43,950 nucleotides of DNA from Clostridiaceae bacterium (GTDB lineage Bacteria; Bacillota; Clostridia; Acetivibrionales; DUMB01), in contig DULF01000159.1 of the NCBI GenBank assembly GCA_012840535.1, positions 1 through 43,950 of the forward strand, read 5' to 3'. The notes under the pieces were generated by a model that saw only the letters and a program-made list of their open reading frames with translations, did no database searches and was not told where the DNA came from. Positions within the stretch are counted from its first letter, which is position 1; the number at the start of each line of letters is the position of its first letter. This document shows positions 1 through 43,950 of the stretch, in pieces. The position numbers and the translations under genes are program-made.

Positions 1-396
1 GACGAATATGTTTTTATTCTTCCCGTTTCGTTTAAAACGGAGATACTGACAGAAGATGAGAAACCTGAAAGGATTGTGGAATTTCTCAGAGAAGGCGCGA
101 TAGGAGATAAGTTGTTTACCGAAATACCTGGCGAGACGGAATTGATAAAAAGCAGTATTAAGGAGAACCTGCTTACCCTTGATTTTAATTCGGGAATAAC
201 TTCCTACGGTGGAGGAACTGCAAGGGAAGACGGTATTTTAAAGCAAATATTATACTCTATGAAGCAAGTTGACGGAGTTGAAAGGGTAAGGATCCTGATA
301 GAAGGCGGAACAAAAGATCTGCCTGAAGGGTCAGATATATCAAAGCCATTGCTTATACCAAGGGAAATTAATGATGTTGTTGATTTTATTGATTAA
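1..396 (+). CDS. GerM-like spore germination/sporulation protein (C-terminal part, cut by window edge)
   Basis: The reading frame is open from base 1 to the TAA at 394-396, so the gene starts upstream and the GTG at 76 is probably internal. The visible 131 residues form a GerMN-type domain: a strand-rich stretch with LDFNSG, then YGGGTAREDGILKQIL, a helix ending in VDGVERV and the closing LIEGG. GerM in Bacillus is a sporulation and germination lipoprotein with two such domains; the signal peptide would lie outside this window. In Bacillus subtilis gerM is followed by rph, the rdgB homologue and the yfcE homologue. Here rdgB and yfcE follow directly, which supports the assignment although rph is missing. 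The family call is good; the exact role in this organism is inferred. Confidence 0.75.
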   Translation, partial: DEYVFILPVSFKTEILTEDEKPERIVEFLREGAIGDKLFTEIPGETELIKSSIKENLLTLDFNSGITSYGGGTAREDGILKQILYSMKQVDGVERVRILIEGGTKDLPEGSDISKPLLIPREINDVVDFID

Positions 397-452
397 GCGA
401 GTTTACTTTGAGATAGCTTTCAGACGAGGTGAGGTATACGACTAAAGATGGA

Positions 453-1064
453 ATGATTTATAGGTTTATAGTTGCGTCAAAGAACAGGGGAAAACTTAAA
501 GAAATTCAGGAGATTTTAAAGGATTTTCCATTTGAGGTTTTATCCATGCAAGACGTGGGTATAAATATAGAAATTGACGAATGTGGCGTTACTTTTGAGG
601 AGAATGCCATGATAAAGGCAAGGGAGGTGCATAAGAAAACAGGCGGAATTGTAATGGCAGATGACTCAGGACTTGAAGTGGATTATTTAAACGGAGCTCC
701 TGGCATACATTCATCGAGATTTGCAGGAGAAGGGGCAAGTGACGAAGATAGAAACAATAAATTGTTGAATTTGCTGCAAGGAGTTCCTTTTGAAAAAAGA
801 AAAGCAAGATTTGTATGCGCAATTGCGGTTATACTGCCGGACGGCAAGGAATTTACCGTACGTGGCGTATGCAACGGGTATATAGGGTTTAAACCTAAAG
901 GCAAAAACGGTTTTGGATACGATCCATTATTCTATTTGCCGGAGTTTAACATGACTACTGCTCAAATGGAACCGGAGGAAAAACACAAAATCAGCCATAG
1001 GGGAAAAGCCCTGGAGCTGATGGTTGAAGAACTTAGAAAACGTTTAAATATAATTGTGGGATAA
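453..1064 (+). CDS. rdgB: XTP/dITP diphosphatase (non-canonical purine NTP pyrophosphatase, RdgB/HAM1 family)
   Basis: Hydrolyses ITP, dITP and XTP to the monophosphate and pyrophosphate, keeping deaminated purines out of DNA and RNA. The family signatures are in order: substrate-binding SKNRGKLKEI near the N-terminus, ADDSGLEVD with the catalytic acidic residue, the PGIHSSRFAGE loop, GFGYDPLF, and the C-terminal SHRGKAL. The length of about 203 residues is normal. I chose the ATG at 453 because MIYRFIVASKN gives the usual short N-terminus. An in-frame GTG at 429 would add eight residues, and neither start has a convincing ribosome site. It lies between the gerM-like gene and a YfcE-type phosphodiesterase, a common Firmicutes arrangement. 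Function is confident; the start is not. Confidence 0.93.
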   Translation: MIYRFIVASKNRGKLKEIQEILKDFPFEVLSMQDVGINIEIDECGVTFEENAMIKAREVHKKTGGIVMADDSGLEVDYLNGAPGIHSSRFAGEGASDEDRNNKLLNLLQGVPFEKRKARFVCAIAVILPDGKEFTVRGVCNGYIGFKPKGKNGFGYDPLFYLPEFNMTTAQMEPEEKHKISHRGKALELMVEELRKRLNIIVG

Positions 1065-1216
1065 AAGCTACTGCAATATATAAATTTGAAGATGAAAGCA
1101 AAGATTAAAACAATGCTTGAAAAATAATTAGAAAAAACAACGCAATAATTGATTAACTAAAATTGATTAACTAAAATAGTTGGCATAGTTGCAGTTTGTA
1201 TTACAGTGGAGGTCAT

Positions 1217-1696
1217 ATGAAGATTCTGGTTATTAGCGACACACATGGCGATATAAAAAAGGCCGAAGAAGTGATCAAGAAGAATAAAGATATAGATTTA
1301 ATAATCCATCTTGGAGATTATTTTAGAGATGCACAGAAACTTTCAAAAATGTTTCCTGACATTCCTATTGAATACATATATGGAAACAGCGACTTTTTGA
1401 TTGACAATGTTCCCGCAGAGAAGGTGCTTGAATATTACGGGAAGAAAATCTTATTGACCCATGGACACAGGTATTCTGTCAAGTGGGATTACAGCAAACT
1501 GGAGAAAAAAGCTGAGGAGTTGCACCTTGACATGTTGTTGTTTGGCCATACGCATGTTGCTGACATGATGGAAAAGCAAGGGTGCTATTTCATAAATCCT
1601 GGTAGCATAAGCGACCCCAGGAGCGACTCCAGTGAGTCATATGCGATAATAGAGATAAAAGACGGCAAAGTTACCCCAAAACTTTGCTATGCATAA
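1217..1696 (+). CDS. YfcE/MJ0936-type metallophosphodiesterase
   Basis: A small calcineurin-like metallophosphoesterase of 159 residues. All metal-binding motifs are present: DTHGD at residues 9-13, GDYFRDA, GNSD, a histidine in LLTHGH, and GHTH followed by NPGS. YfcE-type enzymes hydrolyse phosphodiesters such as bis-pNPP in vitro, but the physiological substrate is generally unknown. The ATG at 1217 is preceded by GGAGGT at 1208-1213; the longer frame from the TTG at 1196 would run through this ribosome site and is rejected. It follows rdgB by about 150 bases, as the ysnA-ysnB pair does in Bacillus, but that gap is AT-rich and shows no clear promoter or terminator. Confidence 0.9.
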   Translation: MKILVISDTHGDIKKAEEVIKKNKDIDLIIHLGDYFRDAQKLSKMFPDIPIEYIYGNSDFLIDNVPAEKVLEYYGKKILLTHGHRYSVKWDYSKLEKKAEELHLDMLLFGHTHVADMMEKQGCYFINPGSISDPRSDSSESYAIIEIKDGKVTPKLCYA

Positions 1697-1750
1697 TATT
1701 GTACACTTTAACTGTAATTATGTGGCAATAGAGATTTAAAACATATAGTA

Positions 1751-1779
1751 TTGACAAAATGGTGTCGGCCTTGTATAAT
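1751..1779 (+). promoter_or_regulatory. Consensus sigma-A promoter for the tRNA pair
   Basis: TTGACA at 1751-1756, a 17-base spacer, then TATAAT at 1774-1779. Both hexamers are perfect. The predicted start is about 1786, some 20 bases before tRNA-Gly. Arms at 1760-1769 and 1787-1796 can pair with each other around the -10 element. Confidence 0.85.
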
Positions 1780-1807
1780 TACTAAAGTCGGCACCAAAAT
1801 AATTTAC

Positions 1808-1881
1808 GCGGGTGTAGTTCAATGGTAGAACATCAGCCTTCCAAGCTGATTGCGTGGGTTCGATTCCCATCACCCGCTCCA
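1808..1881 (+). tRNA. tRNA-Gly (anticodon TCC)
   Basis: A seven-base acceptor stem (GCGGGTG at 1808-1814 with CACCCGC at 1871-1877) encloses the D arm, an anticodon arm with TCC flanked by CT and AA, and the T arm with TTCGATT. The discriminator is T1878 and CCA is encoded at 1879-1881. It is the first gene of a two-tRNA transcript that starts at the perfect promoter upstream. Confidence 0.96.
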
Positions 1882-1908
1882 GCAATAACCTCTGATTCCT
1901 TTAATTAT

Positions 1909-1985
<77 letters not shown>

Positions 1986-1990
1986 TAATG

Positions 1991-2023
1991 AAACCCTGCA
2001 GGCAACAGGCTTGTAGGGTTTTT
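1991..2023 (+). terminator. Rho-independent terminator after the tRNAs
   Basis: A 13-bp stem (1991-2003 with 2009-2021, two G-U pairs), loop AACAG, and a run of five T at 2019-2023. It follows tRNA-Arg by six bases. Confidence 0.85.
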
Positions 2024-2097
2024 GTTATGTATGTAAACAGGTTTTTATGTATCAACTGTTAAACTCGAGAGCACTGATTGCTTGTCCCATTATCTTA

Positions 2098-2126
2098 TTG
2101 ACAAAGACATTGCCATTTGATACTAT
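2098..2126 (+). promoter_or_regulatory. Sigma-A promoter for the purine riboswitch and permease
   Basis: TTGACA at 2098-2103, a 17-base spacer, then TACTAT at 2121-2126. The predicted start is near 2133, about 20 bases upstream of the aptamer. Confidence 0.75.
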
Positions 2127-2154
2127 TAATGTGTCAATTTAATATAGTGCGATG

Positions 2155-2225
2155 AACTCATATAATTCCGCCGATATGGGGCGGAAGTTTCTACCAAGCA
2201 ACCTTAAATTGTTTGACTATGAGTG
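2155..2225 (+). promoter_or_regulatory. Purine riboswitch aptamer, guanine/hypoxanthine class
   Basis: All three helices can be drawn. P1 pairs ACTCATA (2156-2162) with TATGAGT (2218-2224), P2 pairs TCCGCC with GGCGGA around GATATGG, and P3 pairs CAAGCAA with TTGTTTG. The joining segments carry the conserved TATAAT, AGTTTCTACC and GACTATG. The base that sets ligand specificity is C2217, corresponding to C74 in the xpt aptamer, which predicts guanine or hypoxanthine binding; adenine sensors have U there. It lies about 350 bases upstream of a purine permease, so repression by intracellular guanine is the expected logic. Confidence 0.93.
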
Positions 2226-2263
2226 AAGCTAATGATGCTGGAGTAATCAGCATATCCGTGGAG

Positions 2264-2323
2264 ACTTACCTGAAGCTTGCAAGTGTGGTACTTAAACCAA
2301 AATGCAATGCTTCGTAAGTTTTT
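2264..2323 (+). terminator. Candidate first terminator in the riboswitch leader
   Basis: ACTTAC, GAAGC and TTGCA on the left arm pair with TGCAA, GCTTC and GTAAGT on the right, giving about 16 base pairs with two small bulges. A 21-base loop lies between them, and five T follow at 2319-2323. Its position 40 bases after the aptamer fits a riboswitch-controlled terminator. The long loop makes this less certain than the hairpin at 2371. Confidence 0.5.
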
Positions 2324-2370
2324 AGGCTTATTAGTGTTTTGCTCGTGGTATTCACACGGTTATGCGTGAT

Positions 2371-2412
2371 AATAGGCAAATAGATTTCACTTATATCTAT
2401 TTGCTTATTTTA
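2371..2412 (+). terminator. Rho-independent terminator in the permease leader
   Basis: A 15-bp stem (2371-2385 with 2395-2409, one G-U pair), a nine-base loop, and T-rich sequence from 2408. It is the strongest hairpin between the riboswitch and the permease and a likely output of the switch. Confidence 0.65.
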
Positions 2413-2574
2413 GTTTATGCCACAGAAATTATGCATATGCAACAGGAATGCAGTACATGGTTTTAAAGTATTCCAAGAATTGCTTATGCATAATAATAAT
2501 TTTATGGCATTTATGAGCCTACAGCAAGCTTTAGCACAATTAAACAATTTTTATAAGGGGGTAGTTTTTAGTCT
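2413..2574 (+). other. Distal part of the permease 5' leader
   Basis: This stretch has no credible gene; the short frame beginning at 2417 runs into the permease and lacks a ribosome site. It holds a 14-base inverted repeat with one mismatch (2429-2442 and 2480-2493) around a 37-base loop, then an AT-rich run and the ribosome site AAGGGGG at 2555-2561. Confidence 0.5.
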
Positions 2575-3987
2575 ATGGAGAATTTTTTCAAACTCAAGGA
2601 AAATGGTACGAATGTACGTACCGAGATTGTCGCAGGATTGACAACATTTTTCACGATGGCCTACATCATCATGGTTAATCCCAGCATACTGTCGCAAGCA
2701 GATATGCCGTGGGGCGCAGTATTCCTTGCAACGATTATTGCAGCTGTAATTGGTACACTTGTGATGGGACTGGTGGCAAACGTTCCTTATGCGCAAGCTC
2801 CAGGGATGGGACTTAATGCATTCTTTACGTTTACAGTGGTTAAGCAACTTGGTTTTACATGGCAGGAAGCATTGGCCATGGTATTTATCTGTGGATTAAT
2901 CAATATATTAATTACTGTAACAAAGATTCGTAAGCTAATAATAAAAGCGATTCCTGAAAGCCTTCAAAGCGCAATTGGTGGCGGTATAGGTATTTTCATA
3001 GCGTACATAGGCATAAAAAGTGCAGGTCTCCTCAGTTTTACTTCTGATCCGGGAACTTATGTACAGTTTGGCGAAGGTGGTACGGTAGTTGCAAGTTCAA
3101 GCGCAGTTCCAGGTATCGTTCCATTAAACACGCCTGCTGTTTTACTTGCTATTTTTGGTATCATTTTAACTTTTATTCTCCTTGTTTGCAAAGTAAAGGG
3201 CGCTATCCTTATTGGTATAATTGTAACAACAATTATTGGTATCCCTCTGGGAATTACAAAGATTGGCGAGACAATCAGCTTTTCAGAAGCTTTGTCGCAG
3301 CTTCCTGAGACTTTGTTTGCGGCTTTTGGCAATCCCGGTTTGCTATCGCTGTTTAGCGATGCAAGCAAGATTCCTCTTGTGCTGATGACAATTTTCGCAT
3401 TCAGCCTGACTGATACTTTTGATACAATAGGCACTTTCATAGGAACAGGCCGCAAAACAGGCATTTTTTCTGCAGAGGACCAAAAAGCTCTTGAGACAAG
3501 CACAGGCTTTAAGTCCAAGATGGACAAGGCTCTCTTCGCAGACGCTACTGCTACTTCAATAGGAGCTATTTTCGGTACTTCCAACACTACGACCTACGTT
3601 GAGAGTGCCGCAGGTATTGGTGCAGGCGGACGTACCGGTTTGACAAGTATTGTTGTGGCAATCCTTTTCATACTCAGTGCTTTCTTTGCTTCTCTGATTA
3701 GCGCTATTCCTTCTGTGGCTACCGCCGCGGCTCTGATCGCTGTTGGTATTATGATGTTGTCGGCATTCAAGGATATTAAGTGGGACGATTTAACTGAAGC
3801 GATTCCTGCTTTCTTTGCAGGTATTTTCATGGCATTGTGCTACAGCATTTCCTATGGTATAGCTACAGGCTTCATTTTCTACTGTATTGTGAAGATATTC
3901 AAACGTGAGTCCAAAGACATTAACCCGGTTCTTTGGGTAGCTACAGTCTTGTTTATTATAAATTTCATTATTCTTGCAATTATATAA
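2575..3987 (+). CDS. Guanine/hypoxanthine permease (AzgA/PbuG-like, NCS2 superfamily)
   Basis: A 470-residue membrane protein with 12 or more hydrophobic segments, predicted to import guanine or hypoxanthine by proton symport. The N-terminal TEIVAGLTTFFTMAYIIMVNP and APGMGLNAFFTF are hallmarks of the AzgA branch. The central SLTDTFDTIGTFIG and the later GTSNTTTYVESAAGIGAGGRTGL are the substrate-site signatures of that family. The ATG at 2575 is the only start fitting the N-terminus; AAGGGGG lies 13 bases upstream, which is rather far. The guanine-class riboswitch fixes the likely substrate better than the protein does. A strong terminator follows at 4002, making this a single-gene unit. It opens a block of purine-related genes with the dGTPase and nucleotidase downstream. 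Confidence 0.93.
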   Translation: MENFFKLKENGTNVRTEIVAGLTTFFTMAYIIMVNPSILSQADMPWGAVFLATIIAAVIGTLVMGLVANVPYAQAPGMGLNAFFTFTVVKQLGFTWQEALAMVFICGLINILITVTKIRKLIIKAIPESLQSAIGGGIGIFIAYIGIKSAGLLSFTSDPGTYVQFGEGGTVVASSSAVPGIVPLNTPAVLLAIFGIILTFILLVCKVKGAILIGIIVTTIIGIPLGITKIGETISFSEALSQLPETLFAAFGNPGLLSLFSDASKIPLVLMTIFAFSLTDTFDTIGTFIGTGRKTGIFSAEDQKALETSTGFKSKMDKALFADATATSIGAIFGTSNTTTYVESAAGIGAGGRTGLTSIVVAILFILSAFFASLISAIPSVATAAALIAVGIMMLSAFKDIKWDDLTEAIPAFFAGIFMALCYSISYGIATGFIFYCIVKIFKRESKDINPVLWVATVLFIINFIILAII

Positions 3988-4001
3988 ATATAAATGCATA
4001 A

Positions 4002-4035
4002 AAAATATCCTCCGGTTATGGCCGGAGGATATTTT
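4002..4035 (+). terminator. Rho-independent terminator after the purine permease
   Basis: A perfect 14-bp stem (4002-4015 with 4022-4035) around a six-base loop, with A-rich and T-rich ends, so it may work in both directions. Confidence 0.88.
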
Positions 4036-4183
4036 AATGCACGTAAAAATCCATACCTGCTGGTATCCAGTATATGGCAGGCTAAATTAGATTTGTGCAA
4101 ATTTGTAAAAAAACTTCACTATATGATAAAATATGATAAAATAAAACTACGAAAAAACTTGCATAAGGAGAGAATGACAGTTT

Positions 4184-4678
4184 ATGGTCCTGTTTGAAGA
4201 ATGGAAAAAGCTTACGGAAAGTGAAAGCACAAATAAAAATTATCAGGAGTTTTGGACTGAGTATTTTGAAAAAGAAAAGGCAACCTACGAATATATTCTT
4301 GCTAATCACAATGAAGTAATAAGTGGAAAGCTAAGCGAAATTGCTTCAAAGTTTAATATGAATCCTGTAACCATGACGGGGTTTCTTGACGGGATCAATT
4401 CAAGCCTTGTCGAGTCAATTAATCTTGAGGAGCTTGCCGAAGACACGGAGTTAAAGCTTGAGATAGATTTTGAAAAGCTTTATTATAATATGCTGGCTGC
4501 AAAAGCCGACTGGCTTTATAATTTACCGCAATGGGACAATGTACTGGATGAGAAAAGAAGGACGGAAATCAAAAAAGAGTATAACAAATCCAGAATAGCA
4601 GTAAGCAACAAGGTTGGACGGAATGAGCCATGTCCGTGCGGAAGCGGAAAGAAATACAAGAAGTGCTGTGGTAAATAA
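4184..4678 (+). CDS. SEC-C motif protein of unknown function
   Basis: A 164-residue, mostly helical, charged protein with no signal peptide or membrane segment. The last 23 residues are a SEC-C zinc-binding motif ([19 protein letters not shown]) with the CXC and CC cysteine pairs. It is almost identical to the tail of SecA encoded at 13611. SEC-C modules bind zinc and, in SecA, contact SecB or ribosomes. The preceding 140 residues match nothing I can name; similar small SEC-C proteins are widespread in clostridia. AAGGAG at 4165-4170 lies 13 bases before the ATG. A tandem ATATGATAAA repeat at 4121-4140 lies in the likely promoter area. The dGTPase begins 23 bases downstream, suggesting co-transcription. 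Confidence 0.8.
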
Positions 4679-4701
4679 GTATATACACTCAGGGGTGGAA
4701 G

Positions 4702-5853
4702 ATGTCCGTTATATGGAGGGAAATCAGGGAACGCCAGGAAGAACAGCTGAGCCCATATGCCGCCAGAAGCACAAAATCAAAGGGCAGGATGGTTTATGAA
4801 CCAAAATGTCCTGTGAGGACTGATTTTGAGAGAGACGCAAACAGAATACTATATTCTATGGAATTCAGACGTTTAAGGCATAAAACCCAGGTTTTTTTCA
4901 ATGCCAAGAACGACCATATATGTACAAGGATGGAGCATGTGCTTTATGTAGCTTCAATTGCTGTTACTATAGCAAGGACGCTTAACCTTAACCAGGATTT
5001 GACCAATGCAATTGCACTGGGACATGACCTGGGGCATGCGCCATTTGGCCACAGCGGTGAAAGGGTTTTAGATTGCTGCCTAAAAAAAATCAATTCTAAG
5101 TTGACGTTTCAACATGAACTCCATGGACTGAGAGTTGTTGACAGGCTTGCGACGCGTATTTCTAAAGAAAAAATTAATGAAAAGTGCGGCCTTAACCTTA
5201 CTTTTGAAGTCAGGGACGGTATTGTAAGTCATTGTGGTGAAAATTACGGCGAAAGCTACCTGGAAAGGGATTGCAATAAAGATCCGCTTAGCATTTGCAA
5301 TCAACATTCCCGCCTTACCATGCCGTATACACTTGAAGCATGTATTGTAAGATTAGTGGACAAAATAGCTTACGTCGGAAGGGATATAGAGGATGCAGTC
5401 AGAGTGAGGCTTATAGATATAAATGACATACCGAAAGATATCAGGAATGAACTTGGACATACAAACGGCGAAATAATAAATACACTTGTTTGTGATATTA
5501 TTGAAAACAGTTATGGGAAAGATTGCATTCAGCTCAGCAAGGAAAAGGGGCAGGCTTTGCAGTGCTTAATAAACGAAAATATAAGGCTTATATACAACGC
5601 CGACAAGATAAAGAGGTATGAGAAAACCGCCAAAAATGTCATTGAAGGGCTTTTCTTCAGTTTACTAAGCTCCGTTAAAGATCCGGAAGCGATGAAAAAC
5701 AGTGAAATCAAGGTGCTAAGAATGTTTTACAATTTTATTAAAGACATTGGATATGGTGAAGACGAGAGTGACGAACAGAAAGTTATTGATTTTGTTGCAG
5801 GAATGACGGACAATTTTGCTTTATCCTGCTTTGAAGAAATTTATTGGATGTAG
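4702..5853 (+). CDS. dgt: Deoxyguanosinetriphosphate triphosphohydrolase-like HD protein
   Basis: Predicted to cleave dNTPs, classically dGTP, to the deoxynucleoside and tripolyphosphate. The HD metal site is intact: a histidine in RMEHVLYVA, then ALGHDLGHAPFGHSGE, with the later aspartate in VRLVDKIAYVGRDIED. The N-terminal FERDANRILYSMEFRRLRHKTQVF is the conserved opening of the family. At 383 residues it fits the shorter dGTPase-like group, which may act on several dNTPs and is often nucleotide-activated. In many clostridia this gene precedes dnaG; here it follows a SEC-C gene and precedes a second HD-family nucleotidase. The ribosome site is AGGGGTGG just before the ATG at 4702. Confidence 0.92.
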   Translation: MSVIWREIRERQEEQLSPYAARSTKSKGRMVYEPKCPVRTDFERDANRILYSMEFRRLRHKTQVFFNAKNDHICTRMEHVLYVASIAVTIARTLNLNQDLTNAIALGHDLGHAPFGHSGERVLDCCLKKINSKLTFQHELHGLRVVDRLATRISKEKINEKCGLNLTFEVRDGIVSHCGENYGESYLERDCNKDPLSICNQHSRLTMPYTLEACIVRLVDKIAYVGRDIEDAVRVRLIDINDIPKDIRNELGHTNGEIINTLVCDIIENSYGKDCIQLSKEKGQALQCLINENIRLIYNADKIKRYEKTAKNVIEGLFFSLLSSVKDPEAMKNSEIKVLRMFYNFIKDIGYGEDESDEQKVIDFVAGMTDNFALSCFEEIYWM

Positions 5854-5927
5854 TCTATGCTTAATTAGAGACTGTTTTCGCAGAGACTATTAAATATTAG
5901 TGTTGATAAAAAGCAAAGGAGTAAGTT

Positions 5928-6518
5928 ATGGAAAAGCCAAGGTTTCATTTTTTTGCATTTCTTTCAAGAATGAAATATATTTCACGTTGGGGGCTTATGA
6001 GAAATACTTTGCAGGAAAACATACAGGAACACAGCCTCCAGGTTGCAATAATTTCCCATGCTCTTGCAGTCATAAAAAATAAATTATTCGGTGGGAACGT
6101 AAATACTGACAGGGCTGCTGTTCTTGGAATCTTTCATGATTGCAATGAAATACTCACAGGGGACATGCCTACACCTATAAAATACTTTAATCCGGAAATA
6201 AGACAAGCATATAAAAATGTTGAAAATGTATCGAAACAAAAGCTTTTGTCGATGCTTCCGGAGGAACTGGCTGAAAGCTACAGTCCTCTGCTGTTTCACA
6301 GCAGCGCTGATGATGAGCTTTGGATGCTGGTAAAAGCTGCAGATAAAATTGCGGCTTATATAAAATGCATAGAGGAAATGAAAGCAGGCAACAGGGAATT
6401 TAAAAAAGCCGGCGACTCGATATATAAAATAATTGAGGAGTTTAATCTCCCTGAGGTTAAATATTTTATTGAACATTTTCTACCAAGCTTTTCTCTTACA
6501 CTTGATGAACTGGAGTGA
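5928..6518 (+). CDS. YfbR-like 5'-deoxynucleotidase (HD domain)
   Basis: A 196-residue HD hydrolase predicted to dephosphorylate deoxyribonucleoside 5'-monophosphates. The signature elements match YfbR: SRWGLMRNTLQENIQEHSLQ at the N-terminus with the first metal histidine, FHDCNEILTGDMPTPIKY in the middle, and a conserved aspartate in VKAADKIAAYIKC. AAGGAG at 5917-5922 places the start at ATG 5928. It lies 75 bases after the dGTPase, likely in the same transcript. Together the two enzymes could return deoxynucleotides to nucleosides next to a guanine-regulated permease. That pathway reading is inference from neighbourhood. Confidence 0.88.
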   Translation: MEKPRFHFFAFLSRMKYISRWGLMRNTLQENIQEHSLQVAIISHALAVIKNKLFGGNVNTDRAAVLGIFHDCNEILTGDMPTPIKYFNPEIRQAYKNVENVSKQKLLSMLPEELAESYSPLLFHSSADDELWMLVKAADKIAAYIKCIEEMKAGNREFKKAGDSIYKIIEEFNLPEVKYFIEHFLPSFSLTLDELE

Positions 6519-6565
6519 TAAAAAGAAGTTGCATTTGCAGGATGAGCTGTTATAGCATGCTATGG

Positions 6566-6594
6566 TTGTATTTGAGGAAGAAAAGTAATATAAT
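6566..6594 (+). promoter_or_regulatory. Sigma-A-like promoter for the glycosyltransferase
   Basis: TTGTAT at 6566-6571, a 17-base spacer, and a perfect TATAAT at 6589-6594, about 80 bases before the start codon. Confidence 0.6.
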
Positions 6595-6674
6595 GTGATT
6601 AGGAATTATGTGTGAACCATTAAACACACTGCAGATAAACAGATGTCTGCAAAAAAATTTTGGGGGAATTTTTT

Positions 6675-7871
6675 ATGATGTATTTTGCCGCCGCAATAGG
6701 AGCTGTGTTCTGTGCTTTTTGGATACTACAGATTGTGTTTGTAAAGTTACACCTTAATTGGACTAATAAGCTGATTGAATCCGATGAGCGTGATGAGGCT
6801 GTACCTGTAAGCGTAATTCATCCGATAAAAGACCTGGACTTTGAGATGGAAAAGAACCTTGAGAGCTGGATGAACCAGAACTACAGAGGTAAGGTACAGC
6901 ATATTTTCAGTTTTCAGGACCCTGATGACCCTGCAATAAAAGTGGTCGAAGAGTTTATAAAGAAATACCCGGATATGGACATGACTATTACGGTAAATCC
7001 TGTGATGGAAGGGCTTAACGGTAAAAGTTCCAATATGGTAAACGGCATGAAACTTGCAAAATACGATATTGTATTATTTGGAGACAGTGATATCAGGATA
7101 AAGCCTGATTTTATTGTAAAAATGGTAAGGCCGCTAAAAGATGAGAAGGTGGGAATTGTTACCTGCGGGCAAATTAATATCGGCGGCAAGGATTTCTGGA
7201 CAAGGTTCTTTACCTTTGTGCAAAACAGCGAGACGGATTTTATATGGGCATTATTTACAAAACTTGGCATAGATGTTGGCGCTACAGGAGCGGCATTTGC
7301 AATGAGAAAAGACCTTCTCCAGAAAATAGGCGGCCTGGAGGCTTTTGGAGGGTCACTGCTGGAGGACTTGCATCTTGGAAGTACTCTTTATAAAATGGGA
7401 TACAAATTAGTATTAGGCCCGTTTTTAGAATGTCACGTTGACAAACTGGCAAGGGAAAAGTCTTTCAACTACGCAAAACGGATAGCTATTGGTATTAAAA
7501 CGCATATTGCAGTGGAGCTTCCTGCTTTTATATTGATTCTTTTCTGGTACTGGATAATGTTTATAGTTGGTGCCATTTTCCTTGATATTAATTTAATTTG
7601 CCTGTCGTTTTTCTTTATGGTTTTGCGGGTCATACATGGGGTTGCAATGAGAGTTGTTACTAATAATAAAGTCCTGCCTGTGGATTTCTTGATGGGATTG
7701 TTTTTTGACCTGTTTGGAACTTTCTTCCTGCTGTATGCATTATTTGACAAGCCGGAAGTAACGTGGAGAGGCATAACATATGAAGTAAGGGCAGGCGGAT
7801 ATATAGAAGAAATAAGGATTGGTGAAGAGGTTGTAGAAAGCGATACAATCAATGAATTTATAGACGAGTAA
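6675..7871 (+). CDS. Membrane family-2/21 glycosyltransferase (ceramide glucosyltransferase-like)
   Basis: A 398-residue processive-type GT-A enzyme. An N-terminal membrane segment (residues about 1-24) precedes the catalytic domain with VSVIHPIKD, the FQDPDDPA segment, a DXD-type site FGDSDIRI, ATGAAFAMRK, and the acceptor-site EDLHLG. The C-terminal part has three to four membrane segments and ends with VTWRGITYEV, as in GT21 ceramide glucosyltransferases and HpnI-like enzymes. The acceptor is therefore probably a lipid. The usual (Q/R)XXRW box after the EDLHLG segment is not clearly present; KRIAIG occupies that region. GGGGG at 6662-6666 sets the ATG at 6675; the TTG at 6660 would sit upstream of this site. 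It has its own promoter and converges on a YghO-like gene 25 bases away. Confidence 0.8.
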   Translation: MMYFAAAIGAVFCAFWILQIVFVKLHLNWTNKLIESDERDEAVPVSVIHPIKDLDFEMEKNLESWMNQNYRGKVQHIFSFQDPDDPAIKVVEEFIKKYPDMDMTITVNPVMEGLNGKSSNMVNGMKLAKYDIVLFGDSDIRIKPDFIVKMVRPLKDEKVGIVTCGQINIGGKDFWTRFFTFVQNSETDFIWALFTKLGIDVGATGAAFAMRKDLLQKIGGLEAFGGSLLEDLHLGSTLYKMGYKLVLGPFLECHVDKLAREKSFNYAKRIAIGIKTHIAVELPAFILILFWYWIMFIVGAIFLDINLICLSFFFMVLRVIHGVAMRVVTNNKVLPVDFLMGLFFDLFGTFFLLYALFDKPEVTWRGITYEVRAGGYIEEIRIGEEVVESDTINEFIDE

Positions 7872-7896
7872 TTGAAAAAGAGACAGGGGACATTCC

Positions 7897-9024
7897 TTAG
7901 ATCTCCTTCCTGTAAACCCTGTATGTTTTATAATGTTTGCCCCCAAAACTTTCAATATCGCTGCGCATCCTGATGTTTGTCTCACCGATTGTTGAGCCTT
8001 CACCCCATGTCATTCCTTTTTTTAAAGCATTAACGAAGCACTGGTGGTAAATTGCATAGGACACGCCTTTTTTTCTGAAGGCTGGCACCACAAACATTAT
8101 AAAGAAACGGAGAGAGTCAATTTTTCTTTTGTAATAGAAGTATTTAAGTAGAGCTAAAGGCGTAAGCCTTCCGTTAAGATGGATAAGCACCTGGTTGTAA
8201 TTGGGAAGCGCAATGCCAAAGCCTATTGGTTCATCTCCGGACCTGGCCATTATTATCAATTCGGGATCTGCCACGGGCAAGAGTTTTTTGGCCATTTCCC
8301 TTACGTCATTCAGAGAAGGGGCCACCATATCGGGCCATTCATCAGGCACTGCCAGGTCAAGTACGTGCTTTATCGCTTTTATCTCTTCATCCAGGTTCTT
8401 CAGATTGATGGGGTCAACTCTGAAGTTGTACCTTTTCATAGCATATTCCAATGCTTTTGAAGGATTTTTCTTAAAAACAGATTCTCTGTCAAGATAGTAT
8501 GCAAATAAATCATAATCCTTTGTAAATCCGTATTTTTCAAAAAAAGTTTCATAATATGGAGGGTTATATGAATTCATAAGTACAGGCGGATGGTCAAAAG
8601 CATTGATTAAAAGCCCTTTATTTTCATCGGCGCCGGCTCCTATTGGCGAAAATGGGCCTCTGACAAGGGAAATTCCTTTGCTTTTCAGCCATGACAAAGC
8701 TGAGTCGAAAAGCAGCTTTGCCACTTCATACTCGTCTATGCTTTCAAACAGGGAAATATAGCCCATTTTCTCATTCTTTTTTTCATTCAGCGCCGTGTCT
8801 ATGCCTGCAAATATCCTGCCTACCGGTTTTCCGTCTGAAAGAGCAAGGAACATTTCAAAGTTGCCTGCCGGAAGCGAAGTGTTTTTTTTCGGATCAAGCG
8901 TATTCATGACATCATTAATTAGTGGAGGTACCCAGCATTTATTGCCTTTATAAATTTTCCAGGGCAACTTGACAAATTTTTTCAGTTCAGGTTTCGACCT
9001 CACAGGTATTACATTTAAACTCAC
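7897..9024 (-). CDS. YghO-like GNAT-fold protein, possible N-acyltransferase
   Basis: A 375-residue soluble protein with the N-terminal hallmark of the YghO group (VKLPWKIYKGNKCWVPPL) and FLALSDGKPVGRIFAGID, a GNAT-like core. The middle has VRGPFSPIGAGADENKGLL, and the end has the typical SDIESFGGKHYKTYRVYRKE. The family is widespread but poorly characterised. Related GNAT-fold proteins have been implicated in bacterial ceramide N-acylation, as I recall it. The start is GTG at 9022-9024 with AGAGG upstream on the minus strand. It converges on a glycosyltransferase that resembles ceramide glucosyltransferases, which makes a lipid substrate worth considering. No serine palmitoyltransferase gene is visible here. 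Family call solid; substrate unknown. Confidence 0.75.
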   Translation of the reverse strand: MSLNVIPVRSKPELKKFVKLPWKIYKGNKCWVPPLINDVMNTLDPKKNTSLPAGNFEMFLALSDGKPVGRIFAGIDTALNEKKNEKMGYISLFESIDEYEVAKLLFDSALSWLKSKGISLVRGPFSPIGAGADENKGLLINAFDHPPVLMNSYNPPYYETFFEKYGFTKDYDLFAYYLDRESVFKKNPSKALEYAMKRYNFRVDPINLKNLDEEIKAIKHVLDLAVPDEWPDMVAPSLNDVREMAKKLLPVADPELIIMARSGDEPIGFGIALPNYNQVLIHLNGRLTPLALLKYFYYKRKIDSLRFFIMFVVPAFRKKGVSYAIYHQCFVNALKKGMTWGEGSTIGETNIRMRSDIESFGGKHYKTYRVYRKEI

Positions 9025-9213
9025 AGCAGATCAGCCTCTTTTCTTTAATAAACCAAAACTAACAACAGTTCTTGAAAAAAAATTATACCATAGTTACAGT
9101 AAAAAATCACTTGCCGGCGTTCTAAAACTTTGCGAAATTCAAAAATTAGATATAATATGAAATATATTGTTTATGCATAATATTATGGAGGAGCAATAAA
9201 GGAGCGGCAAGAA

Positions 9214-9747
9214 ATGGCTATATGGCATAGTATCAGCAGAGAGAGAATAACTCCTGATGATTTTATTGTATGTATTGAAATATCTAAAGGAATGAAGAGC
9301 AAATATGAAGTAGACAAGGAAACAGGGTTTTTAATGCTAGACCGTATTTTATATACAGCTACACATTACCCGGCCAATTATGGTTTTATTCCGAGGACAT
9401 ATTCATATGATGAAGACCCGCTTGACGTCCTGGTGATATGCAGCGAACCGATTTATCCAATGACGTTGGTAAGATGCTATCCCATAGGACAGGTTTCAAT
9501 GGTTGATGAAGGAAAAGAAGATATAAAAATTATTGCAATACCTTTCAAAGACCCTAATTGGAATTGTTTCAGGGATATTAGCGGCCTTCCGCTGCATATA
9601 ATTGACGAAATCAAGCACTTTTTCAGTGTCTACAAGCAATTGGAGGGCAAGAAAATGGAAGTATTGGAAATGGGTAATGTTGATACTGCCAAAAAAACAA
9701 TAAAAGAGTCCATAGAAATGTACGACATCGTTTTTCCGGATAAGTGA
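9214..9747 (+). CDS. ppa: Soluble inorganic pyrophosphatase, family I
   Basis: Cytosolic enzyme splitting pyrophosphate to two phosphates. Its 177 residues contain the full family I active site: KYEVDKETG, HYPANYGFIPRT, the metal-binding signature DEDPLDV, MVDEGKEDIK, and YKQLEGKK. All positions match the catalytic residues I recall for the E. coli enzyme. A TATAAT at 9151-9156 upstream is a likely -10, with only a weak TTGCGA partner 15 bases before it. The start ATG 9214 follows GGAG elements in GGAGGAGCAATAAAGGAGC. Many cellulolytic clostridia rely on pyrophosphate-linked glycolysis, so a soluble pyrophosphatase would need to be controlled in such a host; that point is inference. Confidence 0.93.
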   Translation: MAIWHSISRERITPDDFIVCIEISKGMKSKYEVDKETGFLMLDRILYTATHYPANYGFIPRTYSYDEDPLDVLVICSEPIYPMTLVRCYPIGQVSMVDEGKEDIKIIAIPFKDPNWNCFRDISGLPLHIIDEIKHFFSVYKQLEGKKMEVLEMGNVDTAKKTIKESIEMYDIVFPDK

Positions 9748-9785
9748 AATGTGAAGCAATTATATTCCTGTTTTTGCCAGAGTTC

Positions 9786-9814
9786 TTGACTGAATGTCGA
9801 AAAGCTGTTATTGT
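9786..9814 (+). promoter_or_regulatory. Possible promoter for the yerC-like gene
   Basis: TTGACT at 9786-9791, a 17-base spacer, then TATTGT at 9809-9814. The -10 is imperfect, so this is tentative. Confidence 0.4.
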
Positions 9815-9885
9815 AAATTCTAGAAGACAGGCTTCAAAATTCAAATAAACTGCGAGATATGCGCATGCGCTTGGGAGCTGGTGGT

Positions 9886-10176
9886 ATGAATAGCAAAATA
9901 AGGGATGAATATACGGATAAATTGTTTGAAGCAATACTGCTGTTAGAAAACATAGAGGAATGCTATAAATTTTTTGAAGACATTTGCACTATTTCAGAAA
10001 TAAAAGCTCTTGCTCAAAGGCTTGAAGTAGCCAAGATGCTGAGGCAAAAAAAGACGTACACGGAAATCAGTGAAAAAACCGGGGCCAGTACGGCAACTAT
10101 CAGCAGGGTTAACAGGTGTCTTCTCTACGGCGCTGACGGGTACAATATGATTCTTGACAGACTTGATAAGAAATAG
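9886..10176 (+). CDS. yerC: YerC/YecD-family TrpR-like DNA-binding protein
   Basis: A 96-residue helical protein of the TrpR superfamily. The helix-turn-helix is clear: ALAQRLEVAKMLRQKKTYTEISEKTGASTATISRVNRCLL, with the recognition helix around STATISRVNR. YerC-type proteins are conserved in Firmicutes and their targets are not well defined; they are not known to bind tryptophan. The start is ATG 9886 with GGGAG at 9873-9877; nine upstream codons from 9859 would overlap the ribosome site. It is followed 60 bases later by a DUF5317 membrane protein. Confidence 0.9.
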   Translation: MNSKIRDEYTDKLFEAILLLENIEECYKFFEDICTISEIKALAQRLEVAKMLRQKKTYTEISEKTGASTATISRVNRCLLYGADGYNMILDRLDKK

Positions 10177-10190
10177 CCATTTTGAAAATC

Positions 10191-10218
10191 TTGTGAGAGA
10201 GGATTCCCCTGATATTAT
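10191..10218 (+). promoter_or_regulatory. Possible promoter for the DUF5317-secA transcript
   Basis: TTGTGA at 10191-10196, a 16-base spacer, then TATTAT at 10213-10218. Both hexamers deviate from consensus, so this is weak support. Confidence 0.35.
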
Positions 10219-10236
10219 AAACAAAGGGATGATTGC

Positions 10237-10848
10237 ATGTTGTATATTCTGCCAATAGTGCTCGGCTTTGCCATGGGAATCGCAATGAAGGGAAAGCTTG
10301 GCAATGTCTTGAATTTCAGACTTGAGAAAGCATGGATCTTGCTGCTAGCTTTTGTAATTCAAGCAGGCGCCCAGATAATGAGCTTTAATGGACTTACCGG
10401 AATAAACGATTATACTGTTATAATACAAGGGTGCGTTATCATATTGTTGCTCATTGGATTTTGGTATAATAGAAAGTATGCCGGAATAATTATTATGAGT
10501 TTTGGTTTTTTCCTTAATGCGATTGTTATGATGCTCAATGGAGGGAAGATGCCTGTAAGTTATGACATACTGCAGAAAAACAATCTCAGGGAAGCTTTAG
10601 ACTTGTTATTGGCAGGACGTGACAGCAAGCACGCTTTAATTGATGAAAATACAAAGCTCTGGTTTCTCTCGGATGTAATATACATGCCCGGGATTTTCAG
10701 GTATGCCGGAGGGCTGGTAAGTATTGGTGACCTGGTAATAGCCGCAGGAATTTTTGTACTGGTGGCTGAAGTGGTTTCAAACAGGATAGGCTTGGTTGGA
10801 ATTTCGCAGGAAAGTACAACAAAAGAGAGTACCACGGGAAAAGAATAA
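10237..10848 (+). CDS. DUF5317 family membrane protein
   Basis: A 203-residue protein with five predicted membrane segments. The N-terminal LPIVLGFAMGIAMKGKLGNVLNF, the central MMLNGGKMPVS, the KLWFLSDVIYMP loop and the last segment with SIGDLVIAAGIFVLVAEVV are the recurrent features of DUF5317. The function is unknown. AAAGGGA at 10223-10229 marks the ATG at 10237. It ends 27 bases before secA and is very likely co-transcribed with it; whether that reflects a secretion link cannot be told from sequence. The C-terminal tail after the last helix is short, threonine-rich and hydrophilic. Confidence 0.8.
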   Translation: MLYILPIVLGFAMGIAMKGKLGNVLNFRLEKAWILLLAFVIQAGAQIMSFNGLTGINDYTVIIQGCVIILLLIGFWYNRKYAGIIIMSFGFFLNAIVMMLNGGKMPVSYDILQKNNLREALDLLLAGRDSKHALIDENTKLWFLSDVIYMPGIFRYAGGLVSIGDLVIAAGIFVLVAEVVSNRIGLVGISQESTTKESTTGKE

Positions 10849-10875
10849 TATTTAGAAACTGGGAGGTTAAAAATA

Positions 10876-13611
10876 ATGAAATTAATCGAAAGGATTTTTG
10901 GAACTTACAGTGATAGGGAGTTAAAGCGGATAACCCCTATTGTTGATAAGATAGAAAGTCTTGAAGCCGAAATGAAAAAGCTTGATGATACGGCGCTCAG
11001 AGACAAGACCAATGAGTTTAAGGAAAGACTGTCAAAAGGGGAGACCCTTGATGATATCCTTCCGGAAGCCTTTGCAGTTGTAAGGGAGGCATCATCCAGG
11101 GTTTTGGGAATGAGACATTTCAGGGTTCAGTTAATAGGCGGTATTGTGCTTCACCAGGGAAGAATCGCCGAGATGAAAACCGGTGAGGGAAAAACCCTTG
11201 TCGCCACACTGCCTGTATATTTAAACGCACTCGAGGGCAATGGAGTGCACGTTGTAACTGTAAATGACTATCTTGCCAAAAGAGACAGCGAGTGGATGGG
11301 AAAAATTTATAAATTCCTTGGCTTAAGTGTCGGCCTGATTGTCCACGGCCTTAGCAGCGAGGAAAGAAGAAGGGCATACAATTGTGACATCACGTACGGC
11401 ACCAACAACGAGTTTGGATTTGACTACCTCAGGGATAATATGGTTATTTACAAGGAAGATATGGTTCAGCGGGAATTGAACTATGCCATTATAGATGAGG
11501 TCGACAGCATACTCATTGACGAAGCCAGAACACCGCTTATAATTTCAGGCGCCGCAGATAAATCCACTGATATGTATAAGAAAGCAAACGCTTTTGTCAG
11601 CAGGCTTAAAGCCAAAGTATTCACTGAGGTGGACGACAAGCAATATATTGATGATATTGAAGAAGATTATGATTATATAGTCGATGAAAAGGCCCGTACG
11701 GCCACACTGACAGCAAAAGGCGTCAAAAAGGCAGAGCAGTTTTTCGGCATAGGAAACCTGTCCGATCCTGAAAATCTTACTATTTCACACCATATTAACC
11801 AGGCTCTTAAAGCTTATGGCCTGATGAAACGAGACAGGGACTATGTCGTGAAGGACCAGCAAGTGATAATAGTAGACGAATTTACAGGACGCCTTATGTA
11901 CGGCAGAAGGTATAGTGACGGTCTTCACCAGGCAATAGAAGCAAAAGAAGGGGTTAAGGTTGAAAGGGAGAGCAAAACTCTTGCCACCATAACTTTTCAG
12001 AACTACTTTAGAATGTATAAAAAACTTGCGGGAATGACAGGTACAGCTCAAACCGAGGAACAGGAATTCAGGGCGATATATAATCTTGATGTTATTGTAA
12101 TACCTACAAACATGCCGATGATAAGAATAGATTATCCGGACTGTGTTTATAAAACCGAAATGGGGAAATTTAACGCTGTTGTTAACGAGGTTGCCGAAGC
12201 TCATAAAAGGGGACAGCCTGTCCTTATTGGTACGATATCCATCGAGAAGTCTGAATTGTTAAGTTCGATGCTGAAAAAGAGAGGTATCCCGCACCAGGTG
12301 TTGAATGCGAAATACCATGAAAAAGAAGCGGATATAATTGCACAGGCAGGAAAGCTTGGAGCCGTTACGATTGCCACAAATATGGCAGGCCGCGGTACTG
12401 ATATTATGCTTGGGGGAAATCCTGAATATCTTGCAAAGCAGGAAATGAGGAAGCTGGGATATCCTGAAGACCTTATCAGCCAATCAACAAGCTTTAATGA
12501 AACGGACGATGAGCTTGTGCTTGAAGCAAGGAAAAAATACCGGGAATTGTACAACGAATTTAAAAAAATAACAAATGCTGAACGCGAAAAAGTTGTAGAA
12601 CTGGGAGGATTATACGTAATCGGCACCGAGAGGCATGAATCAAGGAGAATTGATAATCAGCTCAGGGGACGTTCCGGACGTCAAGGTGACCCTGGAGCAT
12701 CACGGTTTTTTATTTCACTGGAAGATGACCTGATGAGGCTCTTTGGTTCAGACAGGATTGCGGGAATAGTAGACGCCCTTGGACTTGAAGAAGACCAGCC
12801 TATTGAGAATAAGATGCTCACCAATGCCATTGAGAATGCACAAAAGAGAGTGGAAGGCAAGAACTTTGATATAAGAAGACATGTACTCCAGTATGACGAT
12901 GTTATGAACAAGCAGAGAGAGGTTATTTACAGCCAGAGAAAGGAAGTGCTTAATGGCGCCAACCTTAAGGATTCATTTATTAAGATGATAGAGGGTATCA
13001 TTGAAAGCGTAATTAAATTGTATTGCAGTGAGAGTTCTCATCCCGATTTCTGGGACTGGGACGGCTTAAGGAACTATATTGGCCGGATTTTCCCGAACAT
13101 TAAGACGCTGGACATGAGCGAAGATGAGAGGAAAGGCATTTCCGCTGAAGAACTCAAGGAGAGGCTGATGTCAGAAGCAGTTGAAGCTTACGAAGCGAAG
13201 GAACGTGAATTCGGACCTGAGTTAATGCGTGAAGTTGAGCGGGTTGTATTGCTTAGGGTCGTGGATGAAAAATGGATGGATCATATTGACGCAATGGACC
13301 AGTTGCGGCATGGAATAGGTTTGCGCGCATACGGACAGAGAGACCCTGTGATTGAATACAAATTTGAAGGATTTGAAATGTTTGAGGAAATGATAAAAAA
13401 CATCCAGGAAGATGCAGTTCGAATTATTTTAAGAATGCGTGTAGACCGTGAAAAAGCTCTGGAGAGGAAAAAAGTTGCCGAGCCTGTCGCGGCGACCCAT
13501 GGCAGCGGACCGGGCAGACCGGTCCTAAGGAGCAGCGGCAAAGTCGGACGCAACGAACCATGCCCGTGCGGAAGCGGTAAAAAGTATAAAAAGTGCTGTG
13601 GAGCAAATTAG
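10876..13611 (+). CDS. secA: Preprotein translocase ATPase SecA
   Basis: The motor of the Sec pathway, driving secreted proteins through SecYEG. The 911 residues carry every expected element: Walker A TGEGKT near residue 102, the DEVDS box near 207, the preprotein cross-linking region, helicase motifs including [10 protein letters not shown] and [13 protein letters not shown]-type sequence, the helical scaffold with [18 protein letters not shown], and a C-terminal linker ending in a SEC-C zinc motif. The zinc motif has all cysteines. The start is ATG 10876 with GGGAGG upstream. folC follows about 80 bases downstream. The length is slightly above Bacillus SecA and normal for clostridia. Confidence 0.98.
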
Positions 13612-13693
13612 TACTTAAAATTTAACGCTTTTATTGTTTTTTCAAATTGTAAGCGACAATAGACTGGATTTTATGGAGGAATATATTAACCGA

Positions 13694-14995
13694 ATGAACT
13701 ATGACGAGGCTATTAAATATATACACGGCACCATAAAGTTTGGCGTAAAGCTTGGACTTAAGAACATGGAGAGACTACTGGATTTGATGGGCAATCCTCA
13801 TAAAAAGCTCAGATATGTACATGTGGCAGGTACAAACGGAAAAGGTTCTACTGTTGCGTTTATCAGCAATATATTGATAGAAGCCGGGTATAAGGTTGGC
13901 ATATATACCTCTCCGTATATAGAAAGGTTTACCGAAAGAATCAGAATAAACCGTTCCGAGATTTCAGAGCCGGATTTGGCAAGAATAACCGGTTTTGTAA
14001 AGGAAAAAGTTGACTTGATGGTAAAAAACGGGGAAAACCATCCAACAGAGTTTGAAATAGTTACAGCAATTGCCTTCCAGTATTTTTATGAAAATTCATG
14101 CGATATTGTAGTTCTGGAAGTAGGACTTGGCGGCAGGTATGACTCTACTAATGTTATTGACAACTCCCTGGTCTCTGTAATTACCACCATAAATTATGAC
14201 CATATGGACAAGCTTGGAGATACACTTGAAAAGATTGCCTTCGAAAAGGCAGGCATTATTAAAGAGCAGGGATATGTTGTCATCTACCCTCAGCCCGAAG
14301 AGGTTGAAAACGTCATAAAGAAGGTTTGCGCTGAAAAACGTTCAAACCTGGAAATTGTGGATTTTTCTCAAATATATTTAACCAATTTCAGCATAGACGG
14401 CCAGGTGTTTGATTATGGGGAATATAAATCCCTTGAAATATCTTTATTGGGTGCTCATCAAATTAAGAACGCAGCCGTTGCAGTAAGCGCCTGCAGGGCA
14501 CTTGCAGATAAAGGCTTAAATATTACCGAGATGGCAATTAGAAGGGGACTTGCAAATACAAGGTGGCCGGGAAGATTAGAAGTTTTGTGCAGAAAACCGC
14601 TTTTTTTGTTGGACGGCGCACATAACCCGCAAGGCGCCCATATTCTGCGTAAAGCGCTAAGCGAATATTTCCCTGACAAGCGAAAAATATTCATTATGGG
14701 GGTTTTAAAGGACAAAGATTATAAAGCAATGGTTGAGGAAATTTCCTCTATTGCATCACGGTTTATAGCTGTTACTCCAAATAGTGAAAGGGCCCTGCCG
14801 GCCAAAGAATTGGCTATTCTAATGGAAAGATATTGTAATAACGTATTAATTAGTGATACAATAAAAGAAGCAATAGAGACAAGCTTAGATCAATGTACTT
14901 CTGATGATTTGATATGTGCCTTCGGATCTCTGTACTATATTGGTGAGGTAAGAAGATTTTTTTATCGCGGGAGGTGTAATTATTGCTTGACCTGA
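13694..14995 (+). CDS. folC: Folylpolyglutamate synthase / dihydrofolate synthase
   Basis: Adds glutamates to folates and, in many bacteria, makes dihydrofolate from dihydropteroate. The Mur-ligase-type ATP site GTNGKGST and YTSPYIERFTERIRI are near the N-terminus. Further on come EVGLGGRYDSTNV, NYDHMDKLGDTLEKIAFEKAGIIK, RWPGRLE, LDGAHNPQGA and the closing FGSLYYIGEVR. I prefer ATG 13694, which gives the canonical MNYDEAIKYIHG start and has the only ribosome site in the region (GGAGGA at 13675-13680, 13 bases away). ATG 13673 and TTG 13634 are in-frame alternatives. The 3' end overlaps the next gene by 13 bases. One-carbon metabolism is represented again by metF at 38385. Confidence 0.95.
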   Translation: MNYDEAIKYIHGTIKFGVKLGLKNMERLLDLMGNPHKKLRYVHVAGTNGKGSTVAFISNILIEAGYKVGIYTSPYIERFTERIRINRSEISEPDLARITGFVKEKVDLMVKNGENHPTEFEIVTAIAFQYFYENSCDIVVLEVGLGGRYDSTNVIDNSLVSVITTINYDHMDKLGDTLEKIAFEKAGIIKEQGYVVIYPQPEEVENVIKKVCAEKRSNLEIVDFSQIYLTNFSIDGQVFDYGEYKSLEISLLGAHQIKNAAVAVSACRALADKGLNITEMAIRRGLANTRWPGRLEVLCRKPLFLLDGAHNPQGAHILRKALSEYFPDKRKIFIMGVLKDKDYKAMVEEISSIASRFIAVTPNSERALPAKELAILMERYCNNVLISDTIKEAIETSLDQCTSDDLICAFGSLYYIGEVRRFFYRGRCNYCLT

Positions 14996-16098
14996 AGCAG
15001 GAATTGGCAAACTATCCGCCCATTAATATTGCAGGTTTGAAAGAAAAAGACCCTACTTTGCCCGATAAAATTATAAGCTCAATTACCCTGTATAACCAAG
15101 CTTTGGAAAGCATCCGTTCTAACAGTGAAGATATCGCCATTATAGAGCTTAAGAAGGCAATAGCTTTGAATCCGGATTTTTACGAAGCGATGAATCTTTT
15201 AGGACTCTGCTATTGCTTTATCAATGAAACGGAAAAGGCCGAGGAATTGTTTAAAAGGGTTTTGGACGGGGAAAAGAACAGTATTAGGGCATTGAACTAT
15301 ATTAAAATGATAAAAGGCGATATTGGCACCGATTCAATATCCTCCCGTGCTAAAAAAAGAGAAAGAAGAAGCATTAAAGAGAAAACAAGAAAAAGAGAGT
15401 CCGAAAAAGGCACCGGCAAAAATTACAGGGTTAGCCTGCTGAAATATGCTTTAAGTTTTGTAGCAGGAGCCGTTTTGATGTTTATCCTGAATATGGCTTT
15501 TATGCAGGGAAGCAATGCAAGCCTGCCTGATCCCGATACTTCGAGTGAAGAAATAATAAGACAGCTGAACGAAAAGATAAAGAATCAGGAAAGAGCTTAC
15601 AATAAACTGAGCGAAGATTATCGGGCTTTGGAAGAAAACTTTGAAAAAGTCAGTCAAAACCTGGAATACTATAAATTTTCCGTAAAGCTGTATGAAATTG
15701 AAGATTTATATGACAAAAGAGAGTACGAACCTGCCGCTGATATGCTTATTCTCATGAAAACAGTTGATTTCAAAGGAGAGGAAAAGGAAAGGTTTGACAA
15801 GCTATATGAGAAGGTTATGCCTGCTGCGGCGAATAAGGTATATGAAGAAGGTTTAGTGCTTGCCAACACGAAACGCCAGTATGAGGAAGCTATTAAAAAA
15901 TTGAATAAAGTACAAATGTACAAGGAAGATTTTAGGCATATGGATGCTGTCCTGTATTATCTTGGCAAATGCTATCAGCAGTTAAATGACAGCAGAAATG
16001 CCCTTGCAACATATCAAAAACTTATGGAACAGTATCCGCAAAGTTCATATATAAAATGGGCTAAAATAAGAATTTATGAACTTACACAGATACCTTAA
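14983..16098 (+). CDS. Membrane-anchored TPR / coiled-coil protein
   Basis: A 371-residue protein with TPR-like helices at about residues 30-110 (AIALNPDFYEAMNLLGLCY), a very basic linker (KKRERRSIKEKTRKRE), one membrane segment at about 153-175, and a coiled coil near 185-225. A second TPR region closes the protein (VLYYLGKCYQQLNDSRNALATYQKLMEQYPQ), resembling YbgF/BamD-type repeats. The basic side before the helix suggests that the first TPR is cytoplasmic and the second outside. The start is TTG 14983 with GGGAGGTG at 14970, inside folC, so it is translationally coupled to it. I do not recognise a named family; a scaffold for envelope or sporulation complexes is possible but unproven. Confidence 0.75.
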   Translation: MLDLKQELANYPPINIAGLKEKDPTLPDKIISSITLYNQALESIRSNSEDIAIIELKKAIALNPDFYEAMNLLGLCYCFINETEKAEELFKRVLDGEKNSIRALNYIKMIKGDIGTDSISSRAKKRERRSIKEKTRKRESEKGTGKNYRVSLLKYALSFVAGAVLMFILNMAFMQGSNASLPDPDTSSEEIIRQLNEKIKNQERAYNKLSEDYRALEENFEKVSQNLEYYKFSVKLYEIEDLYDKREYEPAADMLILMKTVDFKGEEKERFDKLYEKVMPAAANKVYEEGLVLANTKRQYEEAIKKLNKVQMYKEDFRHMDAVLYYLGKCYQQLNDSRNALATYQKLMEQYPQSSYIKWAKIRIYELTQIP

Positions 16099-16137
16099 TT
16101 GTAATGAAATGTATATTGTGGTTGTTTTTTAAACATA

Positions 16138-16166
16138 TTGCATTTCCTTTCTCCCCATTGTATATT
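16138..16166 (+). promoter_or_regulatory. Probable promoter for thrC
   Basis: TTGCAT at 16138-16143, a 17-base spacer, then TATATT at 16161-16166, about 45 bases before the start. No T-box or other leader fits in the remaining space. Confidence 0.5.
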
Positions 16167-16209
16167 ATTAATATTATATGGTGATTTGTTTTAATTAGGG
16201 GGATTTGTA

Positions 16210-17709
16210 ATGTTTTATGAAAGTACGAGGGGCGGGCTTAAAGGCCTGTCATCGGCTGAAGCTATTAAGATGGGAATTGCTCCTGACGGTGGCCTGTTTG
16301 TCCCCGAAGAGCGGGTAACTATTGATATTGACAGGATGCGGCATTTTATTAACATAAGTTATCATGAAAGAGCGGTTGAAATTCTGAAATTTTTCCTGGA
16401 CGATTACACGGAAGATGAAATAAGAGAATGTGTTTATAATGCTTATACCTTGGATAAATTTGGATGCAAGGAAATAGCGCCTGTATACAAGTTAACCGGC
16501 AATATACATGTACTTGAGCTATGGCACGGCCCTACAAGCGCATTTAAAGATATGGCTCTGCAAATACTTCCACATCTTCTTGTAAAAGCGATGAGAAAAA
16601 CCGGTGAGACTGATGAAATAGTTATACTTGTTGCCACATCAGGTGATACCGGAAAGGCTGCTCTTGAAGGTTTCAGGGACGTGGAAGGCACGAAAATCAT
16701 TGTGTTTTTCCCAAATAACGGTGTCAGTGAAGTCCAGAAGAGGCAGATGATTACACAGGAAGGCAGGAATGTTTATTCTATCGCCGTTGAAGGGAATTTC
16801 GATGATGCCCAGAATGGCGTTAAAGCCATATTTACCAATAAAGAATTGATTGATAGCATGATGAAAAAAGGATATAAATTTTCATCGGCTAATTCAATAA
16901 ACTGGGGAAGGCTTGTTCCACAGGTTATATATTATTTTTCAGCATATCTGGATATTGTAAAAAGCGGTGAAATAAACTTAGGCGATAAGGTAAACATTGT
17001 TGTTCCCACCGGAAATTTCGGCAACATACTTGCAGCGTATTATGCGATGACTATGGGTTTACCTGTTAACAGGCTCATATGTGCATCAAATGAAAACAAC
17101 GTGTTAACTGATTTTATAAGTTCAGGAGTTTACGACAGGAACAGGGAGTTTAAGAAAACAATATCTCCGTCCATGGACATTCTTATTTCGAGCAACCTGG
17201 AAAGACTGCTCTATGAAACTACCGGCCACGACTCCGAGCGGATCAGGACTTGGATGAACAGCTTGAAAAATGAAGGCGTGTATACTGTAGATACAGAGAC
17301 GCACAGGAAAATTTCCGCTGTATTCTGGGGCGGTTATTCAAACGAGGCCGAAACTCTTGATACTATTAAGTGCATTTACAAGGATTACGGTTATGTGGTA
17401 GATACACATACCGCTGTAGGAATTGATGTATACGACAAATATGTAATTTCAACGGGCGATGTGACAAAAACAATTGTCGCATCTACCGCAAGCCCATTTA
17501 AGTTCAATAAAAGCGTAGTTAGGGCTATTTTAGGTGAAGACAGCATAAGGGGCAAAGATGAGTTTGAACTGCTTGAATTGCTTTCAAGGGAAAGCGGAAT
17601 GGATGTGCCTCCGGGATTAAAAGGGCTTGACAAAAAAGCTGTAAGGCATAATACAGTGTGCACCAAAGAATCCATGGAAGAACAGGTAAGGATGATTTTA
17701 AATGTTTAG
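16210..17709 (+). CDS. thrC: Threonine synthase
   Basis: A PLP enzyme converting O-phosphohomoserine to threonine. The pyridoxal lysine is K113 in LWHGPTSAFKDMALQ, the classic threonine synthase signature. VATSGDTGKAALEGF and VVPTGNFGNILAAYYA form the cofactor phosphate site. The N-terminal YESTRGGLKGLSSAEAI and the 499-residue length place it in the longer, microbial-type subgroup. The start ATG 16210 has AGGGGGA upstream. It stands alone with its own promoter and terminator; no homoserine dehydrogenase or kinase gene is nearby. Confidence 0.96.
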   Translation: MFYESTRGGLKGLSSAEAIKMGIAPDGGLFVPEERVTIDIDRMRHFINISYHERAVEILKFFLDDYTEDEIRECVYNAYTLDKFGCKEIAPVYKLTGNIHVLELWHGPTSAFKDMALQILPHLLVKAMRKTGETDEIVILVATSGDTGKAALEGFRDVEGTKIIVFFPNNGVSEVQKRQMITQEGRNVYSIAVEGNFDDAQNGVKAIFTNKELIDSMMKKGYKFSSANSINWGRLVPQVIYYFSAYLDIVKSGEINLGDKVNIVVPTGNFGNILAAYYAMTMGLPVNRLICASNENNVLTDFISSGVYDRNREFKKTISPSMDILISSNLERLLYETTGHDSERIRTWMNSLKNEGVYTVDTETHRKISAVFWGGYSNEAETLDTIKCIYKDYGYVVDTHTAVGIDVYDKYVISTGDVTKTIVASTASPFKFNKSVVRAILGEDSIRGKDEFELLELLSRESGMDVPPGLKGLDKKAVRHNTVCTKESMEEQVRMILNV

Positions 17710-17735
17710 GGGCGCAATTCATTGCGCCCTTGTTT
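17710..17735 (+). terminator. Terminator after thrC, probably bidirectional
   Basis: A perfect 9-bp stem (17710-17718 with 17721-17729) around TC, then TTGTTTATT. It begins at the thrC stop codon and ends where the minus-strand gfo remnant stops. Confidence 0.75.
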
Positions 17736-17982
17736 ATTGTATATACGGCTGCATCCTTTCTCTTCCCTCGATGTAATTGATATACTCTTCTTTTTGAGGC
17801 TCATCAACGTATACCACTTCGTTCCTATCCGCTATTTTACATGGAAAACATGAAATGTTATTTCTTATGAAATATACTGCTTCTCCAATTTCCCCTGATG
17901 TTATTATTTCCTTTATTGCCGGGTAGTGAAGCTTTTTCCATGCAAGCCCTGTGCCTATTACCCCAAGTCGTATCGTTTTCAT
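17734..17982 (-). pseudogene. Internally deleted remnant of a Gfo/Idh/MocA oxidoreductase
   Basis: The 82-residue frame opens with the Rossmann start of a Gfo/Idh/MocA dehydrogenase (MKTIRLGVIGTGLAWKKLHYP). It then jumps to the mid-protein segment IITSGEIGEAVYFIRNN, which normally lies some 100 residues later, and ends shortly after. The cofactor EKP motif, catalytic lysine region and most of the C-terminal domain are missing. The gene keeps a good ribosome site (GGGAGG before ATG 17982) and a stop, and the deletions kept the frame, so a short protein could still be made. It is not closely similar to the complete family member at 39588. Decay is the simplest reading; a functional mini-protein is not excluded. 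Confidence 0.6.
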
Positions 17983-18120
17983 CTTTATATGCCCTCCCAT
18001 AGATTTCAAAATGTATTATTTGGTATTATTTGATAATATTCAGCAATTATTCATACCAATTGCTGAAAGGCTGCCAAACCAATACATTTTGAAACAGCAA
18101 GGCATGAACTGCAAGCTTAT

Positions 18121-19722
18121 TCAGACATTTGCAATGTCAAGCAATGTCAGGCCTTTGTTTTTTTCAAGCGCCCAGTTGATTGACCAGTCATTTTCAAAAA
18201 GGAGCACATACCGGTCTTTTTTATCATGGACAATCATTGTTGAACTTGTAAGGTTGAGCTTTCTCGGATCAATATTGCTTTCGCCTATCCAGCGGGCATA
18301 TTTATAAGGCAGGTGCTGCATCCTTATATTAACACCGTATTCGTGCTTAAGCCTGTGCTCGAGCACTTCAAACTGCAGTGTTCCCACAACGCCTATTACA
18401 AAGGCTTCTATGCCTATATCTATCTGTTTGAACACCTGTACGGCGCCTTCTTCGGACAGCTCTGTTATGCCTTTCAAAAACTGTTTTCTTTTCATGGAAT
18501 CCGCTGCAGCAACTCTTGCAAAATGCTCGGCAGGGAAAGTGGGTATTCCTTCAAATCTCAGCTCACGGTCTTCTTCAGAAAGCGTGTCGCCTATTCTGAA
18601 TATTCCCGGATCAAATACCCCTATTATATCCCCTGGGTATGCCTCCTCAATAATAGTACGTTCCTGTGCCATAAACTGCTGGGGTTGTGACAGCCTTACA
18701 ATCTTGCCATCACGTATGTTGTAAACTTCCATTCCGCGGGTGAATCGTCCCGAACATATCCTGATAAACGCTATCCTGTCCCTGTGTGCAGGATTCATAT
18801 TTGCCTGGATTTTGAAGACAAAACCAGTAAATTTTTCGCTTTCCGGATCTACATCGCCCACCGATGAAGTACGTTTGCCCGGACGAGGGGCAAGCTTGAG
18901 GAATTCCTCAAGAAAAGGCTGTACTCCAAAGTTGGTCATAGCGCTTCCAAAGAATATAGGCGTAAGTTCGCCCTTCAATACGCTTTGCCTGTCAAAGCTG
19001 TCGCCTGCGGCATCGAGAAGTTCGATTTCCTCGCAGAGCCTTTTGTGATAATGTTCTCCAAGAACCTTTGCAAATGCCGGATCATCTACCTTGCCGACAG
19101 TTGAAGATACGATGGTCTGGCCATGGTTTCCCCCGGCAAAGAGTTCAACCTGCGCGAGTTTCCTGTTGTAGACGCCCTTGAAATCACCATCGGTTCCTAT
19201 TGGCCAGTTCATAGGATATGAGCGTATGCCAAGCACCTTTTCGATTTCTTCCATCAATTCAAAAGGGTCTTTACTGGCCCGGTCCATTTTATTAATAAAG
19301 GTGAATATGGGTATTCCCCTCATTTTGCATATGTGGAAAAGCTTTATTGTCTGTTCCTCAACGCCTTTTGCACCGTCAATAAGCATTACCGCGCTGTCCG
19401 CTGCCATCAACGTCCTGTAAGTGTCTTCACTGAAATCCTGATGGCCCGGGGTGTCGAGAATATTGATGCAGTAACCGTTATATTGGAACTGGAGAACACT
19501 TGAGGTAACGGATATACCTCTTTGCTTCTCTATTTCCATCCAGTCCGAAACGGCGTATTTGTTTGCTTTTCTGGCCCTTACGGCGCCTGCCAGCCTGATT
19601 GCCCCTCCGTATAATAAAAGTTTTTCTGTTATTGTGGTTTTACCTGCATCAGGGTGCGATATTATTGCAAATGTTTTTCTTCTTCTGACTTCGTTGCTGA
19701 TTATATTTTTAATGTCTTGCAT
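18121..19722 (-). CDS. prfC: Peptide chain release factor 3
   Basis: A translational GTPase that recycles RF1 and RF2 from the ribosome. The G motifs are all present: SHPDAGKTT near residues 22-30, DTPGHQDFSEDTYRTLMAADSAVMLID, FINKMDR, and the RF3-specific C-terminal region with YKYARWI. The length of 533 residues is normal. The start is ATG at 19720-19722, preceded on the minus strand by AAGGA with an eight-base gap; the TTG frame starting at 19746 would overlap that site. It is transcribed divergently from the nucleoside kinase and has a good promoter in the shared gap. Confidence 0.96.
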   Translation of the reverse strand: MQDIKNIISNEVRRRKTFAIISHPDAGKTTITEKLLLYGGAIRLAGAVRARKANKYAVSDWMEIEKQRGISVTSSVLQFQYNGYCINILDTPGHQDFSEDTYRTLMAADSAVMLIDGAKGVEEQTIKLFHICKMRGIPIFTFINKMDRASKDPFELMEEIEKVLGIRSYPMNWPIGTDGDFKGVYNRKLAQVELFAGGNHGQTIVSSTVGKVDDPAFAKVLGEHYHKRLCEEIELLDAAGDSFDRQSVLKGELTPIFFGSAMTNFGVQPFLEEFLKLAPRPGKRTSSVGDVDPESEKFTGFVFKIQANMNPAHRDRIAFIRICSGRFTRGMEVYNIRDGKIVRLSQPQQFMAQERTIIEEAYPGDIIGVFDPGIFRIGDTLSEEDRELRFEGIPTFPAEHFARVAAADSMKRKQFLKGITELSEEGAVQVFKQIDIGIEAFVIGVVGTLQFEVLEHRLKHEYGVNIRMQHLPYKYARWIGESNIDPRKLNLTSSTMIVHDKKDRYVLLFENDWSINWALEKNKGLTLLDIANV

Positions 19723-19790
19723 TGCTGAATTCCTTCCCGTTTCCAATAAACAAATTAATTAACCGCTTTGTTTTAATCAAACATAAGTAT

Positions 19791-19818
19791 CTTATATTAA
19801 AGACCGGTATCATGTCAA
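19791..19818 (-). promoter_or_regulatory. Sigma-A-like promoter for prfC
   Basis: On the minus strand, TTGACA (19818-19813), a 16-base spacer, then TATAAG (19796-19791), about 70 bases before the prfC start. Confidence 0.6.
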
Positions 19819-19930
19819 CGGATAAGTTATATTTGGAATTTGCACTAAACATGAGTTTTATAGTAATATAATAATATAAATAACTGTATAAGTTTAATAT
19901 ATAAAGTGCATTAGTGGTTTTTCGCATAAA

Positions 19931-19957
19931 CTTGCTACATAAAAATTTTTTAGCAAG
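19931..19957 (+). promoter_or_regulatory. Hairpin partly covering the nucleoside kinase ribosome site
   Basis: CTTGCTA (19931-19937) pairs perfectly with TAGCAAG (19951-19957) around a 13-base AT loop. The ribosome site AAGGGG overlaps the right arm and lies eight bases before ATG 19969. Confidence 0.4.
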
Positions 19958-19968
19958 GGGTCAGGTTA

Positions 19969-21675
19969 ATGAATAAAAATGATGTTAAAACAATCAATGT
20001 GTCTTTTGCAGACGGGACTGTAAAAAGTTATCCTTCAGGTATTTCTTTACTTGAACTGAGCAAAGAGTACCAGGATAAATATGCTTCCACAATCATGGCC
20101 TGCAAAGTAAATAATGAGATAAAAGAGCTAACCTACAAGCTGGATGAAGACTCTAAGCTGGAGTTTATTGACATGACTCACAGCGACGGAATACGCATAT
20201 ACCGGAGGAGCCTTTACTTTATTTTAATAAAAGCTGTAAATGATCTGTTCCCTGACAGAAAGGTCGTAATAAATCATTCCATCAGCAAGGGCATGTATTG
20301 TGAGGTTATTGGAGAAAAGGAGCTCACGGCTGATGAAGTTAACCTTGTTAAAGAAAGGATGCGACAGATTGTCGATGCAAAGCTTCCGTTTGAAAAACGC
20401 GAATTGTCTATTGAAGAAGCAAAAGACATCTTTATGAAAAGCGGAAGAATGGACAGGTACCGCGCCGTAGAGCACAGAATGAAGCCATATGTTACGATTT
20501 ACAGCTGTGATGGGTATGATGATTATTTTTATGGATATATGGCTCCTGACACTGGCTATGTAAAGCTGTTTGACCTTGTATACTATCCTCCGGGATTGAT
20601 TTTGCAGTACCCTGAAAAGACAAATCCTCATGTTATTCCTGAATTTAGTGAACAGAAGAAATTATTCACAATTTTTAACGAATTCAAGAAATGGAACCGC
20701 ATACTTGGTATCGAGAACGTCGGGGCATTAAATGATATAGTTAAGGAAGGCAAGGTTGGCGAAATAATAAAAATATCCGAAGCGCTGCATGAGAAAAAGA
20801 TTGCACAGATAGCGGACATGATAAATGGCTGTGAACACAGGAAAAAAGTCATTTTGATATCGGGACCGTCTTCGTCCGGGAAAACGACTTTTGCCCAGAG
20901 ACTTGCAATACAGCTTAGGGTTAACGGGATAAAGCCGGTTACAATTTCACTTGACGACTATTTTGTAGACAGGGACAAAACACCCAGGGATGAGGATGGA
21001 GAATTGGATTTTGAATCGATTGATGCAATAGATATAGAGTTGTTTAATTATCATCTTAATGAACTGATAAACCTTCGTGAAGTGGAAATACCAATATACA
21101 ACTTTACAAAAGGCTGTAGGGAAAAAACAGGGAGAAAGCTCAGAATCAGCGATGATCATGTGTTGATTATAGAAGGCATACATGGGCTTAATGAAAAACT
21201 GACGGCTGCTATTCCGAGGGAGAATAAGTTTAAAATATACATCAGCGCCCTTACGTCAATGAATATTGATGACCATAACAGGATACCCACAACCGATACC
21301 AGGATAATAAGAAGAATAGTAAGAGACTATAAATTCAGGGGCTGCAATGCTCTGAATACGATCAAGAGATGGCCTTCGGTAAGAAGGGGAGAGAAACGCT
21401 ATATTTTTCCGTTCCAGGAAGAGGCGGATGTGATGTTCAATTCCGCCCTTGTATATGAACTGGGCGTACTAAAGCCGTTTGCGGAGCCGCTTTTGGAGGA
21501 GATAGACAAGTCTTTGCCGGAGTATTCGGAAGCAAAAAGGTTGCTTGAATTTCTAAACTATTTTTTGCCTATTGAACCAAATGAAATACCTTTAAATTCA
21601 ATATTAAGAGAATTTATCGGTGGGAGCAGTTTTTTTAGAGATATTCCTTCGCAAATGGAGTATTCCTTTGCCTAA
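19969..21675 (+). CDS. Nucleoside (uridine-type) kinase fused to TGS and ThrRS-like domains
   Basis: A 568-residue fusion. Residues about 6-70 form a TGS domain (FADGTVKSYPSGISLLELS), followed by a segment like the second additional domain of threonyl-tRNA synthetase (about 75-220). A P-loop kinase of the uridine kinase/phosphoribulokinase type follows, with GPSSSGKTT near residues 298-306, SLDDYFVDRDKTP, and LIIEGIHGLN. The architecture is common in clostridia, where it is annotated as nucleoside kinase; the roles of the N-terminal domains are not established. The classic ThrRS editing HXXXH is not obvious in NHSISKGMY. The start is ATG 19969 with AAGGGG at 19955-19960. Confidence 0.85.
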   Translation: MNKNDVKTINVSFADGTVKSYPSGISLLELSKEYQDKYASTIMACKVNNEIKELTYKLDEDSKLEFIDMTHSDGIRIYRRSLYFILIKAVNDLFPDRKVVINHSISKGMYCEVIGEKELTADEVNLVKERMRQIVDAKLPFEKRELSIEEAKDIFMKSGRMDRYRAVEHRMKPYVTIYSCDGYDDYFYGYMAPDTGYVKLFDLVYYPPGLILQYPEKTNPHVIPEFSEQKKLFTIFNEFKKWNRILGIENVGALNDIVKEGKVGEIIKISEALHEKKIAQIADMINGCEHRKKVILISGPSSSGKTTFAQRLAIQLRVNGIKPVTISLDDYFVDRDKTPRDEDGELDFESIDAIDIELFNYHLNELINLREVEIPIYNFTKGCREKTGRKLRISDDHVLIIEGIHGLNEKLTAAIPRENKFKIYISALTSMNIDDHNRIPTTDTRIIRRIVRDYKFRGCNALNTIKRWPSVRRGEKRYIFPFQEEADVMFNSALVYELGVLKPFAEPLLEEIDKSLPEYSEAKRLLEFLNYFLPIEPNEIPLNSILREFIGGSSFFRDIPSQMEYSFA

Positions 21676-21751
21676 ACCCGAGGAACAAAAATGATTAATA
21701 TTTGTTTTGTTTCAGGCAGTTTAGTAATTTAATATTAGGGGGAATGTTGTT

Positions 21752-22387
21752 TTGAGCAGGATTGACAGGGTTAAGCTTTACCTTTTTATTTTTTTCAGGG
21801 CTCTCGTAGTTCTTGCCGGGGTATTTGCAGCATTCAACGGTGACTGGACGAACCTGGGAATGTCAGTTCTAACCCTTTTAATTATGTTTTTGCCCACAAT
21901 AATAGAGAAAAAACTAAGCATAGATTTTCCAAGCGAATTTGAAATAATTGTAGTAATATTCATATTTGCAGCATTATATTTAGGAGAAATTAAGTCCTAC
22001 TTCACTAAAGTTTGGTGGTGGGACATTTTTCTCCATACTTTTTCCGGATTGATTATCGGAGCAGTTGGTTTTTCACTGGTGGATATCCTGAATAAAAACG
22101 AAAGAATATCTATTAGTTTAAGTCCTGTTTTCGTATCAATATTTTCTTTTTGTTTTGCGCTTGCAATAGGCACTTTGTGGGAGATTTATGAATTTGCCAT
22201 GGATTCCATATTTGGGTTGAACATGCAGAAATCAGGACTTGTAGATACTATGGGGGATCTGATTGTCGATGCTCTGGGAGCACTTACCTTTTCAATAATC
22301 GGATATTTTTATTTAAAAGGTAAAATCAGCATACTTGACAGATTTAAGGGGAAACGCCGTAATTTGAACGATCAAAAAGATTTATAA
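21752..22387 (+). CDS. DUF2238 (YjdF)-like membrane protein
   Basis: A 211-residue integral membrane protein with about six hydrophobic segments. WWWDIFLHTFSGLIIGAVGF in the middle and GTLWEIYEFAMD followed by VDTMGDLIVDALGA are the conserved polar positions of the YjdF/DUF2238 group, whose function is unknown. The histidine, glutamates and aspartates lying in or near membrane segments suggest a possible metal or active site, but this is inference. The start is TTG 21752 behind AGGGGGAA. It follows the nucleoside kinase by 76 bases, without an obvious terminator, so co-transcription is likely. Confidence 0.65.
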   Translation: MSRIDRVKLYLFIFFRALVVLAGVFAAFNGDWTNLGMSVLTLLIMFLPTIIEKKLSIDFPSEFEIIVVIFIFAALYLGEIKSYFTKVWWWDIFLHTFSGLIIGAVGFSLVDILNKNERISISLSPVFVSIFSFCFALAIGTLWEIYEFAMDSIFGLNMQKSGLVDTMGDLIVDALGALTFSIIGYFYLKGKISILDRFKGKRRNLNDQKDL

Positions 22388-22504
22388 AAACTACAAACGC
22401 GCGAGAAATCCTTTTTGGAGTTTATGGTTTTGATATATAATTAAATAATGAATGAAAATAAACAAATAATGCTGATAAAGGTTCTTGATATGCGGAGGAG
22501 CTTT

Positions 22505-23278
22505 ATGTACGGACTTGTTTTGGAAGGCGGAGGAGGCAGAGGGGCATATGAAATCGGAGCATGCAGGGCGTTATATGAAAAGGGCTTTGAATTTTCCTGT
22601 ATTGCCGGAACTTCGGTTGGTGCCCTGAATGGAGCCATATTGGTACAGAACGACATAGAAAAAGCATACGACATCTGGTACAACCTGAATCCTTCCAAGG
22701 TAATTAAACTAACCGATGAAGAAGCCGAGGAACTTAGTAAAAACAACAGTAAACTTGATCATTTCAGCAACAGGATAAGGAGACTGAAAAAGATAATACT
22801 GGAAAAAGGGCTTGATATTTCTCCTCTTATAAATATTGTAAGAAACGCAATTGATGAAGACAAAATCCGTAGGTCAAAAACAGATTTCGGAATAGTTACT
22901 ATTGACTTATCAAGCAGGAAAGCTCTTGAGATTTACAAGGAAGACATTCCAAAAGGCAAACTTATTGATTATTTAATAGCAAGCGCCAGCCTTCCGGGCT
23001 TTAAGCGCTATACAATAGACGGGAGGATATTTCTTGACGGGGGCTTTTATAATTCCCTTCCTATTAATCTTGCCAAAGATAAGGGATGTAAGAATATAAT
23101 TGTTATCAGAACATTAGCCCCCGGCAGGAAGCGCAGGGTTGATACGAGCGAATTGAACATTGTCCAGATCGCTCCCTCTGAAAGCCTTGGTCCCATGCTG
23201 GATTTTACCTGTGAAAGGGCAAGAAGAAATCTTGAGCTTGGATATTATGACGCTATTGAAACTTTAAAAAAGCTTTAG
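22505..23278 (+). CDS. Patatin-like phospholipase (RssA/YlbK type)
   Basis: A 257-residue serine lipid hydrolase. The oxyanion loop GGGGRGAYE is at residues 8-16, the nucleophile S37 lies in GTSVG, and the catalytic aspartate is in FLDGGFYNSLP near residue 178, giving a complete Ser-Asp dyad. It lacks a signal peptide and is probably cytosolic or membrane-associated. ATG 22505 follows GGAGGAG; the upstream frame start at 22448 has no ribosome site. TATAAT at 22436-22441 may be the -10 of its promoter. Its last 26 bases overlap the 3' end of the opposite-strand Na/Pi transporter gene. Confidence 0.9.
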   Translation: MYGLVLEGGGGRGAYEIGACRALYEKGFEFSCIAGTSVGALNGAILVQNDIEKAYDIWYNLNPSKVIKLTDEEAEELSKNNSKLDHFSNRIRRLKKIILEKGLDISPLINIVRNAIDEDKIRRSKTDFGIVTIDLSSRKALEIYKEDIPKGKLIDYLIASASLPGFKRYTIDGRIFLDGGFYNSLPINLAKDKGCKNIIVIRTLAPGRKRRVDTSELNIVQIAPSESLGPMLDFTCERARRNLELGYYDAIETLKKL

Positions 23279-24242
23279 GACGCTTTGTGCTCCTGTCAGG
23301 CACTATCCACTCTATAAACTTGACGTAGTATTTTGTAAATGGAAGGAACACCAACGCGCTCAGCAGATTAAAAACAGTATGTGCATTTGCAATGAGCCTT
23401 GTATGGTCCTGCCCTAATATACCGGTAATAAACGTTATCAGTTTTGAAAAAGGATTTAAAAACGACATGGCAAGGAATGCGCCTATTATATTGTACAAGG
23501 TGTGTGCCCATGCCGCACGGCGAGCCTTTATGCCTGTGCCGATGCTGGCAAGTTGAGCTGTTATGCAGGTACCGATATTGTCTCCCAAAATAAGGCCGAG
23601 AGCTCCATTAAGGCTTATCATATGCGAATTGAACAAAACAATTGTAAGGCCCACCGTTGCAGTACTGCTTTGTATCATCATGGTTGTTATTGTGCCTATG
23701 ACCAGCCCGAGAAACGGGTTGTTGCCGTAGTTTTTAAACAAATCATACACAAATTTGCTTTGTTTTATGTACAGAACTCCGGAATTCAACACTTTAATGC
23801 CGCCAAACATAAACCCCAGGCCGGAGATTACCATGCCAAGATTTTTCAAAGCCTTATTTCCCGGAATGAACCTGATTATAAGTCCAATAATAAGTATGGG
23901 TATAGCAAGGTCTGTAAGTTTAAAGGAAATCAACTGGGCTGTTACCGTTGTCCCGATATTTGCGCCGTATATTATGCCAACTGCTTGGGGAAGTTGCATC
24001 AGGCCGGAATTAACGAGCCCAACCGTTATTGCCGTGACAACCGCGCTGCTTTGAACCAATGCTGTGACCACAGTTCCTGCAGCAAAGGACTTGAATACAT
24101 TATCTGAAAACCTGGTTATTGTACGTCGAATAATTTTGATGTTCATGTTTTCAAGGCCTTTGCTCAGAGAGTTAACGCCGTATATAAGGCATAAAGCACC
24201 GGTTATAAAATTGAAAACCATTATTAATATTGGATTAACCAT
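23253..24242 (-). CDS. Na/Pi cotransporter family protein, short form
   Basis: A 329-residue membrane protein of the NptA/PNaS family. Two inverted repeats each carry the QSS motif (TALVQSSAVVTAITVGLVNSG and MIQSSTATVGLTIVLFNS) and a GANIGTT or GDNIGTC motif, the substrate and sodium site of these transporters. Most bacterial family members have a C-terminal PhoU-like domain and exceed 500 residues; this one stops after the membrane core. The start is ATG at 24240-24242 with only a weak AGGG site. It converges on and overlaps the patatin gene, and is divergent from the Asp23 gene. Phosphate transport is the family prediction. Confidence 0.88.
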   Translation of the reverse strand: MVNPILIMVFNFITGALCLIYGVNSLSKGLENMNIKIIRRTITRFSDNVFKSFAAGTVVTALVQSSAVVTAITVGLVNSGLMQLPQAVGIIYGANIGTTVTAQLISFKLTDLAIPILIIGLIIRFIPGNKALKNLGMVISGLGFMFGGIKVLNSGVLYIKQSKFVYDLFKNYGNNPFLGLVIGTITTMMIQSSTATVGLTIVLFNSHMISLNGALGLILGDNIGTCITAQLASIGTGIKARRAAWAHTLYNIIGAFLAMSFLNPFSKLITFITGILGQDHTRLIANAHTVFNLLSALVFLPFTKYYVKFIEWIVPDRSTKRPKAFLKFQ

Positions 24243-24261
24243 TATAATTTAACCCTAATGT

Positions 24262-24289
24262 TTTACTTATGCTCCTGATATGGTATAAT
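24262..24289 (+). promoter_or_regulatory. Extended -10 promoter for the Asp23 gene
   Basis: TTTACT at 24262-24267, a 16-base spacer, and a perfect TATAAT at 24284-24289 preceded by TGG, which makes an extended -10 element. The start codon is 20 bases later, so the 5' leader is very short. Confidence 0.55.
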
Positions 24290-24309
24290 ATACAAAAGGA
24301 GGTATCATT

Positions 24310-24720
24310 ATGACTGAAGTGGTAAAGAAAGTTGCCAGAGAAGATAAAATCAAAATATCTGAAGAAGTAATCGCAACGATTGCGGGGATTGCGGCTTCTG
24401 AGGTAGACGGTGTAGCATCGCTAAGCGGCGGGATAGCTGACGGAATTGCAAGTATGCTTGGCAGAAAAAACCTCGGAAAAGGTGTAAAGGTCGAAATGGG
24501 TGAAAAGGAAGTAATAATCGACCTTTCAATTGTAGTTGAATACGGAAGCAAAATACATATAGTAGCTAAAGACATTCAAAGCAGGGTAAGGGAAGTAGTA
24601 GAGGACATGACCGGGCTTACGGTTGTAGAGGTTAATGTAAATGTACTTGGTGTAAACATTGATAAGGATTTTAAAAAGACGGACGGCAAAGAAAAAATCG
24701 AAGAAATAACACTGGCATAA
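24310..24720 (+). CDS. Asp23/Gls24 family envelope stress protein
   Basis: A 136-residue protein with the family core: ISEEVIATIAGIAASEVDGVASLSGG, a basic KNLGKGVKVEMGEKEVIIDLSIVVEYG segment, and VREVVEDMTGLTVVEVNVNVLGV. Asp23/Gls24 proteins in Firmicutes associate with the membrane and are linked to alkaline or general envelope stress; clostridial copies such as YloU are also found near fatty-acid or ribosome-associated genes. Here it is monocistronic, with an extended -10 promoter, an AGGAGGT ribosome site and a terminator of its own. Confidence 0.92.
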   Translation: MTEVVKKVAREDKIKISEEVIATIAGIAASEVDGVASLSGGIADGIASMLGRKNLGKGVKVEMGEKEVIIDLSIVVEYGSKIHIVAKDIQSRVREVVEDMTGLTVVEVNVNVLGVNIDKDFKKTDGKEKIEEITLA

Positions 24721-24754
24721 AGTGTACGTGCTGAATATTATAAGTTAATGAGCA

Positions 24755-24780
24755 AAGGGGCTTGTCAAAGCCTCTTTTTT
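24755..24780 (+). terminator. Rho-independent terminator after the Asp23 gene
   Basis: A 9-bp stem (24755-24763 with 24768-24776, one G-U pair), loop GTCA, then a run of T. Confidence 0.75.
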
Positions 24781-24895
24781 ATTATTGACAAAGAATGAAT
24801 CAATTTCTTCTAAAAAAACTCTTGACAATGCTTCCTGATGTATTCAAGATTAAGTATATGAATAAAATGCGAAACAGATCTGGAGGACATTAAGG

Positions 24896-25624
24896 ATGAA
24901 ATTCAAGTTTATTTGTTGTGAAGTTTTTACCCGTGAAGCATGTATTGCAATTGCAAGGTCACCTCACATTGTGGATCCTGAATTCACCCCAAAAGGGGCC
25001 CATGAAAAACCTGATTACTTAAGAAATTTGATACAGGAGAAAATTGACGCTGCGGATAAGGCCGCAGACTATGATTATATTCTTCTGGGGTTTGGATTAT
25101 GCGGAAATGCGACAGCCGGACTTAAAGCCAGGTCAATACCGCTTGTTATACCGAGAGCGCATGACTGCTGCACTATATTTCTTGGCAGCAGGAGCAAATT
25201 TATTGAACATTTTGGCAACAATTTAAGCGCTGAATGGAGCTCTGCAGGATATATGGAGCGCGGCGATTCATACATCAGAGACACTGATACAGGTAAATTA
25301 TTAGGCCTTGACAGGGAATTTGAAGATTTGGTTGAGCAATACGGCGAAGAAAATGCCATTTATATATGGGAGACCCTTCATCCTGATTTCAACAGCAATG
25401 AGCTTATATATATAAATACACCTGAAACTTCACATCTTGGGTATATTGATAAGTTTCGGCAAATGGCGGAAAGTGAAGGTAAAAGCCTTCGTATAATAGA
25501 AGGTGATATGAGGCTTATAAATAACATGGTTATGGGTGAGTGGAACGAAGATGAGTATCTTATTGTACCACCCGGAAAAGAAATTAAGCCGGTGTATGAT
25601 ATGGAAAAGGTTGTGGATGTTTAA
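24896..25624 (+). CDS. DUF1638 domain protein
   Basis: A 242-residue soluble protein. The N-terminal FICCEVFTREACIAIARSPHIVDPEF, then LLGFGLCGNATAGLKARSIPLVIPRAHDCCTIFLGS, and the TPETSHLGY segment identify DUF1638. The many conserved cysteines (CC at residues 7-8, C in GLCGN, CC in HDCCT) and the histidine suggest metal binding. In methanogens and some clostridia such genes sit beside corrinoid methyltransferases, but none is seen here. TTGACA at 24822-24827 upstream has no good -10 at the normal distance. The ribosome site is GGAGG just before ATG 24896. Function unknown. Confidence 0.8.
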   Translation: MKFKFICCEVFTREACIAIARSPHIVDPEFTPKGAHEKPDYLRNLIQEKIDAADKAADYDYILLGFGLCGNATAGLKARSIPLVIPRAHDCCTIFLGSRSKFIEHFGNNLSAEWSSAGYMERGDSYIRDTDTGKLLGLDREFEDLVEQYGEENAIYIWETLHPDFNSNELIYINTPETSHLGYIDKFRQMAESEGKSLRIIEGDMRLINNMVMGEWNEDEYLIVPPGKEIKPVYDMEKVVDV

Positions 25625-25720
25625 AATTTTGTTCAAAATTATGAGACATTGTTAAATAATATCCGTAATATTATACGAAAGAAAAATACAAAAATTAAAA
25701 ACTGGAGAGAGGAATGCCGT

Positions 25721-26173
25721 ATGGATAAGCAACTGCGCCGTTCAAGAAGAAACAAAATGATTGCAGGTGTATGTGGCGGATTTGCGGAATTTTTCAATAT
25801 TGACCCGACAATAGTGCGGATTATTTGGGCTGTTTTTGCAATTTCAGGAGCAGGTCTTGTTGCATATATAGTTGCCGCAATAATTATGCCTGAAGATATT
25901 GAAGGTTCGTTTGATTCAGGGCGTTACCAGGGAAGTTTTGAAGGAGACCAGAGCGGCAGTTTTTACGACAAGGACTCGGATGAATGGAGACATCAGCCAA
26001 AAGGTGACCCGGAGAGGACAAGAAACGTAGTAGGAGCGATATTGGTAATAATAGGGTTGCTGCTCTTTCTTAAAGAGGTGTTTAATTGGCTTGATTTTAA
26101 AGTGGTTTTCCCATTTCTTCTGGTCGTTATCGGCATCTTGATTATTTATAGAGGCAGGAGAGGAAATGTATGA
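25721..26173 (+). CDS. PspC domain membrane protein
   Basis: A 150-residue protein. Residues about 1-60 form a PspC domain (RRNKMIAGVCGGFAEFFNIDPTIVRIIWAVF) with one membrane segment ending in AAIIMPED. A glycine- and serine-rich linker leads to two closely spaced C-terminal hydrophobic segments (NVVGAILVIIGLLLFL and VVFPFLLVVIGILIIY), as in LiaF-like proteins. Such proteins take part in envelope stress signalling, typically with PspA or a LiaRS-type system; neither is visible here. The start is ATG 25721 behind GAGAGAGGA; the frame upstream from 25649 is rejected because it runs through that site. Confidence 0.88.
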   Translation: MDKQLRRSRRNKMIAGVCGGFAEFFNIDPTIVRIIWAVFAISGAGLVAYIVAAIIMPEDIEGSFDSGRYQGSFEGDQSGSFYDKDSDEWRHQPKGDPERTRNVVGAILVIIGLLLFLKEVFNWLDFKVVFPFLLVVIGILIIYRGRRGNV

Positions 26174-26203
26174 CCGGTTAAGTGGACCATCCCATTGGTT
26201 CAC

Positions 26204-27529
26204 TTAGTTTTCTTTAATGAGGAATGTATTTTTTCTATATTTGCTTTCATCTATTTCCTGTTCTTGTTCTTCATAATCATACTCTTCTTTTAGCACATTT
26301 ATAAAAGCGTTTACCACTCGAGGATCGAATTGAGCTCCTGAACACCTTTTAAGTTCTTCAACAGCAGAATGTTGAGAAAGCGCTTTTCTGTATGGCCTGT
26401 CAGTAGTCATGGCATCATAGCTGTCAGCCACAGCAAGTATTCTTGCTCCAAGAGGCAAAGGAATATTGGTTTTTCTTTTGGGATAACCGCCTCCGTCCAT
26501 ATGTACATGGTGGTATAAGACATACTTGGCGACGTTCTTGTAATTTTTAAGGTTTTTTAGCACCCGGTAAGCGACTTCAGGATGTTTTTTGATTTTTTCA
26601 TATTCTTCATCTGTCAGTTTTCCGTTTTTTCTTAAAACACTGTCATCTATATTAATCTTCCCAAGGTCATGTACCCGTGCTGCGATTTCTATTTCATTTA
26701 TTACGTCAAGCGGAAGTTTGAGTGCTTCGGCTATTTTTCTTGTGTAATTGGCAACACGTATGGAATGATTATAAGTATATTTATCCCGCTCGTCTATTAT
26801 ATCGGCAAGGACCCTTAAAGTCTCCTGCGTTTCACGGTGTAAGCTGTAATATCTTCTAAGGGCCTGATCAGCCATTATAACCGGAGGAACCATTATAAGT
26901 ATAATATACGGTCTGTTTGGATCGTGCAAAATGGTTATAACCATGCTTATAGGCGTGAGAGTGCAAAAATAATATGTAAGTGTATTAAAATCGCTAAAAA
27001 ACACACTGACAAACCGGTTGCCGGAAGATAGGGAAACTACAACAGATATAAAAAATGTTTTCAATAGCAGATATGAGGTGGCAGCAACTATAATGGCCGG
27101 CATATCCGGAATTATGTCCAAGGTCACATTTTCCGGCGACATTTTTAACAGCTTGAAAAGGTTACCGGAAATAAGCAGTGACAGGGCACATACTCCTGAG
27201 TTGAAGACTGTTTTATAAAAAGACTTTTTTAATGCGAATCCAACTACCAGGGTCGAAACTATTACAATCCAAATCGTTTTGCATGCTCCAAGAAGCATGA
27301 TTGCTGAGATTTGAACTACGAAGGACACGGTTATTTCACTAATCTCCTTGTCTTTTAGCAGGAGAATGGGTTTTAAATCTGATGCCACTTGTAAAATTGC
27401 CCAAAACAGCAGTTCAGGGAACACTAAAGAATTAATGCAATGACTGGAAGCAATCAATAAAGGCAGCGTACTAAATGCAATCAAAAAAACGTATATTTTC
27501 CTAAATGTTTTTAACTGCTGGCTGATCAT
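26204..27529 (-). CDS. Membrane HD-GYP domain protein, predicted c-di-GMP phosphodiesterase
   Basis: A 441-residue protein. About 220 N-terminal residues hold six to seven hydrophobic segments resembling a MASE-type membrane sensor. The HD-GYP domain has YNHSIRVANYT, the HD pair H287-D288 in HDLGK, the HHVHMDGGGYP motif that defines the family, and DSYDAMTTDRPYR. All metal ligands look intact, so hydrolysis of cyclic di-GMP is the prediction. A short acidic tail follows. On the minus strand AAAGGGA precedes ATG 27529. It converges with the PspC gene 30 bases away. Confidence 0.88.
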   Translation of the reverse strand: MISQQLKTFRKIYVFLIAFSTLPLLIASSHCINSLVFPELLFWAILQVASDLKPILLLKDKEISEITVSFVVQISAIMLLGACKTIWIVIVSTLVVGFALKKSFYKTVFNSGVCALSLLISGNLFKLLKMSPENVTLDIIPDMPAIIVAATSYLLLKTFFISVVVSLSSGNRFVSVFFSDFNTLTYYFCTLTPISMVITILHDPNRPYIILIMVPPVIMADQALRRYYSLHRETQETLRVLADIIDERDKYTYNHSIRVANYTRKIAEALKLPLDVINEIEIAARVHDLGKINIDDSVLRKNGKLTDEEYEKIKKHPEVAYRVLKNLKNYKNVAKYVLYHHVHMDGGGYPKRKTNIPLPLGARILAVADSYDAMTTDRPYRKALSQHSAVEELKRCSGAQFDPRVVNAFINVLKEEYDYEEQEQEIDESKYRKNTFLIKEN

Positions 27530-27844
27530 TTTTCATCCCTTTGGCTTAATTTTTTAAAGTTTACAATAATTTTATTCTACAAAAATTTACATAATCCTCC
27601 TACAAACCCTATAACTGCGCATCTCAATGCTTCGAAGTAAAATAAATGCTTTTAAAAGGAAGAAATAATCCTTTCGGTGATGATAAAGAAAGCTTATGCG
27701 GTAAGCCAATTACGAAAAAAAGGGTTATGTAACAAAACCTGGGTATAAGAATTATAAGTCATTTTAAATACAAGCTTTTTGTTTGTCAAATAATATATAT
27801 AAAGTATCAATAAATATTATAATAAGCAAAGGAGCTGGATTTTA
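27530..27844. other. Divergent intergenic region with small hairpins
   Basis: No gene is visible in these 315 AT-rich bases. Three small hairpins follow one another on the plus strand: AAAGGA/TCCTTT (27655-27674), GCTTA/TAAGC (27692-27706) and GGGTT/AACCT (27722-27740). TATAAT at 27818-27823 may be a -10 for the 307-aa gene, without a good -35. I could not match the hairpins to a known riboswitch class. Confidence 0.4.
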
Positions 27845-28768
27845 ATGGATGACAGGACTACTACTTCTATCAGTAAAAATGAAATGGACGACCAACTCAG
27901 AGTAAACGAGGTTGTATATAATCCTGAAAAGGATTTCTATAAAGGTGTTAGCGGGGAACTTAGGCTGAAAGCTGAAGGATTGTTTAAGAAGGCCAAGGAG
28001 AAAGGTATTTCTATAGAAGAAATAGAGATAAAACTAGTAAAGGAAAACAAAGTTGATTTTCCTGGAATCGGAACAATAGAACTGCCTGCTTACATTGTAA
28101 AGGTGAAAGGCCGGGATATAAAAAACGGACAGGTTATGGTTGACGGAAAACAGATTGATTACTATAACAGGTTTCAGAAATATATAGCTGATAAAATCGA
28201 AGAAAAAAACAGTAAAAGAGAGACCGAAAAAAAACCTGCAGAGGGAAGCGAGGTTTCCGAAGAAGATGATTTCCAATTTATATTGTCTGATAAAGAAATG
28301 TTTGATATTGGGAAATTACTTATCAATGATAAGGAATTCGGCCTTGAAAAGACAATAACAGGGGGTTGCGACAGAGTTATAAGAAAACTTATGGGTGAAA
28401 ATGATTGGCTTTATCCGGAAGAGGCAAAAATGTTGGATGAAGAATTTAACAGCGTGCAGGCGGCTATTTTAAAAGAAGATACAGGAATAAACAGAACATT
28501 GCGTTCTGAGAAAAAAGCAACTGAAAGGCAGATCAACTATTTGAAGGCTAAAATCAGAAATTACGGACTGGATCCGGAAAACGAAGCTGTAATAAAGGAG
28601 ATTTTACGGGAAGCAGGGTTTAATAATTATGATTTAAATGATTTAAGTATTGTAAATATGAGCAAGCTTATTGATATGATAGGTGAAATTGTAATGAAAA
28701 TGAAAAATACGGATGTAGATAAGGAGGAAAACCGGTATTCCCGGGATGACAGGACTGAATTGAACTGA
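27845..28768 (+). CDS. Unrecognised 307-aa soluble protein
   Basis: I do not recognise this gene. It is hydrophilic, with no signal peptide or membrane segment. Residues about 20-120 look like one folded domain with mixed helix and strand (GIGTIELPAYIVKVKGR, then VDGKQIDYYNRFQKYIADKI). A charged linker (about 120-140) is followed by a helical region. The end holds KKATERQINYLKAKIRNYGL and LSIVNMSKLIDMI, which loosely resembles short C-terminal helices of some phage recombination proteins; that similarity is weak and from memory. GGAG before ATG 27845 and normal codon use support a real gene. It sits upstream of maf, near where Bacillus carries radC. Confidence 0.7.
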   Translation: MDDRTTTSISKNEMDDQLRVNEVVYNPEKDFYKGVSGELRLKAEGLFKKAKEKGISIEEIEIKLVKENKVDFPGIGTIELPAYIVKVKGRDIKNGQVMVDGKQIDYYNRFQKYIADKIEEKNSKRETEKKPAEGSEVSEEDDFQFILSDKEMFDIGKLLINDKEFGLEKTITGGCDRVIRKLMGENDWLYPEEAKMLDEEFNSVQAAILKEDTGINRTLRSEKKATERQINYLKAKIRNYGLDPENEAVIKEILREAGFNNYDLNDLSIVNMSKLIDMIGEIVMKMKNTDVDKEENRYSRDDRTELN

Positions 28769-28869
28769 CGGGTATTGGGATTGGATTAAGTTGCCATTTA
28801 ATTGGATTTATTTATGTAATATAATAATGTAAGTATAAATCAATTTTTGGTACAGCAGTTCTGTATTTG

Positions 28870-28898
28870 TTGATAACTGTAAACCAAGTGGTTATAAT
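28870..28898 (+). promoter_or_regulatory. Promoter of the maf-mre-min operon
   Basis: TTGATA at 28870-28875, a 17-base spacer, and a perfect TATAAT at 28893-28898, about 58 bases before the maf start. It drives a run of nine same-strand genes. Confidence 0.75.
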
Positions 28899-28956
28899 AG
28901 GTGTAACAGCTAAAAAAAGTAAGAAACAAACTGTGTGAGTTACAATGGAGGTGATT

Positions 28957-29547
28957 ATGAAAAAAATAGTATTAGCCTCTGCATCTCCCAGAAGGGTTGA
29001 ACTGTTAAAACAAATAAAACTGGAATTTGAAATTTTCCCTTCTAGTGTCGGTGAACAAATAGATATGATAACCAAGCCTGAAGAAATGGTACAGCAGCTT
29101 GCCTACAAAAAGGCTGTTGATGTAGCTGGCAAGTTAAATTGCGCTCAAAATGGGGAAAATACTCTTGTGATAGGAGCTGATACCATAGTAGTCAAGGATG
29201 GTATCATGGGAAAACCAAAAAATGAAGCTCACGCATTTGAAATGTTGAAAAGGCTGCAGGGAGAATGGCATGAGGTGATGACAGGTGTTGCGGTTGTTAA
29301 TGCTCAAGATATGAAATATATAGTAGATTACGAAAAAACTCGTGTGAAATTTAGAAATCTTTCAGACGAGATTATTAATTCATATATTAAAACCGGTGAA
29401 CCTATGGATAAAGCAGGTGCATACGGTGTACAGGGGATTGGCGCAGTCCTGGTTGAAAGAATGGAAGGCTGTTATTTCAATGTTGTGGGACTGCCTCTTG
29501 TGAAGCTTGCCAAACTTTTGGAAAGTTTTGACGTAAAAATATTGTAA
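28957..29547 (+). CDS. maf: Maf-family nucleoside triphosphate pyrophosphatase
   Basis: Hydrolyses dTTP, UTP or modified pyrimidine nucleotides and is linked to septum formation control. LASASPRRVELLKQI is the N-terminal signature. The catalytic aspartate is in VIGADTIVV, and GKPKNEAHAFEMLKRLQGEWHEVMTGV, DKAGAYGVQG and the NVVGLPL segment follow. The length of 196 residues is normal. I chose ATG 28957 because GGAGGTG lies directly before it; the in-frame ATG 28945 would overlap this ribosome site. It opens the cell-shape and division operon, as in Bacillus. The window thus encodes two house-cleaning nucleotide pyrophosphatases, this one and RdgB. Confidence 0.95.
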   Translation: MKKIVLASASPRRVELLKQIKLEFEIFPSSVGEQIDMITKPEEMVQQLAYKKAVDVAGKLNCAQNGENTLVIGADTIVVKDGIMGKPKNEAHAFEMLKRLQGEWHEVMTGVAVVNAQDMKYIVDYEKTRVKFRNLSDEIINSYIKTGEPMDKAGAYGVQGIGAVLVERMEGCYFNVVGLPLVKLAKLLESFDVKIL

Positions 29548-29593
29548 CAATTTTGTAAGTAAATAAAAGTTCATATAGGAGGATATAAGAATT

Positions 29594-30616
29594 ATGGGTT
29601 TATTTGCACGAGATATAGGAATTGACCTCGGAACGGCTAATACATTGATTCATGTCAAAGGGAAAGGAATAATTTTAAGAGAACCTTCAGTTGTAGCAAT
29701 AAATAAAAAAACAAACAGCATTTTGGCTGTTGGCGACGAAGCTAAAAACATGATAGGAAGGACTCCCGGCGATATTGTGGCTATAAGGCCTATGAGGGAT
29801 GGTGTTATTGCTGATTTTGACACTACGCAAATTATGCTTAAATATTTTATCAAAAAAGCTATCTCAAGAGGTGTTTTTTCAAAACCAAGAGTAGTGGTTA
29901 GCGTACCATCGGGTGTGACAGAAGTTGAGAAGAGGGCGGTAGAGGAAGCGACCCTGCAAGCCGGAGCAAAAGAGGTATACTTAATAGAAGAACCGATGGC
30001 CGCCGCCATTGGATCTAATCTTCCTGTAGAAGAGCCTTCAGGCAGCATGGTTGTTGACATCGGAGGAGGCACAAGCGAGGTTGCGGTAATTTCTCTTGGC
30101 GGCATTGTTACAAGCAAATCTTTAAGGGTGGCCGGAGATGAGTTTGATGAATCTATTGTGCATTATGTAAAAAAGGAATATAATTTAATGATAGGAGAAA
30201 GGACTGCAGAGGAAATCAAAATGACTATTGGCGCCGCATACCCGAAACCTAAAGAGGTGTCAATTGAAATAAGGGGTCGGGACCTCGTGACAGGGCTTCC
30301 TAAGAATATTACAATTACATCGTCTGAAGTTGTTGAAGCGTTAAAAGAGCCAATTAATGCTATAATCGACTCAATAAAATTTACACTTGAAAAGACGCCG
30401 CCTGAACTGGCAGCAGATATAATGGACAGGGGCATTATGCTTACCGGGGGTGGAGCGCTTCTCGACGGACTGGACAAGTTGATAAATGAAGAAACAGGGA
30501 TGCCTGTTTATATTGCTGAAAACCCTCTGGATTGTGTTGCAAAAGGAACGGGTAAAGTGTTGGAGGAAATTGAAACATTAAAGAAGGTGCTGATTTCTCC
30601 TAAAAAGTTAAAGTAG
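29594..30616 (+). CDS. mreB: Rod-shape-determining actin homologue MreB
   Basis: A 340-residue actin-fold ATPase that polymerises under the membrane and guides the elongation machinery. The phosphate-1 loop [35 protein letters not shown], the [10 protein letters not shown] segment, the phosphate-2 loop [18 protein letters not shown] and the adenosine motif [14 protein letters not shown] are all present. The short N-terminus [10 protein letters not shown] contains the hydrophobic residues used for membrane contact. AGGAGG precedes ATG 29594. It is followed by mreC and mreD in the classic order. Confidence 0.97.
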
Positions 30617-30632
30617 AAGGGAGAATAGTAGC

Positions 30633-31493
30633 TTGTCTCGCCTTTCTAAAAATAGAATATTTTTGCTTATACTAATTACGTTGTTGATTTTTGTATTCAT
30701 TGTTGCGACTTCAAGCCGGGACAGCAAGCTCAACTGGATTAACAATATATTAAGTGTCCCTCTTTCTCCAATACAGAAGTTTTTTACATTTGCAGGACAG
30801 AAGATTGACGAAGCCCTTTCATTTTTTAGAGATATAGAGGCGGTAAAACAGGAAAACGAGGAGTTAAGGCTCAAAGTACATAACCTCGAACAGGAAAACA
30901 GGGAATTGATAGGTTACAGGGAAAAAATCAAGGAACTTAGAGAAGCTTTAAAGCTTAAAGATATATTTGAGGACTATGAAATTATTGGCGCAAATATAAT
31001 TTCCAGGGATGCAGGAAACTGGTCCAATATTTTTAGGATTGATGTTGGAAACAAGGACGGAATAGACGTTGATTTTCCCGTAATAACAAGCAGCAAAGGG
31101 CTTGTAGGCAGAATAATGATAACTGATATAACTTCTTCCAAAGTAATAACAATAATAGAGGAAAACAGCTCAGTTGCAGGGTGGATTGCGAGAACCGGAG
31201 GCCATGTAGTTGTCAGGGGGGATATGGCTTTGAAAGAAGAGGGATTATGCCGTATGGATTACATACCGGTCGATGTTGAAGTTGAAGTGGGGGATATTGT
31301 GGAAACATCGGGTCTTGGCGGCATTTACCCTAAAGGCATAATTATAGGCAAAGTTGTACAGATAAACAAAACAAGCAATGAACTTGACAGGTATGCAATT
31401 ATTGAGCCGGCTGCAGACTTTAAAAGGCTTGAAGAAGTGTTTGTGTTGAAGAACAAAGTCAATGTCGGCAGAAGTGGTAGTGTGGAAGAATGA
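30633..31493 (+). CDS. mreC: Rod-shape-determining protein MreC
   Basis: A 286-residue bitopic membrane protein that links the cytoskeleton to wall synthases. One membrane segment (about residues 7-25) is followed by a coiled coil rich in E, K and L (about 60-110). The extracellular beta domain comes next, with IISRDAGNWSNIFRIDVGNKDGI, a common MreC landmark. The start is TTG 30633 with AAGGGAGA upstream. Its stop overlaps the mreD start by four bases (ATGA), so the two are translationally coupled. Confidence 0.95.
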   Translation: MSRLSKNRIFLLILITLLIFVFIVATSSRDSKLNWINNILSVPLSPIQKFFTFAGQKIDEALSFFRDIEAVKQENEELRLKVHNLEQENRELIGYREKIKELREALKLKDIFEDYEIIGANIISRDAGNWSNIFRIDVGNKDGIDVDFPVITSSKGLVGRIMITDITSSKVITIIEENSSVAGWIARTGGHVVVRGDMALKEEGLCRMDYIPVDVEVEVGDIVETSGLGGIYPKGIIIGKVVQINKTSNELDRYAIIEPAADFKRLEEVFVLKNKVNVGRSGSVEE

Positions 31494-32014
31494 GGCATAA
31501 AGTTATTGTTTATACTATATGCATTTTTTTTATAATTACTTTGCAGTCGACGGTTTTGGATTATATTAGGGTTTTGAATGTTAAGCCCAATCTGCTTCTG
31601 GTTTTTGTTGTAGCAGTCGCATTTCTTCAGGGGAATGTTGAGGGGGCTGTTGTGGGTTTTTTTGCAGGTTTGTCACAAGATATAGTATCCGGCAAGCTTA
31701 TAGGGTTTTATGCGCTTCTGGGCTTATATCTTGGACTTGCTGTTGGTTCTGTAAATAAGAGGCTTTATAGGGATAACCTGTTGATTATTGTATTTTTTAC
31801 ATTTGTATCAACTATACTCTATGAAGCCGTTGTATATTTTTTAAACTCATTTAACTCAATAATTAATGGACAAGGATATTTTCTGTATGCTGTAAGAGGA
31901 GTGATTCTGCCTGAGGCGGTATATAACAGTGTTATATCTGTTTTTATATTTATAATTGTCAGGAAGTTCAGTATCAAGTTTGAAAAGCTGGACAAGGCCT
32001 CCAGAAAATACTGA
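31490..32014 (+). CDS. mreD: Rod-shape-determining membrane protein MreD
   Basis: A 174-residue hydrophobic protein with five to six membrane segments. The motif VKPNLLLVFVVAVAFLQGNVEGAVVGFFAGLSQDIVSG is characteristic of MreD and related substrate-binding-component folds. ATG 31490 overlaps the mreC stop. PBP2 follows 33 bases later. MreD is thought to modulate PBP2 together with MreC, which fits this arrangement. Confidence 0.93.
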   Translation: MRHKVIVYTICIFFIITLQSTVLDYIRVLNVKPNLLLVFVVAVAFLQGNVEGAVVGFFAGLSQDIVSGKLIGFYALLGLYLGLAVGSVNKRLYRDNLLIIVFFTFVSTILYEAVVYFLNSFNSIINGQGYFLYAVRGVILPEAVYNSVISVFIFIIVRKFSIKFEKLDKASRKY

Positions 32015-32047
32015 AAAAATTTAGGATTTGAGGCAAGGTGCTGGGAA

Positions 32048-34153
32048 ATGAAGGAAAAATTGAAAGACAGGTATTTTTTGCTGTGTGTGTTCTTTATATT
32101 TTTTACGGCTGTAATTGTGTTTCAATTGGTGAAACTTCAGATAGTAAACGGCAATAAATATTATGAGGATTCGCGTTATACTGCGCTCAAGGAGAGAAAG
32201 GTTGTTGCCCCAAGAGGCAAAATTACCGACAGGAATATGGTTCCTATAGCGGTTAACCGTCAGGGGTTTACAGTTCACATCGTCAAGACTGATATCAGCA
32301 ATGATGAGTTTAATGAAATGTTGCTAAACCTTGTAAATATTTTTGAAAAAAACGGAGATTCATATAACAACAGCCTGAGTAAATATTTGACTTTCAATCC
32401 AATTACTTTTAACGGCCAGTCTGAAAAAAGCATAAGAAACTGGCAAGTATCCAAACTGGGAATAAAGGATACGGAGGTAATGGAATCTCCCAGGGAAGTT
32501 TTTGAGTACATGAAGGACAAAAAATTCAAGATCGATGAAAAGTATACGGATGAAGAAGCATATAAAATAATGACAATAAGGTATGAGATACTGCTTGACC
32601 AATGGAGATTTGATACCGGCAATTCGTTATGTATTGCCAAGGATGTGAGCCGTGAAACAGTAGCCGAGGTTGAAGAAAAGGGCCATATGCTGCCGGGAAT
32701 TTCAACTGATATCGAGCCTGTAAGACAGTATATAGACGCCTATTACGTGGCACATGTGCTTGGCTATGTAAGGCCTATAACTGAAGAACAGTATGAAAAA
32801 TGGAAAGATGAGGGTTATAGCAGAAACGATATCGTCGGGCAGACAGGGATAGAACTGGAGGCTGAACGTTATCTTAGGGGGAAAGACGGGCATAAGAGGA
32901 TAGATGTAAATAATGGTGTGGTGCTTTCAGAAGGCTTGAACGGAGTTCCTGCCATACCCGGGTATGATGTCGTCCTTACCATTGACATGAACCTCCAAAA
33001 GGTAGCAACAGAATCTTTGGAAAGAACAATAAATGAAATAAGGCAAAAAGGCGGCAATAAAAATTTCGGTGACGCCAATGCCGGTTCAGTTGTGGCAATT
33101 GACGTAAACACTGGAGAGATACTGGTAATGGCAAACTACCCCACATATGACCCGGCTGTTTACCTTGAAGGGCCTGACAATAAGGAAGCTCAGCAAATAA
33201 TAAAGGCATTGAACACTGACAGCAACTCGCCGCAGCTAAACAGGGCAATACAAGGAAAATATGCACCGGGTTCGACATTCAAGCCGTTAATAGCTATTGC
33301 CGGACTTGAAGAAGGCGTAATTTCTCCCACAAATAACATTATTAACTGTGGCGGTTCCTTTGATGTGGACGGCAAGATATTCAGATGTCTTGAATATCCC
33401 GTGAGCGGACATGGAAACCTTACTCTGACAAGAGCCCTTGAAACTTCGTGCAATATCTATTTCCACAAGCTGGGGATATCAACGACTATTGACAAGATTG
33501 AAAAATGGGCAAGGTATTTTGGACTTGGGGATTATACCGGAATTGACCTGGGCGGTGAAAGTAAGGGAATAATTGCCAGTAAGGAATATAAAATGGCTAC
33601 ATTCAATGATGTATGGAGACCTGCCGATACGGCTCAATCAGCTATAGGCCAGCTTTATAACAACTATACTCCTCTTCAGTTGGCCAATTATATAAGCACC
33701 CTGGCAAACGGGGGAAAGCGTTTTAAGCCTCACATCATAAAAAAAGTATTAAAACATGATGGCTCAATAGTTATAGAAAAGGAACCTGAATATGAACAGA
33801 TTCCGGTAAAACCTGAGACTATCGCTGCAGTAAAGGCTGGCATGGTTGCGGTTACGACATCTATAGACGGAACTGCCAAGGATGTCTTCAAGGATTTTCC
33901 ATTTGAAGTTGCAGGAAAGACCGGTACCGCTGAGACAGGACGGGAAGCAACACAATCATCTAATGCATTGTTTGTCTGTTATGCTCCGGCCGATAATCCG
34001 CAGATTGCCGTTGCGGTAGTTATAGAAAAGGGAGTATGGGGTTCTTATACTGCTCCTGTGGCAAGGGACATATTGGCGGAATATTTTGGTTTAAACAAAA
34101 AAACCGGTTTTGACGATAAGGTAGTTACGGATGATGTAATATTTACAAGATAA
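32048..34153 (+). CDS. mrdA: Penicillin-binding protein 2 (elongation transpeptidase)
   Basis: A class B penicillin-binding protein of 701 residues that crosslinks peptidoglycan during rod elongation. A single N-terminal membrane segment (about 9-28) leads into the dimerisation region with APRGKITDRN. The transpeptidase motifs are S409-T-F-K412, S467-C-N and K624-T-G. A long pedestal insertion between about residues 80 and 200, rich in charged residues, is typical of Gram-positive PBP2 proteins. AAGGTG lies before ATG 32048. Its location directly between mreD and minC differs from Bacillus, where pbp genes are elsewhere, but is common in clostridia. The partner glycosyltransferase RodA is not in this window. 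Confidence 0.94.
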   Translation: MKEKLKDRYFLLCVFFIFFTAVIVFQLVKLQIVNGNKYYEDSRYTALKERKVVAPRGKITDRNMVPIAVNRQGFTVHIVKTDISNDEFNEMLLNLVNIFEKNGDSYNNSLSKYLTFNPITFNGQSEKSIRNWQVSKLGIKDTEVMESPREVFEYMKDKKFKIDEKYTDEEAYKIMTIRYEILLDQWRFDTGNSLCIAKDVSRETVAEVEEKGHMLPGISTDIEPVRQYIDAYYVAHVLGYVRPITEEQYEKWKDEGYSRNDIVGQTGIELEAERYLRGKDGHKRIDVNNGVVLSEGLNGVPAIPGYDVVLTIDMNLQKVATESLERTINEIRQKGGNKNFGDANAGSVVAIDVNTGEILVMANYPTYDPAVYLEGPDNKEAQQIIKALNTDSNSPQLNRAIQGKYAPGSTFKPLIAIAGLEEGVISPTNNIINCGGSFDVDGKIFRCLEYPVSGHGNLTLTRALETSCNIYFHKLGISTTIDKIEKWARYFGLGDYTGIDLGGESKGIIASKEYKMATFNDVWRPADTAQSAIGQLYNNYTPLQLANYISTLANGGKRFKPHIIKKVLKHDGSIVIEKEPEYEQIPVKPETIAAVKAGMVAVTTSIDGTAKDVFKDFPFEVAGKTGTAETGREATQSSNALFVCYAPADNPQIAVAVVIEKGVWGSYTAPVARDILAEYFGLNKKTGFDDKVVTDDVIFTR

Positions 34154-34179
34154 ATTAAGTTAAATGGCGGGGGTTTTGT

Positions 34180-34866
34180 ATGGGCAAAGCTGATGTTACA
34201 TTTAAAGCTACTATTAATGGTTTGATTTTAATATTGAAAGAGGATGATGATTTTCAGGATATTTATGACCAGATTGACAAAAAAATGGCTTCTGCAGGAA
34301 AATTTTTTAAAGATGCTTCAATTATAGTGAAATACCGCGGCAAGAAGCTATCTGCCCATGAGGAAGATAAAATACGTGAGCTTATGGCTAGCAAGACCGG
34401 AGCTGAAATTAAAAGTTTCAAATACGATATCCAGGAGATTCATAAAACACATAGTGATAATAATGCACAAACCAGCAAAAAGTTTTCTTTAAAGAAGTTC
34501 TCCTATTTTAATGGAATTAAAGAAGGACAGACTAAATTTTACAGGGGTACTGTCCGTTCAGGACAACTAATCAGCTATGACGGAAACCTTGTTGTCCTGG
34601 GTGATGTAAATCCTGGCGGAGAAATAGAGGCAACCGGAAATGTTATTGTTATGGGATCTTTAAGGGGCGTGGTCCACGCAGGTGCCGACGGAAACAGGGA
34701 AGCTATTGTCGCAGCTTTGAATCTTGAGCCTACACAGCTCAGGATAGCAGATATCATTACCCGTTCGCCTGATGAAAAGGAAAACAAGAGTACATATATT
34801 CCTGAAATAGCTTACGTAAAAGATGATACTGTATATATTGAGCGGTTTCTGCCGCTGCTTAAGTGA
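34180..34866 (+). CDS. minC: Septum site-determining protein MinC
   Basis: Inhibitor of FtsZ polymerisation, 228 residues. The N-terminal domain (about 1-100) is the divergent FtsZ-binding part. The C-terminal beta-helix (about 115-215) carries YRGTVRSGQLISYDGNLVVLGDVNPGGEIEATGNVIVMGSLRGVVHAG, the conserved MinD-binding face including the RSGQ motif. GCGGGGG precedes ATG 34180. A gap of 80 bases with its own promoter separates it from minD. Confidence 0.96.
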   Translation: MGKADVTFKATINGLILILKEDDDFQDIYDQIDKKMASAGKFFKDASIIVKYRGKKLSAHEEDKIRELMASKTGAEIKSFKYDIQEIHKTHSDNNAQTSKKFSLKKFSYFNGIKEGQTKFYRGTVRSGQLISYDGNLVVLGDVNPGGEIEATGNVIVMGSLRGVVHAGADGNREAIVAALNLEPTQLRIADIITRSPDEKENKSTYIPEIAYVKDDTVYIERFLPLLK

Positions 34867-34878
34867 TTGACAAATTAA

Positions 34879-34907
34879 TTGACAAATAATTAAAAGAAAT
34901 ATATATT
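34879..34907 (+). promoter_or_regulatory. Internal promoter before minD, with a duplicated -35
   Basis: TTGACA at 34879-34884, a 17-base spacer, then TATATT at 34902-34907. A second TTGACA at 34867-34872 lies in a 12-base direct repeat (ATTGACAAATTA and ATTGACAAATAA). The minD start is 40 bases downstream. Confidence 0.65.
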
Positions 34908-34946
34908 TTACTTATAAGTTTTTTGGCGCACAAGGGGGAAGAATAG

Positions 34947-35747
34947 ATGGGTGAAGTCATAGTTATAACCTCAGGCAAAGGAGGAGTAGGCAAGACCACT
35001 ACAGTTGCTAACATAGGGACAGGCCTTGCTCTTATGGGGAAAAAGGTGGTTTTAATTGATACAGATATCGGGTTGAGAAATCTTGATGTAGTTCTTGGGT
35101 TGGAAAACAGGATTGTATATGATATAGTTGACGTTGTAGAAGGTTTTTGCAGGACGAAGCAAGCTTTGATAAAGGATAAGCGTTTTGAAGGACTATTTCT
35201 TCTTCCTGCCGCACAAACAAGGGATAAAAACGCAATTAATCCTCATCAAATGATTCAGTTGTGCAATGAATTGAGAGAAGAATATGATTATATACTGATT
35301 GATTGCCCCGCAGGGATTGAGCAGGGATTTAAAAATGCTATTGCCGGAGCTGACAGAGCAATTGTTGTAACAACACCTGAGGTATCTGCAGTAAGGGATG
35401 CAGACAGAATTATAGGCCTTCTGGAGGCCAATGAGCTCAGAAATCCGAAGCTGCTTGTTAACAGGGTACGGATGGATATGGTAAAGCGCGGAGACATGAT
35501 GAGTATAGATGATATTATAGATATTCTGGCTGTAGACCTTTTAGGCGTTGTTCCCGATGACGAAAAGATTGTGATTTCAACTAATAGAGGCGAACCGGCT
35601 ATAACAGACAGCAAGTCGGTTGCAGGACAGGCATTTAGAAATATCGCAAGGAGAATAACCGGTGAAAATGTACCATTGCTGGATCTTGAAGCTGATGCAG
35701 GGTTTGTGCATAAACTTAAAAAATTATTAGGTCTTAAAACTTCTTAA
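34947..35747 (+). CDS. minD: Septum site-determining ATPase MinD
   Basis: A 266-residue deviant Walker A ATPase that recruits MinC to the membrane. The signature lysine motif GKGGVGKTT is at residues 10-18, followed by DTDIGLRNLDVVLGLENR and IDCPAGIEQGF. The C-terminal FVHKLKKLLGL is an amphipathic membrane-targeting helix. AAGGGGGAA lies before ATG 34947. minE begins 14 bases after the stop, so the pair is coupled and can run from the internal promoter. Confidence 0.97.
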   Translation: MGEVIVITSGKGGVGKTTTVANIGTGLALMGKKVVLIDTDIGLRNLDVVLGLENRIVYDIVDVVEGFCRTKQALIKDKRFEGLFLLPAAQTRDKNAINPHQMIQLCNELREEYDYILIDCPAGIEQGFKNAIAGADRAIVVTTPEVSAVRDADRIIGLLEANELRNPKLLVNRVRMDMVKRGDMMSIDDIIDILAVDLLGVVPDDEKIVISTNRGEPAITDSKSVAGQAFRNIARRITGENVPLLDLEADAGFVHKLKKLLGLKTS

Positions 35748-35761
35748 AGAGGGGGATAAAA

Positions 35762-36046
35762 ATGATACTTGATTTGTCAAAGTTATTTAAAAAGACAAAA
35801 AATTCAAAAGACGTTGCAAAAGAGAGATTAAAGCTGGTATTAATTCATGACAGAGCTAATGTATCCCCCCAATTTTTGGAGATGGTAAAGAGTGAAATAA
35901 TCAAGGTTATAACCAATTATATGGAAATAGATGAGGATTCTCTTGACATTCAGTTGACAAGAACAAAGAGTGATGATGGAAGCGGAGTTGTACCTGCTCT
36001 TGTCGCAAACATACCAATTAAAAATGTTAAGAGTAGTGGTAGATAA
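35762..36046 (+). CDS. minE: Cell division topological specificity factor MinE
   Basis: A 94-residue activator of the MinD ATPase. The N-terminal amphipathic LDLSKLFKK is followed by [32 protein letters not shown], the MinD contact helix and dimer strand, and by a C-terminal dimer domain ending in ANIPIKNV. MinE implies an oscillating Min system rather than the DivIVA-anchored one of Bacillus. The last base of its TAA stop is the first base of the next start codon. Confidence 0.95.
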
Positions 36047-36453
36047 TGAATATAGCTTTAATAGCCCATGACAAGAAAAAAGAGTTAATGGCTGATTTTT
36101 GCATAGCTTATAAACAAATTTTGCAAAACCATAACTTATTTGCTACCGGAGGAACGGGAGTTTTCATTTCCGAAGCGACAGGACTGAATATTCATGTATA
36201 TTCTCCAGGAACATTAGGCGGCGTGCAACAAATTGGCGCAAGAATCGCCTTAAATGAAATTGACCTTGTGATATTTCTAAGGGATTCCGCTTCATCCCGA
36301 GAATACGATTCGGAAATTAATTCTTTATTAAACTTATGTGATACTTATAATATTCCATTTGCAACAAATATTGCTACTGCAGAGGTTTTGATAAAAGGAG
36401 TCGAGAGGGGAGACCTCTCGTGGAGGGAACTGGTGAATCCCGCCAACAGTTGA
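36046..36453 (+). CDS. Methylglyoxal-synthase-like protein, probably catalytically inactive
   Basis: A 135-residue MGS-fold protein. It aligns without gaps to E. coli MgsA (recalled sequence, offset 11). Kept are D9 (MgsA D20), K12 (K23), T34 and T37 (T45, T48), G55 (G66) and GG-QQIGA. Lost are the catalytic base D71, here V60; H98, here Y87; D101, here E90; and the phosphate ligands S65, here P54, and T47, here G36. The C-terminus ends before R150. The spacings (51 and 27 residues) match exactly, so the substitutions are not an alignment error. Conversion of dihydroxyacetone phosphate to methylglyoxal is therefore unlikely. The start overlaps the minE stop by one base, so it is translated with the Min proteins. 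A regulatory or ligand-sensing role is speculation. Confidence 0.85.
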
Positions 36454-36477
36454 GAATAATGCTTTAGTGTAACATAG

Positions 36478-36503
36478 GACGCCATTAAATGGCGTCTTTT
36501 TTT
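36478..36503 (+). terminator. Terminator of the maf-mre-min operon
   Basis: A perfect 8-bp stem GACGCCAT (36478-36485) with ATGGCGTC (36489-36496), loop TAA, then seven T. Confidence 0.9.
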
Positions 36504-36706
36504 ATAAAGTTGTACCTTGAATTCTTCATGTCAATTTATATACTACTTTATCTGTAGTAGCAGCATGTTCTATTCTGTAATAAATCTCCCGGAACAAAAA
36601 TATAATTTAATAGGGATTACACTTTTTATACCAATGATTAACAAGTACCAAATTTATTGCTTTATTAAGGATAACTGATAAAGAGCAAAACAAAGGATGT
36701 GGTAAA

Positions 36707-37480
36707 GTGGATGATATCATAGTCAGACCCAGGTACCCACGTCAAAGTGTACATAGTCTGAGAAGAAGAAAAAGTATTAAAGCTGTTAAAAGCACTTTTG
36801 TGGAAAAGATAATTAAACAGGTATTTGCATCAGTTTTGATTCTTGCTGTAATTACTGTTATTAGAGCTATTAATACACCGTTTACCAATTTTATCAGTTC
36901 AAAAATACAGGATACCTTGTTCAAAAATATGGAACTAAATACCATATATGAAAAAATAGAAGTTGCCATTGAAAAAATTAAGGGAAACAGCTCAGGTGAG
37001 GAAAAGGAGAATGAACCTGAGGATGAAGCAGTTACTGCAATCGCTGATGCATACGAGCCGGATACAGGTGATAATGAGTTAAACACTGTCTTTATTTTGC
37101 CTGTTGACGGGAAAATATCATCAGCTTTTGGAGAGAGAAACCACCCGCTTAAAAATTATGCTGAATTTCACAAGGGAATTGACATTGATGCAGGTGAAGA
37201 TGATGCCATAAAAGCAGCTCTTGACGGAGAAGTAATTGAGACAGGCGCCAATCGGACATATGGCAATTATGTAAAAATAAAACACAAAAACAATATGACC
37301 ACAGTCTATGCACATTGTTCAAAGATAATCGTAAAAGAAGGCCAGAATGTTAAACAGGGGGATATAATTGCACAAGTGGGTAATACAGGTTTATCAGTGG
37401 GTTCTCACTTGCACTTTGAAATATGGAAAGACGGGGAACCAGTGAATCCTTTAAGCTATATAGACATTCCCATAGAATAG
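36707..37480 (+). CDS. M23 metallopeptidase, SpoIVFA-like
   Basis: A 257-residue protein. A basic cytoplasmic N-terminus is followed by one membrane segment (about 40-58), an acidic linker (about 85-125), and a LytM/M23 domain. The zinc ligands are intact: H155 and D159 in HKGID, H203 in YAHCS, and H234-L-H236. By position and topology it matches SpoIVFA, which holds the sigma-K protease SpoIVFB inactive; Bacillus SpoIVFA has a degenerate M23 domain, whereas this one could be active. The start is GTG 36707 after an AAGGA site. The M50 gene starts at the last base of its stop (TAGTG), so translation is coupled. Confidence 0.85.
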   Translation: MDDIIVRPRYPRQSVHSLRRRKSIKAVKSTFVEKIIKQVFASVLILAVITVIRAINTPFTNFISSKIQDTLFKNMELNTIYEKIEVAIEKIKGNSSGEEKENEPEDEAVTAIADAYEPDTGDNELNTVFILPVDGKISSAFGERNHPLKNYAEFHKGIDIDAGEDDAIKAALDGEVIETGANRTYGNYVKIKHKNNMTTVYAHCSKIIVKEGQNVKQGDIIAQVGNTGLSVGSHLHFEIWKDGEPVNPLSYIDIPIE

Positions 37481-38352
37481 TGATCAGATTGCCGACGCTG
37501 GATATACAGATAAGTTTGACTTTTCCGGTGGTATTGCTGTTTATATGTTTTTATGGCTTATTTGTACACTTTTTTTTAGCTTTTGTCTCAATGACGCTGC
37601 ATGAATTGGGACATATAATCGCTGCTGTGGTGTTTAAGCAAAGAGTATATTCAATACGGCTACTGCCTATTGGGTTAAGCTCGGAAATTGACGACCCTGC
37701 TTTTGGCGGATGGAAAGTAATTGTTGTCAGTATAAGCGGACCTCTTTCCAATATATTAATAGTGCTGGTATTAATTCTTGTGAAAACATATTATTTTTTT
37801 TTACCGGAATACTTCCATAATGTTTTGTATTTAAATACTTGCCTTGCATTATTTAATATGATACCTGTTTTACCCCTTGACGGAGGAAAAATATTAAAAA
37901 TAATACTTACAAGAAAATTTGGTATTTTTTCATCCTATATTAACACAAAAAGAATTTCATTGTTGTTAGCCATTTTATTTGTTATTGTCGGAACATTTCA
38001 GCTAATAGCCGGCTCATACAATTTCAGCCTGCTTGCTATTGGACTCTACATTTTTTTTCATTTAAAAACAAGAGATATGGAGGCTTCGTTAATGAATATA
38101 AAGGACATTGTTTTAAGACGTTCAAGATTATTGAAAAAAGGAATATACCCTGCCAGACATATCGTTGTATTAAAAACCGTACGAATCAGCGATACACTTA
38201 AGAGCATGGATTTTGACAGGTTTCATATAGTGTATGTCCTCGATGATAATTTAGGATTGATGAAATCATTTACCGAACAACAAATAATGGATTTGGCGCT
38301 GAAATATGACGCAAGTATTACGTTCGAGGAACTTATTTCAATGGAGAGGTAG
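37480..38352 (+). CDS. Site-2-type M50 protease, SpoIVFB-like
   Basis: A 290-residue intramembrane metalloprotease. HELGH at residues 41-45 and the second-site PLDGG with D134 in a membrane segment are intact, and four to six membrane segments are evident. The C-terminal 80 residues resemble part of a CBS domain, as in SpoIVFB, which uses it to sense ATP and bind pro-sigma-K. GTG 37480 overlaps the stop of the SpoIVFA-like gene and has no ribosome site of its own, so it depends on upstream translation. Frames starting further upstream lie inside the M23 gene and are rejected. Sigma-K processing is the inferred role. Confidence 0.87.
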   Translation: MIRLPTLDIQISLTFPVVLLFICFYGLFVHFFLAFVSMTLHELGHIIAAVVFKQRVYSIRLLPIGLSSEIDDPAFGGWKVIVVSISGPLSNILIVLVLILVKTYYFFLPEYFHNVLYLNTCLALFNMIPVLPLDGGKILKIILTRKFGIFSSYINTKRISLLLAILFVIVGTFQLIAGSYNFSLLAIGLYIFFHLKTRDMEASLMNIKDIVLRRSRLLKKGIYPARHIVVLKTVRISDTLKSMDFDRFHIVYVLDDNLGLMKSFTEQQIMDLALKYDASITFEELISMER

Positions 38353-38384
38353 TTAAATTTAAATTATGCCGTATGTCCGGCTTA

Positions 38385-39263
38385 TTATGCATAAACCTGC
38401 AATATTCCAGCTTGTTCCAGAATATCTCTTGTGGAATCATACCTGTTCATGGTGTATATATGTATTCCATCAACACGGTTGTCAATAAGGTCACGGATTT
38501 GGACGGCCGCATATTCAATACCGGCTTTCAGCATATCATCGGGGCTGAGTCGGTATTTGTCCATTAAAAGGACGAGTTTTGCAGGTATTGAACACCCGCT
38601 TTTTGCGGCTATTTCCTTTATACGGTCTGCGTTAAAAACCGGCATGATGCCAGCCGCAACCGGGCAGTTGATATTCACAGAAGCAAGCTTATCCAGAAAA
38701 TCATAAAAAATCCTGTTGTCAAAGAAGAACTGGGTTATGAGAAAGTCCACACCGGCATCCACTTTATTCTTTAAATGCGCCAAATCATCACTTAACCTTC
38801 TGCTTTCCACATGTCCTTCAACATACGCTGCAGCAGCGATACAAAAACTATACCGTTGTTTTATGTGTTGTATAAGTTCGTAGGCATGTTTGTAGTAATT
38901 CTTGGTAAAATCGTAGCCGGGTTGGTTCTTTGGCGGATCTCCCCGGAGAGCGAGTATGTTTTTCAGACCCTTTTCCTTTATCAAGACAAGCAGATTTTCT
39001 ATTTGCTGCTCTGTATGGTTTACGCACGTAAGATGGACCATACTTTCAATATTGTACTTATACTTCAACTTTTCAGCAATTTCAATTGTCCTGCCTCTGG
39101 TGTTGCCGCCTGCTCCATAGGTGACGCTGATGTAATCAGGATTTAAGAGTTTGAAATGTTCCAATAAATTATATATTTTGTCCAAAGGGGCATCTTGTTT
39201 TGGCGGAAAGATTTCAAACGAAATAACGGTTTTTTTATTTTCAAACAAATCAATAATTTTCAT
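38385..39263 (-). CDS. metF: Methylenetetrahydrofolate reductase
   Basis: A 292-residue flavoprotein reducing methylene-THF to methyl-THF for methionine synthesis or acetyl-CoA metabolism. SFEIFPPK with the catalytic glutamate, DYISVTYGAGGNTRGRTIEIA, HLTCVNHTEQQI, LALRGDPP, and DFLITQFFFDN are diagnostic. The start is ATG at 39261-39263 with GGAGGT upstream on the minus strand, and a strong promoter lies 114 bases upstream. No zinc-finger MetV partner is seen beside it. It converges on the SpoIVFB-like gene with 32 bases between them. Confidence 0.95.
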   Translation of the reverse strand: MKIIDLFENKKTVISFEIFPPKQDAPLDKIYNLLEHFKLLNPDYISVTYGAGGNTRGRTIEIAEKLKYKYNIESMVHLTCVNHTEQQIENLLVLIKEKGLKNILALRGDPPKNQPGYDFTKNYYKHAYELIQHIKQRYSFCIAAAAYVEGHVESRRLSDDLAHLKNKVDAGVDFLITQFFFDNRIFYDFLDKLASVNINCPVAAGIMPVFNADRIKEIAAKSGCSIPAKLVLLMDKYRLSPDDMLKAGIEYAAVQIRDLIDNRVDGIHIYTMNRYDSTRDILEQAGILQVYA

Positions 39264-39376
39264 TTTAACCTCCGTAAGCGACTAAAACTGCATGTAAATT
39301 AATTTATAAGCCGGTCAACTGGCTTTAATGCATAGAATGTGTATTTACTGACATTTTATTGTATTACTATTACAGC

Positions 39377-39404
39377 ATTATAACAGATAATTATTTACTG
39401 TCAA
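39377..39404 (-). promoter_or_regulatory. Sigma-A promoter for metF
   Basis: On the minus strand, a perfect TTGACA (39404-39399), a 16-base spacer and a perfect TATAAT (39382-39377). Confidence 0.7.
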
Positions 39405-39527
39405 GTACAATTAAATACATTTATATTCATTTAAATACAATTTATTATACTAAAGTACGTTCTTTCTGTAAGGGATTTGCAAATGGGCATGAAGCAATAT
39501 ATTATGTAATTAATAATTATTTTCACT

Positions 39528-39546
39528 TATAATTTGATCAGATCAA
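39528..39546 (+). promoter_or_regulatory. -10 element with palindromic operator for the Gfo/Idh gene
   Basis: TATAAT at 39528-39533 runs directly into the perfect palindrome TTGATC-A-GATCAA at 39534-39546, which covers the expected start point. The -35 is poor. A repressor site is the simplest reading. Confidence 0.5.
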
Positions 39547-39587
39547 CGAATACAAACCAAAAAGGAATATAAGAAGGTGTATAAAAA

Positions 39588-40556
39588 ATGAAAATCAAAG
39601 TAGGTTTATATGGCACAAACGGGCATCAGATCCAGCATGTTCTACAGAATCATCCAAAAGCTGAATTGGTTGCTGTAGGAGCATTTAATAAAGAGGCTCT
39701 TCCTGTGTCTCTGTTAGACAATAAAAATATAAAATTTTATTGCACGCTTGAGGAGCTTTTGTGTGATGAAGATGTTGAGCTTGTTTCTCTTTGTTCCCCG
39801 CGGAGGAAAGACCAGGCGGCGGATGCAATTAAGTGCCTGGAAGCAGGTAAACATGTTTATGCGGAAAAGCCTTGTGCCATGAGCGAGGAAGAACTGGATG
39901 CCATAATTGCTGCAGTTAAAAGGACAGGAAAACAATTCCATGAGATGGCAGGAACTGCTTTTGAACAACCTTATTTGGAGATGAGGCATATTGTCAAAAA
40001 TGGAATGATTGGTGAGGTTGTCCAGGTGCTTGCCCAAAAATCATATCCGTATTTTGACGGGCGGCCGCAGGATGAAGATGTGGACGGCGGGCTTACCATG
40101 CAAGTTGGAGTTCATGCCACCCGCTTTATAGAGCATGTGGCAGGTCAAAGGATAATTGATATATATGCAATGGAGACAAAACTCGGCAATCCTGCCAGGA
40201 CCGGCGAGCTCAGGATGGCATCATCCATGATGGTGAAACTTGAAAACGGTGGTATAGCAAGTATTATAGCGAATTATCTCAATCCGCGTGGCTTTGGAAA
40301 ATGGGGAAATGAAACTTTGAGGATATTCGGAACCAAAGGTTTTATTGAGGCTGTGGATGGGGGAACCAGGACAAGGCTGGTCATAGGGGACAAGGATATG
40401 GGAAGCATTACTGAAAAACAAAATAGCGTTAACTATTTCGACTTCTATGTCAATTCTCTTCTGGATGGTACACCTATGCCTTTTACTTTGGAAGAAGAAT
40501 TGCACCCGACCAGAATGGTTATAAGAGCTAAAAAGAATGCCGTGCTGGTGCCATAA
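39588..40556 (+). CDS. Gfo/Idh/MocA family oxidoreductase
   Basis: A 322-residue NAD(P)-dependent sugar or polyol dehydrogenase. The N-terminal KVGLYGTNGHQIQ is an unusual Rossmann start, lacking the typical GXGXXG. The EKP cofactor motif is present in HVYAEKPCAMSEEELDAI, and the C-terminal beta domain contains GGLTMQVGVHATRFIEHVAG with the conserved D/H-type catalytic site. The substrate is unknown. ATG 39588 follows AAGGTG. The start point carries a palindromic operator candidate. It converges on the AraC-type regulator of the next operon and is likely part of the same catabolic locus. Confidence 0.88.
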   Translation: MKIKVGLYGTNGHQIQHVLQNHPKAELVAVGAFNKEALPVSLLDNKNIKFYCTLEELLCDEDVELVSLCSPRRKDQAADAIKCLEAGKHVYAEKPCAMSEEELDAIIAAVKRTGKQFHEMAGTAFEQPYLEMRHIVKNGMIGEVVQVLAQKSYPYFDGRPQDEDVDGGLTMQVGVHATRFIEHVAGQRIIDIYAMETKLGNPARTGELRMASSMMVKLENGGIASIIANYLNPRGFGKWGNETLRIFGTKGFIEAVDGGTRTRLVIGDKDMGSITEKQNSVNYFDFYVNSLLDGTPMPFTLEEELHPTRMVIRAKKNAVLVP

Positions 40557-40602
40557 AGTGCGTTAAATACAGGGCGGCAACACGTTAAAACAGCAGTGTA
40601 TT

Positions 40603-41436
40603 TTATCTGTATCTTTTCCTGTATTGGTACGGTGTTGTGCCCTCATATTTTTTGAATATTCTTATAAAGTGATTTACATTGTTAAAGCCGGAGTTCATGC
40701 ATACCCGGATTATGTCATCATTGGTGTGGAACAGCAGGTCTTTTGCTTTCGATATTCTCTGGAGGATGATATATTCCTTAAAGGTGAAGCCTGTAACCTT
40801 TTTGAACAGGTGTGAAAGATAATACTTGTCCATAAAGAAGAGCTTTGAAATGTCTTCAAGACTTATTTGTTCAAGGTAATGCTCTTCTATGTATTTCTGG
40901 ATTTCAGTGATTGTTTGCATTGAGCTGTTTAGGGAACGGAGCGGAAAGTAAGCCTGATAGTTTCTGTACAGTATTATGAAAAGGCGATAGAGATCGGATT
41001 TTACTGCTGCTTCCCAGAAGGCTTCTTTTTTGTTTAATTCGTAGTATAAGTTTTCTATGATATCATTAATTTCTCTGAGCCCTTCTGAGCCAAGTTCAAT
41101 TACATGCCTGAAGCTGTCCGAACGGTTTCTGAATATAGATGACAGTATGGGTTCGTCTATTACCGACCTGAAATAGTCAGGTTTTATTAATATAAAATAT
41201 CTTTTATACGGGTATTCCAATACCTTCACATGGTGTGTTTCCATGTTGTTGATGAAAACCAGGCTGTTTTTGTCTACAAAATATTCTTTATCATTTATAT
41301 GATACCTTGTCTTTCCCTCTAAAACATAAATTATTTCATAGGAATTATGGAAATGGTTTTTGATTTCAAGTTCCTTATTGCTTTCCTGGTATACAATGTC
41401 AATTGGATAAGCTGATGGTACTAGAAGATTGCCCAT
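40603..41436 (-). CDS. AraC-family transcriptional regulator
   Basis: A 277-residue activator-type regulator. An N-terminal cupin ligand-binding domain (FHNSYEIIYVLEGKTRYHINDKEY) is followed by the C-terminal pair of helix-turn-helix motifs (LEDISKLFFMDKYYLSHLFKKVTGFTFKEYI and IIRVCMNSGFNNVNHFIRIFKKYEGTTPYQYRKRYR). The cupin suggests sensing of a sugar or glycoside. I chose ATG at 41434-41436, preceded by GGGGGT; the longer frame from 41481 runs through this site. It is divergent from the flavin oxidoreductase gene, across a 161-base region with repeated ATTACAA motifs. Confidence 0.93.
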   Translation of the reverse strand: MGNLLVPSAYPIDIVYQESNKELEIKNHFHNSYEIIYVLEGKTRYHINDKEYFVDKNSLVFINNMETHHVKVLEYPYKRYFILIKPDYFRSVIDEPILSSIFRNRSDSFRHVIELGSEGLREINDIIENLYYELNKKEAFWEAAVKSDLYRLFIILYRNYQAYFPLRSLNSSMQTITEIQKYIEEHYLEQISLEDISKLFFMDKYYLSHLFKKVTGFTFKEYIILQRISKAKDLLFHTNDDIIRVCMNSGFNNVNHFIRIFKKYEGTTPYQYRKRYR

Positions 41437-41457
41437 ATAGTATTTACCCCCAAAATC

Positions 41458-41563
41458 TTGTAATTGACCTCGAAATAGCAAAAAAAGCTAATAATATTAC
41501 AAATAAATTATAGTATATAAGATTAAAACAAGATACAATTACAAAAAAAGATTATTTTATACT
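41458..41563. promoter_or_regulatory. Divergent control region with repeated ATTACAA sites
   Basis: TTGTAATTG at 41458-41466 and its exact inverse CAATTACAA at 41536-41544 bracket a third ATTACAA at 41496-41502. The two direct copies (41496 and 41538) are 42 bases apart, four helical turns. The last copy sits where a -35 should be, ahead of a TATACT -10 at 41558-41563. This suits an AraC-type activator. Confidence 0.5.
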
Positions 41564-41597
41564 GCCATTATAGCACATCTTGCGGGGGTAAAAAATA

Positions 41598-42950
41598 ATG
41601 ATTTTTAAGGAATTTGAGTACTCAAGTCTTGACGAGCTGGAACACGAGGCGGATTCGCTTGGATTGGACTTGCACTTTTCAGACAATTTTGAACTTCTGG
41701 CAAAAAAGGTCAATGTTGAAGGTTTTACCGTGCCAAACTCACTGGCATTCCATCCTATGGAGGGCACGGACGGCAAGACGGACGGAAGTCCGGATGAATT
41801 GACAATAAGAAGGTATGATCGATTTTCAAAGGGGGGAGCCGGGCTTATTTGGTTTGAGGCTGTTGCTGTCGTGCCGGAAGGCCGAGCGAGCCCAAGGCAG
41901 CTCTGGATACATGAAAAAAATCTGGATGAATACCGGAAGTTGCTTGAAATGGTGATCAATAATGCTCAGAAGGAGTTCGGCAAGGATTCTATGCCGCTGT
42001 GCATAATGCAGGTCACCCATTCCGGAAGATTCAGCAAGCCTGAAGGAAAACCTGCGCCTATAATTGCTGTGCACAATCCTTATCTTGACCGTATTCACAA
42101 TCTTGATGAAAGCTATCCGGTGATAGAGGATGGAGAACTCGAGAGACTGGAAGATAAATTTGTTGAGGCTGCAGTGCTGGCAAAAAAAGCAGGATTTCAC
42201 GGTGTTGACGTGAAATGCTGCCACCGGTATCTGAATTCTGAGCTGCTTTCAGCGTATACAAGAAAGGGCAGGTATGGCGAAACATTTGAGGGAAGGACAA
42301 GATTTCTTTTGAATGTGGTCGGCAAGATCAAGTCAAAGCTTGGCAAAGGCTTTATTGTTACAACAAGGCTCAATATATATGACGGCATTCCATATCCGTA
42401 TGGCTGGGGGACGGACATGGAAGACTATCAGAAATATGACCTGGAAGAACCAATAAAGATAGTGCAGAAGCTATATGAAATGGGAGTCGGAATTATTAAC
42501 CTGACCATGGGTACGCCGTATTATAATCCGCATATAAACAGGCCGTTTGACAAAGGCGGTTACATTCCTCCCGAACACCCTCTGATAGGAGTCGCCAGGC
42601 TTAATTCAGGCATTGGGCAGGTACAGAAAGCGGTGCCCGGTATTGCCGTAGTAGGAACGGGCTATAGCTGGCTAAGGCAGTTTTCTCCGTACCTTGCTGC
42701 GGGGACTCTGGAGAAAGGCCTTGCGACGTTCATCGGCTACGGAAGGGAGAGTTTTGCATATCCTGATTTTGCCAGGGACATATTACAAGACGGAGGACTA
42801 AAAAAGGAAAAATGTTGTATAGCGTGCGGCAAATGCACTGAAATTATGAGAGCCGGAGGTACGGCAGGCTGCGTGGTCCGGGATGCAAAGGTATATGCGC
42901 CGATATACAGGCAGTATTGTGTTGAAAAAAATAAAAATGCGCAGGCATAA
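41598..42950 (+). CDS. Old-Yellow-Enzyme-type iron-sulfur flavoprotein oxidoreductase
   Basis: A 450-residue TIM-barrel FMN enzyme of the NADH:flavin oxidoreductase group. GGAGLIWFEAVAVVPEGRASPRQL, THSGRFSKPEGK and the VVGTGYSW region match the family. In the active-site segment the usual His-X-X-His pair is K206-C-C-H209-R-Y211, so the first histidine is lysine. Near the end C407-X2-C410-X2-C413-X11-C425 looks like the iron-sulfur ligands of 2,4-dienoyl-CoA-reductase-type members, but the FAD/NAD(P) domain that normally follows is absent. The N-terminal 45 residues are an extension. The GGGGG ribosome site precedes ATG 41598. Substrate unknown; neighbours suggest a glycoside or cyclic ketone. 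Confidence 0.85.
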   Translation: MIFKEFEYSSLDELEHEADSLGLDLHFSDNFELLAKKVNVEGFTVPNSLAFHPMEGTDGKTDGSPDELTIRRYDRFSKGGAGLIWFEAVAVVPEGRASPRQLWIHEKNLDEYRKLLEMVINNAQKEFGKDSMPLCIMQVTHSGRFSKPEGKPAPIIAVHNPYLDRIHNLDESYPVIEDGELERLEDKFVEAAVLAKKAGFHGVDVKCCHRYLNSELLSAYTRKGRYGETFEGRTRFLLNVVGKIKSKLGKGFIVTTRLNIYDGIPYPYGWGTDMEDYQKYDLEEPIKIVQKLYEMGVGIINLTMGTPYYNPHINRPFDKGGYIPPEHPLIGVARLNSGIGQVQKAVPGIAVVGTGYSWLRQFSPYLAAGTLEKGLATFIGYGRESFAYPDFARDILQDGGLKKEKCCIACGKCTEIMRAGGTAGCVVRDAKVYAPIYRQYCVEKNKNAQA

Positions 42951-42984
42951 ATAGCCGCTTTTATGGCCGCTGAATGCATGAAAA

Positions 42985-43009
42985 CCCGGTTTACCGGGAC
43001 GATACCGGG
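42985..43009 (+). repeat. Small hairpin with repeated arm between the OYE and SDR genes
   Basis: CCCGG (42985-42989) can pair with CCGGG at 42994-42998 or with a second copy at 43005-43009; TACCGGGA is repeated with an 11-base period. No T run follows, so it is probably not a terminator. Confidence 0.35.
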
Positions 43010-43043
43010 AAAATAAAATAAAATTCACAGGAGGTTGAAAATT

Positions 43044-43820
43044 ATGCTGGAGAACAAAGCGGTGCTGGTTACAGGCGCAGCGAGAGGCATAGGAAATGCC
43101 ATAGCCGTCCAACTGGCTTCCGAGGGCTATGCTGTTGCAATACTTGACGTTTTTGACGAAGAAAAGGTAGAGGAAAATATAAATAAAGTAAAGAAATATG
43201 GCAATCCATTTCTGTATTTCAAAGGGGACATCACTTCCGATGAAAGCAGGAGGAATGCGGTTGACAGGATAATGTACGAGTTCGGCAGGATTGACGTTCT
43301 TGTAAACAATGCCGGGGTGGCTCCCAAGGTGAGAATGGATATACTGGAGACAACTGAGGAGAGCATGGATTTTGTACTTGGTGTTAACCTCAAGGGTACT
43401 TTCTTTTTAACCCAACTGGTAGCAAAAATTATGATTAATGAAGTCAAAACCATTGAGGGTATCAAGCCTAAAATTATAAACATTTCATCTGTGTCGGCTT
43501 ATACTTCGTCCACCCAGCGCGGTGAATACTGCATTTCCAAGGCAGGCGTCAGCATGATTACCAAGCTGTTTGCCGACAGGCTAGCGGAATACGGGATAAA
43601 CGTATATGAAATCAGGCCTGGAATAATATTCACAGATATGACCAAGGTTGTAAAGGACAAATATGACAAACTTATAGCAGAAGGAATTACGCCAATTAAA
43701 AGGTGGGGTTATCCTGAGGATATAGCAAACGCAGTATCCGTTTTTTGCTCAGATAAGCTGAACTTTTCAACGGGGGAAGTAATAAATGTGGACGGTGGGT
43801 TCCATATAAGGAGGGTATAA
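43044..43820 (+). CDS. Short-chain dehydrogenase/reductase (classical SDR)
   Basis: A 258-residue NAD(P)-dependent oxidoreductase. TGAARGIGNAIA binds the cofactor, DITSD contacts the adenine, NNAG is the structural motif, and the catalytic set is the serine in NISSVSAY with Y and K in YCISK. The C-terminal GEVINVDGG is typical of FabG-like SDRs. The aspartate after the second strand (AILDVFD) suggests NAD preference. AGGAGGT before ATG 43044 fixes the start; the TTG at 43035 lies in the ribosome site. It follows the flavin oxidoreductase by 93 bases and is probably co-regulated. Confidence 0.93.
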   Translation: MLENKAVLVTGAARGIGNAIAVQLASEGYAVAILDVFDEEKVEENINKVKKYGNPFLYFKGDITSDESRRNAVDRIMYEFGRIDVLVNNAGVAPKVRMDILETTEESMDFVLGVNLKGTFFLTQLVAKIMINEVKTIEGIKPKIINISSVSAYTSSTQRGEYCISKAGVSMITKLFADRLAEYGINVYEIRPGIIFTDMTKVVKDKYDKLIAEGITPIKRWGYPEDIANAVSVFCSDKLNFSTGEVINVDGGFHIRRV

Positions 43821-43839
43821 GGTAAAGGGACACTCCTTG

Positions 43840-43879
43840 TACAATTAATATTGTATTAAATCAGTGACCTAAGTCACTG
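43840..43879. promoter_or_regulatory. Two palindromes downstream of the SDR gene
   Basis: TACAAT-TAAT-ATTGTA at 43840-43855 and CAGTGAC-CTAA-GTCACTG at 43862-43879. Neither is followed by a T run, so they look more like operator sites for a gene beyond the window than terminators. The remaining bases to 43950 show no gene. Confidence 0.35.
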
Positions 43880-43950
43880 TTCGACCTACTAAAATTTACA
43901 GTTAACATAAGATTTAAATTTTCATATTATCCTAAACATCAAGCACATTA

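Follow-up and report, generated by a model that had tools for sequence, protein, structure and literature searches.

A clade of lysine-type OYEs with recurrent SDR and fumarate-reductase-fold partners

We describe a widespread, unnamed clade of OYE-superfamily flavoproteins, outside every curated family model, in which a lysine occupies the place of the first histidine of the substrate-binding pair. The member analysed here is encoded near the end of the window, that is, the whole of a 43,950-base contig of a Clostridiaceae bacterium. This lysine-type OYE (Lys-OYE) is accompanied by an SDR and a flavoprotein of the fumarate-reductase fold (FRD), and the three seem to belong to a bacterial route, so far uncharacterised, for the degradation of plant sugar acids. 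The fixed active-site lysine and the recurrent redox partners define a testable module that may uncover a step still missing from the degradation of plant sugar acids in gut anaerobes, and the Lys-OYE extends the known chemistry of OYEs. The original prediction concerned a single protein; the observation is extended here to a clade, and its interpretation is partly supported. Literature searches found no Lys-type OYE or OYE-SDR-FRD module, which does not in itself prove absence in print.

The lysine-type OYE and its clade

The relevant features of the window are:

39588..40556, + strand: Gfo/Idh/MocA oxidoreductase, preceding the AraC regulator and the OYE
40603..41481, - strand: AraC-type regulator, divergent from the OYE
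41598..42950, + strand: Lys-type OYE (PF00724), 450 aa, ATG start; FMN TIM barrel and [4Fe-4S] tail
41760..41771, + strand: E55-G-T-D58; E55 falls on the active-site Cys of YqjM, and E55 and D58 are fixed in the clade
42213..42224, + strand: K206-C-C-H209, at the position of the substrate-binding HxxH pair
42816..42872, + strand: C407-X2-C410-X2-C413-X11-C425 (CX2CX2CX11C), presumed [4Fe-4S] ligands
43044..43820, + strand: SDR (PF13561; NCBIfam PRK12745), downstream partner gene of the OYE

The OYE is the sole PF00724 gene found in the assembly of its genome. Its only Pfam domain is PF00724 (Oxidored_FMN, residues 44-264; 72.9 bits against a cut-off of 27), and it contains the four-cysteine [4Fe-4S] motif characteristic of the DCR, 2-enoate reductase and BaiCD type. 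The protein terminates 25 residues past the last cluster cysteine and has no FAD/NAD(P) domain; thus, the cysteine positions and the single domain bear out the prediction that the cluster motif is kept in a protein that ends before that domain. None of the curated NCBIfam models reached its cut-off with the window OYE (best, 83 bits of the 793 required), with the bilirubin reductase models far below (72 of 750) and the BaiCD model below as well (61.5 of 825). The SDR matches PRK12745 above the cut-off (333.7 against 250 bits); for its start, ATG 43044, which follows GGAGG at 43030, is preferable to the TTG 43035 of the ORF list. Upstream of the module, positions 32048-39263 of the window encode housekeeping proteins, including MTHFR, recognised by Pfam, as well as a penicillin-binding protein and MinC-/MinD-like, methylglyoxal-synthase-like and peptidase-like proteins, read from the translations.

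The predicted model of the window OYE (mean pLDDT 96.2) is best matched by 2-naphthoyl-CoA reductase (6qkg; Z 42.8 over 360 residues, 2.1 A), followed by stand-alone thermophilic-like OYEs (Z about 40), TMADH (39.1) and DCR (1ps9; 39.0). The alignments with the three-domain enzymes cover the cluster region as well and reach residue 430-435, whereas those with YqjM, TOYE and TsOYE end near 400. By its Pfam domain, barrel fold, FMN site and tyrosine, the protein is a member of the OYE superfamily; it falls outside the classical HxxH/HxxN ene-reductases, the DCR/BaiCD group and TMADH.

The histidine pair of OYEs holds the substrate carbonyl. We placed residue equivalences by comparing a sequence profile of 66 family members with PDB sequences; in YqjM (1z41), K206 falls on the first histidine of the HAAH motif, H209 on its second, and E55 on the cysteine of the PMC motif. 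A phmmer comparison with a thermophilic OYE agrees with this placement, and the predicted replacement of the HxxH pair, at these positions, is right. The column of residue 206 is lysine in all 110 aligned family proteins, namely the window OYE, those from all 29 loci retrieved by scanning 398 genomes, and those from all 80 loci fetched by sequence pattern; in 31 other PF00724 proteins, the same column contains 29 His, 1 Asn and 1 Leu. The letters KCCH, which had been taken as a shared mark, occur in none of the 29 scan-fetched loci (13 KACH, 10 KSCH, 4 KHCH, 1 KSCY and 1 KSSH); their abundance among the pattern-fetched loci (65 of 80) arises because the search patterns contained the motif of the window itself. 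Judging by the aligned sequences, the signature of the clade is K-x-C-H and not KCCH, or more fully D-[V/I]-K-x-C-H-x-Y-L plus E55 and R315. In the 110-row alignment, E55 and D58 are invariant (109 of 109, with one gap), as are Y211 and R315 (110 each), and C208 and H209 are each present in 109 rows. A shortened family member (L008/L117, G372:C1) has KSCY for KxCH; its genome has no FRD-like match, and the gene is possibly a decaying copy. The FMN-site residues Q138, R257 and R383 and the proton donor Y211 are conserved in Lys-OYEs and other OYEs alike. Thus, only the substrate-facing part of the pocket is altered, and the Lys-OYE is probably catalytically active.

Of the 398 phylum genomes scanned, 31, including that of the window, contain a match with an E value no higher than 1e-30, and 30 of these (about 8% of the sampled phylum genomes, 30/398) carry the lysine. 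Two matches were fetched later, one with lysine (L140, KLCH) and one with histidine (L141). Searching 84,980 species genomes by pattern led to 110 confirmed loci, of which the best 80 were all of the lysine type, in a sample biased towards KCCH by the window motif in the patterns. In a FastTree tree without one protein (L029), the 110 Lys proteins form a single clade (support 0.97, stem length 1.13), apart from the standard enoate reductases; this outcome of the tree check proposed earlier is in line with the NCBIfam results. From the 110 rows, 66 were kept for alignment A1; those dropped include fragments and fusions (L008, L016, L029, L054, L067 and L070 among them). The carriers include MAGs named Clostridia, Bacillota, Planctomycetaceae, Sedimentisphaerales and Verrucomicrobiota, and a homologue (L037, 57%) is encoded by a named strain, Caldicoprobacter oshimai DSM 21659; in the 84,980-genome scan, Lys-OYEs are common in gut and rumen Clostridia MAGs. 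The pattern gave no match in viral contigs, and a tblastn search of plasmids returned one clear relative, in a Subdoligranulum variabile record (44.9%), the other matches listed being at 22-28%.

In four of the 110 proteins (L015, L017, L045 and L046), the OYE is fused to a GltD/NfnB-type reductase (Fer4_20 and a pyridine-nucleotide reductase domain), identified by Pfam in L046 and in the other three as BLAST relatives of L046. In the fused domain of L017 (G041), several cysteines of the Fe-S region appear to be lost compared with L015, suggestive of cluster decay. In L054 (9233-11263), an AP_endonuc_2 isomerase-like TIM barrel is fused N-terminally to a Lys-type OYE, and the genome of the window encodes a separate barrel (L147, 5084-5839) in a cluster related to that fused one. 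L140 (G356:C1:336837-338039) is a distant second Lys-type OYE (30%) with DMKLCH and its own CX2CX2CX11C, located near transport genes resembling a sugar ABC system in a genome that has an ordinary family member as well; L140 possibly represents a sister clade.

Partners and genomic neighbourhood

Genes for the SDR and the FRD recur downstream of the OYE. Among the 110 loci L032-L141, a set that includes the His-type L141, 89 have at least 4 kb of downstream sequence; an SDR relative lies within 1.5 kb in 53 of these, an FRD of type A within 3 kb in 49, and both, forming an OYE-SDR-FRD tandem, in 47. By tblastn, an SDR of at least 40% identity is present in 70 of the 110 loci; OYE and SDR are not always found together. 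The FRD is a flavoprotein of 600-700 aa with the fumarate-reductase fold. Type B (L037) is recognised as a fumarate-reductase-like FAD_binding_2 protein, whereas type A, found in L032 and the relatives of the window, is very divergent, with L-aspartate oxidase the only phmmer match (1e-6). The model of the L032 FRD (pLDDT 88.6) matches FrdA (Z 40.5 over 545 residues, rmsd 4.0), and its H416 and R448 correspond to H351 and R386 of L-aspartate oxidase, which points to a carboxylate substrate. No recurrent gene for an FrdB/SdhB-like Fe-S subunit was seen among the neighbour clusters inspected.

The association of the OYE with the FRD holds at the genome level. An FRD-like protein (1e-20 or better) is encoded in 43 of the 398 phylum genomes, namely, in 27 of the 30 with a Lys-OYE compared with 16 of the 368 others (Fisher 1.6e-27); for type A alone (at least 50% identity), the counts are 16 of 30 and 5 of 368. 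In several genomes, such as G063, G136 and G393, OYE and FRD are on separate contigs, so the link exceeds shared position. Thirteen loci of FRD genes unlinked to an OYE showed no evident shared extra partner. We considered the possibility that the GltD fusion substitutes for the FRD and ruled it out, given that both GltD-fused genomes of the phylum (G041 and G083) hold an FRD as well.

In the genome of the window, this arrangement is interrupted by the contig boundary. The window contig (C152) stops 130 bases past the SDR stop codon, and another contig, C173, opens inside a type A FRD with 77% identity over 475 residues to the FRD of L032, the nearest relative, in which the FRD follows OYE-SDR. 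The two contigs apparently adjoin across a gap of about 600 bases, which would put the junction from OYE-SDR to FRD here. On C173, the FRD is followed by a PfkB kinase (84% to a KDG-kinase-like cluster), a URO-D-like gene on the opposite strand, a 2-hydroxyacid dehydrogenase and an AP_endonuc_2 sugar-isomerase barrel; at the contig end lie an NfnA-like gene and the first part of an NfnB-like one. Behind the L032 FRD, the kinase and the 2-hydroxyacid dehydrogenase recur as on C173, and a URO-D-like gene was recognised by reading of its start. URO-D-like proteins, recognised by Pfam, recur by sugar genes (L147 on G000:C173, 2620-3684, minus strand), with the cluster present in six other loci, and no corrinoid protein was noticed next to them. 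NfnAB was set aside as a recurrent electron partner: the other loci yielded just one NfnA relative (L132), and the presence of these genes on C173 is possibly a coincidence.

To characterise the neighbourhood, 92 family loci of at least 10 kb, from the L032-L141 set with its His-type L141, were compared with 20 control loci around ordinary OYEs using the same query families, a comparison that favours the family loci because these families were drawn from them. Neighbour genes were taken as longest ORFs, some of them false reverse-strand ORFs in GC-rich loci, so that neighbour counts are rough; three clusters were judged to be false in this way, and SDR and FRD were recounted by tblastn. The FRD is present in 66 of the 92 family loci, Gfo/Idh proteins in 34 and sugar-isomerase-like barrels in 25, against none of the controls, and the SDR in 48, against 2 controls. 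The differences are modest for a wide uronate gene set, which includes a mannitol-dehydrogenase-family (UxaB-like) cluster (25 of 92 against 1 of 20), and for KDG kinase, KDPG aldolase or Uxa genes (13 of 92 against 0 of 20), and several family loci have no gene of the uronate set. The Gfo/Idh, SDR and AraC neighbours of the original prediction are real, and the former two recur in the family. The particular Gfo/Idh type of the window is found in only 6 loci, and an AraC-type regulator of its kind occupies position -1 in 17, both counts including the window; sugar regulators recur near Lys-OYE genes. An informative single locus is L135, where the OYE is surrounded by a mannitol-dehydrogenase-family gene, UxaC, an altronate-dehydratase-cluster gene and a GH28-cluster gene; UxaE was matched in the pooled neighbour scan, with the member unnamed there. 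The genome of the window itself yields just a weak UxaC match under the cut-off, a GH88-type match barely above it (29.4 against 26.6) and one KDPG aldolase, on a different contig.

A possible role in sugar-acid catabolism

The reading that we tentatively prefer is that an FMN/[4Fe-4S] Lys-OYE acts with the SDR and the FRD to break down a sugar acid or an enone derived from one. We infer the substrate, direction and electron partner as follows. A reductase would deliver electrons to the [4Fe-4S] cluster for the reduction of FMN, from which hydride would be passed to a C=C bond conjugated with a carbonyl or carboxylate. K206 and H209 would hold this carbonyl or carboxylate as a cationic pair in place of two histidines, R315 and E55 would shape a polar pocket, and Tyr211 would donate the proton. 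The SDR may then act on a carbonyl, and the FRD may carry out a second redox step, on a carboxylate, with the product feeding the 2-keto-3-deoxygluconate (KDG) kinase, whose putative gene adjoins the FRD in the genome of the window. The invariant tyrosine of OYEs is the proton donor in the account of PMC6502838. With Lys, Glu and Arg fixed on the substrate side, a polar, probably carboxylated substrate appears likelier than a greasy enone. Sugar 3-dehydrogenases and isomerase-like barrels are described as converting levoglucosan and plant glucosides to 2-hydroxy-3-keto-glucal, a sugar enone (PMC7676230, PMC10628242); a compound of this sort could serve as the substrate of a reducing OYE. Such known sugar-enone formation, the polar-pocket residues and the carboxylate positions of the FRD speak for reduction of a sugar-derived enone or enoate. 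The distinct oxidoreductive pathway predicted earlier is plausible. The prediction did not include the partner that accompanies the OYE most constantly, the FRD, which is encoded outside the contig; the proposed glycoside or cyclic substrate is narrowed towards sugar acids, short of proof.

The opposite direction is a serious, if rather unlikely, rival because trimethylamine and histamine dehydrogenases export electrons via their cluster, directly to ETF (PMC6502838). Under this scenario, FMN would take hydride from a sugar acid and the cluster would send single electrons to ETF, ferredoxin or the FRD; the absence of a second flavin domain, the change at the first histidine position and the structural proximity of TMADH (Z 39.1) are all compatible with such a dehydrogenase. 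No recurrent ETF cluster appeared among the neighbour clusters inspected, however, and the fused GltD/NfnB-type NAD(P)H reductases, present in 4 of the 110 proteins, suggest that electrons enter there. The earlier statement that electrons must come from a separate partner was too strong, because stand-alone OYEs accept NAD(P)H hydride at FMN, as the Lys-OYE may also do, and because these few proteins have a reductase fused on. It is improbable, in our estimate, that the Lys-OYE and the FRD assemble into a single complex, in which the FAD of the FRD would replace the missing FAD domain and the substrates would exchange electrons via FMN, [4Fe-4S] and FAD without NAD(P)H. The tandem genes, co-occurrence even across contigs, the helical domain of complex II flavoproteins in the FRD fold and the lack of a recurrent FrdB-like gene among the clusters inspected would all fit, but two unlike FRD types serve different loci, and G041 and G083, with GltD-fused OYEs, carry the FRD elsewhere, so that the FRD is no simple replacement for a reductase.

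A bolder version of the chemistry, which we regard as a long shot, makes K206 a covalent catalyst: a conjugated iminium formed by its amine with a keto-sugar or keto-acid would take the FMN hydride, with C208 and E55 tuning the lysine, and the enzyme would be a natural iminium-chemistry OYE in an undescribed uronate route with an FRD-fold enzyme lacking the usual Fe-S subunit. That the protein is an ordinary 2-enoate or 2,4-dienoyl-CoA-type reductase with a neutral lysine substitution seems highly improbable: the fold and cluster region are the same, but the lysine is present in 110 of 110 proteins, E55, D58 and R315 are fixed too, the DCR-type FAD domain is missing, no NCBIfam cut-off is reached, and the neighbourhood is of the sugar type.

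Comparison with known OYE-related systems

The three-domain 2-naphthoyl-CoA reductase and DCR resemble the Lys-OYE over 353-360 aligned residues, which comprise an FMN barrel and, after it, a [4Fe-4S] subdomain, whereas the Lys-OYE has lysine for the first histidine and no FAD/NAD(P) domain. The cluster spacing differs as well, being CX2CX2CX11C in 100 of 110 family proteins compared with the CX2CX3C form in 13 of 17 long outgroup OYEs. YqjM, TOYE and TsOYE have in common with the Lys-OYE the Gln and Arg of the FMN site, the proton-donor Tyr and the second His; they lack the Fe-S tail, and the Lys-OYE has Lys for their first His and Glu for the Cys of the PMC motif, with Thr in the window OYE, and Cys in many relatives, two residues after E55.

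TMADH and histamine dehydrogenase, which are defined by covalent cysteinyl-FMN and ETF as the acceptor, resemble the Lys-OYE in fold, and the first position of the pair is non-His in both. In the dehydrogenases, this residue is Tyr rather than Lys; the Lys-OYE also lacks the ADP-binding domains, and no amine context was seen around it. The gut Fe-S OYEs BilR and BilV come from gut anaerobes, in which Lys-OYEs occur too, but differ in motif, length and neighbours; there, a change in the active-site motif (HGDR, AHAH) is reported to mark a new function (PMC13252198).

The levoglucosan pathway, with its dehydrogenase of the Gfo/Idh type, is the closest likeness on the sugar side. It combines a dehydrogenase with isomerase-like barrels and passes through an enone intermediate, and LgdA-B1-B2-C is presented as a set of four enzymes, with no OYE or FRD among them in that account (PMC7676230).
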